DNA of 42,440 nt from a bacterium (GTDB lineage Bacteria > UBP6 > UBA1177 > JAKLFG01). The translations under genes and the position numbers were made by a program. The stretch's first letter is position 1. Every line of letters begins with the position of its first letter. The DNA is taken from the NCBI GenBank assembly GCA_029573155.1, contig JAKQHE010000171.1, positions 1 to 42,440 of the forward strand, given 5' to 3'. The notes beneath the pieces were generated by a model. That model was not told the origin of the DNA. It saw only the letters and a list, made by a program, of their open reading frames with translations, and made no database searches. Positions 1-42,440 of this stretch are shown piece after piece.

Positions 1-2
1 CG

Positions 3-1946
3 GTCGGTGACAGCGACACCCCGGTCGGCGACAACGACACTCCGATACTCCCCGATGAAGACTCTCCTGTCAGCGACGACCTGCTCTCCGACAGCGACGA
101 TATCATCATCCCCGATATCGACACCTACTGTGATCCGGTGACGACCTGCAACGATAACGGGACCTGCCAGCCCGATGGCTCCTGCCTCTGCGACGAGGGC
201 TACCAAGGGACCTTCTGCGACGCCTGCGACGACGGCTATGTCGGCTACCCCGACTGTTTCGCGTGCGATCCGGCGGTCGTCTGCACCGGCCACGGCACCT
301 GCAAGAACGACGGTTCCTGCGCCTGCTTCGTCGGCTACGACGGGACCGCCTGTGACGACTGTTCCGACGGCTATGTCGGCTATCCCGACTGCTACTATCA
401 GGCATGCATACCGGGGACCCGCAAGTGCAATGGCCTCGGCACGGTCCAGCAGTGCAACACGCTCGGCACGGCGTGGGAGGATGTAGAGAACTGCGGTAGC
501 GGCTCCGAATGTTTCGAGGGCAACTGCCTCAACGAATGTCAACTGGCCGAGGCGAAGGAGAGTTATGTCGGATGCGAATACTGGGGCGCCTTTCTGCAGA
601 ATGTCTCGCCCGACACCTATGCGGTGGTCGTCGCCAATCCGAACGACACCGCGGTAACGGTGACGGTGTACGGCAACGGTGACCTGCAACTCGCCCAGTT
701 CACCGTCAACGCGGGCGCGCTGAACTCCCAGACCTTCGACACATCGCGGCATCTCACTGGTGTCGGCATATTCAACCATGCCTTCAAGATCGTCGCCTCG
801 CGGCCGGTCACCGTGACCCAGATGAACCCCTTCGGCAATGTGCTGACCTATACGAATGACGCGACCCTGCTTCTTCCCAAAGGGGCGCTCGGTCTCCAGT
901 ACTATGCGATGAGTTGGCCCGATTGGAAATATTACGAAGAGGATGGCTGCGACGAGACCGAATACAACTATCCCGGCTATGTGACCGTGATAGCGACCGA
1001 ACCGGGGACCACTTCGGTGACGGTCAAATACAGTGCGGCATCACGAGCCGGCACCGGCGTCGCGGCGCAGGCGGCCGGAAGCACCGCCACCTATTCGCTC
1101 AACCAATATCAGGTGCTCAACCTCAACTCGGCGGGCCCCGGTTGCGGCGACAGCACCTGCTATGGCGCCGACCTCACCGGCAGTTTCATCGAGGCCGACA
1201 AGAGGGTCGCCGTCTTCGGCGGCCACATGTGCACCTATGTGCCGGCCGGGTCTCCCGCCTGCGACCACCTCGAACACCAGATATTCCCGCTCCGCTCGTG
1301 GGGTATGAACTACGCCGCGGTCCGCACCAAACCACGCGGTTCCGAGGCCGATTACTGGAAGATACTCGCCGCGCAGGACGGCACAAGCGTATCGTGGAGC
1401 GGTGGCGTGACCGGTTCGGTAACCCTCAATGCCGGACAGGCCCACCAACTCTCGACGACCGCCGATTTCGTCGTGACCGCCGACAAACCGATATTGCTCG
1501 CCCAGATACTCGCCTCGCAGGATGCCGGCGCGGGCACCGGGGACCCGGCGCTGATGCTCACCGCGCCGAACGAGCAGTTCCGCAAGGACTACATATTCCT
1601 CGTCGCCCCCAACTACGATTACGACCGGCTCACCATCGTCGCGCAGGCCGATACCAACATCACGCTCGACAGCACCTCGATGAGTTCGAACACCTTCACC
1701 GCGATAGCCGGCACCTCGTGGCTGCGCCAGTATGTCGATACGGCCGACGGCGCCCACAAACTGACCGCCGACAAGCCGGTCGGCCTCTATGTGTACGGCT
1801 TCTCGCAGTATGTCTCCTACGCCTACACCGCCGGACTCGACCTCGTCGAGATATACAGTTGCTGGGATCTCAACAGCAACGGCACCTGCGACATCGCGAC
1901 CGAGGACCTGTCGGGCGACGGCGTCTGCAACGAACGCGACTGCTGA
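3..1946 (+). CDS. 5'-truncated surface protein with EGF-like repeats and an IgGFc-binding-like domain
   Basis: The frame is open from the first bases of the window, so the start (and probably a lipoprotein signal) lies upstream; 647 residues are visible. Seen: an Asp/Pro/Thr-rich linker (GDSDTP, GDNDTP units) over residues 1-42, then two EGF-like Cys modules (residues about 43-130) with a repeated GYVGYPDC element, then a short C-x-GLGTVQQC module. From about residue 180 to 615 the protein is rich in Thr/Val/Gly beta structure and resembles the IgGFc-binding N-terminal family (NPNDTAVTVTVYG, ASRPVTVTQMNPFG). It ends in a 28-residue Cys/Asp tail (CWDLNSNGTCD...CNERDC) shared with the next two genes. 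Known: such domains occur in secreted deltaproteobacterial proteins, mostly of unknown role. Inference: a cell-surface binding or adhesion protein. The GTG at 138 lies inside the frame and is not the real start. Confidence 0.85.
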   Translation, partial: VGDSDTPVGDNDTPILPDEDSPVSDDLLSDSDDIIIPDIDTYCDPVTTCNDNGTCQPDGSCLCDEGYQGTFCDACDDGYVGYPDCFACDPAVVCTGHGTCKNDGSCACFVGYDGTACDDCSDGYVGYPDCYYQACIPGTRKCNGLGTVQQCNTLGTAWEDVENCGSGSECFEGNCLNECQLAEAKESYVGCEYWGAFLQNVSPDTYAVVVANPNDTAVTVTVYGNGDLQLAQFTVNAGALNSQTFDTSRHLTGVGIFNHAFKIVASRPVTVTQMNPFGNVLTYTNDATLLLPKGALGLQYYAMSWPDWKYYEEDGCDETEYNYPGYVTVIATEPGTTSVTVKYSAASRAGTGVAAQAAGSTATYSLNQYQVLNLNSAGPGCGDSTCYGADLTGSFIEADKRVAVFGGHMCTYVPAGSPACDHLEHQIFPLRSWGMNYAAVRTKPRGSEADYWKILAAQDGTSVSWSGGVTGSVTLNAGQAHQLSTTADFVVTADKPILLAQILASQDAGAGTGDPALMLTAPNEQFRKDYIFLVAPNYDYDRLTIVAQADTNITLDSTSMSSNTFTAIAGTSWLRQYVDTADGAHKLTADKPVGLYVYGFSQYVSYAYTAGLDLVEIYSCWDLNSNGTCDIATEDLSGDGVCNERDC

Positions 1947-1981
1947 TCCCCCCACTTATTGTTGTCCCCCCATATTTTCGT

Positions 1982-2010
1982 TTGACTTTCCCCTTTTCTT
2001 CACCTATAAT
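1982..2010 (+). promoter_or_regulatory. sigma70-type promoter for the paired MopE-like lipoproteins
   Basis: TTGACT (1982-1987), a 17-nt spacer and TATAAT (2005-2010) form a near-perfect housekeeping promoter. Transcription would start near 2017, about 38 nt before the ATG at 2055. It probably serves both 2055-4097 and 4129-6075, which are 31 nt apart. Confidence 0.8.
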
Positions 2011-2054
2011 CGCCGCGTCGGTTCGATTTAACCATGTGTAAGGGGGCAAAACCC

Positions 2055-4097
2055 ATGAAAACGATCATCTTTCCGGTCGCGGCGCTGAGTCTGTTCTTTT
2101 TCGCCTGTTCTTCCGATGTGGCGAAGATACTGAACGACGACCTTCTCATAGGCGACGGCGTGAATATCCCCGATGATAACGGGAACGACGGGATCACCAA
2201 AGATGATGGCCCGCTGGTCAACGATGACGGCCAGTTGATAAACGACGACGGTCAGGTCATCAATGACGACGGTCAGGTCATCAATGACGACGGTCAGGTC
2301 ATCAACGATGACGGCCAGATCATCAACGACGACGGCCAGATCATCAACGATGACGGCGAGGTCGTCACGGATGACGGTGGTGAAATATCCGACGAGGAAC
2401 TGAATGACGGGTTCTGGCCCGACGAAGAGAACCCCGATAACACCACCCCCGATGACACCACCCCCGACAACGAGACACCCGACGAAGACCTCCCTCAGAT
2501 ATGCACCCCGCTGGAGACAGTTGACTGTCCCTATTCCGGCGATACGAACAAGATCGGCGTGGGTCCTTGCAAGGTCGGGACGAAGCAGTGCAATCTTGAC
2601 GGCACCGACTGGAGCGACTGTTCCGGCGAGGTTCTCCCGGAAGCGACCGACCCCTGCACCGACAGCGTGGATAACGACTGCAACGGCACGGTCAACGATG
2701 GCTACGATGACGGCGCCACCGGCTGCGCCTGTTTGCCGGGCACCCCCACCTCGTGCTACACCGGACCGGTCGGCACGCTCGATGTGGGCATCTGTCATGC
2801 GGGCACCATGACCTGCAATGTCTTGGGGACCGGTTACGGCACCTGCATCAACGAACAGACCCCCCTTGCTACCGACATCTGCGGGAACGGGCTCAACGAC
2901 GACTGCGACGCCGAGACCGACGAAAGTATAGACGCCGACGGCGACGGCTACGGCACCTGCGGCGGCGACTGCTGCGACAACACCAACCGATGCGCCGACC
3001 CGGCGAAGGTCAATCCCGGCGCGGTAGAGGTCGTGGACGACACCGTGGACAACAACTGCAACAACCAACTCAACGAAGACCCGCAACCCGCATGCTCGAG
3101 CGCCGCGAAGTTCAGCGGCACCACCGCGACCGACCTCGTGAACGCCATGGACATCTGTCAGGTCGCCGCGAACGGCTCGTGGGGCATCGTCGGCACACCG
3201 ACCATAACCCGCGCCAGCGGCTCGGGGGCCATCGACAACCTGCAGGTCGCGGTGATGACCCAGTTCGGTACCCACGCGTCAAACCTCGCCATCGCGAACG
3301 CCACGATGGCCTCGCTCTCCTCGGGCCGCGCTCGCGACTCGAACGACCCCAACGCCCCCGATTCCGACACTTACCAATATTACACCGGCAATCCGCCCGC
3401 CGATTTCAGCGCCCCCTACGGCGGCGGGGCCAACCTGCCCCAGAGCAATCCCAACTGCGACAACGGCTCAGGCGCCAACGACGCGACGATGCTGACCGTG
3501 CAGGTCAAGGTGCCGACCAACGCCCTTTCCTTGTCCTTCAACTTCCGGTTCTTCTCGCATGAATACTGGGAATACCAGTGCACCACATACAACGATTTCT
3601 TCATCGCGATGCTCTACACCGGCGCGACGGGCATCCCGGCCGACAAGAATATATCGTTCGATTCGAACGGCAGATACATCAGCGTCAACTCCGAGCAGTT
3701 CTTCACGGTCTGCACGAGCAAGGAGGACGGGAGCGGGTGCGGCGGCACCGACTACATCTGTTCAGACGGCCCCGCCGCGCTTGCCGGCACCGGATTCGAC
3801 ATATGGGAAGAGGGCGGCTGCGATGAGGACGACCATTACAGAGGCGGCGGCACGAAATGGCTTTCGACCGTCGCGCCGGTCGTCCCGGGCGAAACGATAA
3901 CGCTCAAGTTCGTGATATGGGACACCTCCGATCAGGCACTCGACTCGACCGTCATCATCGACAACTTTAAGTGGAGCGCGCAGGGCACGAGCGGTCCTTC
4001 GACCTTCGAGTGCTGGGATCTCAATAAGAACGGCACCTGCGATATCGCCACCGAGGACCAGTCGGGCGATAATGTCTGCAACGAACGCGACTGCTAA
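2055..4097 (+). CDS. Lipoprotein with Asp-rich repeat tether, MopE-like motif and choice-of-anchor-L-like domain
   Basis: 680 aa from the ATG at 2055, chosen because AAGGGGG sits just upstream and a signal peptide with lipobox FFFAC (Cys18) follows; the in-frame ATG at 2034 has neither. Order: seven NDDG-x-x-x heptads (residues 56-104), a Pro/Asp-rich linker to 147, Cys-rich modules (150-285), a MopE/Cu-binding-like motif (DADGDGYG...CCDN...NPGAVEV...DNNCN, 292-340), then a beta-rich domain (about 358-648) with FNFRFFSHEYWEY, YNDFFIAML, NISFDSNG and GETITLKFVIWD, matching what I recall of the choice-of-anchor-L family. The last 28 residues are the shared Cys/Asp tail. It is a tandem paralogue of the next gene. 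Inference: exposed outer-membrane lipoprotein; function unknown, metal or Ca2+ binding plausible. Confidence 0.9.
   Translation: MKTIIFPVAALSLFFFACSSDVAKILNDDLLIGDGVNIPDDNGNDGITKDDGPLVNDDGQLINDDGQVINDDGQVINDDGQVINDDGQIINDDGQIINDDGEVVTDDGGEISDEELNDGFWPDEENPDNTTPDDTTPDNETPDEDLPQICTPLETVDCPYSGDTNKIGVGPCKVGTKQCNLDGTDWSDCSGEVLPEATDPCTDSVDNDCNGTVNDGYDDGATGCACLPGTPTSCYTGPVGTLDVGICHAGTMTCNVLGTGYGTCINEQTPLATDICGNGLNDDCDAETDESIDADGDGYGTCGGDCCDNTNRCADPAKVNPGAVEVVDDTVDNNCNNQLNEDPQPACSSAAKFSGTTATDLVNAMDICQVAANGSWGIVGTPTITRASGSGAIDNLQVAVMTQFGTHASNLAIANATMASLSSGRARDSNDPNAPDSDTYQYYTGNPPADFSAPYGGGANLPQSNPNCDNGSGANDATMLTVQVKVPTNALSLSFNFRFFSHEYWEYQCTTYNDFFIAMLYTGATGIPADKNISFDSNGRYISVNSEQFFTVCTSKEDGSGCGGTDYICSDGPAALAGTGFDIWEEGGCDEDDHYRGGGTKWLSTVAPVVPGETITLKFVIWDTSDQALDSTVIIDNFKWSAQGTSGPSTFECWDLNKNGTCDIATEDQSGDNVCNERDC
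2220..2366 (+). repeat. 21-bp in-frame tandem repeat (seven units) in the lipoprotein tether
   Basis: Seven consecutive 21-bp units encode the heptad N-D-D-G-(Q/E)-x-x. A degenerate eighth (TDDGGEI) runs to 2387. The middle units are nearly identical at DNA level. The unit length is a multiple of 3, so gain or loss of units changes tether length without a frameshift. The paralogue at 4129 lacks this repeat. Confidence 0.9.
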
Positions 4098-4128
4098 GAA
4101 AGATATCTCAACAGAAAGGGGGTGATGC

Positions 4129-6075
4129 ATGACCCGCATCCTGTACCTGCTTGCGGCAGGAGTGATCCTTTTCGTACTCGCCTGCTCCGAGGTGAAAAGC
4201 ACGCCGAACGACGAGGAGGGCGATGACGGCGACGGCATCGTAACGGTCGATACCGACCAAAAGGCCCTTCCCGACACCGTGACCGACACGAAACCCGACG
4301 GCGACACGATCCCGATCGACGGCGACGCTCCGGTCGTCGACGATAACACCCCTATCACCGACGGCGACACCCCGCCCGTCGAGAACGACACCCCGGTCGA
4401 CGACGGCGACGGCATACTCAACGACGAGGATCCCGACGAGATCGATGTCGAGTGGCCCGATACCGATTCCGACACCGTGATATGCACCGCCAACGAGGAG
4501 GTCGCCTGCCCCTATTCCGGCGACCCGCTGACCGAGAATGTCGGCCTCTGCAAGGCGGGCAAAAAGAAATGCTCGCCCGACGGCACCGCATGGAGCACCT
4601 GTTCCGGCGAGGTGCTTCCCGCGGAGAACGACCCCTGCAACGACCTCGACGACAACGACTGTAACGGCACGGTCAACGACGGCTACGCGGACGGCGCCAC
4701 CGGCTGTATCTGTACGCCGAAGGAAGAGACGGCCTGCTACACCGGCCCCACGGGGACCGAAGGCGTCGGCATCTGCCACGCCGGGATCAGCACCTGCAAC
4801 GACTACGGGAACGCGTGGAGTTCCTGTACCGACGAACAGACCCCCGTCACCGAGATATGCGGCAACACCCTCAATGACGACTGCGTCGGCGACGCCGATG
4901 ACGGGCTCGACGAAGATCTCGACGGCTGGACCGTTTGCGAGAACGACTGTTGCGATAGGACCACCCAGTGCGAGAACCCGGCGGTCGTCAATCCCGGCGC
5001 GGTCGAGGTCACGGGCGATACCATCGACAACGACTGTAACGACCAGACCGACGAGGTTCCGACCGGCTGCAGCACGGTGGCGAAGTTCAGCGGCACAACG
5101 GCCCTTGACCTCGTGAACGCGATGGACATCTGCACCACGGCGCTGAACGGCTCGTGGGGCATCGTCGGGACCCCGACGCTGACCCGCGCCAACGGGGCCG
5201 GCTCAATAGACAATCTCCAGATAGCGGTATCACAGCAATTCGGCACCGACGAATCGAACATCGCCATCTTCCCGCCCCCGCCATCAGCCGGAGTACCCGG
5301 CGGCACCATGGCGGTCCTCTCTTCGGGCCGGGCCCGCGACATGAACGACCCCGATGCCACCGCATTGAAGACCTATCGTTACGAGACCTCAAACCTTAAC
5401 TCGGCCCCTGCCGATTTCACCACGCCGCACGGCGGCCTGCCACAGACGAGCGCCACCTGCCCCGCCGGGACCTACGCGAACGATTCGGTGATGCTCACCC
5501 TGCAACTCAAGGTGCCGACCAACGCCCTCTCCTTCTCGTTCAACTTCCGCTTCTTCTCGCAGGAATACTGGAAATGGACCTGCGACACCGATGGCTACAA
5601 CGACTTCTTCATCGCGATGCTTTACACCGGCGCGGCGGGCATTCCGGCCGACAAGAACATATCGTTCGACCAGAACAGCAGTTACATCAGCGTCAACTCG
5701 AGTGCCTTCTTCACCGTCTGCGAGGCGAAGAGCGGCTATACCTGTCCCGATGGTGCCTCCGCTCTTGCAGGAACAGGCTATGGAGAAAAGTATTATTATG
5801 ATGCTACGAACTACGACATGGGCGGAGGCACCAAGTGGCTCACGACCGCCGCGCCGGTCGTGCCGGGAGAGACGATAACGCTCAAGTTCGTGATATGGGA
5901 CACCAACGACCGCGATCGCGATTCGTTGGTCATCATCGACAACTTCAAATGGAGCGCGCAGGGAACGAGCGGTCCCTCCACCTTCGAGTGCTGGGACCTC
6001 AACCAGAACGGCAATTGCGATATCGCGACCGAGGACAAGTCGGGCGACGAGACCTGCAACGAGCGCGACTGCTGA
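4129..6075 (+). CDS. Lipoprotein, tandem paralogue with MopE-like motif and choice-of-anchor-L-like domain
   Basis: 648 aa from ATG 4129, preceded by a strong ribosome site (AAAGGGGGTGAT, 4115-4126). The signal peptide ends in lipobox FVLAC (Cys19). The tether (residues about 30-120) is Asp/Pro/Thr-rich (PDGDT, ITDGDTPP) and unlike the heptads of the preceding gene. From residue about 125 on, the proteins align module by module: Cys-rich segments, a MopE-like motif (DEDLDGW...NPGAVEV...DNDCND), the beta-rich domain (FNFRFFSQEYWKW, YNDFFIAML, NISFDQN, GETITLKFVIWD) and the same Cys/Asp tail at 621-648. The 31-nt gap to the upstream gene indicates an operon and a duplication origin. Inference: exported to the cell surface; ligand unknown. 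Confidence 0.9.
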   Translation: MTRILYLLAAGVILFVLACSEVKSTPNDEEGDDGDGIVTVDTDQKALPDTVTDTKPDGDTIPIDGDAPVVDDNTPITDGDTPPVENDTPVDDGDGILNDEDPDEIDVEWPDTDSDTVICTANEEVACPYSGDPLTENVGLCKAGKKKCSPDGTAWSTCSGEVLPAENDPCNDLDDNDCNGTVNDGYADGATGCICTPKEETACYTGPTGTEGVGICHAGISTCNDYGNAWSSCTDEQTPVTEICGNTLNDDCVGDADDGLDEDLDGWTVCENDCCDRTTQCENPAVVNPGAVEVTGDTIDNDCNDQTDEVPTGCSTVAKFSGTTALDLVNAMDICTTALNGSWGIVGTPTLTRANGAGSIDNLQIAVSQQFGTDESNIAIFPPPPSAGVPGGTMAVLSSGRARDMNDPDATALKTYRYETSNLNSAPADFTTPHGGLPQTSATCPAGTYANDSVMLTLQLKVPTNALSFSFNFRFFSQEYWKWTCDTDGYNDFFIAMLYTGAAGIPADKNISFDQNSSYISVNSSAFFTVCEAKSGYTCPDGASALAGTGYGEKYYYDATNYDMGGGTKWLTTAAPVVPGETITLKFVIWDTNDRDRDSLVIIDNFKWSAQGTSGPSTFECWDLNQNGNCDIATEDKSGDETCNERDC

Positions 6076-6095
6076 CCTCTTCTGACATCTTCCTC

Positions 6096-6124
6096 TTGAC
6101 ACCGACACCCGTTCCGGCGACAAT
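6096..6124 (+). promoter_or_regulatory. sigma70-type promoter for the GH13 lipoprotein
   Basis: TTGACA (6096-6101), a 17-nt spacer and GACAAT (6119-6124). The expected transcript start is near 6131, about 20 nt before the ATG at 6152 and just ahead of its GGAGG (6141-6145). The -35 is perfect and the -10 matches 4 of 6. Confidence 0.6.
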
Positions 6125-6151
6125 AGGCCGTCACCGCAACGGAGGCCCCTC

Positions 6152-9100
6152 ATGCGCGTCCCTATCGTCACCGTTATCGCGCTTTTTTTCCTTCTGCTCG
6201 TCGTCGCCTGCGACAAGAGCGCCACGCAAGGTCCCTGCGACGGGATAGACTGCTCCGGCCACGGCACCTGCGATGCGACGAGCGGACGCGCCGTCTGCAT
6301 CTGCGACGAGAACTATCACCCGAACGGTCTCCTTGAGTGCATCGCCGACACCGATCCGTGCGAGGGGGTCGATTGCGACGAGTGGGAGAGCTGCGTGAAC
6401 GGCTCCTGCGACCCGCTCCCGGGGAAATGCAACGACAAGGACGACTGTGGGCCGAACGAGGCGTGCGAGGACCATACCTGCGTCTACCACGATCCCTGCG
6501 AGGGGATCGACTGTTCGGGCCACGGCGAGTGCACAAGCGGCTACGGCTACGGTGACGAGGTGTTCTGCGACTGCGATGAGAACTATCACGCGGTCGGGCT
6601 GGAATGTCTGCCCGGCGAGACGCCTGACGATGATCAACTGATCCCCGACGGCGACACGGTGACCGACCCCTGCGCAACGGTCACCTGCGATGAATGGAAG
6701 GAATGTTCCGGCGGTGACTGCATCCTGAAAGAGGGTCGCTGTGAAAAGAGCGATGACTGCGGCGAGGACGAGATATGCGACACGGCTGCCCACGACTGCA
6801 TCGCCGACCCCTGTCTGGCGGTGACCTGCGGTAACGGCGGCGTCTGTTCGACGAGCGGTGTGACGCCGCTGTGCAACTGCCCCGACGGCTTCATGGCGAC
6901 CGGGCTTACCTGCATCGCCGACACCGGGACGAAGATCGACTGGTGCAATGTGCAGTGGCCCCCCGCCATCGAGGCGACGGTGGGCGACGCGCCGACCCGT
7001 ACCTACAGTCAACTCTACATCGGCGGCATCACCGACGGCGGCAAGCCGCAGAACGCCGGCGTGAGCGCGCAACTGGGCTACGGCGTAAAGACGCTCACCT
7101 ACCCCATCATCCAGACCGACCTCGTATGGGTCGATGCCGATTTCAATATCACCGGCGCGGGCGATTTCGGGAACAATCACGAATACATGACCGACTTCCC
7201 GACCGCGAAGACCGGGCTGTTCAACTATATCTATCGCTACTCTCTGAATGAGGGGGCGAGTTGGTACTATTGCGACCTGAACGGCAGGATAACCTCCGGT
7301 GCGATAACGCCCGGCATCGCGACGATATCGGGCGGCGGCGATGACTGCGGCGGCGTCTCGTGCGCCGAGTGGGAATCGTGCGCCATCGATCTCTGCGAAC
7401 CGCTTCCGGGCCGCTGTAACATGAAGGCCGATTGCGAGAGCGACGAAGAGTGCGACCTCGGCACCCACTACTGCGTCAATGCGGCGGGAGTGCTCCTCCT
7501 CGACGGCGCGGTCGTGCAGGGAAGCGACGCCTACACCTTCACCGTCCGCTATGTCGGCACCGACGAACTCGATCTCGCGCAGAGCGTCGTGACGCTGAAC
7601 GGCGTCGATATCACCGCGACGCTCACCTACGATCCGACCGCGAACACCGTCACGATATCGGAAAGCGGTATCGCGCAGAAGGGGAAATACACCTATCTAT
7701 TCCGCGCCAAAAACAGCAAGGGGGCGCCGATAGAGCCGCTCTATGTGCCGCTCTGGGTCGAGACGACGCCGTTCGACTGGCGCGACGCCTTTCTCTACCA
7801 GATCATGAACGACCGGTTCCTGAACGGTGACGCGCTGAACGATCAGCCGATCGCCGGGGTCGACGCGATCCGCAACTGGATGGGCGGTGATTGGGCCGGC
7901 ATCATCGAGAAACTGGATGGCGACTACTTCACCGACCTCGGGGTGAACGCGCTCTGGATATCCTCGCCGGTCAAGAACACCGCGAAGTCGGGTAAAGGGA
8001 TGAACGACAACTATCAGTACGCGGCCTACCATTCCTACTGGCCGATCGCGACCGGTTGGACCGACACCGACCCGCTGTCGGGTCTTTCCTCGCCGCTGGA
8101 GGACCATTTCGGGACCGATGCCGAACTGCGCGAACTGGTGCAGAAGGCGCACGCCAAGGGCATCCGCGTTCTCATCGATCTCGTCGCCAACCATGTCCAC
8201 ACCGACAGCCCGCTGTGGATAGAGCATAAGAACGACGGCTGGTTCAACATGGCGCCCGACGGGAAGACGCCCAATGTGAACGGCGGCTACAACTGCGGCT
8301 GGGACGCCCCGATCGAATGTTGGTTCACCGACTATCTGCCCGACTTCGATTACCGCGACAAGGAACTGCTCGATCTGGTACTCGACCACGCGGTATGGCT
8401 GGTCCACGAATACGACTTCGACGGTTTCCGGATGGACGCGGTCAAACACATGGTGATGGGCTTCACGACCGGCACGCGGAGTCGCATCGAACAGGATATC
8501 GTGACCACCGGCATCCCGTTCTACACCGTCGGCGAGACCTTCGACGGCGACAAGATGAAGATAGCCGAATATGTCGGCGCCGACAAACTCGACGGGCAGT
8601 TCGATTTCCCGCTCTACTTTCAGGTGCGCGACATCCTGCTCCAGCATTCGCGAGGGATGAACGAACTGGCCTCTTTCGTCGCCGCGAACGACACCTACTA
8701 CACCGACCGCTGGAACGGCGCGATCATGTCGAACTTCATGGGCAACCACGATGTGACCCGTGCCCTCACCTTCGCCGGCGGCGACCACGCCCGACTGCGG
8801 ATGGCGCAGACCTTCCTCCTCACCTCGCCCGCCATCCCGCTCATCTATCAGGGCGACGACATCGGCATGGAGGGGGGCGAAGATCCCGACAACCGGCGCA
8901 TGATGGTGTTCGAGCCATCGCTTTCGACCGATCAGCGGGCGACGCTCGCTCACCTGAAGAAACTCGGCATGGCCCGCAAGGCGCATCCGGCGCTCCGCAC
9001 CGGGATCCGCACGACGCTCATCAGTGAAACGAACCTCTGGGCCTACCGGATGAAAAGCGGCGCCGACGAGGCCATCGTGATACTCAACCGCGGGGCACAG

Positions 9101-9232
9101 ACCCAGCGGCAACTCTCCACAACGCTCACCGGCACGCTCACCGACGAGATATCGGGCAACACCGCCGCCGTGTCGGGAGGCAAGATAACGGTCACCGTTC
9201 CGGCGATGACGAGCGCGGTCTATACGAAATGA
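6152..9232 (+). CDS. Surface lipoprotein alpha-amylase (GH13) with N-terminal EGF-like modules
   Basis: 1026 aa; ATG 6152 follows GGAGG. The signal peptide ends in lipobox VVAC (Cys20). Residues 29-255 hold EGF-like Cys modules (CSGHGTC, CDEWESC, CNCPDGF). Residues about 264-395 form a WCNVQWP...YCDLNG module similar to one I recall from myxobacterial secreted proteins, possibly carbohydrate-binding. Another Cys module (399-441) and a beta domain (447-537) follow, then the GH13 barrel from about 541. The four GH13 signatures are intact: DLVANH (676-681), GFRMD with nucleophile Asp762, GETF with acid Glu795, and FMGNHD with Asp867. A C-terminal beta domain closes the protein. Inference: hydrolyses alpha-glucans at the cell surface. 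No maltose transporter is nearby and it lacks the shared Cys/Asp tail. Asp at +2 after the lipid Cys would favour inner-membrane retention by E. coli rules, which may not apply here. Confidence 0.93.
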   Translation: MRVPIVTVIALFFLLLVVACDKSATQGPCDGIDCSGHGTCDATSGRAVCICDENYHPNGLLECIADTDPCEGVDCDEWESCVNGSCDPLPGKCNDKDDCGPNEACEDHTCVYHDPCEGIDCSGHGECTSGYGYGDEVFCDCDENYHAVGLECLPGETPDDDQLIPDGDTVTDPCATVTCDEWKECSGGDCILKEGRCEKSDDCGEDEICDTAAHDCIADPCLAVTCGNGGVCSTSGVTPLCNCPDGFMATGLTCIADTGTKIDWCNVQWPPAIEATVGDAPTRTYSQLYIGGITDGGKPQNAGVSAQLGYGVKTLTYPIIQTDLVWVDADFNITGAGDFGNNHEYMTDFPTAKTGLFNYIYRYSLNEGASWYYCDLNGRITSGAITPGIATISGGGDDCGGVSCAEWESCAIDLCEPLPGRCNMKADCESDEECDLGTHYCVNAAGVLLLDGAVVQGSDAYTFTVRYVGTDELDLAQSVVTLNGVDITATLTYDPTANTVTISESGIAQKGKYTYLFRAKNSKGAPIEPLYVPLWVETTPFDWRDAFLYQIMNDRFLNGDALNDQPIAGVDAIRNWMGGDWAGIIEKLDGDYFTDLGVNALWISSPVKNTAKSGKGMNDNYQYAAYHSYWPIATGWTDTDPLSGLSSPLEDHFGTDAELRELVQKAHAKGIRVLIDLVANHVHTDSPLWIEHKNDGWFNMAPDGKTPNVNGGYNCGWDAPIECWFTDYLPDFDYRDKELLDLVLDHAVWLVHEYDFDGFRMDAVKHMVMGFTTGTRSRIEQDIVTTGIPFYTVGETFDGDKMKIAEYVGADKLDGQFDFPLYFQVRDILLQHSRGMNELASFVAANDTYYTDRWNGAIMSNFMGNHDVTRALTFAGGDHARLRMAQTFLLTSPAIPLIYQGDDIGMEGGEDPDNRRMMVFEPSLSTDQRATLAHLKKLGMARKAHPALRTGIRTTLISETNLWAYRMKSGADEAIVILNRGAQTQRQLSTTLTGTLTDEISGNTAAVSGGKITVTVPAMTSAVYTK

Positions 9233-10390
9233 TCACGTCGGAGATCGCGGGTCCGTCTGTATCTGGATGATGCGCAGGCCGAAGATCGGCGCCAGCGCCA
9301 TAAGATGTTCGATCAGTTCCCCCTGTATCGCCTCGTAGTCCTCCCACACGGTGGTCGCCGCGAAGCAGTATATCTGGAGCGGCGCGCCGGTGTGTGACGG
9401 ATCGAGCGTCCGCACCATGAGCGTGAGGTCCTGTCGCAGTCCCGCACGGGAGCGCAGATAGTTCAGGAACATGCGGCGCAGGAGCGTCAGATTGGTCACC
9501 GGGCCGGGGGCGGGCTCGTCGGGCAGGAACGGCCGGACCAGTTCATTGGCCCGTATCGCCGCGATCTCCGCCTCGCTCAGGAAGCGCACCGAGTTCATGT
9601 CCAGCGGTATGGAGCGGCTGATGCGGCGCGCACCGCTCTCCTTCATACCGCGCCAGTTGGTGAAGGAGTCTTCAAGGAACTTCTGTGTCGGTATCGAGGT
9701 GATGGTATTGTCCCAGTTGCGGACCCGAAGCGCGTAGAGCGACACATCGGCGACCTCGCCGTCGGCGCCATACTGGGGCACCGATATCCAGTCGCCGACA
9801 CGTATGGAGTGGCTCACACTCATCTGCAGACTCGCGACGAACCCGAGTATGGCGTCCTTGAACACCAGCATCAGGACGGCGGTCATCGCGCCGAGCCCCG
9901 ACAGGATGAGCACCGGCGACTTCCCCATCAGCACCGCCGCCATGAGTATCAGCGCGACGATGTAGATCGCGATGGAAAGTATCTGGAACAGCCCCTTTAT
10001 CGGCCGCTCCTGCGCCCCGTCGGTCCTGTTGTAGAGCGCCTGCAGGACCGCGACGAGCCGCGAGAAAAATAGCGCCATGACCAGCACGATGGCGGCCGAG
10101 GTAAGGCGGCGAACCGCCGCTTCGAGCCCGCCGAAGGCGTAGGCGGCGTTATGGACGACCAGTATCGGTATGAGATGGATGAGCGCGTGGAACACCTTTT
10201 TTTCGAACAGCAGGTCGTCCCAATCGATAGAACTGCGGCGCACCATGTAACCGATCGCCTTGAGAATGTAGTGGCGACCGATGAAGAAAAGCAGGTAGGC
10301 GACGATGATAACCGCCAGCATACGCGCCGGGAAGGCCAGGAAGGAATACCGGGCGAAGAAGAACTGGACGAGCGAAAGGTACCCGTCCAT
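9233..10390 (-). CDS. ybdG: MscS-family mechanosensitive channel, YbdG type
   Basis: 385 aa. About five hydrophobic helices (near residues 22-38, 68-88, 96-116, 135-153, 158-178) precede the MscS core: SGLGAMTAVLMLVFKDAI (pore helix, 164-181), then the beta domain with RVGDWISVPQYGADGEV and RNWDNTITSIPT. These match E. coli YbdG closely (GLGAMAAVLMLVFKDPILG, KYGADGAV, VRNWDNTITTIPT), and the length is near the 415 aa of that protein. Known: YbdG-type channels gate under osmotic downshock in the inner membrane. The start ATG lies 3 nt after the stop of the upstream lipoprotein gene (stop TAG, then GGG, then ATG), so translation is probably coupled. Its stop codon directly abuts the stop of the GH13 gene on the other strand. 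Confidence 0.9.
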   Translation of the reverse strand: MDGYLSLVQFFFARYSFLAFPARMLAVIIVAYLLFFIGRHYILKAIGYMVRRSSIDWDDLLFEKKVFHALIHLIPILVVHNAAYAFGGLEAAVRRLTSAAIVLVMALFFSRLVAVLQALYNRTDGAQERPIKGLFQILSIAIYIVALILMAAVLMGKSPVLILSGLGAMTAVLMLVFKDAILGFVASLQMSVSHSIRVGDWISVPQYGADGEVADVSLYALRVRNWDNTITSIPTQKFLEDSFTNWRGMKESGARRISRSIPLDMNSVRFLSEAEIAAIRANELVRPFLPDEPAPGPVTNLTLLRRMFLNYLRSRAGLRQDLTLMVRTLDPSHTGAPLQIYCFAATTVWEDYEAIQGELIEHLMALAPIFGLRIIQIQTDPRSPT

Positions 10391-10393
10391 CCC

Positions 10394-12775
10394 CTACTCC
10401 TCGACCAATATGCAGGGGGCATCTATCTTCAGCGAGACATCGAAGCCGTCGTCAACGGTGATCTGCGGGGTCGGCGTGTTGTAGGTCTGCGGTGCGAGGA
10501 AGAACCGCGTCGCCTGCGTACCGATCGGCGGGAAGAAGGCCTTGGCGCGGCTCCCGGTCCCCGAAAGTTCGATGAAGCCGCGCGACGAGGCGGCCCCGGT
10601 GACCGCGGCACCGTTCGCCGTGAGGTTGCCGGTAAAGGCGACCGCCTTAAGATCGCCCTGCACGACCGTGTCGGCCGACACATCGACCAGTTGCGCTATC
10701 GGGAAACGGAATATCGAATCGTCGCTCCCCTCCTTCACATGCAGGTTGAGGTAGAGGTCCCAACTGGGGCTTCTCAGCACGAGAAAGAAGGGATGCGGCT
10801 CGGCCTGCGTCGCGGTGATGACGGACGAGCCGAGCGTGTTCTTGTCGTTCGCCGCCGAGAAGTCGTAACGGTCTATCGCCGGGTAGGCGGTCAGGAGTTC
10901 CGCGAGCGACAGGCCGTTCACGGTGAGGTCGAGTCCCATCTTCGCCGTCCCTATGTCTACTATCTTGGCTGTGATGTCGGTGTCGCCGACGGTGAGATCG
11001 GTGTTGACCACCCCTTTCTGTTCGTAGCCGAGGAGCGACGCACCTTTATAGACGACATGATACGAGGCGGCGGGTGCAAAGAACGAATAGGCGCCCCCCG
11101 TCAGGTCCTTGAGGCGCGCCACCGGCGTTTCGGTCTGGGTATCGACATCGCGCAGGAAAAGCAGGTCGTCGTCGGTCTCCGGAAGCGCCGCGCCGTTGTA
11201 GGTGACGGTGCCCGACACCTGCGTCGGGACGACCACCAGATCAAGCGTCATGTCGGTGGTAAAGCCACCGGAGCCGTCGGTGAACTGGAAATTCTCGGTC
11301 CCGTTGTTATTCAGCCGGACGCTGAACGGCAGGTAATTGGTCATGCCGGCGACATCGTTGAAATAGCCGTCGAATATGAGCGAGAAGGAGAGCGGCGCGT
11401 AGTCGTAGGTCGTGCAGTCGATATCGGCGCAGACCCTCTGGCGCCGGAGAACGAGCGCCTCGTAGGCGTAATCGTCGCCCGATATGCCGAGGTCCTTGAT
11501 CGTCGTGGTGCCGGCGGCGATGCTCATCACTTTTAACTTGCCGCGCGTGCAAAGCGGTTCGTCCACGGTGCAGGAGGTCAGCGCCGGGAAGGGGCCGCCC
11601 GCCGTCCGAAGCGAGATGGTGCCGTGGATACGCCCCATGTCGAGCGCGACCGAACCGCTGTCGGCGGCGAGATCCTTCCATTCGGCTATCTTCTGGAAAC
11701 TGTAGGGATAGTCGGCAATGTCGCTTAGATAGGTGACCACATAGGTGATCCCCTCGTTGGCGATGACCTCGGCGCTGTAGTTCTGGTCGGCGCCCAGATC
11801 GGATATCAGGGCGAGCGATATCGACTCAAAGGGGGGATTGCGCACGATGGCGAGTACGCCGCTGTCCACCGTCGCGCCATCCATCACGACCGGGCCGGCC
11901 ACCGTGGTGGTCACGATATCTATCGGTTCGCTCAACGCCTCCGTGAGTTTCAGCGCCGTGTCACCGAGGTAGACGCGGCCGGTGAAGAGCGGGGCGCCGC
12001 CCGCCAGATGGCCGGTAAAACTCACCGTGTAGGTCCCGGCGGGCATGACCCGGGTGAAGGCGCCGAACTCGGCATACGGCACGGTGAAGGAGTAACTGCC
12101 GGAGGTGAAGGTTATCGAGGTCGCCGTGTCCTCCCCCGCCGCAAGCGCGGGAAAGGCCGCCCCGTTCTTGGTGACGCTCCCCTGCAGGACATAGAGCGGA
12201 AGATCGATGTTGAGCGTCGCGGCGGCCGTGACGGTCAGTTTCTTGTCCATGTCGACCATGGTGTTGTCGGGATCGGTCGGCGCGCTCTTGGGTCCGCGGT
12301 AGAACAGTTTATAGGTCCCCGCGGGAAATTCGATGACCGTGCCGGAAAGCGACGGGACGAGAGTCGCTATCTTGAAATCGCTGCCGGTCGCCTCGTTCTT
12401 TCCCCACAGTTCACCCGCAACATGGGCGTCGTCATCGACGCCGCCGACCGTTATGGTGCCGATGGTCACCGCGTGTAGTTTCACATCGAACGCCACCGCG
12501 TCGCCTTCCCGCGCGAGGATGCAGGGGCCGGTGTAGACATCGTCATCCGGCACGAGCGTGTCGGCGAGTTCGTCGACCGCATCGTCCGGCAGGGAGTCGT
12601 CGGTCGCCGTGTCGATATCCTGTTCGTTATCGGGCTCGCTCGTGTCGGGTTCGCACTGGTGGGTCGCATCGTCCCAGTGGTAACCGGCGGGACACGACTC
12701 GCTACCGCCCGAGGAGCAGGAAACGCCGAGCAGCAGCAGCGCCGCGCCCGTGATAACGGCAAAAAGATGACGCAT
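10394..12775 (-). CDS. Large lipoprotein with repeated beta-sandwich-like modules
   Basis: 793 aa. The start is ATG 12775, because GGAGG lies 5 nt upstream and the promoter at 12809-12837 would start RNA near 12802. A signal peptide with lipobox GVSC (Cys20) follows. Next come a short Cys motif (CPAGYHWDDATHQC), an Asp-rich tether (about 44-85), then repeated modules opening with G-x-V/L-T-x-NGA-x-x-P-type strands (GSVTKNGAAFPAL, GTVTYNGAALPET, GNLTANGAAVTGA) and PAGTYKLFYRG / PAGTYTVSFTG hairpins. These recall carboxypeptidase-regulatory or PEGA-like surface modules. No enzyme motif is seen. It is followed after 3 nt by the YbdG-type channel gene, so the two are likely cotranscribed; a functional link is unproven. 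Confidence 0.85.
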   Translation of the reverse strand: MRHLFAVITGAALLLLGVSCSSGGSESCPAGYHWDDATHQCEPDTSEPDNEQDIDTATDDSLPDDAVDELADTLVPDDDVYTGPCILAREGDAVAFDVKLHAVTIGTITVGGVDDDAHVAGELWGKNEATGSDFKIATLVPSLSGTVIEFPAGTYKLFYRGPKSAPTDPDNTMVDMDKKLTVTAAATLNIDLPLYVLQGSVTKNGAAFPALAAGEDTATSITFTSGSYSFTVPYAEFGAFTRVMPAGTYTVSFTGHLAGGAPLFTGRVYLGDTALKLTEALSEPIDIVTTTVAGPVVMDGATVDSGVLAIVRNPPFESISLALISDLGADQNYSAEVIANEGITYVVTYLSDIADYPYSFQKIAEWKDLAADSGSVALDMGRIHGTISLRTAGGPFPALTSCTVDEPLCTRGKLKVMSIAAGTTTIKDLGISGDDYAYEALVLRRQRVCADIDCTTYDYAPLSFSLIFDGYFNDVAGMTNYLPFSVRLNNNGTENFQFTDGSGGFTTDMTLDLVVVPTQVSGTVTYNGAALPETDDDLLFLRDVDTQTETPVARLKDLTGGAYSFFAPAASYHVVYKGASLLGYEQKGVVNTDLTVGDTDITAKIVDIGTAKMGLDLTVNGLSLAELLTAYPAIDRYDFSAANDKNTLGSSVITATQAEPHPFFLVLRSPSWDLYLNLHVKEGSDDSIFRFPIAQLVDVSADTVVQGDLKAVAFTGNLTANGAAVTGAASSRGFIELSGTGSRAKAFFPPIGTQATRFFLAPQTYNTPTPQITVDDGFDVSLKIDAPCILVEE

Positions 12776-12808
12776 GCGGACCTCCATCGTTCCGTTCAAG
12801 GATGGGCC

Positions 12809-12837
12809 ATTCTAGAACCTTCGGGGACGGAAGTCAA
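12809..12837 (-). promoter_or_regulatory. sigma70-type promoter for lipoprotein-ybdG
   Basis: On the minus strand, TTGACT (12837-12832), a 17-nt spacer and TAGAAT (12814-12809). The predicted RNA start is near 12802, 27 nt before the ATG at 12775. The sequence also lies downstream of the acyl-CoA dehydrogenase stop on the same strand. Confidence 0.75.
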
Positions 12838-12854
12838 TGAGGGAACGGGAGAAC

Positions 12855-14585
12855 CTATTCGTGTTTTTTCAACAGGTCGTTCTTGAGGTCGGATATCTTC
12901 TCGCCGTAGGTGCGGTGAGCAAGATCGCACTGATGGATGAGATGGTCGATGCGCGCCTCCGACTCGTTACGGAAGAACTTGAAGAGGTCGCGTTTTTCCG
13001 GATGCCGCTCGGCGACCGGCAGGAACAGGTACTGACGGTAAATGATCGATGCCAACTCGACGAGATAGCCGGCGACATAATCGAGAAAGTCCTTATTCTC
13101 GACCTTCTTCATCCGCTCGGTCACCTCGGCGAAGCGTGCGATGTGACGAATGAGTTCCTTTTTCGCGTCGGACAGTTCGTCGGCCTTGATCTCTTTCGCC
13201 GCCTCCATCCACTTGAAGAAAAGCCCGGAGGTGATCGTCCCTATCGCCGCCACGACCTGCAACTGCGTGGTACCCTCGTAGATGTTGGTGATGCGGGCAT
13301 CGCGGTAAAGCCGTTCGACCGGGAAGTCCTTCATGTAACCGGTGCCGCCATGTATCTGTATCGCATCGTAGGAGGCCTTGTTGGCCAGTTCGGTGATGGT
13401 GAACTTGGAAAGCGGCGTAAGGAAGTCGGCGAGCGCCTTGGCCTCTTTGAATGGCGCCTTGACATCCTCTCCCTTGTGCTCCTTCCGCTCATACATATCG
13501 TAGTAGTCGACCGCTAGACTGGTACGGTAGAGTAGCAACCGCGAGGTCTCTATCTCGGCCTGCATCTTTTTGAGCATCTGGAAGACCGCAGGGAAGTGGA
13601 TGATCTTCTTGCCGAATTGTTCCCGTTCGTTGGCGTATCTGACCGCTTCGTCGAAGGATGCCTGCGCGATGCCGAGCGCCTGCGCCGACACGGTGAGTCG
13701 CGCCCCGTTCATAAGACTCATGACATACTTGATGAGCCCCATCTTGCGCTGGCCGACGAGTTCAGCCTTCGCCATGTTGAACTGCAATTCGCAGGTGGGC
13801 GATCCGTGGATGCCGAGTTTATGCTCGATACGCCGCACGATCATGTTGTTGTCGCGGTAACGCTCGTAGAGGAACATCGACAGTCCACGACCGCCCTTCG
13901 ACCCCTCTTCGGATCGGGCAAGCACCAGCGACACATCGCCCGAACCGTTGGTGATGAAGCGTTTGACACCGTCGAGATACCACTGACCGTCCTTCTCTAT
14001 CGCCTTGAGCGTGACCGCCTGCAGGTCGCTCCCCGCCTCCGGCTCGGTCAGCGCCATCGAACCGGACACTTCGCCCGAACAGAATCTGGGCAGGACACGG
14101 TCCTTCTGCTCCTCGCTGCCGAATCTATAGACGGTGACGGCGATGTCCTGCAGACCGAAGAGATTCATCAGGCTCGCGTCGCCCTGCGACACCATCTCGA
14201 CGATAGCGACATTGACGGTGACCGGCATGTTGAGCCCGCCGTATTTTCGCGGCAGGGTGCCCCCCATGTAGCCGGCGGCGCCGAGCACCTTCATGTTCTC
14301 CTTGGTCTCGGGGGCCCATTCGACCACGCCGTCCTTGAACGAGGCGCCTTTCTCGTCGACCGCCTCGGCGCGCGGCCAGATGAAGTTGGCGCAGATGTCA
14401 CCGACATTGCGAAGCGCCATGTCGTACCACCGTTGCGCCTCCTCGTAGGAACGCAGTGCGGTGGGGCCGCTGTCCGTATAGCCGTTCTCAAGGTCCCTGA
14501 CGATATCGGTGAGATCTATCTGCGAAAGATAGAACTTCCGGTCCGCGGTATAGAAGTTGTTCTTGTTCGTGCTTGCTCCAGACAT
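12855..14585 (-). CDS. Acyl-CoA dehydrogenase
   Basis: 576 aa flavoprotein that oxidises an acyl-CoA to the enoyl-CoA and passes electrons to Etf. Seen: the family signatures ALTEPEAGSD (179-188, FAD/substrate region), QIHGGTGYMKDFPVERLYRD (410-429) and IYEGTTQLQ, with Glu437 at the usual catalytic-base position. It is longer than the common 380-aa dehydrogenases. The extra about 130 C-terminal residues resemble the C-terminal extension of the larger FadE-like class. The ATG overlaps the etfA stop by 1 nt (TAATG). The operon order etfB-etfA-acd implies that this enzyme is the direct Etf partner. Chain-length specificity cannot be read from the sequence. Confidence 0.95.
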   Translation of the reverse strand: MSGASTNKNNFYTADRKFYLSQIDLTDIVRDLENGYTDSGPTALRSYEEAQRWYDMALRNVGDICANFIWPRAEAVDEKGASFKDGVVEWAPETKENMKVLGAAGYMGGTLPRKYGGLNMPVTVNVAIVEMVSQGDASLMNLFGLQDIAVTVYRFGSEEQKDRVLPRFCSGEVSGSMALTEPEAGSDLQAVTLKAIEKDGQWYLDGVKRFITNGSGDVSLVLARSEEGSKGGRGLSMFLYERYRDNNMIVRRIEHKLGIHGSPTCELQFNMAKAELVGQRKMGLIKYVMSLMNGARLTVSAQALGIAQASFDEAVRYANEREQFGKKIIHFPAVFQMLKKMQAEIETSRLLLYRTSLAVDYYDMYERKEHKGEDVKAPFKEAKALADFLTPLSKFTITELANKASYDAIQIHGGTGYMKDFPVERLYRDARITNIYEGTTQLQVVAAIGTITSGLFFKWMEAAKEIKADELSDAKKELIRHIARFAEVTERMKKVENKDFLDYVAGYLVELASIIYRQYLFLPVAERHPEKRDLFKFFRNESEARIDHLIHQCDLAHRTYGEKISDLKNDLLKKHE

Positions 14586-15580
14586 TAGCCTTCCTCCCTC
14601 AGGTATCTGATCATGAGCGGGATTATCTCCCGCAGGTCACCGACGACCCCCATGTGGGCGATGCCGAATATCGGCGCGTCGGGATCCTTGTTGATGGCCA
14701 GTATCTTCTTCGATTCCTCCATGCCGGCGCGGTGCTGTATCGAACCGCTGATGCCGCAGGCGATGTAGAGTTTCGGGCGGACCACCGACCCGGTCTGGCC
14801 GACCTGATGGTCCTTCTCGATGAAGCCGAAATCGACCGCCGCACGGCTTGCGCCGACCTCGGCGCCCAACGCCTCGGCGAGTTGGAAGATGAGTTTGAAA
14901 CTCTCCTTGTTGCCCACTCCGGCACCGCCCGAAACGATGACATTCGCGGCGCCGAGATCGACCTTCGACCGCTTCGGGATGATGTTCAGGAACTCATGGC
15001 GCACCCATTCGTCGCGGAAGTCGGGCGTGAACTCCTCGAACTTCACCGGGTTCATCGTCTTGTGCTCCGGCAACGGCATGACCCCCTCGCGGACCGTCGC
15101 CATCATCGGGCGATGGTCGGGGGTCACGATGGTGGCCAGTATGTTGCCGCCGAACGCCGGGCGGATCTGGTAGAGTATCTTGCCCTTGTCACGGTAGTCG
15201 TCTATCACCAGTTGGGTGCAGTCGGCGGTGAGTCCGGTATGTATCTGCGCGGCCACGAGCGGCGCGATGTCGCGGCCGGTGTGGGTGGCGCCGAAGAGGA
15301 CGATGTCGGGTTTCTCGCGCTTCACGAACTGCGCGACGACCTGTTTTATCGCTATCGAATGGAGATGCTTCAGTTTCGCGTTGTTGTAGAAGACCACGCG
15401 GTGCATGCCGTACTTGAACAACTCGTCGGTGTCCTCGGGAAGCCGATCGCCAACGAAGATGCCGACCACCTCGCCGTGGAACGGTTTCATGAGCGCCGCC
15501 GCCTTGCCGGTGAGTTCCAGCGTCACATTGCGGAGCCGTTCGGTGCCGGCCCGCTTTTCTATGAATACCGCCGTTTTCAT
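14585..15580 (-). CDS. etfA: Electron transfer flavoprotein, alpha subunit
   Basis: 331 aa. The N-terminal alpha/beta domain (about 1-185) contains PDIVLFGATHTGRDIAP. The C-terminal FAD domain carries the EtfA signature: SGGAGVG, GQTGSVVRPKLYIACGIS, SIQHRAGM, then IFGIAHMGVVGDLREI. The gene overlaps etfB by 4 nt and the dehydrogenase by 1 nt, so the three proteins should be made in near-fixed ratio. The subunit receives electrons from the dehydrogenase through FAD in a heterodimer with EtfB. Whether the pair is electron-bifurcating cannot be settled by eye. Confidence 0.96.
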   Translation of the reverse strand: MKTAVFIEKRAGTERLRNVTLELTGKAAALMKPFHGEVVGIFVGDRLPEDTDELFKYGMHRVVFYNNAKLKHLHSIAIKQVVAQFVKREKPDIVLFGATHTGRDIAPLVAAQIHTGLTADCTQLVIDDYRDKGKILYQIRPAFGGNILATIVTPDHRPMMATVREGVMPLPEHKTMNPVKFEEFTPDFRDEWVRHEFLNIIPKRSKVDLGAANVIVSGGAGVGNKESFKLIFQLAEALGAEVGASRAAVDFGFIEKDHQVGQTGSVVRPKLYIACGISGSIQHRAGMEESKKILAINKDPDAPIFGIAHMGVVGDLREIIPLMIRYLREEG

Positions 15581-16440
15581 GACTGCACCTCGACATACTG
15601 CTTCATCAGATCGCGGACGAGCGCCTTGACGCCGTCCAATCGCGGGTCGTACATCTTGAGATCTCCCCCCTGCACCGCGATATCGCGTATCGCGTTCACC
15701 TTGGTCGGACTTCCCTTGAGGCCGATATGCGCCTCATTGATGCCGGGGATGTCGGCAAAGGTGAGCGTCGGGATGATCCAGCCGTTCCGTTCGTATTCGG
15801 CCTGTTCTTCAGCCGGGATGTTCTCTTTGATGTCGGCCTTGAAGTAGCGGAGCATCTGGCGCGCCGAAGGGTAGCGCGGGGTATTGGCGGCCGAAGTGAC
15901 GGTGAGGAGGAGCGGGGATCGCGCCCTGATGACCTCGGTCTGGAATTCGCCGTCCCGTTCGACGGTGACGGTCGTGTCGGTCACCTCGTTCAGCGCGGTC
16001 ACATAGGTCACCTGATCGAAGCCGAGTTTCTCGGCCACCTGCGGCCCCACCTGCGCCGTGTCGCCGTCTATCGCCTGCCGGCCAGCGACGACCAGATCGA
16101 CGCCCCCGATCTTCTTTATCGCCTCGGCGAGGATATAACTCGTCGCCCAGGTATCGGACCCGGCGAATTTCTTGTCGGTCAGCAGATACCCGGCGTCGGC
16201 ACCCATGTAGAGCGCCTGCTTGATGATCTCGACCGCCTTGAGGGGCCCCATCGTGAGGAGCACGACCTCGCGACCGGTCCTATCCTTGATCTGGAGCGCC
16301 GTTTCGAGCGCGTTCAGGTCCTCGGGATTGAAGACGGTGGGCAGGGCGGCCCGGTTGACGGTGCCGTCCTCCTTCATCGCGTTGCCCCGGATATTCGAGG
16401 TGTCCGGGACCTGCTTCGCCAAGACTACGATTTTACTCAT
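15577..16440 (-). CDS. etfB: Electron transfer flavoprotein, beta subunit
   Basis: 287 aa from ATG 16440, chosen because GGAGG lies 4 nt upstream and the product starts MSKIVVLAKQVPDT, as EtfB proteins do. An upstream in-frame start at 16473 would put the inverted repeat 16455-16472 inside the gene. Signatures: LLTDKKFAGSDTWATSYILA and AGRQAIDGDTAQVGP (nucleotide-binding region). The KKFAGSDT-x-ATSY form resembles the EtfB of anaerobes more than the mitochondrial type (my reading). First gene of etfB-etfA-acd. Confidence 0.95.
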   Translation of the reverse strand: MSKIVVLAKQVPDTSNIRGNAMKEDGTVNRAALPTVFNPEDLNALETALQIKDRTGREVVLLTMGPLKAVEIIKQALYMGADAGYLLTDKKFAGSDTWATSYILAEAIKKIGGVDLVVAGRQAIDGDTAQVGPQVAEKLGFDQVTYVTALNEVTDTTVTVERDGEFQTEVIRARSPLLLTVTSAANTPRYPSARQMLRYFKADIKENIPAEEQAEYERNGWIIPTLTFADIPGINEAHIGLKGSPTKVNAIRDIAVQGGDLKMYDPRLDGVKALVRDLMKQYVEVQS

Positions 16441-16454
16441 AATTCCTCCATGAC

Positions 16455-16472
16455 TGTCATAAAAAAATGACA
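16455..16472. promoter_or_regulatory. Palindromic operator candidate upstream of etfB
   Basis: TGTCAT, six A residues, ATGACA: a perfect 6-bp inverted repeat with 6-nt spacing, lying between the predicted etfB promoter and the ribosome site. Its shape suits a dimeric repressor acting as a roadblock on etfB-etfA-acd. No regulator gene is adjacent, so the binding protein is unknown. Confidence 0.4.
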
Positions 16473-16483
16473 CTTCGGTCTAG

Positions 16484-16512
16484 TTCCTAACAAATACCAC
16501 CGCCGATGTCAA
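16484..16512 (-). promoter_or_regulatory. Promoter candidate for etfB-etfA-acd
   Basis: On the minus strand, a perfect -35 TTGACA (16512-16507), a 17-nt spacer and a poor -10 TAGGAA (16489-16484, 3 of 6). The strong -35 and weak -10 make this only a candidate. The predicted RNA would begin just ahead of the inverted repeat at 16455-16472. Confidence 0.4.
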
Positions 16513-16583
16513 CCATTTTTTCTGTGACCCCCGGCAGGCGGCGCCTGTCATAAGGGCGAGAGGATGTTACGGAGGGACCGCCC

Positions 16584-16685
16584 GTGAAGGACATCGTTCG
16601 TGTAGTGCCCGCGATGGTACTCTTCATGATCTTCATCGCCGTTTATCTGGTGGCCGAACACTTCCTCGGCGCACCACTCCCCTAG
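16584..16685 (+). CDS. Candidate 33-aa single-span membrane peptide
   Basis: A GTG-started 33-codon frame, with GGAGGG at 16571-16576 and a 7-nt spacer, ends in TAG at 16685. The product has a charged start (MKDIVR), a continuous hydrophobic stretch (residues about 7-24) and a short tail ending LGAPLP. It lies in the 355-nt space between etfB (-) and the sigma factor gene (+), which otherwise holds only regulatory sequence. Support is the ribosome site and the well-formed membrane span. No family is recognised and no clear promoter was found. It could be a small membrane protein or a leader peptide. Confidence 0.45.
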   Translation: MKDIVRVVPAMVLFMIFIAVYLVAEHFLGAPLP

Positions 16686-16723
16686 CCCCCGCTCCACCGT
16701 GACGGGATATTTTTCACCGAAAG

Positions 16724-16751
16724 TTGCAGTGTCCTTTCTTTTTCGTAACAT
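16724..16751 (+). promoter_or_regulatory. Promoter candidate for the ECF sigma operon
   Basis: TTGCAG (16724-16729), a 16-nt spacer and TAACAT (16746-16751), each 4 of 6 to the sigma70 consensus. RNA would start near 16758, which rules out the in-frame TTG at 16724 as a start codon. Confidence 0.45.
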
Positions 16752-16795
16752 CGGAACAGCGGCAACTGTCAAAACCGATAGAGGATATGCATGCG

Positions 16796-17380
16796 ATGAC
16801 GGGGCGCGAGACCCGGAACAGCGAAGAGAAGGGACTGGCCGCACGGGCGGCCGGCGGCGATATTCGGGCTTTCGAGGAACTTATCATGGCTGAACGGCCG
16901 CGCCTTTATTCGTTCGCACTCGCCATGAGCGGCGGCAACCACGCCGATGCCGCCGATGTCCTGCAGGAGGCCTTCATCAAGGCCTTCGTGAACATCCGCC
17001 GGTTCCGCGGCGACAGTTCGTTCGGCACCTGGCTGTGGCGCATCGTCCACAACGAATTCCTGAATTACCGCGTCGCGCTCCGATCGCGACCGATCCGGCA
17101 GGAAGGCGACGACGAGACGGTCTCCCGCCTGCCGAGCGACCATCCCGGCCCGGCCGAATCGCTCATAGCCGCCGAACGGCGCGCCAAGGTGCTCGAACTG
17201 GTCGCGCTCCTGCCTCCCAAATACCGCGAGGCGATCGTCATGATAGACATCCGGGAACAGCCGTACGATGAGACGGCGGAACTGCTCGGCATATCGATGA
17301 GCGCCCTCAAGACCCGGCTGATGCGGGCCCGCGAGAAGTTCTCGGAACTGGTGCGAAAAAGAAAAGAACACTTTATATGA
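16796..17380 (+). CDS. ECF-family RNA polymerase sigma factor
   Basis: 194 aa from ATG 16796; the in-frame ATG at 16787 is possible but lies only 2 nt from GAGG at 16781-16784. Region 2 spans about residues 22-90 (AFEELIMAERPRLYSFAL, DVLQEAFIKAFVNIRRFRG, FGTWLWRIVHNEFLN). Region 4 covers about 135-190 (LPPKYREAIVMIDI, YDETAELLGISMSALKTRLMRAREKF). No region 3 is present, as is typical of the RpoE/ECF class. The next gene, 12 nt downstream, is a membrane anti-sigma factor, which points to control by an envelope or redox signal. Its target promoters are not identifiable here. Confidence 0.93.
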   Translation: MTGRETRNSEEKGLAARAAGGDIRAFEELIMAERPRLYSFALAMSGGNHADAADVLQEAFIKAFVNIRRFRGDSSFGTWLWRIVHNEFLNYRVALRSRPIRQEGDDETVSRLPSDHPGPAESLIAAERRAKVLELVALLPPKYREAIVMIDIREQPYDETAELLGISMSALKTRLMRAREKFSELVRKRKEHFI

Positions 17381-17392
17381 TGCGAGGTCGCC

Positions 17393-18115
17393 ATGAAGCC
17401 ATGTGAAAGGACCATTCAACTCGTCGCCGCGTCCATGGGGCGCGATCTGGAGCGTGACGAGGCGCTCTTTCTCAAGGAGCACGCCGCTGTCTGTCCCGAA
17501 TGCCGCGCACATCTCGCGGCATCGGACACCGCGATCGGCATCCTGAAGGGCGGACTGGTCCCGCAGGAGATCGACACACCGCCGCTTTTCAATGAACGGC
17601 TCCGCGAACGGCTCCGCGAGCGGGCGGGGCACCCCTCGTGGTACCGCTACCTGCCGCAGATACGGTTCCGCCGTCTCGAACTGGGCTTTCTCGCGGCGCT
17701 TCTCCTGCTCGCGGTCGGCGCGGTGACCTTTTTCTATTTCCACGAGGACGCGCCGCAGCCGCAACTGGTGACCCAGAAAGAGGTCTCGACCGACACGCCG
17801 CTTTCAATAGACCTTGAATACCTTGCCGTCCACCCCATCGCGGAGGTCACGGTGACCATTGAACTCGACGAGGGGGTGGTCTTTCACAGCGACTACCGCG
17901 AGATAGCCGACGCCCGTTCCCATACATGGAAAGGTCGTTTCAACGAGGGAATCAATTCCATACCCTTTATGGTGACGGTCGAGAAGCCGGGGATCCGCGA
18001 GATACGGACCCGCGCCGATATCGGGGACTGGCGTCACGAGCACCGCATCACCCTCACCTCGAACGGGAAGATGCTCACCATGGCCATGTACCGGCTTCCC
18101 AAGCGGAGGATCTGA
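17393..18115 (+). CDS. Membrane anti-sigma factor with zinc-binding motif
   Basis: 240 aa. The N-terminal cytoplasmic part holds H-x3-C-x2-C (His30, Cys34, Cys37), the zinc anti-sigma (zf-HC2/ZAS) signature. One hydrophobic span at about 97-116 follows, then a beta-rich extracytoplasmic domain of about 120 residues (VTVTIELDEGVVF, GINSIPFMVTVEKPG). Known: such proteins hold the cognate ECF factor inactive at the membrane. It follows the sigma gene by 12 nt and precedes the exported-protein gene by 4 nt. The outer domain is probably the sensor; its signal is unknown. Confidence 0.88.
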   Translation: MKPCERTIQLVAASMGRDLERDEALFLKEHAAVCPECRAHLAASDTAIGILKGGLVPQEIDTPPLFNERLRERLRERAGHPSWYRYLPQIRFRRLELGFLAALLLLAVGAVTFFYFHEDAPQPQLVTQKEVSTDTPLSIDLEYLAVHPIAEVTVTIELDEGVVFHSDYREIADARSHTWKGRFNEGINSIPFMVTVEKPGIREIRTRADIGDWRHEHRITLTSNGKMLTMAMYRLPKRRI

Positions 18116-18119
18116 CCCG

Positions 18120-18485
18120 ATGCGCTCCGTTCTTCTTCTTCTCACCCTGCTTCCGGCCACCGCCCTCCTGTGGGCTGACGGATCGGGAGTGACCAGCCGC
18201 GTCCGCATTTCCAGCAACGAAACGAACAGGGGCTGGGAACAGACCTTTTTCGACGCCGTCGCCCTCGCCGGCATGACCAGACTTTCGGATGAGCCGGCCG
18301 ACGCGCTCCCGATGCCCGATTTCGATACGCCCGATACCGCCGGACAAGACCGGGCGAAAAAGGTGTCCGCGCCGCCGCCCCGCCGGACGGTCGAATACCA
18401 CATCATTCAGGAAGAATCTGAGCAGGGCGACCGGTCACGCAAGGTGAAGAAACGGGTCGTCATCGAGCCGCCCACAAAACCGTGA
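18120..18485 (+). CDS. Small exported protein of unknown function
   Basis: 121 aa; ATG 18120 lies 4 nt after the anti-sigma stop, with GGAGGA upstream. A signal peptide (MRSVLLLLTLLPATALLWA) is followed by a polar, Pro-rich chain with a basic segment near the C-terminus (RSRKVKKRVV). There are no Cys residues in the mature part and no family is recognised. Its place between the anti-sigma factor and the activase suggests a periplasmic component of the same response. Confidence 0.75.
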   Translation: MRSVLLLLTLLPATALLWADGSGVTSRVRISSNETNRGWEQTFFDAVALAGMTRLSDEPADALPMPDFDTPDTAGQDRAKKVSAPPPRRTVEYHIIQEESEQGDRSRKVKKRVVIEPPTKP

Positions 18486-18500
18486 GACCAGCGTAACCCC

Positions 18501-19286
18501 ATGAACACCCCCGCCGCAACAGGTTTTGACATCGGTTCGCGCACCGGCAAAGCGGTGGTGATAGACAGCGCCGGTGCCCTGCTTCACACTGCGACGGTCG
18601 AAACGGTCGGTAACGCGATCCGGACCTTCGATGATCTACGCGCCCTCCTACCGCCCGACCTGCCCGACGATCTTCCCTCCGCGGCGACCGGCTACGGACG
18701 GGCCGCGATCGAAGGGCGGGTGCGTCGTACCGCGACCGAGATATCCTGCCACGCGATCGGCGCCCTGCGTCGACTCCCCGGCGCCGCCACCGTCATAGAC
18801 ATCGGCGGACAGGACGCCAAGGTCATCATCCTTGAGGAAGGCCGGATCCGCGATTTCGCGATGAACGACAAATGCGCCGCCGGCGCGGGAAGATTCCTCG
18901 AAGTGATGGTGCCCCGTCTCGGACTCACACTGGAGAGTTTTTCCCGACTCGATGTCGCGCATATCGAGCCGCTTCCCCTCTCGGCGACCTGCACGGTATT
19001 CGCCGAATCGGAGATCGTGTCGCTCATGGCGTCGGGCGCCGATCCCGTCGTGCTTGCATCATCGGTCGCCGCTATGGCGGCACGCATGGCGGCCCTGCTC
19101 GCCGCCCCTCTGCACGCCCGCCCGCCCTTCTTCATGACCGGCGGCGTCTCCCGCATCGTTCCGGTCCGCCACCACCTGTCGCTTATACTGGGTCATCCGG
19201 TCGAGACCTCCGACGACGCATCGCTTTCGGGGGCGCACGGCGCGGCGATCATGGCGCTTCGTGATGGCGCTCTCCCTTTTAGGTAG
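18501..19286 (+). CDS. 2-hydroxyacyl-CoA dehydratase activase (BadF/HgdC-type ATPase)
   Basis: 261 aa, the usual length of the family. ASKHA-fold signatures: GFDIGSRTGKAVV (8-20), TVIDIGGQDAKVI (97-109), FFMTGGVSR (210-218). The two cysteines that hold the bridging [4Fe-4S] cluster of the homodimer are present: Cys125 (NDKCAAGAGRF) and Cys164 (SATCTVFAESE). Known: the activase uses ATP to push an electron onto a 2-hydroxyacyl-CoA dehydratase or benzoyl-CoA reductase. The target enzyme subunits are absent from this window. The gene follows the ECF operon after 15 nt, with only a weak ribosome site before the ATG. Homologues also serve other double-cubane-cluster proteins, so the substrate is open. 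Confidence 0.88.
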   Translation: MNTPAATGFDIGSRTGKAVVIDSAGALLHTATVETVGNAIRTFDDLRALLPPDLPDDLPSAATGYGRAAIEGRVRRTATEISCHAIGALRRLPGAATVIDIGGQDAKVIILEEGRIRDFAMNDKCAAGAGRFLEVMVPRLGLTLESFSRLDVAHIEPLPLSATCTVFAESEIVSLMASGADPVVLASSVAAMAARMAALLAAPLHARPPFFMTGGVSRIVPVRHHLSLILGHPVETSDDASLSGAHGAAIMALRDGALPFR

Positions 19287-19312
19287 ACTTCTTCCCGTCA
19301 GTGTGCTAGTAT
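19284..19312 (+). promoter_or_regulatory. Promoter candidate for the carboxypeptidase-regulatory-like lipoproteins
   Basis: TAGACT (19284-19289), a 17-nt spacer and TAGTAT (19307-19312), preceded by TGTGC. The -35 shares its first bases with the activase stop codon. RNA would start near 19319, about 32 nt before the ATG at 19351. Confidence 0.4.
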
Positions 19313-19350
19313 CTCTCCGTTCCGGATCATTCTTGCTCAGGAGGGGTCCC

Positions 19351-21015
19351 ATGAAGAAAGTATCGCTTCTTATCATCTGTTCGGTTCTTCTGTGTTTTTC
19401 CTGCGAAGAGAACAAAAAACTACCGCTGAACGACGATATCGCGGTGGACGACGGCGACACCATCGTCTACGACAACGACCAAAAGGAGAGTGAACTCCCC
19501 GATGTCACCGATAACGCTCCCGTTGACGACGCGGTCTCCCCGACCGATGAGGACGGCCTGCTCTCCGATGAGGACCTCATCACCAAGACCACCTGTCTCG
19601 AAACGGGTGAAGGATGCGCCGGGAACGAGATATGCCTTTACGACTGGCAATTGGCAGGATACTACTGCGAGGACGCCTGCGATCCTCTAGTGACCGACGA
19701 TTGCCCCGAAGGACTGTGGTGCGAACCGGTCGCGGGCGACACGAAGAGCGGCTGTTTCCTTCCCGTCATCATCGCGGGGCGGGTGTTCGACCTCGATGAG
19801 ATCGGTTACCCGGCCATCGAGGGAGCGCGCGTCAGCGCGATGGACCAGAAGGACGGCTCGGCGACCGATGTGTCGGTGACCGATAGCACCGGCCACTACG
19901 CGATACCGCTCTCGCTCATTCGGCAACGCAACGGGATGCCGCTAGCGGACGAGGTCTATATCATGCGGGCCGCCGCCAAGGACCACGCCCCCTATCCCGG
20001 ACCGGGGCAGGTCGCCCTGCCGATACTCATGGAGAACTGCACGCTCATGGGCGACGGTTACTATGTATCGAGCGGTTTCCTCGACATCGGGCTCGCCGCT
20101 CTCGCCGAGGAGGCGCAAGGCGGGTTCATCGTGTCGGGATCTCTTTCCGAGACGACGAGTGGTGTGCTGGTCATCGCCCGTTGCGCGACCGCACCGTGCC
20201 CTTACACCTACACCGGCGCCGAGGGCGATTTCACTATCTACAATGTCCTGCCGGGCGACTACGAGATAGCGGCTCTGAAAAGCGGCATCAGTTTCACGCC
20301 GGTCGCGGTCACGGTGGTCGATGCCGACATCACCGATCTTCTGCTGGAACTCGTCACCGAACCGGAACTCGGCTCGATAACCGGGCAGGTCAACATCGTC
20401 GACGGCGGCGGCGGGCTCACGACAAGCGTCGTGATGATGGCCGAGGAGACCTTTATCCCCGGCTTCGACAAGGGAGAGATCATCCCCGGCCTGCGCGCCC
20501 CCGAACCGCCCGAAGCGCCGATCATCAGCGGTGCCTACACGATAACCGGCATCCCGGCGGGGAAGTATGTGGTGCTCGCCGCGTTCGAGAATGACTGGCT
20601 GGTGCGCGACCCGGATCCGAACATCGCGGGAACGCAGGTGCTTCATCTCGAGATGCCGGCGGTCGGTGACATCTGGGACCTCTCTCTAGACAATTTCAAG
20701 GTGACCCGTGCGATAGACATCGTTTTCCCGGGCGCGCTCGGTCCCGAACAGGTTGACGCGGTGAACCTCGTCTTCATCTGGAAGGACGATTCGAGCGAGA
20801 CCCACTATAACCTCAAACTCTTCAACGCCTACGGGAAGATAGTCTGGGAAAAGACGGTACCGCGCGCGACCGGCGTGACGCAACTGGAAGAGCCGTACGA
20901 CGGCGATCCGCTCGCGGGCTATTACCAGTGGCGCGTCACTTCGCTCAAGTCGGGGGCCCCCATCTCGACATCGGAGGACCTCAAAGGGATATTTTACGTC
21001 GGTATGCCATGGTGA
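19351..21015 (+). CDS. Lipoprotein with carboxypeptidase-regulatory-like repeats (copy 1)
   Basis: 554 aa from ATG 19351, behind AGGAGGGG (19339-19346). The lipobox is LCFSC (Cys18). An Asp-rich tether (24-75) leads to a Cys module (CLETGEGCAGNEICLYD...CEDACDPL). Three beta modules of carboxypeptidase-regulatory type follow (IAGRVFDLDEIGYPAIEGARV, FIVSGSLSETTSGVLVI, SITGQVNIVDGGG), then a fibronectin-like C-terminal domain (FIWKDDSSETHYNLKLFN, YYQWRVTSL). There is no catalytic motif. It is a clear paralogue of the next gene, 14 nt downstream, sharing modules in the same order. Inference: surface-exposed structural or binding protein. Confidence 0.88.
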   Translation: MKKVSLLIICSVLLCFSCEENKKLPLNDDIAVDDGDTIVYDNDQKESELPDVTDNAPVDDAVSPTDEDGLLSDEDLITKTTCLETGEGCAGNEICLYDWQLAGYYCEDACDPLVTDDCPEGLWCEPVAGDTKSGCFLPVIIAGRVFDLDEIGYPAIEGARVSAMDQKDGSATDVSVTDSTGHYAIPLSLIRQRNGMPLADEVYIMRAAAKDHAPYPGPGQVALPILMENCTLMGDGYYVSSGFLDIGLAALAEEAQGGFIVSGSLSETTSGVLVIARCATAPCPYTYTGAEGDFTIYNVLPGDYEIAALKSGISFTPVAVTVVDADITDLLLELVTEPELGSITGQVNIVDGGGGLTTSVVMMAEETFIPGFDKGEIIPGLRAPEPPEAPIISGAYTITGIPAGKYVVLAAFENDWLVRDPDPNIAGTQVLHLEMPAVGDIWDLSLDNFKVTRAIDIVFPGALGPEQVDAVNLVFIWKDDSSETHYNLKLFNAYGKIVWEKTVPRATGVTQLEEPYDGDPLAGYYQWRVTSLKSGAPISTSEDLKGIFYVGMPW

Positions 21016-21029
21016 AAAAGGAGGAGGCC

Positions 21030-22529
21030 ATGAATCGCGTACTCTTTTTCGCGCTCATTGCGCTGTCTTTTGTCGCCTGCGAGAAAAAGGATGAGAACAC
21101 GGCGGGGACATGCGACCCGACGAAGATCGAATGCGCCGACGACGGCGTGTGCCTCTTCGATCGGGTGAAGGGCGACTATTACTGCACCGATGCCTGCGAC
21201 CCGCTCGCCGCCGACGCCTGCGATGACGGCTATGTCTGCGAAGGGATAACCGATCAGGAAAATCGCACCGCCTGCGTGACAAAGGTCTATCTGAAGGGGA
21301 AGGTGTTCGACCTCGAGACCGATGCGGCCATCAAGGATGCGCTCGTGATGGCGCAGAACACCAAGGACGGCATTGCGACCGATGTGGTAAAGACGGCGGC
21401 CGACGGCTCGTGGACCATCGAGATAGCGGTGCCGCGCAACAGCCACGGCGACCCGGCGACCGGTGACATCTACACGCTCTACGCATCGGCCGACGACCAC
21501 ATTCCCTACCCCTCGCTCATGCGTCCCGCCCTGCCAGTGACACTCACGCAGTTCGACCCCGAAACGGCCGACCTGCCATCGAGCGCGTGGGAATATTCCT
21601 CCGAACTGACCGATATCGGCCTCCTGCCGGTCAAGGATGAGGAAAAAGGACGTGCCTCGATCAACGGCAAACTCGCGAACCCCTTCGGCGGCGTACTTAT
21701 CGTGGCCGAATGCGCCGCACCGCCGTGTCCCTACAACTACGCCGACAAAAAAGGGAACTTCACCATCTTCAACGTGGCGCCGGGGAACTACGAACTGGCC
21801 GCATACAAACGAGGCGTCTACTGCGAGAAGAAGACGGTGACGGTCGCCGCGACCGACATCACCGGCCTCACGCTCGCCGCCAAAGAGTTCGCCGGCGGCT
21901 CCGTGAGCGGATCGGTCAACATCGTCAACGCCCCGGGCGGCTCGAAGACCTCGGTGGTCCTCATCCCCGAATCGACCTTTCACGAAACGCTCGTGACCGG
22001 CGTGGTCGCCCCCGGTCTGCGCGCCCCCCAACCGCCCGCCGCGCCGAACATCAACGGCGCCTTCGAGATAACCGACGTACCGGAAGGAAAGTATGTGGTG
22101 CTGGCCGCCTACGAGAACGACGGCCTCGTGCGCGACCCCGACCCGAACATCGCCGGGACGCAGATCGTCCACTTCGAGATAACAATCACCGCCACGACAA
22201 AGACGCTCGACAGTTTCAAGATAACCGAGGCGCTTGCGATGGTATCGCCCGGCGGCTCCACCCCGGAGGCGGTCAGCGGCACCCCGACCTTCAAGTGGGC
22301 CGACGATTCGAGCGAGGACGCCTACAATCTCAAGGTCTACAACATCTACGGCGATCTGGTCTGGGAAAAGGATATCGACGGGGTCAGTGGATCAGAAACG
22401 GTCGAGGTCCCCTACGAAGGACCGGCGCTTGAAGCGGGCATGTACTACCAGTGGAAAGCGGTCTCCTACCGCAAAGACGGCCCCATATCGACCACCGAGG
22501 ACCTCCGCGGCGTCTTCTACGCTGAGTGA
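21030..22529 (+). CDS. Lipoprotein with carboxypeptidase-regulatory-like repeats (copy 2)
   Basis: 499 aa from ATG 21030, directly behind AAGGAGGAGG. The lipobox is SFVAC (Cys17). It lacks the long Asp tether of copy 1: the Cys module (CDPTKIECADDGVCLFD...CTDACDPL) starts within ten residues of the lipid Cys. It then repeats the same order of modules (LKGKVFDLETDAAIKDALV, SINGKLANPFGGVLIVAEC, SVSGSVNIVNAPGG) and the C-terminal domain (FKWADDSSEDAYNLKVYN, YYQWKAVSYRKDGP). The 14-nt gap to copy 1 indicates cotranscription. The duplication kept the folded part and changed the tether, as in the pair at 2055/4129. Confidence 0.88.
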   Translation: MNRVLFFALIALSFVACEKKDENTAGTCDPTKIECADDGVCLFDRVKGDYYCTDACDPLAADACDDGYVCEGITDQENRTACVTKVYLKGKVFDLETDAAIKDALVMAQNTKDGIATDVVKTAADGSWTIEIAVPRNSHGDPATGDIYTLYASADDHIPYPSLMRPALPVTLTQFDPETADLPSSAWEYSSELTDIGLLPVKDEEKGRASINGKLANPFGGVLIVAECAAPPCPYNYADKKGNFTIFNVAPGNYELAAYKRGVYCEKKTVTVAATDITGLTLAAKEFAGGSVSGSVNIVNAPGGSKTSVVLIPESTFHETLVTGVVAPGLRAPQPPAAPNINGAFEITDVPEGKYVVLAAYENDGLVRDPDPNIAGTQIVHFEITITATTKTLDSFKITEALAMVSPGGSTPEAVSGTPTFKWADDSSEDAYNLKVYNIYGDLVWEKDIDGVSGSETVEVPYEGPALEAGMYYQWKAVSYRKDGPISTTEDLRGVFYAE

Positions 22530-22531
22530 TC

Positions 22532-23761
22532 CTATAGCCCGAACTCTATTCTCATGTCATCGCAGTTCATCAGGGTCGTCCCGTCCTGTTCCCAGCACTG
22601 ACAGACATCGGCACGGTAGTCAGGATCGTTCTCGGCAAGTCCCTCGTTGAGGACAGCGAGGATATCGGCATCCTGATCGAGCATCTGCGCGTAGTCCATC
22701 ATCTTCATTGTCTCGCCGATCGCCCATTCGGTGTTGTTGTCGACGCAAACGAACCGCGAGCCTTCATAGGCCGTCCCGTCGCCGTTCATCGCCGAAATGC
22801 CGCGCACACATTCCATGCGGGTCACCTGAGAGGAGCCGATGATCTCTATCCATATTTCAAATACGGTCATCTTGAAGGAACCTTCGACCGTGACGCCGCC
22901 GACCCCCTCGTTCGCCGCCTGCGACTTGTAGTCCATGAGGTCGTCCACGGCGGCGTACAACTGGCCGACCCACAACGAGGCCAACTGGCCGGAAACGGGC
23001 CAAGTCAGGTTGCCGAGCCCCGTTGCGATGACCGTTTGAACGGACGAGCCGCCGTTCGTTTCCACCGCATCACGCAGATAGTACCCCTGCGTATCGCCCA
23101 GATCGTAGGTCGCCCCCTTGAGCGTCGCGCCGAGATCGACAAGGAAGGCCGCGTCGAGACTCATCGTGTTCGGGTCGTTGATGAGACCGATCATGCGCAG
23201 GTTGAAGAAGGCATCCCACTCTGACGGCATCGCGTCAAGAAAGGTCGCGTCAAGGCTGCAGGGAGGTATGGCCATCTGGCAGTCACTGGTGTCGTACCCG
23301 GTACAGTCCTCCAGACAGTCGGCCATGCCGCCGCTATAGGTGACGCTGTCGATAGTCGTACAAGCGACCCCACTGCTGTCGCATTCCTCCCATGTGTCGA
23401 TGATGGCGTTGCCGCAGGCGGGCACATATTCATCAATATCCCCGTCGAGCTCGGGCCATTCATCGGCGTCACCGTCGGGAACATTGTTGGTGCATACCGC
23501 CTCATCGCCGTACTCATAACATTCCATGCCGTAATCGGCACAATCACCGATAACGACCCATATCTCGCCGTCACATTGCATCACCTCGTTCCCATGACAA
23601 CGCATGGCATTCTCTTCCGCGCAGACACTCCCCTCTTCCGGGCCACCGTTATCCTGGTCGGGCACCGCATCACCGTCCGAGCCCAGAACACGACTACCAG
23701 CGCAGGAGGAAAAGATGCTCGCGACAAAGAAAAGAAGAAGGAATACTGACGCGTTCTTCAT
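22532..23761 (-). CDS. Cys-rich lipoprotein of unknown function
   Basis: 409 aa from ATG 23761, behind GGAGG with an 8-nt spacer. The lipobox is IFSSC (Cys20). Asp-rich tether segments flank a Cys module (CAEENAMRCHGNEVMQCDG), then a myxobacterial-type CGN-x-IxD-x-x-EECD repeat (CGNAIIDTWEECD). The remaining about 230 residues contain conserved-looking Trp, Met and Cys residues but no family I recognise. They end in a small Cys cluster (VCQCWEQDGTTLMNCDD). It converges on copy 2 of the preceding pair with 2 nt between the stop codons. Confidence 0.82.
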   Translation of the reverse strand: MKNASVFLLLFFVASIFSSCAGSRVLGSDGDAVPDQDNGGPEEGSVCAEENAMRCHGNEVMQCDGEIWVVIGDCADYGMECYEYGDEAVCTNNVPDGDADEWPELDGDIDEYVPACGNAIIDTWEECDSSGVACTTIDSVTYSGGMADCLEDCTGYDTSDCQMAIPPCSLDATFLDAMPSEWDAFFNLRMIGLINDPNTMSLDAAFLVDLGATLKGATYDLGDTQGYYLRDAVETNGGSSVQTVIATGLGNLTWPVSGQLASLWVGQLYAAVDDLMDYKSQAANEGVGGVTVEGSFKMTVFEIWIEIIGSSQVTRMECVRGISAMNGDGTAYEGSRFVCVDNNTEWAIGETMKMMDYAQMLDQDADILAVLNEGLAENDPDYRADVCQCWEQDGTTLMNCDDMRIEFGL

Positions 23762-23790
23762 TATCCTATCCTCCATGCTCCGGTCATCGC

Positions 23791-23818
23791 ATTGTAACGC
23801 GCGACCTTTCGATTGCAA
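23791..23818 (-). promoter_or_regulatory. sigma70-type promoter for the Cys-rich lipoprotein
   Basis: On the minus strand, TTGCAA (23818-23813), a 16-nt spacer and TACAAT (23796-23791). RNA would start near 23784, about 23 nt ahead of the ATG at 23761. Confidence 0.65.
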
Positions 23819-23860
23819 GAAAGAAAAACGACCAACGATGCGCTTTCAGATCGAGTAAAT

Positions 23861-23889
23861 TTGCAATAACATCTACTCTACGGTATCAT
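23861..23889 (+). promoter_or_regulatory. sigma70-type promoter for the split-barrel protein
   Basis: TTGCAA (23861-23866), a 17-nt spacer and TATCAT (23884-23889). It diverges from the promoter at 23791-23818. RNA would start near 23896, about 21 nt ahead of the ATG at 23917. Confidence 0.65.
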
Positions 23890-23916
23890 CGATCGGACCA
23901 TGGAAGGAGTGAACCG

Positions 23917-24384
23917 ATGGCTATATCTAAACAGGCGGCGCTCATCAAGATAATCGATGTGCTCGGCGCCCAGAGATTCACGACGCTTGCTACCGACACC
24001 GGGGACGAACTCCACACGAGTCTTGTCTGCTACACCTTTTCGAAGGATCTTCACTGCCTCTTTTTCGGGACGCCGCGAACCACCCGCAAATACAAGAATC
24101 TCAAGAAGAACGGCAAGAACGCCTTCAATGTATCGGACCACCGGAACGAAGAGGACGACACGCACCGTGCATTTTCGGTGACGGCCCACGGCACCGCCTA
24201 TGAACTGGTGGATGACCGCGAAAAGTATGCGGCGCTCCTCATCAAACGCTTTCCCCGTCTCGAACGGTTCTACCGCGATCCGGCCGTGGCGATATTCCGC
24301 GTGAAGATCGACGAGTACAGCATCACCGGCGATTTTCAGGATGTCGTGACCATCGGCACCAGCAGGGATTTCTGCAAGGAATAA
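23917..24384 (+). CDS. FMN-binding split-barrel (pyridoxamine phosphate oxidase-like) protein
   Basis: 155 aa; ATG 23917 follows AAGGAGTGA. The pattern fits the PNPOx-like split barrel: an N-terminal helix, then strands FTTLATDTGDELHTSLV, LHCLFFGTPRTTRKYKNLKKN (phosphate-contact region), NAFNVSDH, FSVTAHGTAYEL, and a C-terminal strand IFRVKIDEYSITG. Such proteins bind FMN, F420 or haem and are often small stress or detoxification oxidoreductases. The substrate cannot be told from the sequence. Single gene with its own promoter, converging on the PilZ-like gene. Confidence 0.72.
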   Translation: MAISKQAALIKIIDVLGAQRFTTLATDTGDELHTSLVCYTFSKDLHCLFFGTPRTTRKYKNLKKNGKNAFNVSDHRNEEDDTHRAFSVTAHGTAYELVDDREKYAALLIKRFPRLERFYRDPAVAIFRVKIDEYSITGDFQDVVTIGTSRDFCKE

Positions 24385-24426
24385 AGAAAAAGTCTATCCG
24401 GTGAGGACGCGAGCCTGATCGACCGA

Positions 24427-25185
24427 TCAGCGCGGGAAGCGGAGGATGTCCTCGCTTTCGATATTGTGGCGGGTCAGTTCGCGTTTCAGGAGTTCCTGAT
24501 CGTTCTTGTCCCACACATCGAGTTCGACACTGATGAGATTTTTGTACATATTGAAGATGTGGTTCTCTTTGACATGACCCTGAATGACAAAGAAATCACC
24601 GTTCGGTCCCCTGATGGGCAGTTTGATGGAGACATAATCGTTATCGAGGAAGAGATATTCGTACTCGGCGTCCACGAGGAACTTGAGCATGTGGTTCTCG
24701 GTCGCGATGACCCCTTCGAAGGTCGGATAACCGCGGAGCCGCGGATCGCGCGCCTGCTCTTCGACCTGGAACCCGAATTCTATATAGGATTTCGGGAAGT
24801 CGTTGAGTTTCTTTATTATCTCGCGCGCCTTTTTGACCTTTTCCTTGGCCTCTTTCGCCTCGTCGGCTATATAGTCCATCTTGAGACCGACCAGTTTAAG
24901 TTTATCATTGACCGGCAGGATGCGCCTGACGATACCGGTGCCGGCGACGCCTTCCTTCTTTATGAGGTAATTGACCTTCGTGTCGAAACTACCGTACTTC
25001 TCGTCGATGATGTCATAGCGGATCTCGAACTGGTCGCCCTCTTTGACCGGCAACTGGACCGGGACATGGATACCGATGCCCTCTTCGTTGATGTCCACGA
25101 GCGGGAAGGTGTTGTAGATGCCGTCTATCTTGACATTGGCCAAGAACCCGGTCATCTCGAGACGGTCTTTTCTTTCGATGTTCAT
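24427..25185 (-). CDS. PilZ-like domain protein
   Basis: 252 aa; ATG 25185 follows AGGAGGG. The N-terminal half looks like a flagellar-brake/PilZ arrangement: RKDRLEM at 5-11 and LVDINEEGIGIHVP at 29-42 fit the Arg cluster and the (D/N)-x-(S/N)-x-x-G strand. The spacing of the Arg residues is not the classical RxxxR, so c-di-GMP binding is uncertain. A charged helix (about 110-130) links to a second beta domain with a similar layout (YPTFEGVIATENHMLKFLV, DYVSIKLPIRGPNGDFFVIQG). No signal peptide; cytoplasmic. Single gene transcribed away from the glycosyltransferase. Confidence 0.55.
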   Translation of the reverse strand: MNIERKDRLEMTGFLANVKIDGIYNTFPLVDINEEGIGIHVPVQLPVKEGDQFEIRYDIIDEKYGSFDTKVNYLIKKEGVAGTGIVRRILPVNDKLKLVGLKMDYIADEAKEAKEKVKKAREIIKKLNDFPKSYIEFGFQVEEQARDPRLRGYPTFEGVIATENHMLKFLVDAEYEYLFLDNDYVSIKLPIRGPNGDFFVIQGHVKENHIFNMYKNLISVELDVWDKNDQELLKRELTRHNIESEDILRFPR

Positions 25186-25228
25186 CGTTCCCTCCTATAG
25201 GTTGAAAAAACAATATCCTACGCCGGAG

Positions 25229-25257
25229 AGGATACCCGCAAGCGGCGAAAATGTCAA
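25229..25257 (-). promoter_or_regulatory. sigma70-type promoter for the PilZ-like gene
   Basis: On the minus strand, TTGACA (25257-25252), a 17-nt spacer and TATCCT (25234-25229). RNA would start near 25222, 37 nt ahead of the ATG at 25185. Confidence 0.7.
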
Positions 25258-25284
25258 AAAAAGAGCCGCCAGCGATGAAATATG

Positions 25285-25314
25285 TTGCTTCGGCGCCTTT
25301 TCCCCGTATATACT
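25285..25314 (+). promoter_or_regulatory. sigma70-type promoter for the glycosyltransferase
   Basis: TTGCTT (25285-25290) with TATATA at 25307-25312 (16-nt spacer) or TATACT at 25309-25314 (18-nt spacer). It diverges from 25229-25257. RNA would start about 20 nt ahead of the ATG at 25342. Confidence 0.55.
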
Positions 25315-25341
25315 TCTCCGTTCTTTTCGAGAGGTGATCCC

Positions 25342-26064
25342 ATGTCCCACAAGATCGCGGTATGCATCCCGACCTACAACGAGAAGGAGAACATCCTCGC
25401 CATCGCGCAGGCGGTGCGGGGCGCCCTGCCGACGGCCGACATACTCGTGGTGGACGACAGTTCGCCCGACGGCACGGCCGATATCGTGCGCGGCTTCCAA
25501 CAGGAAAATCCGTGGATGAAACTCCATGTCCGCAAGGAGAAAAAGGGGCTCGGCGCCGCCTACATTGACGGGTTCCAGCGGCTCATCGAAGGCGGGTACG
25601 ACATCATCGTCCAGATGGATGCCGATTTCTCGCACCAGCCCAAATACCTCCCTCATTTCATCGAGGAGATAGACAACGGGGCCGATGTGGTCATCGGGTC
25701 GCGCTATGTGAAGGGCGGCGGCACCGAGAACTGGGATCTCTCGCGCCGTATCATCTCGCGCGGCGGCAGTCTCTATGCCCGCACCATCCTCTGTCTCAAG
25801 CAGAACGATGTCACCGCCGGCTATAAATGCTGGCGCGCCGACATGCTGAAAAAGGTCATCACCGGCGACCTCAAACTCTCCGGTTTCGGGTTTCAGATAG
25901 AGATGTCGTTCCGCACCAAACTGGTCGGCGCGAACATCAAGGAATACCCTATCGTATTCCCCGACCGCGAACTGGGTGTTTCGAAGATGAGCGGCAAGAT
26001 ATTCAAAGAGGCGCTCTTCGGCGTCTGGCGGCTCCGCTTCATGGGCCGCAAGGTGTTCGCGTAG
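25342..26064 (+). CDS. Polyprenol-phosphate mannosyltransferase-like GT2 enzyme (DPM1 type)
   Basis: 240 aa from ATG 25342, behind GAGGTGATC. GT2-A fold signatures: VCIPTYNEKENI (7-18), LVVDDSSPDGTADI (35-48) and the metal-binding QMDADFSHQP with Asp93 and Asp95. VIGSRYVKGG and the FGFQIEMSFR segment are also typical of DPM1-like synthases. No C-terminal membrane helices are seen, so it is the soluble form. Known: such enzymes transfer mannose (or another hexose) from a nucleotide sugar to polyprenyl phosphate for protein or glycan modification. The donor sugar is not certain. Single gene, converging on the 26069 gene with a 4-nt gap. Confidence 0.88.
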   Translation: MSHKIAVCIPTYNEKENILAIAQAVRGALPTADILVVDDSSPDGTADIVRGFQQENPWMKLHVRKEKKGLGAAYIDGFQRLIEGGYDIIVQMDADFSHQPKYLPHFIEEIDNGADVVIGSRYVKGGGTENWDLSRRIISRGGSLYARTILCLKQNDVTAGYKCWRADMLKKVITGDLKLSGFGFQIEMSFRTKLVGANIKEYPIVFPDRELGVSKMSGKIFKEALFGVWRLRFMGRKVFA

Positions 26065-26068
26065 GCGG

Positions 26069-27244
26069 TCAGTCGGTCGGCCTGACGAGGATATCGCTCC
26101 CTTTCTGAAAGATGAAGGATCGTTCCGCTCCGCGCGCGATGACCGCTATGGCCCGGTACGTCGCGTTCTCGGTGTCTCGATCCTCCCAGAGTTTCCCGTA
26201 CTGCGGATCGTACTTTTCCAACACCAGTTCCATTTCGTGCAACTGGGTCGATGCGCCGTACGCGCACCCCTCGACATTCGAAACGCGGTCGTTGGTGCCG
26301 TACACATAGAGCGTCGATCCGATGACGCCGAAATCGCGCTGCCCCGACAGGAGACCGGTATCGAGCATAGAGACCGTTTCCAAGGCGGGAAGGGGCGTAC
26401 CGACGAACCGGTAGATCCCGCCGTCATCGCCGAGCCAGTGAAGATAGACATCGACGATGCGCGCCGGTATACCGCGATCGCCGGTCAGCGGATCAGCGGC
26501 GAGCGACTCGCCGTTCACCGTCAGCGCGTCGCGGACCGTGCCGTCGCCGTTCACCGCGAGATACCGGAACCCGGCGCCGGGGAACCAGCGGACCAGATGG
26601 ATCGTCCCCGCGGCACCGGCGAGGAACACGACGCGACCGCCCGTTCCTCCGGAAAAGGAGAACTCCTCCCCGTCCGGATCATTCACCGATAAGTGACGCC
26701 GAAGGAATAACGCCCCGTCGCGCAGACCGGCGACCCACAACTCACCAGACGGCAGGGCGATCCCGGCATGAAGTTCGTCGGCGCCGCTCGAAATGACATC
26801 CAGTTCCTTGCCTTTTTCAAGTCCCGCCGACAACTCCGTGAAAAACATGTCGAACAGAGGCCGCAGGTCCTCTTCCTCCTCACCGTGCAGCCAGCGCTTC
26901 CGCGTCGTCGCAAGCAGATACCCCCCTGCCGTGCGGGCGGTCAGGGTCGCGGCGATATCGGTCACGGGATGTTCCTGAAAGAAAAAGGCGGTCCGTTCGA
27001 AATTCTTCTTGAATCGGGCCACGAAGATACGACGGCAGGTCATTCCCCCTCCGGCGCATTCGAACCCCTTGCCGTCGATATCCCTTCGCTCGTGATCAGC
27101 ACCCCAAAGTACGAGATCGGCCCCCTCGGAGAAGGCGTCGAACCCCTCGCCGACCGCCAGCGTATCTTCTTTCGGCTCACAGGCGACGAGCGCGATGAGG
27201 AGCAGGGTCGCCCCGAGAAGATGTCGGCGGCGGAACGGCGCCAT
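26069..27244 (-). CDS. Lipoprotein, coupled partner of the arylsulfotransferase-like protein
   Basis: 391 aa from ATG 27244, which follows the stop of the upstream gene after one base (TGA-G-ATG), a translational-coupling layout. The signal peptide (RRRHLLGATLLLIALVAC) places the lipid Cys at 22. There is no Asp tether. The chain shows beta-propeller-like strands (GAAGTIHLVRWFPGAGFRYL, GSTLYVYGTNDR), but no family is recognised. The tight coupling suggests that it works with the arylsulfotransferase-family lipoprotein at the cell surface. Confidence 0.82.
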   Translation of the reverse strand: MAPFRRRHLLGATLLLIALVACEPKEDTLAVGEGFDAFSEGADLVLWGADHERRDIDGKGFECAGGGMTCRRIFVARFKKNFERTAFFFQEHPVTDIAATLTARTAGGYLLATTRKRWLHGEEEEDLRPLFDMFFTELSAGLEKGKELDVISSGADELHAGIALPSGELWVAGLRDGALFLRRHLSVNDPDGEEFSFSGGTGGRVVFLAGAAGTIHLVRWFPGAGFRYLAVNGDGTVRDALTVNGESLAADPLTGDRGIPARIVDVYLHWLGDDGGIYRFVGTPLPALETVSMLDTGLLSGQRDFGVIGSTLYVYGTNDRVSNVEGCAYGASTQLHEMELVLEKYDPQYGKLWEDRDTENATYRAIAVIARGAERSFIFQKGSDILVRPTD

Positions 27245-27245
27245 C

Positions 27246-28952
27246 TCACTGTGCTCCGGCGTAGAGCGACGGCCAATGATCACCGCGATAGATACGCCAG
27301 CCCTGCAGGCCCTCATCCGTATCCTTGATCCCCATGTCGAACACCTTTTCCGATGCCCCCTCTCCAGGGGTGACCTCGATGACGCGCGCCGACACCTTGC
27401 AATCGAGCAGGTCGTCGGTCGGTTGACCGTCGGGTCCGTGGGTGATACCGCCGAACACGACGAGCACATTGCCGGTCGCCGGGAGTTCCGCGGCATTCCC
27501 GAGGTAGGGTGCATATATCTTCTCGCCGATGTCGCTCCCCCACTCCCAGACCTGCGTCACGGTGCGCGCCGTCTCATCGACCGAGAATATCACGGCGCGG
27601 CTCCAGTTATCCTCCGCCGGGAACATCGGTTCGTAGGGGAAGGCACGGTAGGCGCCGTTGTCGAACACCAGTACCGACCCGTCGGCGCGAAGCATCGGCC
27701 CGTGCTGGTAATAGTTCCACACGAACGGTTCACCGACCGGCGCGAGCAGAAGATCGCTCCACGGCTCCTTCCAGTTATCGTGCGGCCCGAGCAGCCATTT
27801 CAACTGACCGTCGGCACGGCCCAGTTTCAGGAGCACCGACTGGTTGCGGCTAGACACGATGAAGGAATCGTCGCTCTCGTCGTACAGCAGACCGTTGGCA
27901 TGACTCCACTGCTTGAACATCCGGATGGAGGTGTATCCGAGACGGTACGGATCGAGGATATCGAAGAGTTTCCATCTCCCGACCTCGGTCCCCTCCTTGG
28001 TCAACTCGACGATCTCGTCGGCCCGTATGCCGGTATCGGCGAGCGGTGCATCGGGATCGGTCTCGCTCGTGGGCCAGTCGGCGATATCCCGCCTTTCGTT
28101 CGCGAGTATCGCGATGTTCCCCGAAGGCAGTTCGGTCACCACATGATGAAAATCGTCCACCGCTATCGGCACGCTGAAGGTGTAGGGCGCGGCCTCGCCG
28201 ACCGGGTGCCACGCGGCGCTCACCGTGCCGAGCATGTCGAGCGCGATGATCCGCTTGGTGAACTGGACGAACATGCGACCATCGCTGAACCGGCCGAAAT
28301 CGTAACAATCACCGCCGTCACGAAAGTACCAGCCGACCCGCCCCTCCCTATCAAGAGCGACGATGAGGCATCCGTAGGTGAAATCGACCAGCGCGGTGCC
28401 TGTCGAGTGAGAGATGTTGAGAAGCGTCCATCCCTGCTCGCGACGATCCGGCGTGTTCACGGTGATATCGATCGGCGGAAGATCATCGGGAAGCGCCGGA
28501 GCATCGAGCGTGACCGGGTCTCCGACGGTGGCCCACGGCCCGTCAGGGGCGCGTACCGCGACGGCGATGCTGTTCTTGACGCCCGGGAAGAGCCCCAGTA
28601 CGGGGAACCGGTGCTCGACCGCCGGTTCGCCCAGCACCTCGGCAACGCGGCTCTCGTCGCCCGCCGTTATCGTGACGCGGACCACGGCCGGAATATCGGT
28701 CGTGAGTGTGCCGACCGCCGCGAGAGGCGCCTTATCATTGTCGTTCAGTGTTATCACCGGACCTTCGAGCGCCTGCGGTACCGGCCCATCGTCATCGGGG
28801 AGCAGGTCGTCCTCCACCTCGACGATATCTTGATCAAAGGTCCCGTCCTCTATGTCGGTTACGTCCTTGTCGTCCTTTTCCCCGTTGACAGCGCCGCCGT
28901 CGCAGGCACCGATGAAACCGACGACAAGGATCATGAGATAAAAAAAGCGCAT
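27246..28952 (-). CDS. Arylsulfotransferase (ASST)-family lipoprotein
   Basis: 568 aa; the lipobox is FIGAC (Cys17), with an Asp-rich tether at 24-56. A beta-sandwich (about 62-150) precedes the propeller. By the E. coli AssT pattern as I recall it, all four active-site residues have counterparts: His269/270 (FHHVVTELPSGN), His351 (SHANGLLYDESDD), Arg369 (IVSSRNQS, where most relatives have SRHQ) and His417 (NYYQHGPM), the residue that becomes sulfated. Known: ASST moves sulfate between phenolic compounds in the periplasm without PAPS. Here the enzyme is a lipoprotein and no dsbL/dsbI pair is nearby. A different acceptor, or a structural role for this family member, is possible. Confidence 0.85.
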   Translation of the reverse strand: MRFFYLMILVVGFIGACDGGAVNGEKDDKDVTDIEDGTFDQDIVEVEDDLLPDDDGPVPQALEGPVITLNDNDKAPLAAVGTLTTDIPAVVRVTITAGDESRVAEVLGEPAVEHRFPVLGLFPGVKNSIAVAVRAPDGPWATVGDPVTLDAPALPDDLPPIDITVNTPDRREQGWTLLNISHSTGTALVDFTYGCLIVALDREGRVGWYFRDGGDCYDFGRFSDGRMFVQFTKRIIALDMLGTVSAAWHPVGEAAPYTFSVPIAVDDFHHVVTELPSGNIAILANERRDIADWPTSETDPDAPLADTGIRADEIVELTKEGTEVGRWKLFDILDPYRLGYTSIRMFKQWSHANGLLYDESDDSFIVSSRNQSVLLKLGRADGQLKWLLGPHDNWKEPWSDLLLAPVGEPFVWNYYQHGPMLRADGSVLVFDNGAYRAFPYEPMFPAEDNWSRAVIFSVDETARTVTQVWEWGSDIGEKIYAPYLGNAAELPATGNVLVVFGGITHGPDGQPTDDLLDCKVSARVIEVTPGEGASEKVFDMGIKDTDEGLQGWRIYRGDHWPSLYAGAQ

Positions 28953-28980
28953 CTGGCTCTCCGCTCATCAGAACAGAGGC

Positions 28981-29009
28981 AGGATAAGACCGAACGATGT
29001 TTTTGTCAA
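28981..29009 (-). promoter_or_regulatory. sigma70-type promoter for the ASST-like operon
   Basis: On the minus strand, TTGACA (29009-29004), a 17-nt spacer and TATCCT (28986-28981), the same hexamers and spacing as at 25229-25257. RNA would start near 28974, 22 nt ahead of the ATG at 28952. Confidence 0.72.
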
Positions 29010-29029
29010 TCACCCGGGCTCTTCTTTTC

Positions 29030-29057
29030 TTGCCTCCCGCAACAGAGCCGCTATAAT
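29030..29057 (+). promoter_or_regulatory. sigma70-type promoter for the exported protein at 29086
   Basis: TTGCCT (29030-29035), a 16-nt spacer and a perfect TATAAT (29052-29057). RNA would start near 29064. It stands back to back with the ASST promoter, 20 nt between the -35 elements. Confidence 0.65.
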
Positions 29058-29085
29058 CGCGACGGTTTTTTTGCGGAGTGTCCTT

Positions 29086-29787
29086 TTGCGCGTCCTGCTC
29101 GTCATCGTCGTCCTCACCTGCCTCGCCCTGCCGCTCTGCGCACAGGTCCCCGAAGAACTGCCCGACACCCCAACGCTCGTCTCGAAACTGCGGGCGAAAT
29201 ACGCCCCCATTTACAAAAAATACACTGGGTTCGAGACCACCCGCGATTTCACGACCAAGACCTACGATCCCGAGACGGGCGAACTCCTCTCGACCGCCCG
29301 CACCGTCGTGCGGAAAAAGGAATATTTCTACAAAGAACCCGACAGCACCGTCATCAGTCACGAGGAGAACGGCAAGAAACTTGATCCGGGCGACTACGAC
29401 ACCACTGAGATAGAGCCGTTCTGGCCGCTTTTCGACGACAAGAGCGCGGAGCACTACGACTTCCGCGTCTCGGGGACCGCCACCATCGAGGGGCGCCCCT
29501 GCATCATGCTCGAAGTGACCCCGAAAGGGAACGACTACCGCCACTTCAAGGGTAACGCCTACATCACGACCGACACCGTCGAACTCCTGATGATAGAGGG
29601 AAGACCGACCAAAACGCACTGGGCGATGAAGGAGTTCTCGGTGAAATACCTCTACGAGCCGGTTTCCGGTGGCTACTGCATGAAGAAGGGCTGGTTCACC
29701 GCCCGCGTCTATGTGTTCCTCGTCCGCCCCGACCGCCGTCATGTCTACGAGGTGACCGGTCGCGAGACAAAACCCCTAGTCAAGTGA
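29086..29787 (+). CDS. Exported protein with possible LolA-like fold
   Basis: 233 aa using TTG 29086 as start: GGAG at 29075-29078 lies 7 nt upstream and RNA begins near 29064. An earlier in-frame TTG at 29071 would leave an 8-nt leader without a ribosome site. The signal peptide (MRVLLVIVVLTCLALPLCA) is cleaved before QVPEELPD. The mature part has repeated strand patterns (YDFRVSGTATIEGRPCIMLEVTPK with paired Cys elsewhere, GNAYITTDTVELLMIEGRP) like the outer-membrane lipoprotein sorting (LolA-like) fold, which is a weak fold-level guess. Single gene. Confidence 0.72.
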   Translation: MRVLLVIVVLTCLALPLCAQVPEELPDTPTLVSKLRAKYAPIYKKYTGFETTRDFTTKTYDPETGELLSTARTVVRKKEYFYKEPDSTVISHEENGKKLDPGDYDTTEIEPFWPLFDDKSAEHYDFRVSGTATIEGRPCIMLEVTPKGNDYRHFKGNAYITTDTVELLMIEGRPTKTHWAMKEFSVKYLYEPVSGGYCMKKGWFTARVYVFLVRPDRRHVYEVTGRETKPLVK

Positions 29788-29834
29788 TATCAGGCACCTA
29801 AGATTTTTCTCCCCTTTCCGAGCCGCTTTTATTG

Positions 29835-29867
29835 CTAATCGTTTCTTAACCGGGTATTAACGGAAAA
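29835..29867 (+). promoter_or_regulatory. Pho-box-like operator, three 11-bp direct repeats
   Basis: CTAAT (29835), TTAAC (29846) and TTAAC (29857) recur at exactly 11-bp spacing, the layout of PhoB/PhoP/SphR sites. The last unit begins 41 nt before the start of a phosphate cotransporter gene. The second copy of that gene has the same arrangement. Confidence 0.6.
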
Positions 29868-29897
29868 CAAACTTGCTCTTCACAAAAGAGGCGGGGT

Positions 29898-31628
29898 ATG
29901 GACTGGAAAACGGTAGCGTTCGAGGTCTGCGGCGGTCTCGGCCTGTTCCTCATGGGCATGCATATCCTGTCGGAGGGCATGCAGAAGGTCTCGGGCGACC
30001 GTCTCCGCAGGATACTCGGCTTCCTCACACAAAATCGCTTTATGGCGATCTTCGTCGGGCTTTCCATCACTTCGGTCATCCAGTCGAGTTCGGCCACCAC
30101 CGTCATGGCGGTCGGCTTCGTCAACGCGAGCCTGCTGTCGCTCGAACAGGCGATCGGCGTCATCCTCGGCGCCAACATCGGCACCACCATCACCGGCTGG
30201 CTCGTGTCGCTGTCGATAGTACAGTACGCGATGGTCATCATCGCCGCCGGCGTCCTTCTGAAGTTCATCGGGCGAAACGAAACGGTGCGCTACAGCGGCG
30301 AGGCGATATTCGGACTCGGCATCCTGTTCCTCGGGATGAACCTCATGAGCGACGGTCTGGCCCCTCTGCGCGATGACAAGGAGTTCGTTTCCTTCTTCAC
30401 CAAGGTCGACGGCCGCACCTACTCCAGCGTATTCATCGGGGTTCTCATCGGCACGGTGGCGACGGCCCTTGTCCAGTCGAGTTCGGCAACGCTCGGCATC
30501 ATCATCGCGCTGGCCTCACAGGGGCTGCTTTCCTTCCCGGCAGCCATCGCGCTGGTGCTCGGCACCAATATCGGCACCACCGTCACGGCACTGTTAGCGA
30601 GCATCGGGACCAATTACCACGCTAAACGGGCCGCCGCCGCGCATATCTTGTTCAATTTCTTCGGGGTCATCATCGTCCTCATCGTCTTCTACCCCTTCCT
30701 TCGCATGGTCGACCTCTTCCTGCCGGGCGACCCCGACATGGTGATACGGACCGCTGAAGAGGCGGCGAAGTACGGTTTCGGCATCGGCGCCAAGCCACTG
30801 GCCGGCGTCCATATCGCGCTCGCCCATTCGCTGTTCAACATCACCAATGTCGTCATCTTCACCCCGCTCATCGCCTTCCTCGCCTTCGTCGTGAAGAAGA
30901 TAGTTCCTGAACCGAAGGCGAAACTGCCCAAGACGCCGCATCAGTTCGCCCACATCCACTACGGTCTCATCGCGACCCCCGCGCTGGGTATCATAGAGTC
31001 GGAAAAGGAACTCTATGCCATGGCCGAACGGGTCAAGAAGAACTCGAAGCGCATCCGCGATATCCTCGGCGGAAAACGGGAAGCGGGCACAGCGGCCGAG
31101 AAGATAGAGAAGAACGAAGAACTCATCGACGAATACCGCATGGCGATCACCGAGTTCCTCCTGTCGCTGGCGCAACGTTCGCTGTCCCGCGAAGACGCGG
31201 CGAAGGTCGGCAATTACATCACCTGCGCTCACAACCTCGAAAAATACGCCGACTATGTCACCAACATGACCCGCGTTTACCTGAAGATGAAGAGTGACAA
31301 CCTCGTCCTCTCCGATGCAGCGCGCACCTCTCTGCAAGATATCGTAAATGATATCGAGGAGTTCTACGAATCGACCATAGTCCCGTTGAGCGGGGTCGAG
31401 GTTGACGCAAAAAATTTCCTCGCTACGGCAACGATGCGTAAAAAGGAGATAAAGGATCGTATCCGCGCCGCGAAGATGGGCCATTTCCAGCGGCTTCAGG
31501 AAGGAACCTGTAGAGGAGAGGCTTCTATGTCCTATATCGATATCCTCGTCAATGTCGACGGCATGGTCTCGCAGGTCCACAATATCGCCGAAACGCTCAC
31601 GCTCTCCAAATTCTCGGGTATCGCCTGA
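29898..31628 (+). CDS. Na/Pi cotransporter with C-terminal PhoU-like domain (copy 1)
   Basis: 576 aa; ATG 29898 follows GAGGCGGGG. Two inverted Na_Pi_cotrans halves each carry the signature QSSSAT (62-67 and 193-198), each followed by a GxNIGTT loop (GANIGTT, GTNIGTT). About eight to nine membrane helices extend to residue about 345. A helical PhoU-like domain (about 365-565: ESEKELYAMAERVKKNSKRIRDIL, ITCAHNLEKYADYVTNM) fills the C-terminus. Known: such NptA/YjbB-like proteins move phosphate with sodium, inward or outward, and the PhoU part is thought to regulate. The Pho-box-like repeats upstream fit control by phosphate. It forms a tandem pair with the next gene. Confidence 0.92.
   Translation: MDWKTVAFEVCGGLGLFLMGMHILSEGMQKVSGDRLRRILGFLTQNRFMAIFVGLSITSVIQSSSATTVMAVGFVNASLLSLEQAIGVILGANIGTTITGWLVSLSIVQYAMVIIAAGVLLKFIGRNETVRYSGEAIFGLGILFLGMNLMSDGLAPLRDDKEFVSFFTKVDGRTYSSVFIGVLIGTVATALVQSSSATLGIIIALASQGLLSFPAAIALVLGTNIGTTVTALLASIGTNYHAKRAAAAHILFNFFGVIIVLIVFYPFLRMVDLFLPGDPDMVIRTAEEAAKYGFGIGAKPLAGVHIALAHSLFNITNVVIFTPLIAFLAFVVKKIVPEPKAKLPKTPHQFAHIHYGLIATPALGIIESEKELYAMAERVKKNSKRIRDILGGKREAGTAAEKIEKNEELIDEYRMAITEFLLSLAQRSLSREDAAKVGNYITCAHNLEKYADYVTNMTRVYLKMKSDNLVLSDAARTSLQDIVNDIEEFYESTIVPLSGVEVDAKNFLATATMRKKEIKDRIRAAKMGHFQRLQEGTCRGEASMSYIDILVNVDGMVSQVHNIAETLTLSKFSGIA
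30996..31060 (+). repeat. 65-nt segment identical to 32849-32913
   Basis: An exact direct repeat within the PhoU-like part of the tandem phosphate transporters. A second exact repeat of 61 nt pairs 31215-31275 with 33068-33128. Third-position differences are frequent elsewhere between the two genes. Confidence 0.85.
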
Positions 31629-31644
31629 ATACCGGAGCGAGAAA

Positions 31645-31660
31645 TTAACCGTTTTTTAAC
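31645..31660 (+). promoter_or_regulatory. Additional Pho-box-like repeat pair
   Basis: TTAAC at 31645 and TTAAC at 31656, 11 bp apart, between the tandem phosphate transporter genes. It stands 28 bp (start to start) upstream of the triple repeat at 31684, out of 11-bp phase with it. Confidence 0.4.
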
Positions 31661-31683
31661 AATCCCCTCCCTCCATTTAGTTG

Positions 31684-31716
31684 CTAATCCTTCCTTAAAC
31701 ATGTATCAACGGAACG
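31684..31716 (+). promoter_or_regulatory. Pho-box-like operator of the second phosphate transporter
   Basis: CTAAT (31684), TTAAA (31695) and TCAAC (31706), again at 11-bp steps. It aligns base for base with much of 29831-29867 (TTGCTAATC, CTTAA, GTAT, AACGGAA). The last unit lies 45 nt before the start codon. A -10-like TTATCT is at 31724-31729. Confidence 0.55.
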
Positions 31717-31750
31717 CTGACCCTTATCTGACAGAAGAGTGGAGAGACAT

Positions 31751-33484
31751 GTGGACTGGAAAACGATAGCGTTCGAGGTCTTCGGCGGACTTGGTCTGTT
31801 CCTTCTTGGCATGAAGATCATGTCGGAAGGCATGCAGAAGGTCGCGGGCGACCGGCTCCGCAAGGTACTTGGCTTCCTGACACAGAATCGCTTCATGGCG
31901 ATATTGGTCGGCATGACGGTCACGGCGGTCATCCAGTCGAGTTCGGCCACCACCGTCATGACCGTCGGGTTCGTCAACGCGCAACTCATGACCCTCACGC
32001 AGGCGATCGGCGTCATACTCGGCGCCAACATCGGCACCACGGTCACCGGCTGGCTCGTGTCGCTCGCGGTGGTCAAATACGCGATGGTCATCATCGGTAT
32101 CGGCGTCCTGTTGCGCTTCGCCGGTCACAACGAGACTGTTCGCTACAGTGGCGAAGCGATATCGGGACTCGGCCTGCTCTTTCTCGGCATGACCACGATG
32201 AGCGACGGACTCGCCCCTTTGCGCGACAGCCCCGGGTTCGTCCATTTCTTCACCATGGTCGACGGGGTGACCTACCCCAGTATCCTTCTCGGTGTCTTCA
32301 TCGGCACGGTGACCACCGTAGCGGTCCAGTCGAGTTCGGCCACCATCGGTATCGCCATCGCGCTCGCCACGCAGGGCCTGCTCACTTTTCCCGGCGCGGT
32401 CTCACTGATATTGGGCGACAACATCGGCACCACCATCACGGCGCTGTTGGCGAGCATCGGGACCAATCACCACGCCAAACGGGCCGCCTTCGCCCATACG
32501 ATGTTCAATGTGTTCGGCGTTGTCATCATCCTGATCATTTTCTTTCCCTTCGTCGCGCTCGTGAACACCTTCATCCCGCAGGACGCCGATCTGACGATAC
32601 GGACCGCCGAGGAGGCGGCGCGCTACGGCATGGCGATCGGCGCGAAGCCCTTCATCGGGCCCCATGTAGCCATGGCCCACACCATGTTCAATGTCACCAA
32701 CGTCATCTTCTTCACGCCGCTTATCGGCTTCCTCGCCTTTATGGTCAGGAAGATAGTGCCCGAGCCGAAGGCGAAACCGTCAAAGGGGGTCCGCCAGTTC
32801 GTTCATATCCATTACGGGCTGGTCGAAACACCTGCTTTGGGCATCCTTGAGTCGGAAAAGGAACTCTATGCCATGGCCGAACGGGTCAAGAAGAACTCGA
32901 AGCGCATCCGCGACATCCTCGGCGACAAACGCGACGCAGGCGTGGCAGCCGAAAAGATAGAGAAGAACGAGGAACTCATCGACGAATACCGCAAGGCGAT
33001 AACAGAATTCCTGCTCTCGCTCTCCCAACGGTCATTGTCGCGCGAGGATGCCGGGAAGGTCGGCAACTACATCACCTGCGCTCACAACCTCGAAAAATAC
33101 GCCGACTATGTCACCAACATGACCCGCGCCTACCTCAAGATGAAGAGTGACAACCTTATCCTTTCCGACGCGGCGCGCACCTCTCTGTACGATATCGTGA
33201 GCGACATCGAGGAGTTCTACGAAGCGACCATCGTCCCGCTCAGCGGCGTCGAGGTCGACGCGAAGAATTTCCTCGCCACCGCCACGACGCGCAAGAGGGA
33301 GATAAAGGAACGGGTGCGTGCCGCCAAGATGGGACATTTCGAGCGGCTGCAGGCAGGCACCTGCAAGGGAGAGGCCTCGATGGCCTATGTCGATATCCTC
33401 GTCAACATCGACGGCATGGTCTCACAGGTCCACAACATCGCCGAGACGCTCACGCTTTCGAAGTTCTCGGGAACCTCCGCGTAA
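31751..33484 (+). CDS. Na/Pi cotransporter with C-terminal PhoU-like domain (copy 2)
   Basis: 577 aa with GTG 31751 as start: the codon aligns with the ATG of copy 1 (both continue D-W-K-T) and GGAGAG is at 31741-31746. The GTG at 31739 would make the ribosome site coding. It has the same two QSSSAT signatures and GxNIGTT loops, and a PhoU-like tail almost identical in sequence to copy 1, with two DNA stretches of 65 and 61 nt fully identical. The membrane half is more diverged. It has its own Pho-box-like operator, so the copies can be expressed separately. Converges on sppA with an 8-nt gap. Confidence 0.92.
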   Translation: MDWKTIAFEVFGGLGLFLLGMKIMSEGMQKVAGDRLRKVLGFLTQNRFMAILVGMTVTAVIQSSSATTVMTVGFVNAQLMTLTQAIGVILGANIGTTVTGWLVSLAVVKYAMVIIGIGVLLRFAGHNETVRYSGEAISGLGLLFLGMTTMSDGLAPLRDSPGFVHFFTMVDGVTYPSILLGVFIGTVTTVAVQSSSATIGIAIALATQGLLTFPGAVSLILGDNIGTTITALLASIGTNHHAKRAAFAHTMFNVFGVVIILIIFFPFVALVNTFIPQDADLTIRTAEEAARYGMAIGAKPFIGPHVAMAHTMFNVTNVIFFTPLIGFLAFMVRKIVPEPKAKPSKGVRQFVHIHYGLVETPALGILESEKELYAMAERVKKNSKRIRDILGDKRDAGVAAEKIEKNEELIDEYRKAITEFLLSLSQRSLSREDAGKVGNYITCAHNLEKYADYVTNMTRAYLKMKSDNLILSDAARTSLYDIVSDIEEFYEATIVPLSGVEVDAKNFLATATTRKREIKERVRAAKMGHFERLQAGTCKGEASMAYVDILVNIDGMVSQVHNIAETLTLSKFSGTSA

Positions 33485-33492
33485 ACGGGCCC

Positions 33493-34476
33493 CTATTCTC
33501 CGTTGAACAGCGGCCAGAGGTAGTAGAAGCCGGCCGGTATCGAGTCGCGCCCCGCAAGCGAGATGTTGACGAGGTGCGGCACCTTCATCCCCTCGGGGCG
33601 GACATTGTTGTTGTAGTAACTGTCGTTCGGGTAGTAGGTGCGACGATAAACGACCACCTGCGCGTCGACGCCGACCCCCGCGGCCTTTTTCGCCGCGACG
33701 GTCGCCTCGTCGAGATACCCGATATCGTCGATAAGCCCAAGTTCTTTCGCTTTTCTCGGCAGGAAGACCGCCGCCGTCCTGACCTCGTTCATGGCCGCCT
33801 CGCTCACCTTCCGATGCTTGATCACCTTGGCGTAGAAATCGGCCGCCAGTTCATCCACGATGTTCTGGAAGAACGCCTTCTCCTCCGGCGTCGTAGGGAC
33901 GAAGGGAGACCCGGTATCCTTCGCGTCACCCGATTTGTCGACCTCGACCGACACCCCGATCTTATCCATGAGTCCATGCAGTTTAGGTCGCATGAACACG
34001 ACGCCGACCGAGCCGGTGACGGTCGAAGGATGCGCGACGATACGATCGGCCGGTAACGAGATAAAGTAGCCGCCGGATGTCGCCATGTTCATCATAGCCA
34101 CGACCACCTTCTTGCCCGACCGCTCCTTGAAACGGAGTATCTCGTGGTAGAGCATGTCGCTCGCCGTCACGGTGCCGCCCGGCGTGTCCACGACGAGCAG
34201 TACACATCTCACCGCATCATCGGACTCGGCGAGTGCCAGTTGGGCGACGGTATCCTGCACGACGCTCGGGAGCGAACGCAGAAGCCCCTGTTCCGGCTGG
34301 TCGGTGATCATCCCCTGCACACGGATGAGCGCTATCTTCTGCTTGCCGGCACCTTCAAGAACGAATTCACGGAACGGGTCGCTTCCGTCGCTGAAGAACT
34401 TCACCTGTGTCTGGAAACAGCCCGTCAAGATCAGTGTCAGGAAAAAGGTAACGACCGACCATCGAAGATAACGCAT
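33493..34476 (-). CDS. sppA: Signal peptide peptidase SppA, 36-kDa type, with lipobox
   Basis: 327 aa from ATG 34476, behind GGAGG with a 6-nt spacer. The N-terminus ends in LILTGC (Cys20), a lipobox, so the protease may be lipid-anchored rather than held by a helix. The S49 catalytic pair is present: Ser134 (NMATSGGYF) and Lys186 (GDAKDTGSPF). They are 52 residues apart, the same as Ser147/Lys199 of Bacillus SppA. VVDTPGG and GSVGVVF are also typical. Known: it degrades leftover signal peptides and some membrane peptides. The many lipoproteins here would supply substrate. Last gene of the glmS operon, 43 nt after the cNMP-binding gene. Confidence 0.9.
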   Translation of the reverse strand: MRYLRWSVVTFFLTLILTGCFQTQVKFFSDGSDPFREFVLEGAGKQKIALIRVQGMITDQPEQGLLRSLPSVVQDTVAQLALAESDDAVRCVLLVVDTPGGTVTASDMLYHEILRFKERSGKKVVVAMMNMATSGGYFISLPADRIVAHPSTVTGSVGVVFMRPKLHGLMDKIGVSVEVDKSGDAKDTGSPFVPTTPEEKAFFQNIVDELAADFYAKVIKHRKVSEAAMNEVRTAAVFLPRKAKELGLIDDIGYLDEATVAAKKAAGVGVDAQVVVYRRTYYPNDSYYNNNVRPEGMKVPHLVNISLAGRDSIPAGFYYLWPLFNGE

Positions 34477-34519
34477 GAACAGCCTCCGTGGGATGGGTCC
34501 GCCGGATCGCGACGACCGG

Positions 34520-34966
34520 TCAGACCTCGTTGTCACTCTTGTTCTTGACCAATTGTTTCGTCAGGTTGCGGATGCGCCGGTTGAGCACCTTGATGATGCC
34601 GATGGCCACCTCGTCGCGCTGTTTCATGATCTCGTAGAAATCGTCGCGATCTATCTTGAGCAGCGTCACATCGCTCAGCGACACGACATCGGCCGAACGG
34701 GGTTGCGAGTCCAGTATCGCCATCTCACCGAAATAGCCGCCCTGCCGGATGGTATCTATCTTGCGGTCGCCCGATACGACATCCACCTCTCCCTTCACGA
34801 TGATGAACAATTCCCTTCCCAACTCGCCCTCGTGGACGATATAGGTACCACGGTCCATCGTCACCTCCTCGATGACGAACGCGATGTCGGCCAGCACCTC
34901 GCCCGGAATGTCGCTGAACAGCTCGACATTCTTGAGCGCGAGTACCTTTTCAACCGTCGTAAGCAT
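34520..34966 (-). CDS. Cyclic-nucleotide-binding domain protein
   Basis: 148 aa from ATG 34966, preceded by GGGAGGGCGATCCC. A single CAP-type cNMP-binding fold covers nearly the whole protein. The phosphate-binding cassette is intact: FGEMAILDSQPRSADV (79-94), with Glu81 and Arg90 in the positions that contact the cyclic nucleotide. No DNA-binding helix-turn-helix follows, so it is not a transcription factor. The start lies 17 nt inside the end of the NTT/HEAT transporter gene in a different frame. Inference: a ligand-sensing regulatory subunit for that transporter. Which nucleotide it binds is unknown. Confidence 0.88.
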   Translation of the reverse strand: MLTTVEKVLALKNVELFSDIPGEVLADIAFVIEEVTMDRGTYIVHEGELGRELFIIVKGEVDVVSGDRKIDTIRQGGYFGEMAILDSQPRSADVVSLSDVTLLKIDRDDFYEIMKQRDEVAIGIIKVLNRRIRNLTKQLVKNKSDNEV

Positions 34967-37808
34967 GGGATCGCCCTCCCGTTCCATCAAAGGTGATCTG
35001 ACAGCCGGCGGCCTTGTACCACGCCGCGTAGCTCGAAACATTCTTGGCGCCGTCGCTGAGCAGGAAATTCACATCGTCGTCGGAGACCGACGTACCGAGC
35101 CGCATCGCGGCGAACAGGGCCGATTCACGGACGAGCGGCGACGGATCGTACAGGAACAGCATGACCTTGTCACCCATCTCGACGACCTCTTCCACCGCGA
35201 TGAGGTGCAGGGTCACCGCGCGCACCCAATCGTTGTCGTCGGTCAGGAATATCTCAAGGATGTGCTGGTACTCTGGGGTCTTTATCTTGAACGCGGCGAA
35301 GCCCTGCGCGAGTTTCTCCTGCTCGTCTATCGCTTCGATGAGCGGCACGAGCACGCGCCGGATATCCTTGTCGACGATGTTGTCGACCAGTTCGACCGCT
35401 GTCGAGCGCTGTTCTTTCGAAACATAGCGCTGAGAGATGTTGAAATAGATGGAATCGAAGAGTTTCTGGCCGTACATGATGGAAAGGAGCGAGAATATCC
35501 GCTGGAGGCACGAGAGCAGTTTGGTGTCTATCACATCGGAAAGATAGGACAGATCGGTCTTTGCCCGCATGGATGACTTATAGTAAAGCTGCTGGAAATA
35601 CAAGTAGAATTCGCGGAACAGGTGCCGCCTGAGGGTCTCCTGACTGATGAGGACATGGTAATCGGTGCGCATCATGATACGCTTGAGACTTTCGAGCAGG
35701 ACATTGCGTAGTTCGTCAGATTTATCGCCCAGATTGTCCATGAGTACCGGAATGACCTCGCGCGAGGATATCTCGCCAAGCATCTTGGCGACCGCCATTT
35801 TGAGTTCGAAATTCTCGAGCGCGTTATCCAGAACGCTCTTCGCCGGCTCGATGATGCGCTCGCCGAAACCGGCCAACGCCTTGGACACCTCGAGACTCAC
35901 CGGTTTATCGAGCAACATGAAGAACAGTTTCGGTATGAAGACCTCTGACCGCATCTTGGTCGTCGCCTTGACCGCCTCGCGGCGTACCTGCGGGTCACGA
36001 TCGCTTAAGAACTCGAACACCTGTTGCTGCATGTTCTGCTGACCGATCTCGCCGAGGATATAGGCCGCCGCGACGCGCCGTTCGGGATCGGGCGATTCGG
36101 CCAACTGCTTGAGGTACGGGGCCGCCGTCATAATGCCCGATATGCCGCAGTATTTGATGAGCGCGATGACCGCCGCCGAGAGTATCTGCAGGTTCGGGTT
36201 CTCGAGGAAGGTCGCTATGTACCGGTGCGACTTCTCCATCTGCATGTAGCCGTAGGTCAGTATTGCATCCTTGAGCACCTCGTCGCTCCCGCTCTTCATG
36301 AGTTTGAGTATCTCGAAAGTGTAGAAACGGGACTCCATGGTCCGCAGGATGCGCAGTATCTTGGTCTTTATCTTGGGAGAGACATCTTCGGACAGGAGCG
36401 GCAGGAAATAGCGACCGAGATAGAAATAACGCCCTTTTTCTATCATGTCGAGCGCCATGAGCACTTCGTCGTCGTTCTCTGAGGTCATCGCCTCGACGAT
36501 GATGGATTCTATCATGTTCTGCCGAACGGTCACATCTTCGTTACCGAGCCGTTTCTTTTTGATGTTATCCTGCAGGACGAGAAGGTATTCTTTCCGAAGC
36601 AGGAGTATCGTGGTTATCCACGCCGCACCAAATATGACGACGACGATGCTGATGAAACGGTGATCGACCCCAAGGTAGGTCATCCCGTAGATGGCGAGGC
36701 CGGCGACGCCGGCGATGAGTGGCTTGAGGATGCCGTCTATCACCGCCTTGGCACGGCTCCGCAACTTGGGGTCGACCGGGATGTAGAGCAGTTGCACCGC
36801 CGCGTCGTTCACGGTGTAGCGGAAGGCGAAATCAGAGGCGCGCGCCATCGTGATGAACCAGATACCCGGTATCAGGAAGAACATCGCCGAGAACCCGGTG
36901 ATCATCGCGGGCAGGATGAGCAGACTCAGGAATATGCTCCAGCGCAGGAGCCACGAGGTGGCGATGAGTTGGAAGAACAGCGAGAAGAAGCCGCTCGCGA
37001 AGGCGTAGACCATGCCGAAGAACCCCGCCAGTTCCTTTTCCGAGAAATGCTCCCTCGCCTCCATCTTGAACTGGTAGTCCACGAAGTTCACGATGATAAA
37101 GGTGACGACGGTCACCAGAGCGATATAGCGGAAATAGGGCTGGGTGAAAAGACTTACCGGCGCGTGTCTGGCGGTCTTCTGGACCGACCGTATCACGACG
37201 CTCCGCTGGAGTTTTGACTTGTAGGTCTCCCCCATCCGGCGCACGAGGTAGAGGCACAACACCATGAAGAGCGCGTTGATGAACAGCAAGTTCTCGACCT
37301 TGACCAGATGGACGAGCCACTTGACCGAATAGCCGGCCACGAGGCTCGCGATGATGCCGCCGATGCCTATGAAACTGAGTATCCGTTTCGCCTCGCGTGA
37401 GTCGAGCAGTTCGTTGGTGAACGACCAGAATTGGAAGGTCATGAAAGCGCCGATGACCTCGACGAGGATGTAAAGTCCCGGATAACTGAACTGGAATCCG
37501 ACATGGATGAGCCCGATGAACACGACGGTGAGCGAGATGCTCAGGAACAGGATGGTGCTGATGAGGGTATCGAGCCGGTATAGCGAACTGCGCCGCGTGT
37601 AGAGCCAGGTGAGCATCGAAACGCTTGCGGCGACAAAGATGTACATGAGCGGCAGTTGCGAGACATCGTACCGTTTCAGGAACAGCGTATCGCGGACGAT
37701 GCGGCCCTGCACATAGGTAGCGACGACGAGGAAATTGTACAGGAACAGGAGCCCGGCGCGGGTCTGCTCCTCCTCGCGGATGTTGAACAACCGGTAGATG
37801 AGCTTCAT
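34950..37808 (-). CDS. NTT-family (ATP/ADP translocase-like) transporter fused to a HEAT-repeat domain
   Basis: 952 aa. Residues 1-410 have about eleven to twelve hydrophobic helices, with features of the nucleotide transporter (Tlc/NTT) family: an N-terminal REEEQTRAGLLFLYNF segment, and RASDFAFRYTVNDAAVQLLYIPVD followed by KAVIDGILKP. Residues about 425-940 are soluble and helical, with HEAT-like pairs (DDEVLMALDMIEKG, SPDPERRVAAAYILGEIG, DRDPQVRREAVKAT, PSPLVRESALFAAMRLG). Known: NTT proteins exchange ATP/ADP in intracellular parasites and plastids; versions with HEAT repeats occur in free-living bacteria and their cargo is not settled. The start overlaps trmL by 4 nt and the end overlaps the cNMP-binding gene by 17 nt. 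Confidence 0.85.
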   Translation of the reverse strand: MKLIYRLFNIREEEQTRAGLLFLYNFLVVATYVQGRIVRDTLFLKRYDVSQLPLMYIFVAASVSMLTWLYTRRSSLYRLDTLISTILFLSISLTVVFIGLIHVGFQFSYPGLYILVEVIGAFMTFQFWSFTNELLDSREAKRILSFIGIGGIIASLVAGYSVKWLVHLVKVENLLFINALFMVLCLYLVRRMGETYKSKLQRSVVIRSVQKTARHAPVSLFTQPYFRYIALVTVVTFIIVNFVDYQFKMEAREHFSEKELAGFFGMVYAFASGFFSLFFQLIATSWLLRWSIFLSLLILPAMITGFSAMFFLIPGIWFITMARASDFAFRYTVNDAAVQLLYIPVDPKLRSRAKAVIDGILKPLIAGVAGLAIYGMTYLGVDHRFISIVVVIFGAAWITTILLLRKEYLLVLQDNIKKKRLGNEDVTVRQNMIESIIVEAMTSENDDEVLMALDMIEKGRYFYLGRYFLPLLSEDVSPKIKTKILRILRTMESRFYTFEILKLMKSGSDEVLKDAILTYGYMQMEKSHRYIATFLENPNLQILSAAVIALIKYCGISGIMTAAPYLKQLAESPDPERRVAAAYILGEIGQQNMQQQVFEFLSDRDPQVRREAVKATTKMRSEVFIPKLFFMLLDKPVSLEVSKALAGFGERIIEPAKSVLDNALENFELKMAVAKMLGEISSREVIPVLMDNLGDKSDELRNVLLESLKRIMMRTDYHVLISQETLRRHLFREFYLYFQQLYYKSSMRAKTDLSYLSDVIDTKLLSCLQRIFSLLSIMYGQKLFDSIYFNISQRYVSKEQRSTAVELVDNIVDKDIRRVLVPLIEAIDEQEKLAQGFAAFKIKTPEYQHILEIFLTDDNDWVRAVTLHLIAVEEVVEMGDKVMLFLYDPSPLVRESALFAAMRLGTSVSDDDVNFLLSDGAKNVSSYAAWYKAAGCQITFDGTGGRSHAYDG

Positions 37809-38278
37809 GCCGCCCCTCCCGGCGCACCGAAGCCGTTCTGGCGAAGCGCCTCGAACAGCACCACCGCAGCGGAACTCGACAGGTTGAGACTCCGCACCGC
37901 AAGATTGCTCATCGGGATGTGGAAGGTGCGGTCGGCGTGGAGCGCGAGCACCGCAGGATCTATCCCGCGAGACTCGTTGCCGAAAAGGAACCAGTCGCCC
38001 GACCGATACTGATGCCGGTCATACCGGTGTTTGCCCCGCGTCGAGAAGAAATGGAGTTTTTCGGCCGGGACCTGCGCCACGATATCGTCAAGACCCTCCC
38101 ACACCGTCAGGTCGATATCCTCCCAGTAATCAAGGCCGGCACGACGGAGGTGATAGTCGTCAAGTTTGAAGCCCAGCGGCTTCACGAGGTGCAGTTTTCC
38201 CCCGGTGGCGAGTATGCTTCGCCCCACATTGCCGGTGTTCGGCGGTATCTCGGGGCTGATGAGTACCAGATTGAACAT
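37805..38278 (-). CDS. trmL: tRNA (cytidine/uridine-2'-O-)-methyltransferase TrmL-like
   Basis: 157 aa from ATG 38278, the same length as E. coli TrmL; an adjacent ATG at 38281 would add one Met. SPOUT signatures: EIPPNTGNVGRSILATGG (N-terminal), PLGFKLDDYHLRRAGLDYW, FGNESRGI (SAM knot) and IPMSNLAVRSLNLSSSAAVVLFEALRQ. Known: TrmL methylates the 2'-OH of nucleotide 34 in certain tRNA-Leu species. It overlaps the glmS stop and the transporter start, so it sits inside one operon. Gene order here seems to reflect cotranscription rather than function. Confidence 0.93.
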   Translation of the reverse strand: MFNLVLISPEIPPNTGNVGRSILATGGKLHLVKPLGFKLDDYHLRRAGLDYWEDIDLTVWEGLDDIVAQVPAEKLHFFSTRGKHRYDRHQYRSGDWFLFGNESRGIDPAVLALHADRTFHIPMSNLAVRSLNLSSSAAVVLFEALRQNGFGAPGGAA

Positions 38279-40098
38279 CATTCCACCGTCACACTCTTGG
38301 CGAGGTTGCGGGGCTGATCGACATCGGTCCCCTTGTTGACCGCGACATGGTAACTGAGCAGTTGCAGAGGCACGATGTAGGCGATCGGTTCCTGCCACTC
38401 CGACATCGGCGGCATCGGGATGACCGCCTCGGCGATGTCTCCCGCCTCGTCGGAACCTTCGGTCGTCAGGAGCACGATGCGACCGTCGCGCGCCGCGACC
38501 TCCTTGAGGTTGCTGAACATCTTCCCCGCCATCGGGTTGGCGGGCATCACCGCGACGACCGGCAGGTTACGGTCGACAAGCGCGAGCGGCCCGTGCTTGA
38601 GTTCGCCTGCCGGGTACCCCTCGGCGTGGATGTAGGATATCTCCTTGAGTTTCAGAGCCCCTTCGAGCGCTATCGGGTAATTCATGCCACGCCCGAGGAA
38701 CAGGAAGTCGCTCGACCGGTAGAGGTCGTGCGCTATCTTTTCGATGCGGCCGCTCTCCTTCAGCACCGACTCGATGATCTCGGGCAATTCGGCGAGCCCG
38801 CGGATATGGACATGGACCGCGCTTTTGGCAAGTTGCCCCTTGGCGATGCCGACCTTGAGCGCGATGAGGTAGAGCATCACGAGTTGCGTCGTGAATGCCT
38901 TGGTCGATGCGACACCTATCTCGGGCCCGGCATAGGTAAAAAGCGTCGTGTCGGCCTCGCGCGCGATGATCGACCCGACCACATTGCAGACCGCCAGCAC
39001 CGGCACCTTGCGCTCTTTCGCGGCGCGCAGGGCCGCCAGCGTGTCGGCCGTCTCGCCGCTCTGGCTTATCACGATGACCAGATCATCGGGGGTGACGATC
39101 GGGTCGCGGTACCGGAACTCGCTCGCGAGGTCCACCTCGACCGGGACCCGGGCAAGTCCCTCGATATAATACTTGCCGACGAGCGCCGCGTGCCACGAGG
39201 TGCCGCAGGCGACAAGAAATATCTTTTTGCGCCCTTTGAAGAACCGGGTATCGCCATCGAACAGCATGATGTCGGCCTGCGCCCGGTTGAGCCGCCCGCG
39301 CAGGGTATCCATCACGGCGCGGTCCTGCTCGTTGATCTCCTTGAGCATGAAGTGGCGGTATCCCCCCTTTTCCGCCGCCCCGGCGCTCCAGTCGATGTGG
39401 TGTACCTTTCGCTCGACCTTTTTAAGTGACCGGTCCATGACCGTGACGCCTGCGCTCGTTAGCACCGCAATGTCGTCGTCCTCGAGGAACACGAAATCGC
39501 GGGTGTGCTTGAGCACCGCCGGAATGTCTGAGGCGGCGAAGCCTCCTTCGGACGACACGGCGGCGACGAGCGGCGAAGAGCGGCGCGCGAGGTATATCTC
39601 GCCGGGATGGTCCTCGTGAAGGATGGCGAGCGCGTAACTCCCCTCTATCATCGCGACCGCTTCGGCGAGCGCCTCGGGAACGCTCCCCTTGTAGAAATGG
39701 TTGATGAGGTGGGCGATGACCTCACTGTCGGTGTCGGAATAGAAGCCGTTCATCCCCTTCCCGGTGAGGTATTCGCGCAGTTCGAGGTAGTTCTCGATGA
39801 TGCCGTTGTGGACGAGCGCCGTTTTGCCCGACACATGGGGGTGTGCGTTTATCTCGGTCGGGCGGCCGTGGGTCGCCCAGCGGGTGTGGCCGATGACGGC
39901 GTGAGACGAGGGCTGGTCGGCGCCGACCTTCGCCTTAAGTTTATCAAGTTTACCAGCGGCCCGCTCGATAACGATGCGACCCTCATGGAAAAAGGCGAGG
40001 CCGGCCGAGTCGTAGCCGCGGTACTCAAGCCGTGAGAGTCCTTCGATGACCAGCGGTATCCCCTCGCCGGGTCCGGTGTAGGCCACGATGCCGCACAT
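38278..40098 (-). CDS. glmS: Glutamine-fructose-6-phosphate aminotransferase
   Basis: 606 aa, close to E. coli GlmS (609). It starts MCGIVAYTG, so Cys2 becomes the N-terminal glutaminase nucleophile. The GATase domain shows GHTRWATHGRPTEINAHPH. Two SIS domains follow (ISQSGETADTLAALR near residue 350, and one near 480), and the C-terminus is DVDQPRNLAKSVTVE, the fructose-6-phosphate site. The enzyme makes glucosamine-6-phosphate, the entry to peptidoglycan and LPS amino sugars. First gene of the operon, with a TTGCTT-16-TATAAT promoter. No glmS ribozyme is visible in the leader of about 27 nt, so control must differ from that of Firmicutes. Confidence 0.98.
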   Translation of the reverse strand: MCGIVAYTGPGEGIPLVIEGLSRLEYRGYDSAGLAFFHEGRIVIERAAGKLDKLKAKVGADQPSSHAVIGHTRWATHGRPTEINAHPHVSGKTALVHNGIIENYLELREYLTGKGMNGFYSDTDSEVIAHLINHFYKGSVPEALAEAVAMIEGSYALAILHEDHPGEIYLARRSSPLVAAVSSEGGFAASDIPAVLKHTRDFVFLEDDDIAVLTSAGVTVMDRSLKKVERKVHHIDWSAGAAEKGGYRHFMLKEINEQDRAVMDTLRGRLNRAQADIMLFDGDTRFFKGRKKIFLVACGTSWHAALVGKYYIEGLARVPVEVDLASEFRYRDPIVTPDDLVIVISQSGETADTLAALRAAKERKVPVLAVCNVVGSIIAREADTTLFTYAGPEIGVASTKAFTTQLVMLYLIALKVGIAKGQLAKSAVHVHIRGLAELPEIIESVLKESGRIEKIAHDLYRSSDFLFLGRGMNYPIALEGALKLKEISYIHAEGYPAGELKHGPLALVDRNLPVVAVMPANPMAGKMFSNLKEVAARDGRIVLLTTEGSDEAGDIAEAVIPMPPMSEWQEPIAYIVPLQLLSYHVAVNKGTDVDQPRNLAKSVTVE

Positions 40099-40132
40099 GG
40101 AGAGCCACCCTCATTTGCAAAAATAGCAGTGG

Positions 40133-40160
40133 ATTATACCTAAAGCGCGCCCGCAAGCAA
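40133..40160 (-). promoter_or_regulatory. sigma70-type promoter for the glmS operon
   Basis: On the minus strand, TTGCTT (40160-40155), a 16-nt spacer and a perfect TATAAT (40138-40133). RNA would start near 40126, about 27 nt before the glmS ATG at 40098. Confidence 0.75.
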
Positions 40161-40182
40161 AAATAAATTTCAGCGGAAAAAG

Positions 40183-40806
40183 TCACCCGATCCGGTCGGC
40201 CAGTTTCTGGTAGTAGAGATGGGCCTTTTCGAGTTCCTCTGCGCGGAATGGGTCGAAGAGTTTCGACGAGGCGAACCGGTCCTTTTTGAGCAGGAGGACC
40301 GATATGAGGAACAGCAGATAGACATGGTTCTGGAAGGCGGGGGTCGCCGCTATGAGTTTGCCCAGTTTCTTAAAAAAGCCTTTGTGCCGGAGTTCGATGA
40401 CGAACGACGCCTTCTCGTGGACGAAACGGATGCGCTCCCCCTCGAAGGCGAAGACCGACAGTATCATCTCGCGCTCCCTGAACCAACTCAGGTCGCGCGC
40501 CTCGTTCTGGTCGAACACGAGTTTCTGCGCCGAGAAAAGATCGGTACCCTTGAAGCGGTCGAAGAGCGACGGCATATAGAGCATGAGGCGCGCCGGCTCC
40601 ATCGAACGGCGCTGAGCTACCGTCGTCTCCCCGTCACCCGACCGGACATGGTAAAGGAAAAAGAGATTGTAGAACTCCTGCCACCGCTTGAAGTTCGCGA
40701 AGTCCTCGCCGGTGAAATAAAAGGCCTCTTTCTGGAATTCGAGCAGTTGCCGCTCTTCCTCCGCCGAAAGGGAGGAAAAGACCATCGTGTTCTGCGAAGA
40801 GGCCAT
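40183..40806 (-). CDS. Protein of unknown function following pyrC
   Basis: 207 aa from ATG 40806. AGGAG overlaps the pyrC stop codon and lies 6 nt before the ATG, so translation is probably coupled. The N-terminal 60 residues are acidic and aromatic (EAFYFTGEDFANFKRWQEFYNLFFLYHV). A single hydrophobic stretch at about 161-173 (HVYLLFLISVLLL) may be buried or membrane-associated. No signal peptide, no Cys and no family is recognised. It is the last gene of the pyrB-pyrC unit, but a role in pyrimidine synthesis is not implied by its sequence. Confidence 0.8.
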   Translation of the reverse strand: MASSQNTMVFSSLSAEEERQLLEFQKEAFYFTGEDFANFKRWQEFYNLFFLYHVRSGDGETTVAQRRSMEPARLMLYMPSLFDRFKGTDLFSAQKLVFDQNEARDLSWFREREMILSVFAFEGERIRFVHEKASFVIELRHKGFFKKLGKLIAATPAFQNHVYLLFLISVLLLKKDRFASSKLFDPFRAEELEKAHLYYQKLADRIG

Positions 40807-40814
40807 GCGAACTC

Positions 40815-42095
40815 CTAGTAGGTGCGGGAGAACACCGTCTTCCCGCCGACGATGGTGCGGAACACCGCGCCGGTCACATGGAAGCCGTGGAACGGGGTAT
40901 TGCGGGAACGGGAGCGGAACATGTTCTTGTCTATCGTCCACTGGTAATCGGGCGCGATGAGCGTGAGGTCGGCCCGCTTCCCTTCGGCGATGACGCCACC
41001 TTCGATACCCAGTATGCCGTACCCGGCGGTGAACAGTTCGACGAACCGGTCGAAGGATATATGGCCCTCCTGTACCGTCTTGAGCAGGAGCGGCACCGCG
41101 GTCTCGAGCCCGACCATCCCCGACGGCGCGGTATTGAATTCGACATTCTTATCGCGCTCGTGGTGCGGCGCGTGGTCGGTCGCTATCGCGTCGATGGTGC
41201 CGTCCTTGAGCGCCGCGAGGAGTGCCTTGCGGTCACTCTCCGAGCGGAGCGGCGGGTTGACCTTGGTGTTGGTGTCGTACGAGCCGACCGCCTCGTCGGT
41301 GAGCGTCAAGTAATGCGGCGCCGTTTCGGCGGTCACCTTGACGCCGAGTTTCTTGAAGTGGGCGATCGTCTCGACCGCCGCCTTGGTGGAGACATGGCAG
41401 ATGTGGACCGGCAGGCCGAGATACTGGGCCATCAGGCATTCACGCGCCACAACGATGGATTCGGCGACCGACGGTATCGGCGGCAGACCGTAGAGCGTCG
41501 AGAAATAACTTTCGTTCATCTGGCCGCCTTTCGCAAGCGAGAGGTCCTCGGCGTGCGAGAGATAGGTCAGCCCGAAAGTGGCGGCGTACTGCATGACGCG
41601 GAGCAGGAGCGAACTGTCGCTTATCGGCTTGCCGTCGTCCGATATCGCCACCGCGCCCGCCTCTTTGAGTTCCCCGATGGGGGCCATGGTCTCGCCCTTG
41701 AGCCCTTTTGAGGCCGCCGCGACAGGGAACAGCCGCACGCCGTTACCTTCGGTACGCGCCTTTTTCAACTGGTATTCTATGGTGCCGATGTTGTCGCACG
41801 CGGGACTCGTGTTGGGCATCGTACAGACCGCCGTGAAGCCGCCGGCCGCCGCCGCTTCGAGTCCCGACACAAGGTCTTCCTTGTACTCGAAGCCCGGATC
41901 GCGGAAATGGACATGCATATCGATGAGCCCGGGTATGACCGACAGCCCGGTCGCGTCTATCGCCTCGGCGCCGGCGGCATTCATGTCGCCAGCCGCTATC
42001 TTCGTCACCACGCCATCCTCGATGAGTATCGAGCCGACGAAGCTCTTTCCGGCCCGCGGGTTGACTATCTTGCCGTTCCTGATGAGCGTTCTCAT
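40815..42095 (-). CDS. pyrC: Dihydroorotase
   Basis: 426 aa, type I amidohydrolase. Seen: the metal-binding signature [10 protein letters not shown] (His60, His62, with Arg64 as substrate contact), THE usual NTSPACDN-like strand ([10 protein letters not shown]), [20 protein letters not shown] and the catalytic [13 protein letters not shown] (Asp of TDHAP). The metal-bridging Lys of some families is not expected in this type. The enzyme closes carbamoyl-aspartate to dihydroorotate. The start overlaps the pyrB stop by 4 nt (ATGA), with GGGAGGATCG upstream. A classic pyrB-pyrC pair. Confidence 0.97.
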
Positions 42096-42406
42096 GAGTT
42101 CGATCCTCCCAGCAGAAGATACAATACCGCCATGCGCACCGCCACGCCGTTGGCCACCTGTTCGAGTATCACCGAACGGTCGCCGTCCATGATGTGATCC
42201 TCTATCTCGACGCCACGGTTGGCCGGCCCCGGGTGCATCACGATGGCGTCGGGCCTCGCATGCGCAAGCAGTTTGTCGTCAAGGCAGAAGAACTTCGCGT
42301 ATTCCCGGCGGTCGGGATACATGAGCCCGCTCTCTCGCTCTTCCTGTATGCGGAGCATCATGACGACATCGGCATCCTTGATCGCCTCTTTCGGGTCGCC
42401 CGTCAC
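42092..42406 (-). CDS. pyrB: Aspartate carbamoyltransferase catalytic subunit, 3' part only
   Basis: Only the last about 104 residues are reliable: [24 protein letters not shown] (a long helix and strand), then [24 protein letters not shown] (the HPGP-x-NR signature of the aspartate-binding domain) and the C-terminal helix. The N-terminal two thirds, including the carbamoyl-phosphate loop, are missing. Sequence from 42408 to 42440 is the exact reverse complement of 42374-42406, so the open frame beyond that point is not true pyrB. First gene of pyrB-pyrC. Confidence 0.9.
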
Positions 42407-42440
42407 TGTGACGGGCGACCCGAAAGAGGCGATCAAGGAT
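42374..42440. repeat. Perfect 33-bp inverted repeat at the right end (fold-back)
   Basis: Bases 42374-42406 and 42408-42440 are exact reverse complements around a single central T at 42407. The left arm is normal pyrB coding sequence and the right arm simply copies it backwards to the last base. A terminal fold-back of this kind is a common contig-end or amplification artefact. Confidence 0.97.

Follow-up and report, generated by a model that had tools for sequence, protein, structure and literature searches.

Several described systems resemble parts of the tail reported here. Type I dockerins (PF00404) are domains of ~60-70 residues with two D-x-N-x-D/N-G Ca2+ loops in loop-helix (F-hand) repeats, often located at the C-terminus of extracellular proteins. 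Thrombospondin type 3 repeats form tandem arrays of Asp-rich Ca2+ loops and disulfides in extracellular proteins and have a D-N-C-P-x-x-x-N-x-x-Q signature, the Notch/LNR repeat (PF00066) is a small module of six Cys in ~35 residues held by Ca2+ and three disulfides, and the EF-hand loop (PF00036, PF13202) is flanked by helices. Sorting signals such as PEP-CTERM, LPXTG and the T9SS CTD, the last a Por_Secre_tail-type domain of ~75 residues, are conserved short tails on unrelated exported bodies. Choice-of-anchor proteins often carry such a signal at the C-terminus, as reflected in their NCBIfam naming.

We analyzed a window of 42,440 nucleotides, a contig from a metagenome-assembled genome of the phylum UBP6, in which three consecutive open reading frames encode surface proteins with a common ending (Table 1). 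All three carry the motif CWDxNxNGxCDxxxEDxxxDxxCxExDC at the exact C-terminus (stops at 1946, 4097 and 6075), with pairwise identities of 25, 23 and 23 of 28 residues that are far above chance. This shared terminal tail is as an earlier note on this DNA had described it, except that the first Cys lies at 1860, one codon upstream of the start at 1863 given there. The two kinds of body named in that note are likewise recovered by profile searches. Specifically, the first protein matches PF17517 IgGFc_binding (E = 1e-79, 268.3 bits versus a gathering score of 25.6), and the other two match NF038133 choice_anch_L (E = 2e-14 and 2e-13, 53.4 and 50.3 bits versus a curated cut-off of 27).

Table 1. 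Coordinates of the three genes and their tail modules in the window.
Feature	Position	Strand	Remarks
IgGFc_binding-type surface protein gene	3..1946	+	5' end cut by window/contig edge; EGF-like repeats, IgGFc body (858-1799), 28-aa tail
Tail module copy 1, CWDLNSNGTCDIATEDLSGDGVCNERDC	1860..1943	+	stop codon directly after
Choice-of-anchor-L lipoprotein gene	2034..4097	+	lipobox Cys 2106-2108; acidic (NDDGQ)n linker, MopE-type motifs, choice_anch_L body (3312-3962), tail
Tail module copy 2, CWDLNKNGTCDIATEDQSGDNVCNERDC	4011..4094	+	stop codon directly after
Choice-of-anchor-L lipoprotein gene	4129..6075	+	lipobox Cys 4183-4185; acidic linker, MopE-type motif, choice_anch_L body (5314-5940), tail
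Tail module copy 3, CWDLNQNGNCDIATEDKSGDETCNERDC	5989..6072	+	stop codon directly after

The tail fits the earlier reading as a pair of putative Ca2+ loops, D-x-N-x-N-G-x-x-D and D-x-S-x-D-x-x-x-N-x-x-D, and judged from its sequence the module probably binds Ca2+. Loop 1 of a 27-residue variant conforms to the EF-hand-like pattern D-x-[DN]-x-[DN]-G-x-x-D with an acidic residue near position 12, while loop 2 (D16 to D27) is EF-hand-like in both 27- and 28-residue copies. The cysteines of the module co-vary in pairs across 101 copies. Cys1 and Cys28 occur together in 98 and are jointly missing in 3 with no mixed cases, and Cys10 and Cys23 occur together in 84, are jointly missing in 15 and are mixed in 2 (99/101 concordant). 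Fisher tests, uncorrected for the relatedness of the copies, give 6e-6 for C1/C28 and 5e-16 for C10/C23. C1 shows no association with C10, nor does C23 with C28. This pairwise co-variation predicts two disulfides, one nested in the other, around a pair of EF-hand-like Ca2+ loops. AlphaFold2 modeling of the tail (copy 3) gave a mean pLDDT of about 88-91 over the 28 residues and no helix longer than 3 residues; when body and tail are modeled together, the tail is the best-predicted part (pLDDT 80/80/70 versus a mean of 47). Foldseek returned nothing at E <= 0.001 for this combined model (best 0.058), the body of which is too poorly modeled for the result to be interpreted, and no match for the tail alone, a 40-residue query that is too short to be informative.

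Among described modules the type I dockerin is the best weak PDB/Pfam neighbor by sequence, with PF00404 weakly matching 20/96 members (best E = 0.0026) and leaving the window tail itself unmatched. However, the module has only 27-28 residues, with its loops back to back, four Cys and none of the dockerin helices. Dockerin membership was rejected on length, on helices and on the absence of cohesin (PF00963) from all 28 related genomes, own genome included, these being incomplete assemblies. EF-hand_1 matches 19/96 members (best 5e-5), and the 27-residue variant does have a regular D-x-N-x-D-G-x-x-D-x-x-E loop, but unlike EF-hands the module lacks flanking helices and would be extracellular and clamped by disulfides. 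LNR gives a weak match in 24/96 members (best 0.0074), where four or two Cys in 27-28 residues contrast with the six of that repeat. TSP3_bac (PF18884) matches a single member of 96 (E = 0.042), and the module differs from thrombospondin type 3 repeats in its Cys spacing and in lacking their signature. In L051, ordinary TSP3-type repeats form a separate block next to CWD modules.

Only part of each body family carries the tail. Among relatives it is present on 15/70 choice_anch_L bodies and on 5/40 IgGFc bodies, and in each family the tailed proteins form one clade. The remaining 55 and 35 proteins stop 2-12 residues past the body, indicating that the bodies are complete without a tail. In every tailed member found, the tail ends 0-2 residues before the stop. 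It is present in all 15 full-length members of the deep choice_anch_L clade, which spans two families of the order, and its Cys and acidic positions do not vary there. In G000:C13 and G001:C67 a flexible acidic linker lies between body and tail. Some tails, recovered through body searches, have N-D or N-T where the others have N-G. Tailed proteins with a readable N-terminus are lipoproteins by their N-terminal lipobox, and a relative of the window IgGFc protein in G001 has one as well (LLGAC). By a simple rule, a lipobox is also present in 49/53 and 29/33 tail-less paralogues.

The source genome has six such tails on these two families, and collagen-like proteins encoded there contain the motif internally. 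A GTDB-wide search with the strict four-Cys motif gave 48 copies, 14 terminal (13 in UBP6 and 1 in Bacteroidota), 2 near-terminal and 32 internal, the last in collagen stalks, multihaem cytochromes and 5'-nucleotidases. Thus the expectation that the motif is always terminal holds in both tailed clades, whereas outside the two families it is mostly internal, which the earlier note had named as evidence against a tag. Internal and terminal copies align across all 28 positions, W2, D3, E15, D16 and D27 being the same in each of 96 copies, and the internal equivalents occur in many unrelated proteins with large domains downstream. The module was seen in UBP6, Deltaproteobacteria, Planctomycetota, Nitrospirota and Bacteroidota, the last with copies directly at or close to a protein's C-terminus, as well as in IMG/VR contigs; tblastn with the motif consensus against phages and plasmids gave no match. 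No entry naming it was found in Pfam, NCBIfam or PDB, and nothing on it came up in the literature, whether under the motif itself, under choice-of-anchor L combined with IgGFc or under related modules. Going by these sequence comparisons, the module is a widespread, unnamed building block that elsewhere is mostly located inside proteins.

We favor, with a probability of roughly 0.6, the explanation that the tail is a mobile structural bead that here serves as a C-terminal cap. Two EF-hand-like Ca2+ loops would lie back to back, D3-x-N5-x-N7-G-x-x-D11...E15/D16 followed by D16-x-S/N-x-D20-x-x-x-N/D24-x-x-D27, with a disulfide C1-C28 joining the first and last residues and a second, C10-C23, bracing the module, which could then fold autonomously given Ca2+ and oxidizing conditions. 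Internally such a bead would join or interrupt collagen-like stalks, sit at stalk/domain junctions or be inserted into enzyme domains. At this locus it would have become attached to the free C-terminus in two surface lipoprotein families, where it may be surface-exposed as a rigid, protease-resistant cap distal to the membrane.

A rather unlikely alternative is a docking tag, in which a partner recognizes the tail so that the IgGFc and choice_anch_L lipoproteins of one cluster assemble, as in dockerin-cohesin pairs; the partner might be a different surface protein, a neighbor's copy of the module or a matrix component. Strict terminal placement in both clades and the distant likeness to dockerin loops are in its favor, as is the maintenance of the IgGFc and choice_anch_L cluster in G000, G001 and G002 while the genes flanking it differ in G002. 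So is the likeness of tails across families, since the window IgGFc tail is 25/28 and 23/28 identical to the neighboring choice_anch_L tails and only 18/28 identical to the genome's other IgGFc tail, though the two IgGFc bodies are sisters in the tree. This likeness could reflect gene conversion or a shared partner. Nearly identical tails on adjacent genes of two families are odd, and count against a purely stabilizing role. Docking is opposed by the missing cohesin, the many unrelated proteins with internal copies, the tail-less majority in both families, and a module half the dockerin length without its helices. A more elaborate and more doubtful version is a minimal docking module, locked by disulfides and half as large as a dockerin, that joins different surface lipoproteins of this uncultured phylum through a receptor, with the same fold elsewhere serving as a joint in collagen-like stalks.

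It is improbable that the tails are passengers, alike only through recent tandem duplication and recombination and of no specific role. The choice_anch_L pair is paralogous, and the cluster tails look homogenized, but this does not account for the conservation throughout the 15-member clade, for the unrelated IgGFc body or for the Bacteroidota proteins. Least probable is that a transpeptidase or secretion machine reads, and possibly cleaves, the C-terminus: the tail ends 0-2 residues before the stop, where choice-of-anchor proteins often have a sorting signal, but it lacks a TM segment, a basic end and any LPXTG-like motif, equivalent modules are internal, and tailed and tail-less proteins alike have their own lipobox. 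The check for a dedicated secretion or processing gene that the earlier note had suggested turned up none, with exosortase (PF09721) and sortase above the family cut-off (PF04203) each in 0/28 related genomes; Por_Secre_tail (PF18962) is absent from all tail-bearing genomes and was present only in G026, which is distant and lacks the motif. Of the original proposal of a sorting, docking or Ca2+-stabilized anchoring tag, there remains a discrete module with putative Ca2+ loops on two unrelated bodies, terminal in both clades. A dedicated sorting or anchoring role was rejected as the main reading, given the internal copies, the N-terminal lipoboxes and the missing machinery.

For the structural bead, its size and predicted nested disulfides would make it a small Ca2+/disulfide scaffold amenable to direct testing with synthetic peptides. 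Naming the module could allow many unannotated extracellular proteins to be parsed.

Translation of the window shows three successive ORFs that each end in a 28-residue module (CWDxNxNGxCDxxxEDxxxDxxCxExDC) followed directly by a stop codon, with pairwise identities of 23-25/28 residues. The first ORF has an IgGFc_binding body (PF17517, E = 1e-79) and the other two have choice_anch_L bodies (NF038133, E = 2e-14 and 2e-13), which bears out the earlier note in reporting one shared terminal module on consecutive genes of two body types. Long acidic tandem linkers lie between lipobox and body in these tailed lipoproteins, and GDTGDT runs resembling them are observed in relatives G015 and G022. The secreted alpha-amylase lipoprotein encoded immediately 3' of the tailed cluster has a counterpart adjoining the cluster in relative G001 (74% identity); no such gene was found in a 10 kb stretch of relative G002.

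Features of the window and of retrieved stretches (L-handles) that carry internal copies
Feature	Position	Strand	Sequence	Remark
Tail copy 1	1860-1943	+	CWDLNSNGTCDIATEDLSGDGVCNERDC	ends IgGFc_binding ORF
Tail copy 2	4011-4094	+	CWDLNKNGTCDIATEDQSGDNVCNERDC	ends choice_anch_L ORF
Tail copy 3	5989-6072	+	CWDLNQNGNCDIATEDKSGDETCNERDC	ends choice_anch_L ORF
Acidic linkers	2205-2375, 4240-4440			(NDDGQ)n-like and GDT/D-rich
Alpha-amylase lipoprotein	6152-9232	+		EGF-like repeats
Na/Pi-cotransporter + PhoU genes, two adjacent	29898-31628, 31739-33484	+		apparent tandem duplication
5'-nucleotidase with module array	L108:3202-5556	-		also L229, L230, L232, L233, L234
1618-residue protein with papain-like N-terminal region	L051:660-5516	+		module plus ordinary TSP3-type repeats

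The window's own assembly (2.69 Mb, 288 contigs) contains six terminal tails in a tail search, namely the three in the window, two on choice_anch_L proteins (contigs C13 and C242) and one on an IgGFc_binding protein (C21). Internal 27-residue relatives such as CWDLNGDGIEDIFEDVNSDLAWNALDC lie between Gly-x-y repeats of collagen-like proteins on C40 and C146. Among the genomes compared, all incomplete MAGs, terminal tails (0-2 residues to the stop) are present in G000-G003, G014, G015 and G022, and nearly every genome of the order has internal copies. Their hosts are collagen-like proteins, a ~1616-aa protein whose N-terminal region resembles a papain-type peptidase by eye, and a 5'-nucleotidase/metallophosphatase lipoprotein (PF02872 + PF00149, roughly 690-790 aa) found in most genomes of the order. 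In the 5'-nucleotidase the array is inserted just behind the metallophosphatase domain's first strand (HTTDTHG/HTTDSHS), an unusual site for an insertion. Because the L051 protein contains both the module and TSP3-type repeats, the two are distinct modules.

A scan of 84,980 GTDB species with one strict four-Cys pattern returned 43 contig stretches holding 48 matching copies. Fourteen copies are terminal (0-2 residues to the stop; 13 in UBP6 genomes, one in a Bacteroidota MAG), two Bacteroidota copies lie 6 and 11 residues from the stop, and 32 are internal. Outside UBP6, the internal copies are hosted chiefly by collagen-like proteins, from Deltaproteobacteria, Nitrospirota, Planctomycetota and others, and the Bacteroidota proteins carry the module at the C-terminus behind a different beta-rich body. 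Four deltaproteobacterial lipoproteins (L087, L094, L095, L103) have a collagen-like stalk, one or more modules and then a multihaem cytochrome, and are possibly stalked extracellular electron-transfer proteins. Thus, the C-terminal fixation pictured in the earlier note holds for two families in the window's lineage but not for the module itself.

Even within these families most bodies lack the tail. A search of 27 relatives for every choice_anch_L and IgGFc_binding gene, with most C-termini read, gave a tail on 15/70 full-length choice_anch_L and 5/40 full-length IgGFc proteins; the remainder end 2-12 residues past the body. In quick maximum likelihood trees of the bodies alone (SH-aLRT support, no bootstrap), tailed choice_anch_L proteins form a single clade spanning two families of the order (SH-aLRT 100), and tailed IgGFc proteins form a single clade nested among tail-less ones and confined to the window's own family (SH-aLRT 94, unstarred). 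The simplest history is that the tail is old on choice_anch_L and was recruited later by IgGFc. The window's IgGFc tail is identical to the adjacent choice_anch_L tails at 25/28 and 23/28 positions and to the genome's second IgGFc tail at only 18/28, even though the bodies of the two IgGFc proteins share 72% identity. This pattern suggests that neighbouring genes exchange tails or that a common constraint acts on them. A flexible acidic insert of about 34 residues separates body from tail in G000:C13 and G001:C67, so the tail is a module in its own right.

Regarding anchoring, a lipoprotein signal starts proteins of both families, so that an anchor is already present with or without the tail. 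Specifically, a simple lipobox rule recovered 49/53 choice_anch_L and 29/33 IgGFc tail-less proteins and 6/15 and 3/4 tailed ones, most of the remaining tailed ones having no readable N-terminus because their stretch or contig is truncated; lipoboxes were recognised by eye in two further tailed proteins, L040 and L053. The tail lies at the opposite end of the protein from the lipobox, past long acidic linkers and the body. Regarding sorting or docking machinery, neither cohesin nor exosortase was found in the 28 genomes, and no sortase match there reached the cut-off. The T9SS-type domain Por_Secre_tail turned up in a single genome, G026, which represents a distant member of the phylum, lacks the motif and has 14 such C-terminal sorting domains; the type is absent from the window's order. 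The IgGFc and choice_anch_L cluster is retained in G000, G001 and G002; its other neighbours differ in G002, so no dedicated partner gene is evident beside it. This absence is weak evidence because all genomes are incomplete MAGs. Docking, the main rival role, finds its best argument in the homogenised tails on adjacent, unrelated bodies, and we consider it rather unlikely.

The module's cysteines co-vary as two pairs. Of 101 copies, 98 have both Cys1 and Cys28, three (AWD...DDA) have neither and none has just one; for Cys10 and Cys23, 84 copies have both, 15 have neither and two have only one. Fisher tests ignoring kinship among these related copies gave 6e-6 and 5e-16, respectively, with no association for the C1/C10 and C23/C28 cross pairs; the genome-wide pattern itself required Cys10, Cys23 and Cys28. 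On viral contigs, a pattern requiring no Cys found only the same eight stretches as the Cys28-requiring pattern, and the copies in them have both outer cysteines. We predict from sequence that C1-C28 closes the module with C10-C23 inside it, and that two EF-hand-like loops, probably binding Ca2+, occupy the enclosed space. AlphaFold2 gave the 28 residues pLDDT 88-91, with no regular helix longer than three residues, and the tail was the most confident part of the body-plus-tail model; Foldseek returned no usable match. The tail itself has no significant match in Pfam, NCBIfam or PHROGs, and individual members among 96 aligned copies match EF-hand (best 5e-5), dockerin (0.0026) and LNR (0.0074) weakly. 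Overall, we favor, at a probability of roughly 0.6, a tail that acts as a bead, putatively held by Ca2+ and disulfides, which would cap and stabilise the free end of these presumably surface-exposed proteins.

Follow-up and report, generated by a model that had tools for sequence, protein, structure and literature searches.

Candidate Pho boxes upstream of a tandem pair of NptA-PhoU phosphate transporter genes in an uncultured bacterial lineage

The PhoP box of Bacillus subtilis, TTAACA, occurs as tandem repeats about 11 bp apart. Pho boxes are described as 11-nt direct repeats whose word differs among species in the available part of one source (PMC4415409). In the available part of a second source (PMC1906773), the Escherichia coli PhoB box is followed, 10 bp on, by a -10 element of the form TAN3T/A, and the SphR box of Synechocystis PCC6803 and other cyanobacteria consists of three 8-bp CTTAACCT repeats with 3-bp linkers, found before pst and phosphatase genes. 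According to the accessible portion of PMC13170248, Staphylococcus aureus requires PhoPR to express nptA, this expression increases when phosphate drops, and the PhoU domain of the protein contributes to NptA control. NptA of Streptococcus pneumoniae is called a low-affinity system in the accessible portion of PMC4913102.

The window, that is, the whole 42,440-nt stretch of DNA analysed here, is contig C128 of a draft genome (G000, "own genome" below; 2,685,084 bases, 288 contigs, 92.9% complete). It carries two tandem genes, nptA1 and nptA2, which are 79% identical (Table 1). Both genes exceed the cut-offs for PF02690, TIGR00704 and PF01895 and thus encode, by sequence, NptA-type Na/Pi cotransporters with a PhoU domain, the identity already proposed in the first-pass annotation. 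The longest reading frame of nptA2 opens at GTG 31739; GTG 31751 was taken as its start because the N-terminus MDWKT/VDWKT is common to both proteins. The genome has a third Na/Pi paralog, on contig C81, for which the presence of a box was judged solely by the absence of C81 from the match lists for the YTAAY pair described below. Elsewhere in the window, an arylsulfotransferase (ASST) family gene lies upstream of the transporter pair (27246-28952, minus strand), and a 952-aa protein (34950-37808, minus strand) combines HEAT repeats with a TLC ATP/ADP-transporter domain.

Each transporter gene is preceded by an array of short direct repeats, and both arrays open with TTGCTAATC. The period inside every array of the window is exactly 11 bp. 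The third repeat lies 41 nt from the ATG of nptA1 at 29898 in array 1 and 45 nt from the GTG of nptA2 in array 2. A distal pair of repeats lies 39 bp 5' of array 2 and is not in 11-bp phase with it. The first-pass annotation had given these repeat coordinates, the 11-bp period, the two start-codon distances and the extra TTAAC pair; direct reading and pattern search bear out the arrays and the pair, and the distances hold given the nptA2 start at GTG 31751. It is highly probable that the repeats are PhoB-type Pho boxes and that the tandem NptA-PhoU transporters are members of the Pho regulon; PhoB binding, activation under phosphate scarcity and the response to phosphate are what we infer from the DNA.

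Table 1. Transporter genes, PhoU domains and putative Pho boxes of the window and of the pst/pho contig C130 of the same genome
Feature	Location	Strand	Sequence, evidence or remark
Putative Pho-box array 1, upstream of nptA1	29835..29861	+	CTAAT-N6-TTAAC-N6-TTAAC; three 11-bp direct repeats (CTAAT 29835, TTAAC 29846, TTAAC 29857); direct reading and pattern search
nptA1	29898..31628	+	Na/Pi cotransporter with C-terminal PhoU domain, 576 aa; PF02690, TIGR00704
PhoU domain of nptA1, residues 374-458	31017..31271	+	PF01895, 30.9 bits (cut-off 23.5)
Putative distal Pho-box pair	31645..31660	+	TTAAC-N6-TTAAC (TTAAC 31645, TTAAC 31656); pattern search
Putative Pho-box array 2, upstream of nptA2	31684..31710	+	CTAAT-N6-TTAAA-N6-TCAAC (CTAAT 31684, TTAAA 31695, TCAAC 31706); two repeats degenerate; direct reading and pattern search
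nptA2	31751..33484	+	Tandem paralog of nptA1; start GTG 31751 chosen by homology
PhoU domain of nptA2, residues 378-462 (ORF from 31739)	32870..33124	+	PF01895, 31.2 bits (cut-off 23.5)
Putative box before pstC	C130		TTAAC-N6-CTAAC-N6-TTAAC
Putative box before pstS	C130		CTCAT-N6-TTAAT-N6-TTAAC
Putative box before phoB	C130		CTAAC-N6-TTAAC
Putative box before porin	C130		TTAAT-N6-CTAAC

A search of the window with the three-box pattern, allowing up to three mismatches, returned 4 matches against 0.13 expected (sd 0.39), a number reached by none of 100 shuffles. One of these matches is merely the first site read again in antisense; another, at 7267, is weak and chance-like. The TTAAC two-box pattern with at most one mismatch gave 2 matches in the window alone, which is not significant (6 of 100 shuffles reach 2).

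TTAAC-N6-TTAAC matches twice genome-wide, once before each Na/Pi-PhoU gene of the window, and the reversed pattern has no match genome-wide. The degenerate form YTAAY-N6-YTAAY has 10 matches, three of them in the window, five on C130 and one each on C158 and C182. Eight of the ten precede phosphate-cluster genes (the window pair and C130), and outside C128 a single contig of 12,557 bp, C130, holds five of the seven. The two matches on C158 (6285-6300, L073) and C182 (3112-3127, L074) are intergenic and each stands beside a glutamate-dehydrogenase-family gene; a trkA-like gene is also among their neighbours.

YTAAY pairs over gaps of 0-20 number 65, of which 10 fall at gap 6; the other gaps have a mean of 2.75 and a maximum of 6. 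The reversed two-box control at gap 6 also yields 10 matches, because YAATY is the commoner word (239 pairs against 65 over gaps 0-20). Since the word frequencies are unmatched, the spacer spectrum was used instead of this control, and gap 6 takes 10 of the 65 YTAAY pairs versus 10 of the 239 YAATY pairs (Fisher p = 0.003). Genome-wide, the three-box pattern with two mismatches shows no overall excess (23 matches versus 21 for the reversed control), and therefore further regulon members of the own genome could not be listed from this pattern; all six genome matches with 0-1 mismatch lie on C128 or C130. A sequence-only covariance model from ten nptA sites found the window's own sites and no pst sites (E <= 10); such a model is unfit as a held-out test and may be governed mainly by its spacer and flank columns.

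Contig C130 carries pstC, pstA, pstB and phoU on one strand, followed by a phoR-like kinase gene that runs off the contig edge. The pstS gene is divergent, and beyond it a PhoB-like response regulator gene at 6529-7227 and a Porin_5 gene lie on the pstC strand. The first-pass annotation had expected the repeat to be enriched before other phosphate genes, and this is what the scan returned: it precedes pstC, pstS, phoB and the porin gene, as well as orthologs in relatives. The best NCBIfam model for the PhoB-like protein is TIGR02154, at 253.6 bits and under the cut-off of 296.2; in an alignment of 230 positions it shares 44% identity with E. coli PhoB. The PhoR-like kinase, its gene truncated by the contig end, scores 276.7 bits, under a cut-off of 334.2.

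An NptA homolog was present in 45 of the 80 genomes searched (own included), and the best in-register three-box array in the 160 nt upstream of nptA was scored with 500 shuffles each. Arrays without mismatch were found in G000, G004, G018, G022, G014 and G015 (0/500 shuffles as good), with one mismatch in G002 (2/500) and with two in G003 (3/500). In genus g4, none of the 14 readable genomes has an nptA array (best 3-5 mismatches; at least 106/500 shuffles as good). Thus, wherever a PstS or PhoB ortholog is encoded and the region upstream of nptA can be read, an nptA array is present (8/8 genomes, counting the own one), and among genomes with neither ortholog it is present in 0/14 (Fisher p = 3e-6, uncorrected for shared descent); the 14 box-less genomes form a single genus, so that this contrast reflects about one evolutionary event. 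It leaves out G001 (nptA upstream region off the contig), G006 (no nptA match), G024 (fragment only), G025-G027 (another family) and far genomes. Within the phylum, 8 of 28 genomes have PstS orthologs and 7 of 28 have PhoB orthologs (at least 56% identity). For the PhoR-like kinase, the search covered ten Pho-positive genomes, with scores of 270-330 bits, and four g4 genomes, none of which exceeded 153.

Beyond nptA, boxes precede pstS and/or pstC in 8/8 genomes with pstS, and they precede phoB and the porin gene in the own genome, G001, G002 and G004. Among ten nptA arrays, identity is 84% in box columns versus 62.5% in spacer columns and 53% in flanks. A strict three-box scan of the 28 genomes gave 15 matches in the ten Pho-positive genomes (reversed 7), and 12 of these lie at npt or pst genes. 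Of the remaining three, one lies at a contig end (G018:C104), one beside a gene that matches no Pfam family (G018:C267) and one beside a calcineurin-like phosphoesterase gene (G015:C262). The same scan gave 1 match in 15 g4 genomes (reversed 5) and 6 in three f4 genomes (reversed 13). The Pho-box reading offered at first pass, in which the DNA signal matches the gene function, is therefore supported by the position of the repeat before pst/pho genes, by its conservation in relatives and by its co-occurrence with pst/pho across the order.

In G014 (C14:14641-14718) and G015 (C270:628-705), two complete three-box arrays, 51 bp apart, stand before a second nptA copy near pstS. In G018 (C246:3-2435), phoB lies immediately 3' of nptA on the same strand. 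In a Spirochaetaceae MAG (L031, in the 220 bases preceding 6001), an NptA homolog of 35% identity is preceded by four 11-bp repeats in register, the first three with TTAAT and the last with TTAAC.

Tandem genes with 79% identity, arrays that share their opening and the degenerate repeats TTAAA and TCAAC would also fit another history, in which array 2 is a mere leftover of the tandem duplication and array 1 alone is functional. We consider this unlikely, because a separate intact pair (31645/31656) stands before nptA2 and is kept in G004 as TTAAC-N6-CTAAC (L027:7748), and the tandem pair of G004 (L027) likewise has an array before copy 2, a counterpart of array 2 at the same place.

Promoter geometry bears on the direction of control. 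Of 30 arrays from the own and related genomes, 17 have TAnnnW exactly 10 nt beyond the last repeat, and at each of the other gaps from 0 to 24 it stands in at most three; the 17 arrays are not independent, since they belong to a small number of promoter families (pstC, porin, pstS, one phoB, one nptA). For the own phoB array and the pstS arrays of G014 and G015, the repeat counted as the last lies 22 bases further along. The own pstC, porin and phoB promoters have TAnnnW at this gap, and the own pstS has TAATAC there, which is TA but not TAnnnW. No TAnnnW occurs within the 30 nt scanned at the nptA1 and nptA2 promoters of the window, which do not show the E. coli-type 10-nt geometry; nptA2 has only TTATCT, about 13 nt after the last repeat. 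This departure from the pst and porin promoters, together with the low affinity given for S. pneumoniae NptA in the available text of PMC4913102, could mean that the PhoB-like regulator binds the boxes but represses the nptA genes as low-affinity transporters for phosphate-rich growth. Such repression is decidedly improbable, as the window arrays sit shortly before the start codon, like those at the genome's other Pho promoters, and S. aureus nptA needs PhoPR for expression, which increases when phosphate drops (PMC13170248, available portion).

The phoB, pstS and pstC genes themselves have boxes in front of them, and the boxes track the presence of pst/pho genes, which makes it very improbable that they are read by a different OmpR-family regulator rather than the phosphate one, even though the genome encodes another regulator that shares 41% identity with the PhoB-like protein and three genomes have boxes but no PhoB ortholog that was detected. 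These three (G003, G014 and G015) have pstS and a PhoR-like kinase in addition to the boxes, and the PhoB ortholog was not found in the draft assemblies. A chance origin in AT-rich intergenic sequence, which the two-box pattern by itself would permit within the window, where it is not significant, is refuted by the near-restriction of the boxes to phosphate promoters genome-wide, the 11-bp spacing peak and conservation.

PhoB-type activation is accordingly the reading that we prefer, and box position and conservation suggest its mechanism. Under phosphate scarcity, the PhoR-like kinase would phosphorylate the PhoB-like response regulator, whose winged-helix domains would bind the 11-bp repeats head-to-tail just upstream of the promoter. 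The bound regulator would then help RNA polymerase to start both Na/Pi-PhoU genes, and pstS, pstCAB-phoU-phoR, phoB itself and the porin gene would be co-activated. By analogy with S. aureus NptA, the fused PhoU domains may damp PhoR/PhoB signalling once phosphate enters. Both pump genes very probably belong to the ordinary phosphate-starvation response, a conclusion that is well supported and unsurprising. A further idea is tentative and rather doubtful: two starvation-induced Na/Pi transporters might carry their own shut-down sensors, the PhoU fusions acting beside the PhoU of the pst operon in a three-way feedback, and the box-promoter spacing of the nptA genes, which differs from that of pst, might set a different phosphate switching level. 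For a lineage known here only from draft genomes, the analysis provides a short list of Pho-regulon genes and an operator consensus, YTAAY with an 11-bp period and often in three copies. It also indicates that a guess read from the bare letters of one stretch can be confirmed by a scan of the genome and its relatives.

Compared with described systems, the boxes resemble the B. subtilis PhoP box in their TTAAC core and tandem repeats about 11 bp apart. Alignment of the recognition helix with E. coli PhoB places Q, L and N at the positions of H198, R200 and R201, while R193, R203, T217 and R219 are kept; all seven E. coli positions are ones that we take to be DNA contacts. This pattern would be consistent with an unchanged 11-bp grip on a different core word. 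The 11-nt direct repeats are shared with the E. coli PhoB box, as is the 10-bp spacing from box to -10 element, here before pst and porin genes (PMC1906773 and PMC4415409, available portions); unlike the E. coli core CTGTCAT, the core here is YTAAY. The closest documented word met here, in the accessible text of PMC1906773, is the SphR box, which is like the window boxes in its 11-bp period and TTAAC core. In contrast to the SphR box, the first base here is Y (CTAAY/TTAAY), the bases after TAAY are unconserved, and NptA-PhoU genes carry the box. As in S. aureus, a Na/Pi transporter with a PhoU domain is probably linked here to a phosphate two-component system (PMC13170248, in part); here, unlike S. 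aureus nptA, there is a tandem pair, each with a box array of its own and known from sequence alone. Pho boxes of this kind and PhoPR-dependent NptA are already known, and the addition is a further case, in an uncultured lineage, that ties Na/Pi-PhoU transporters to the phosphate two-component system.

Follow-up and report, generated by a model that had tools for sequence, protein, structure and literature searches.

An NTT-HEAT membrane protein and a separate cyclic nucleotide-binding protein encoded side by side in an uncultured bacterial order: a candidate cAMP-responsive carrier

Gene organization of the locus

The stretch of DNA considered here, 42,440 nucleotides in length and referred to below as the window, contains a minus-strand run of genes in the order pyrC, an unknown ORF, glmS, trmL, NTT-HEAT, cNBD and sppA, with the first of these (40815-42095) being named pyrC on the basis of our own reading of its sequence. 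At the center of interest are two ORFs, namely, one (34950..37808, minus strand) predicted to encode a 952-residue NTT-HEAT membrane transporter-like protein, as assigned from the ORF, Pfam matches and a predicted structure, and a second (34520..34966, minus strand) encoding a stand-alone cyclic nucleotide-binding protein (cNBD) of 148 residues, as assigned from the ORF, its sequence and Pfam. The cNBD gene starts (ATG, position 34966) before the NTT-HEAT reading frame has ended, such that the two overlap by 17 nt, as had been noted when the sequence was first read. A longer in-frame cNBD start exists at position 35041 (173 residues), while the proteins of relatives all begin at MLT or nearby.

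Upstream of the NTT-HEAT gene, a trmL-like SpoU methyltransferase ORF (37805..38398, minus strand; homology from residue 41 on) overlaps the NTT-HEAT start by 4 nt. Downstream of the cNBD gene lies a sequence encoding a sppA-like signal peptide peptidase (33493..34536, minus strand). Convergent with this sppA end of the operon are two tandem Na/Pi symporter genes (29898-33484, plus strand), each with a C-terminal PhoU domain. The genome from which the window derives, a draft of 2.69 Mb, encodes a single NTT.

Domains of the two proteins

The NTT-HEAT protein matched the Pfam TLC profile (PF03219; E 4e-13; 49.4 bits, the cut-off being 21), with the best stretch spanning residues 91-313, as well as HEAT_2 (E 6e-26). 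A structural model built from nine sequences, of medium confidence overall (mean pLDDT 74, with the HEAT part mostly above 80), presented 12 long membrane-type helices at residues 12-403 (36600..37775, minus strand), where the NTT domain is also supported by Pfam and profile matches, followed by some 26 short helices at residues 423-937 (34998..36542, minus strand), corresponding to a HEAT-repeat solenoid predicted to be cytosolic. Together, the Pfam matches and the modeled helices bear out the earlier description of an NTT-like membrane domain continuing into about 500 residues of HEAT-like helices. When the model was used in a fold search, HEAT, armadillo and similar helical-repeat proteins appeared among the 50 hits shown, of which PP2A PR65 was the best match; the same 50 hits offered nothing informative on the membrane domain.

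With a profile match above the curated cut-off and 12 membrane helices, the protein falls within the PF03219 family. Its score against TIGR00769, the model for ATP/ADP-exchanging NTTs, was 50.9 bits and hence below the NCBIfam cut-off of 387.2. In a tree of NTT domains, single-domain NTTs were separated by a branch (SH-aLRT 97) from the NTT-HEAT proteins of the order to which the window's genome belongs. This grouping, together with the position of the HEAT repeats C-terminal to the NTT domain, assigns the protein to the NTT-HEAT subfamily described by Major et al. (2017; PMC5381601). Strong conservation of a signature peculiar to the membrane domain, made up of DYQF in helix 7, P300 and Y408, shows this domain to be under constraint. 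Polar residues specific to the class are also found within the helices, namely, D244-Y-Q-F, E117 (within the order), Q280, R330, R352 and K354.

The cNBD protein matched PF00027 (E 1e-22; 80 bits). Alignment of the pocket and inspection of the sequence located the phosphate-binding cassette FGEMAILDSQPRSA at 34691..34732 (minus strand), which reads FGE(81)MAILDSQPR(90)SA and so includes both the Glu (E81) and the Arg (R90). The description of a single-domain protein with an intact Glu/Arg cassette was accordingly upheld.

Split, fused and absent forms among relatives

The distribution of the gene pair was considered in 25 genomes of the same uncultured order. The NTT-HEAT and cNBD genes were adjacent in 24 of these, that is, in all 24 genomes encoding either protein, such that the pairing is not a matter of chance; the exception (G003), a genome that is 65% complete, contained neither gene. 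In each of the 24, the cNBD gene came directly 3' of the NTT-HEAT gene. The 17-nt overlap was restricted to the four pair-bearing genomes of the window's own family, with a short intergenic gap being found elsewhere in the order (8 nt at two loci that were read and 25 nt at another). As such, it is the adjacency that is conserved and not the overlap. The downstream sppA gene was likewise confined to the window's family, while trmL, which looks like a housekeeping gene and is probably unrelated to the pair in function, was the upstream neighbor in 20 of the 21 genomes of the order that can be judged. As regards clues to the cargo, no neighboring gene was shared across the distant loci, and trmL was the only constant neighbor within the order.

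A second sample comprised 43 distant loci, 40 of which were fetched and three of which came from an earlier search for relatives. Approximately 16 of these encode an NTT-HEAT chain that itself contains one cNBD or two, 12-13 have a separate adjacent cNBD gene, two have such a gene nearby or in convergent orientation, and 12-13, or about a third, have no cNBD nearby. Fusion or adjacency was thus seen at about 28-30 of the 43 loci. Such fused chains, also described by Major et al. (2017), had been mentioned in the sequence-only reading, which proposed the survey of fused and split forms now completed and named a lack of linkage in relatives, or loss of the ligand-contact residues from most orthologues, as counter-evidence; neither was encountered. 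Indeed, the pocket Glu and Arg were retained in 23 of the 24 pair-bearing genomes of the order, the exception being G009, and in the fused cNBD copies in 18 of 19 (Glu) and 15 of 19 (Arg) cases. In the NTT-domain tree, the split pair of the order clustered with forms that are for the most part fused (SH-aLRT 92), and 14 changes were required to account for the fused, split and absent states, in line with the "multiple fusions and fissions" reported by Major et al. (2017).

A functional link between the cNBD and the NTT-HEAT protein is supported by the unbroken adjacency within the order, by fusions that recur in other lineages and by retention of the pocket in all but one genome of the order. 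Of the earlier proposal that the two parts are split but coupled, what stands is the relation between split and fused forms, along with the adjacency and the pocket. The split is also not unusual to the window's genome, since Major et al. (2017) already reported such an arrangement.

Two further groups of pocket variants were observed. Fused cNBDs at L095, L106, L109 and L114 have lost the pocket Arg, and that at L095 the Glu as well; the corresponding genomes encode many cyclases. In a subclade of NTT-linked cNBDs (L078, L082, L083, L088 and L090, from genomes G072, G356, G217, G184 and G085, respectively), the cassette reads xGxWALFD, with the pocket Glu being replaced by Thr, Ala or Val; a cyclase match was found in four of these five genomes, one being weak.

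Cyclases and the likely ligand

The window's genome encodes class III cyclases in which catalytic residues are present; we read these as including the metal-binding Asp, Asn/Arg and a Lys/Thr pair of the kind usual in adenylyl cyclases. Across distant genomes, PF00211 was detected in 36 of 38 containing an NTT-HEAT gene, as compared to 197 of 323 others (Fisher p 8e-6), a difference for which genome size and kinship are confounders.

A further pointer was offered by G009 (97% complete), where the cNBD pocket reads FGEMYLIDSQPSDAD, such that the Arg is replaced by Ser (PSDA). This was also the only near-complete genome of the order without a detectable class III cyclase (no PF00211). When G009 was searched with the 712-residue cyclase of its genus, only a paralogue matching the pre-catalytic part (to residue 505) was recovered and no catalytic part was found. 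Also missing from G009 was a 704-residue double-cNBD protein present in close relatives. The remaining cNBD of G009, found on a PP2C-like phosphatase, presents what we read as a pocket that is degenerate in this genus. The simplest reading is that G009 lost cyclic nucleotide signaling, after which the NTT-linked cNBD would have lost its ligand-binding Arg. The chance of such a coincidence of pocket and cyclase loss is about 1 in 24, and a single genome is involved. In another genome of the order (G012), the main 712-residue cyclase is absent and the Arg is retained, with only a 1272-residue protein with weaker cyclase-like domains being present.

The gene encoding DAC, the c-di-AMP synthase, was found in nearly all genomes of the order, G009 included, and so does not track with the pocket; c-di-AMP is accordingly disfavored as ligand. 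Taken as a single natural experiment, G009 points to a cyclase product, namely, cAMP, over c-di-AMP, and cAMP generated by a class III cyclase seems the best-fitting ligand. Cyclic nucleotide control would, at the same time, not be essential to the class, given that about a third of the distant loci have no nearby cNBD and that the Glu-less subclade mostly comes with a cyclase match.

Two other types of cNBD protein were noted in passing. The 704-residue membrane protein mentioned above (L139 2050-4164, G013 C91) contains two intact cNBDs (PRTA) and is common to many genomes of the order, while L138 737-2038 and L146 383-1636 encode PP2C-type phosphatase-like proteins with a C-terminal cNBD, the pocket of which is without Arg.

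A proposed mode of action

We modestly favor the idea that the pair represents the known NTT-HEAT-cNBD system in a form divided over two genes, with a cAMP-binding cNBD subunit that docks on the HEAT arch and alters transport by the NTT domain. The NTT domain would act as a 12-helix inner-membrane carrier, with the chain running on into a cytosolic arch of HEAT repeats. The small cNBD protein, as the counterpart of a cNBD that other bacteria carry fused at the C-terminus, would be a detachable regulatory subunit. Its ligand would be a 3',5'-cyclic nucleotide, with cAMP from the class III adenylyl cyclases of the organism being the most likely. Docking may occur at the C-terminus of the HEAT arch, this being the point of fusion to the cNBD in other lineages, and the change in the cNBD would then be relayed through the arch to the carrier, altering NTT transport. 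Binding of the two proteins to each other and gating of the carrier are what we infer, together with any direction of regulation and any cargo. When the two sequences were joined by hand into one NTT-HEAT-cNBD chain, with a single change of frame where they naturally meet, the predicted structure reached a pTM of 0.45, too weak for docking to be deduced. In the literature, no binding, transport or interaction data on any NTT-HEAT protein were found.

A wider version of this proposal, in which NTT-HEAT proteins are widespread cAMP-controlled carriers of a cargo other than ATP/ADP, with the sensor being fused or separate and its pocket being lost when cyclases are lost, is offered tentatively and appears somewhat less probable than not.

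The transport site and other explanations

In AtNTT1, the tetrad K155/E245/E385/K527 is needed for ATP/ADP transport, with K155 mutants losing ADP binding and K527 mutants losing ATP binding (PMC3306366). Relying on these mutants and using the sequence of the plant structure (PDB 9j3j) as ruler, the corresponding positions in the window's protein were found to be Y56 (37641-37643), E117 (37458-37460), D244 (37077-37079) and A366 (36711-36713; all minus strand). The acidic pair is thus kept, while both lysines are missing. Across 63 NTT-HEAT proteins, position 155 was Lys in none and Tyr in 45, position 527 was Lys in two and otherwise not (61), position 385 was Asp or Glu in 55 and position 245 was Glu in 33. 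By contrast, two canonical-looking single NTTs (L118 and L119) retained all four residues. Because both lysines that serve ADP and ATP binding in AtNTT1 are absent, the cargo need not be ATP/ADP, and because they are missing in the class, the term 'nucleotide translocase-like' should not be taken to mean a nucleotide cargo.

These findings bear on a rival reading, in line with a suggestion of Major et al. (2017), of an exchanger of ATP/ADP or other nucleotides controlled by cAMP as an energy signal, with the positive charges moved nearby. Membership in PF03219 is consistent with such an exchanger, as are K362, one helical turn from A366 and invariant in the order, and R36/R39 in helix 1. Moreover, the microsporidian ThNTT1/3, which have I155 and so lack K155, still carry ATP and GTP (PMC4256464). 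These proteins are, however, listed as altered at three of the positions (155, 245 and 385), with 527 being unaltered, and K362 is Lys in only 11 of 41 distant NTT-HEAT proteins. Given also the near-complete lack of both lysines in the class, classical ATP/ADP exchange appears doubtful and a nucleotide exchanger of any kind unlikely.

Alternatively, the cNBD could be a receptor anchored by an NTT-HEAT protein serving as a non-transporting scaffold or sensor, with output to other proteins on the HEAT arch. Here, the class-wide loss of two members of the charged tetrad on which ATP/ADP transport depends, the match to PP2A PR65, HEAT solenoids being known to serve as binding scaffolds, and a histidine kinase or response regulator adjoining some loci would all fit. 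The constrained membrane domain and the class-specific polar residues within its helices nonetheless fit a working carrier better, leaving this explanation rather improbable. That the adjacency reflects mere operon convenience, with the cNBD working elsewhere, is most improbable, for although the trmL neighbor is nearly as conserved, it never appears in the fusions that join the other two parts in many lineages.

Relation to known systems

The preferred reading, a carrier regulated by a cAMP-binding subunit, is not new in kind, with both the arrangement and the idea of cAMP control having been published by Major et al. (2017), who described NTT-HEAT-cNBD fusions as well as cNBD genes that follow an NTT-HEAT gene at a distance of several nucleotides. 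The window's pair is alike in domains, in their order and in having the cNBD directly downstream where not fused; it differs in coming from another lineage, an uncultured one, nearly all members of which have the split form. A search of the main text of that report turned up neither the loss of the tetrad lysines nor the joint loss of pocket and cyclase in G009. What is added here is that the lysine pair is missing class-wide, that the Arg and the cyclase are lost jointly in one genome and that the split form is nearly universal in the order. These additions raise the value of the pair as a test system and not its novelty.

AtNTT1 (PDB 9j3j) and a related carrier (PDB 9j3n) share a homologous membrane domain with the window's protein (profile E 5e-24 and 1e-22, respectively), yet these canonical ADP,ATP carriers are without HEAT repeats or a cNBD, and AtNTT1 has the full K/E/E/K set as opposed to the acidic pair only. 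The SthK channel and PKA/PKG contain a cNBD of the same family with the same phosphate cassette, serving as the regulatory module of a membrane protein or enzyme. There, however, channels or kinases are concerned and the cNBD is fused or on the regulatory chain of the kinase, whereas here it is a separate protein encoded beside a carrier.

NTT-HEAT proteins occur widely, in many bacteria and in oomycetes. With the split form, the sensor can be obtained pure on its own and added to the carrier in a titration, while G009 yields a concrete prediction as to the ligand. In view of the missing lysines, the label of ATP/ADP translocase is best avoided for the class.

Other NTT arrangements

Further arrangements were seen among the distant loci. 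In two genomes of one family (L089 2397-7844 and L084 3641-9459), a single-domain NTT, an Omp85/POTRA outer membrane barrel and an NTT-HEAT protein are encoded in a same-strand run, with the barrel having been tested against Pfam in L089 and assigned by position and a similar start in L084; this run hints at transport across both membranes. At L077 1678-6934, L078 2108-6786 and L083 1-4387, a gene for a single-domain NTT lies upstream of the NTT-HEAT and cNBD sequences, abutting in L078 and L083, and the two NTT proteins possibly form a paired carrier. Finally, L112 2261-4777 (minus strand) is an 838-residue open frame in which the NTT domain is C-terminal (residues 427-826), such that the usual order is reversed.
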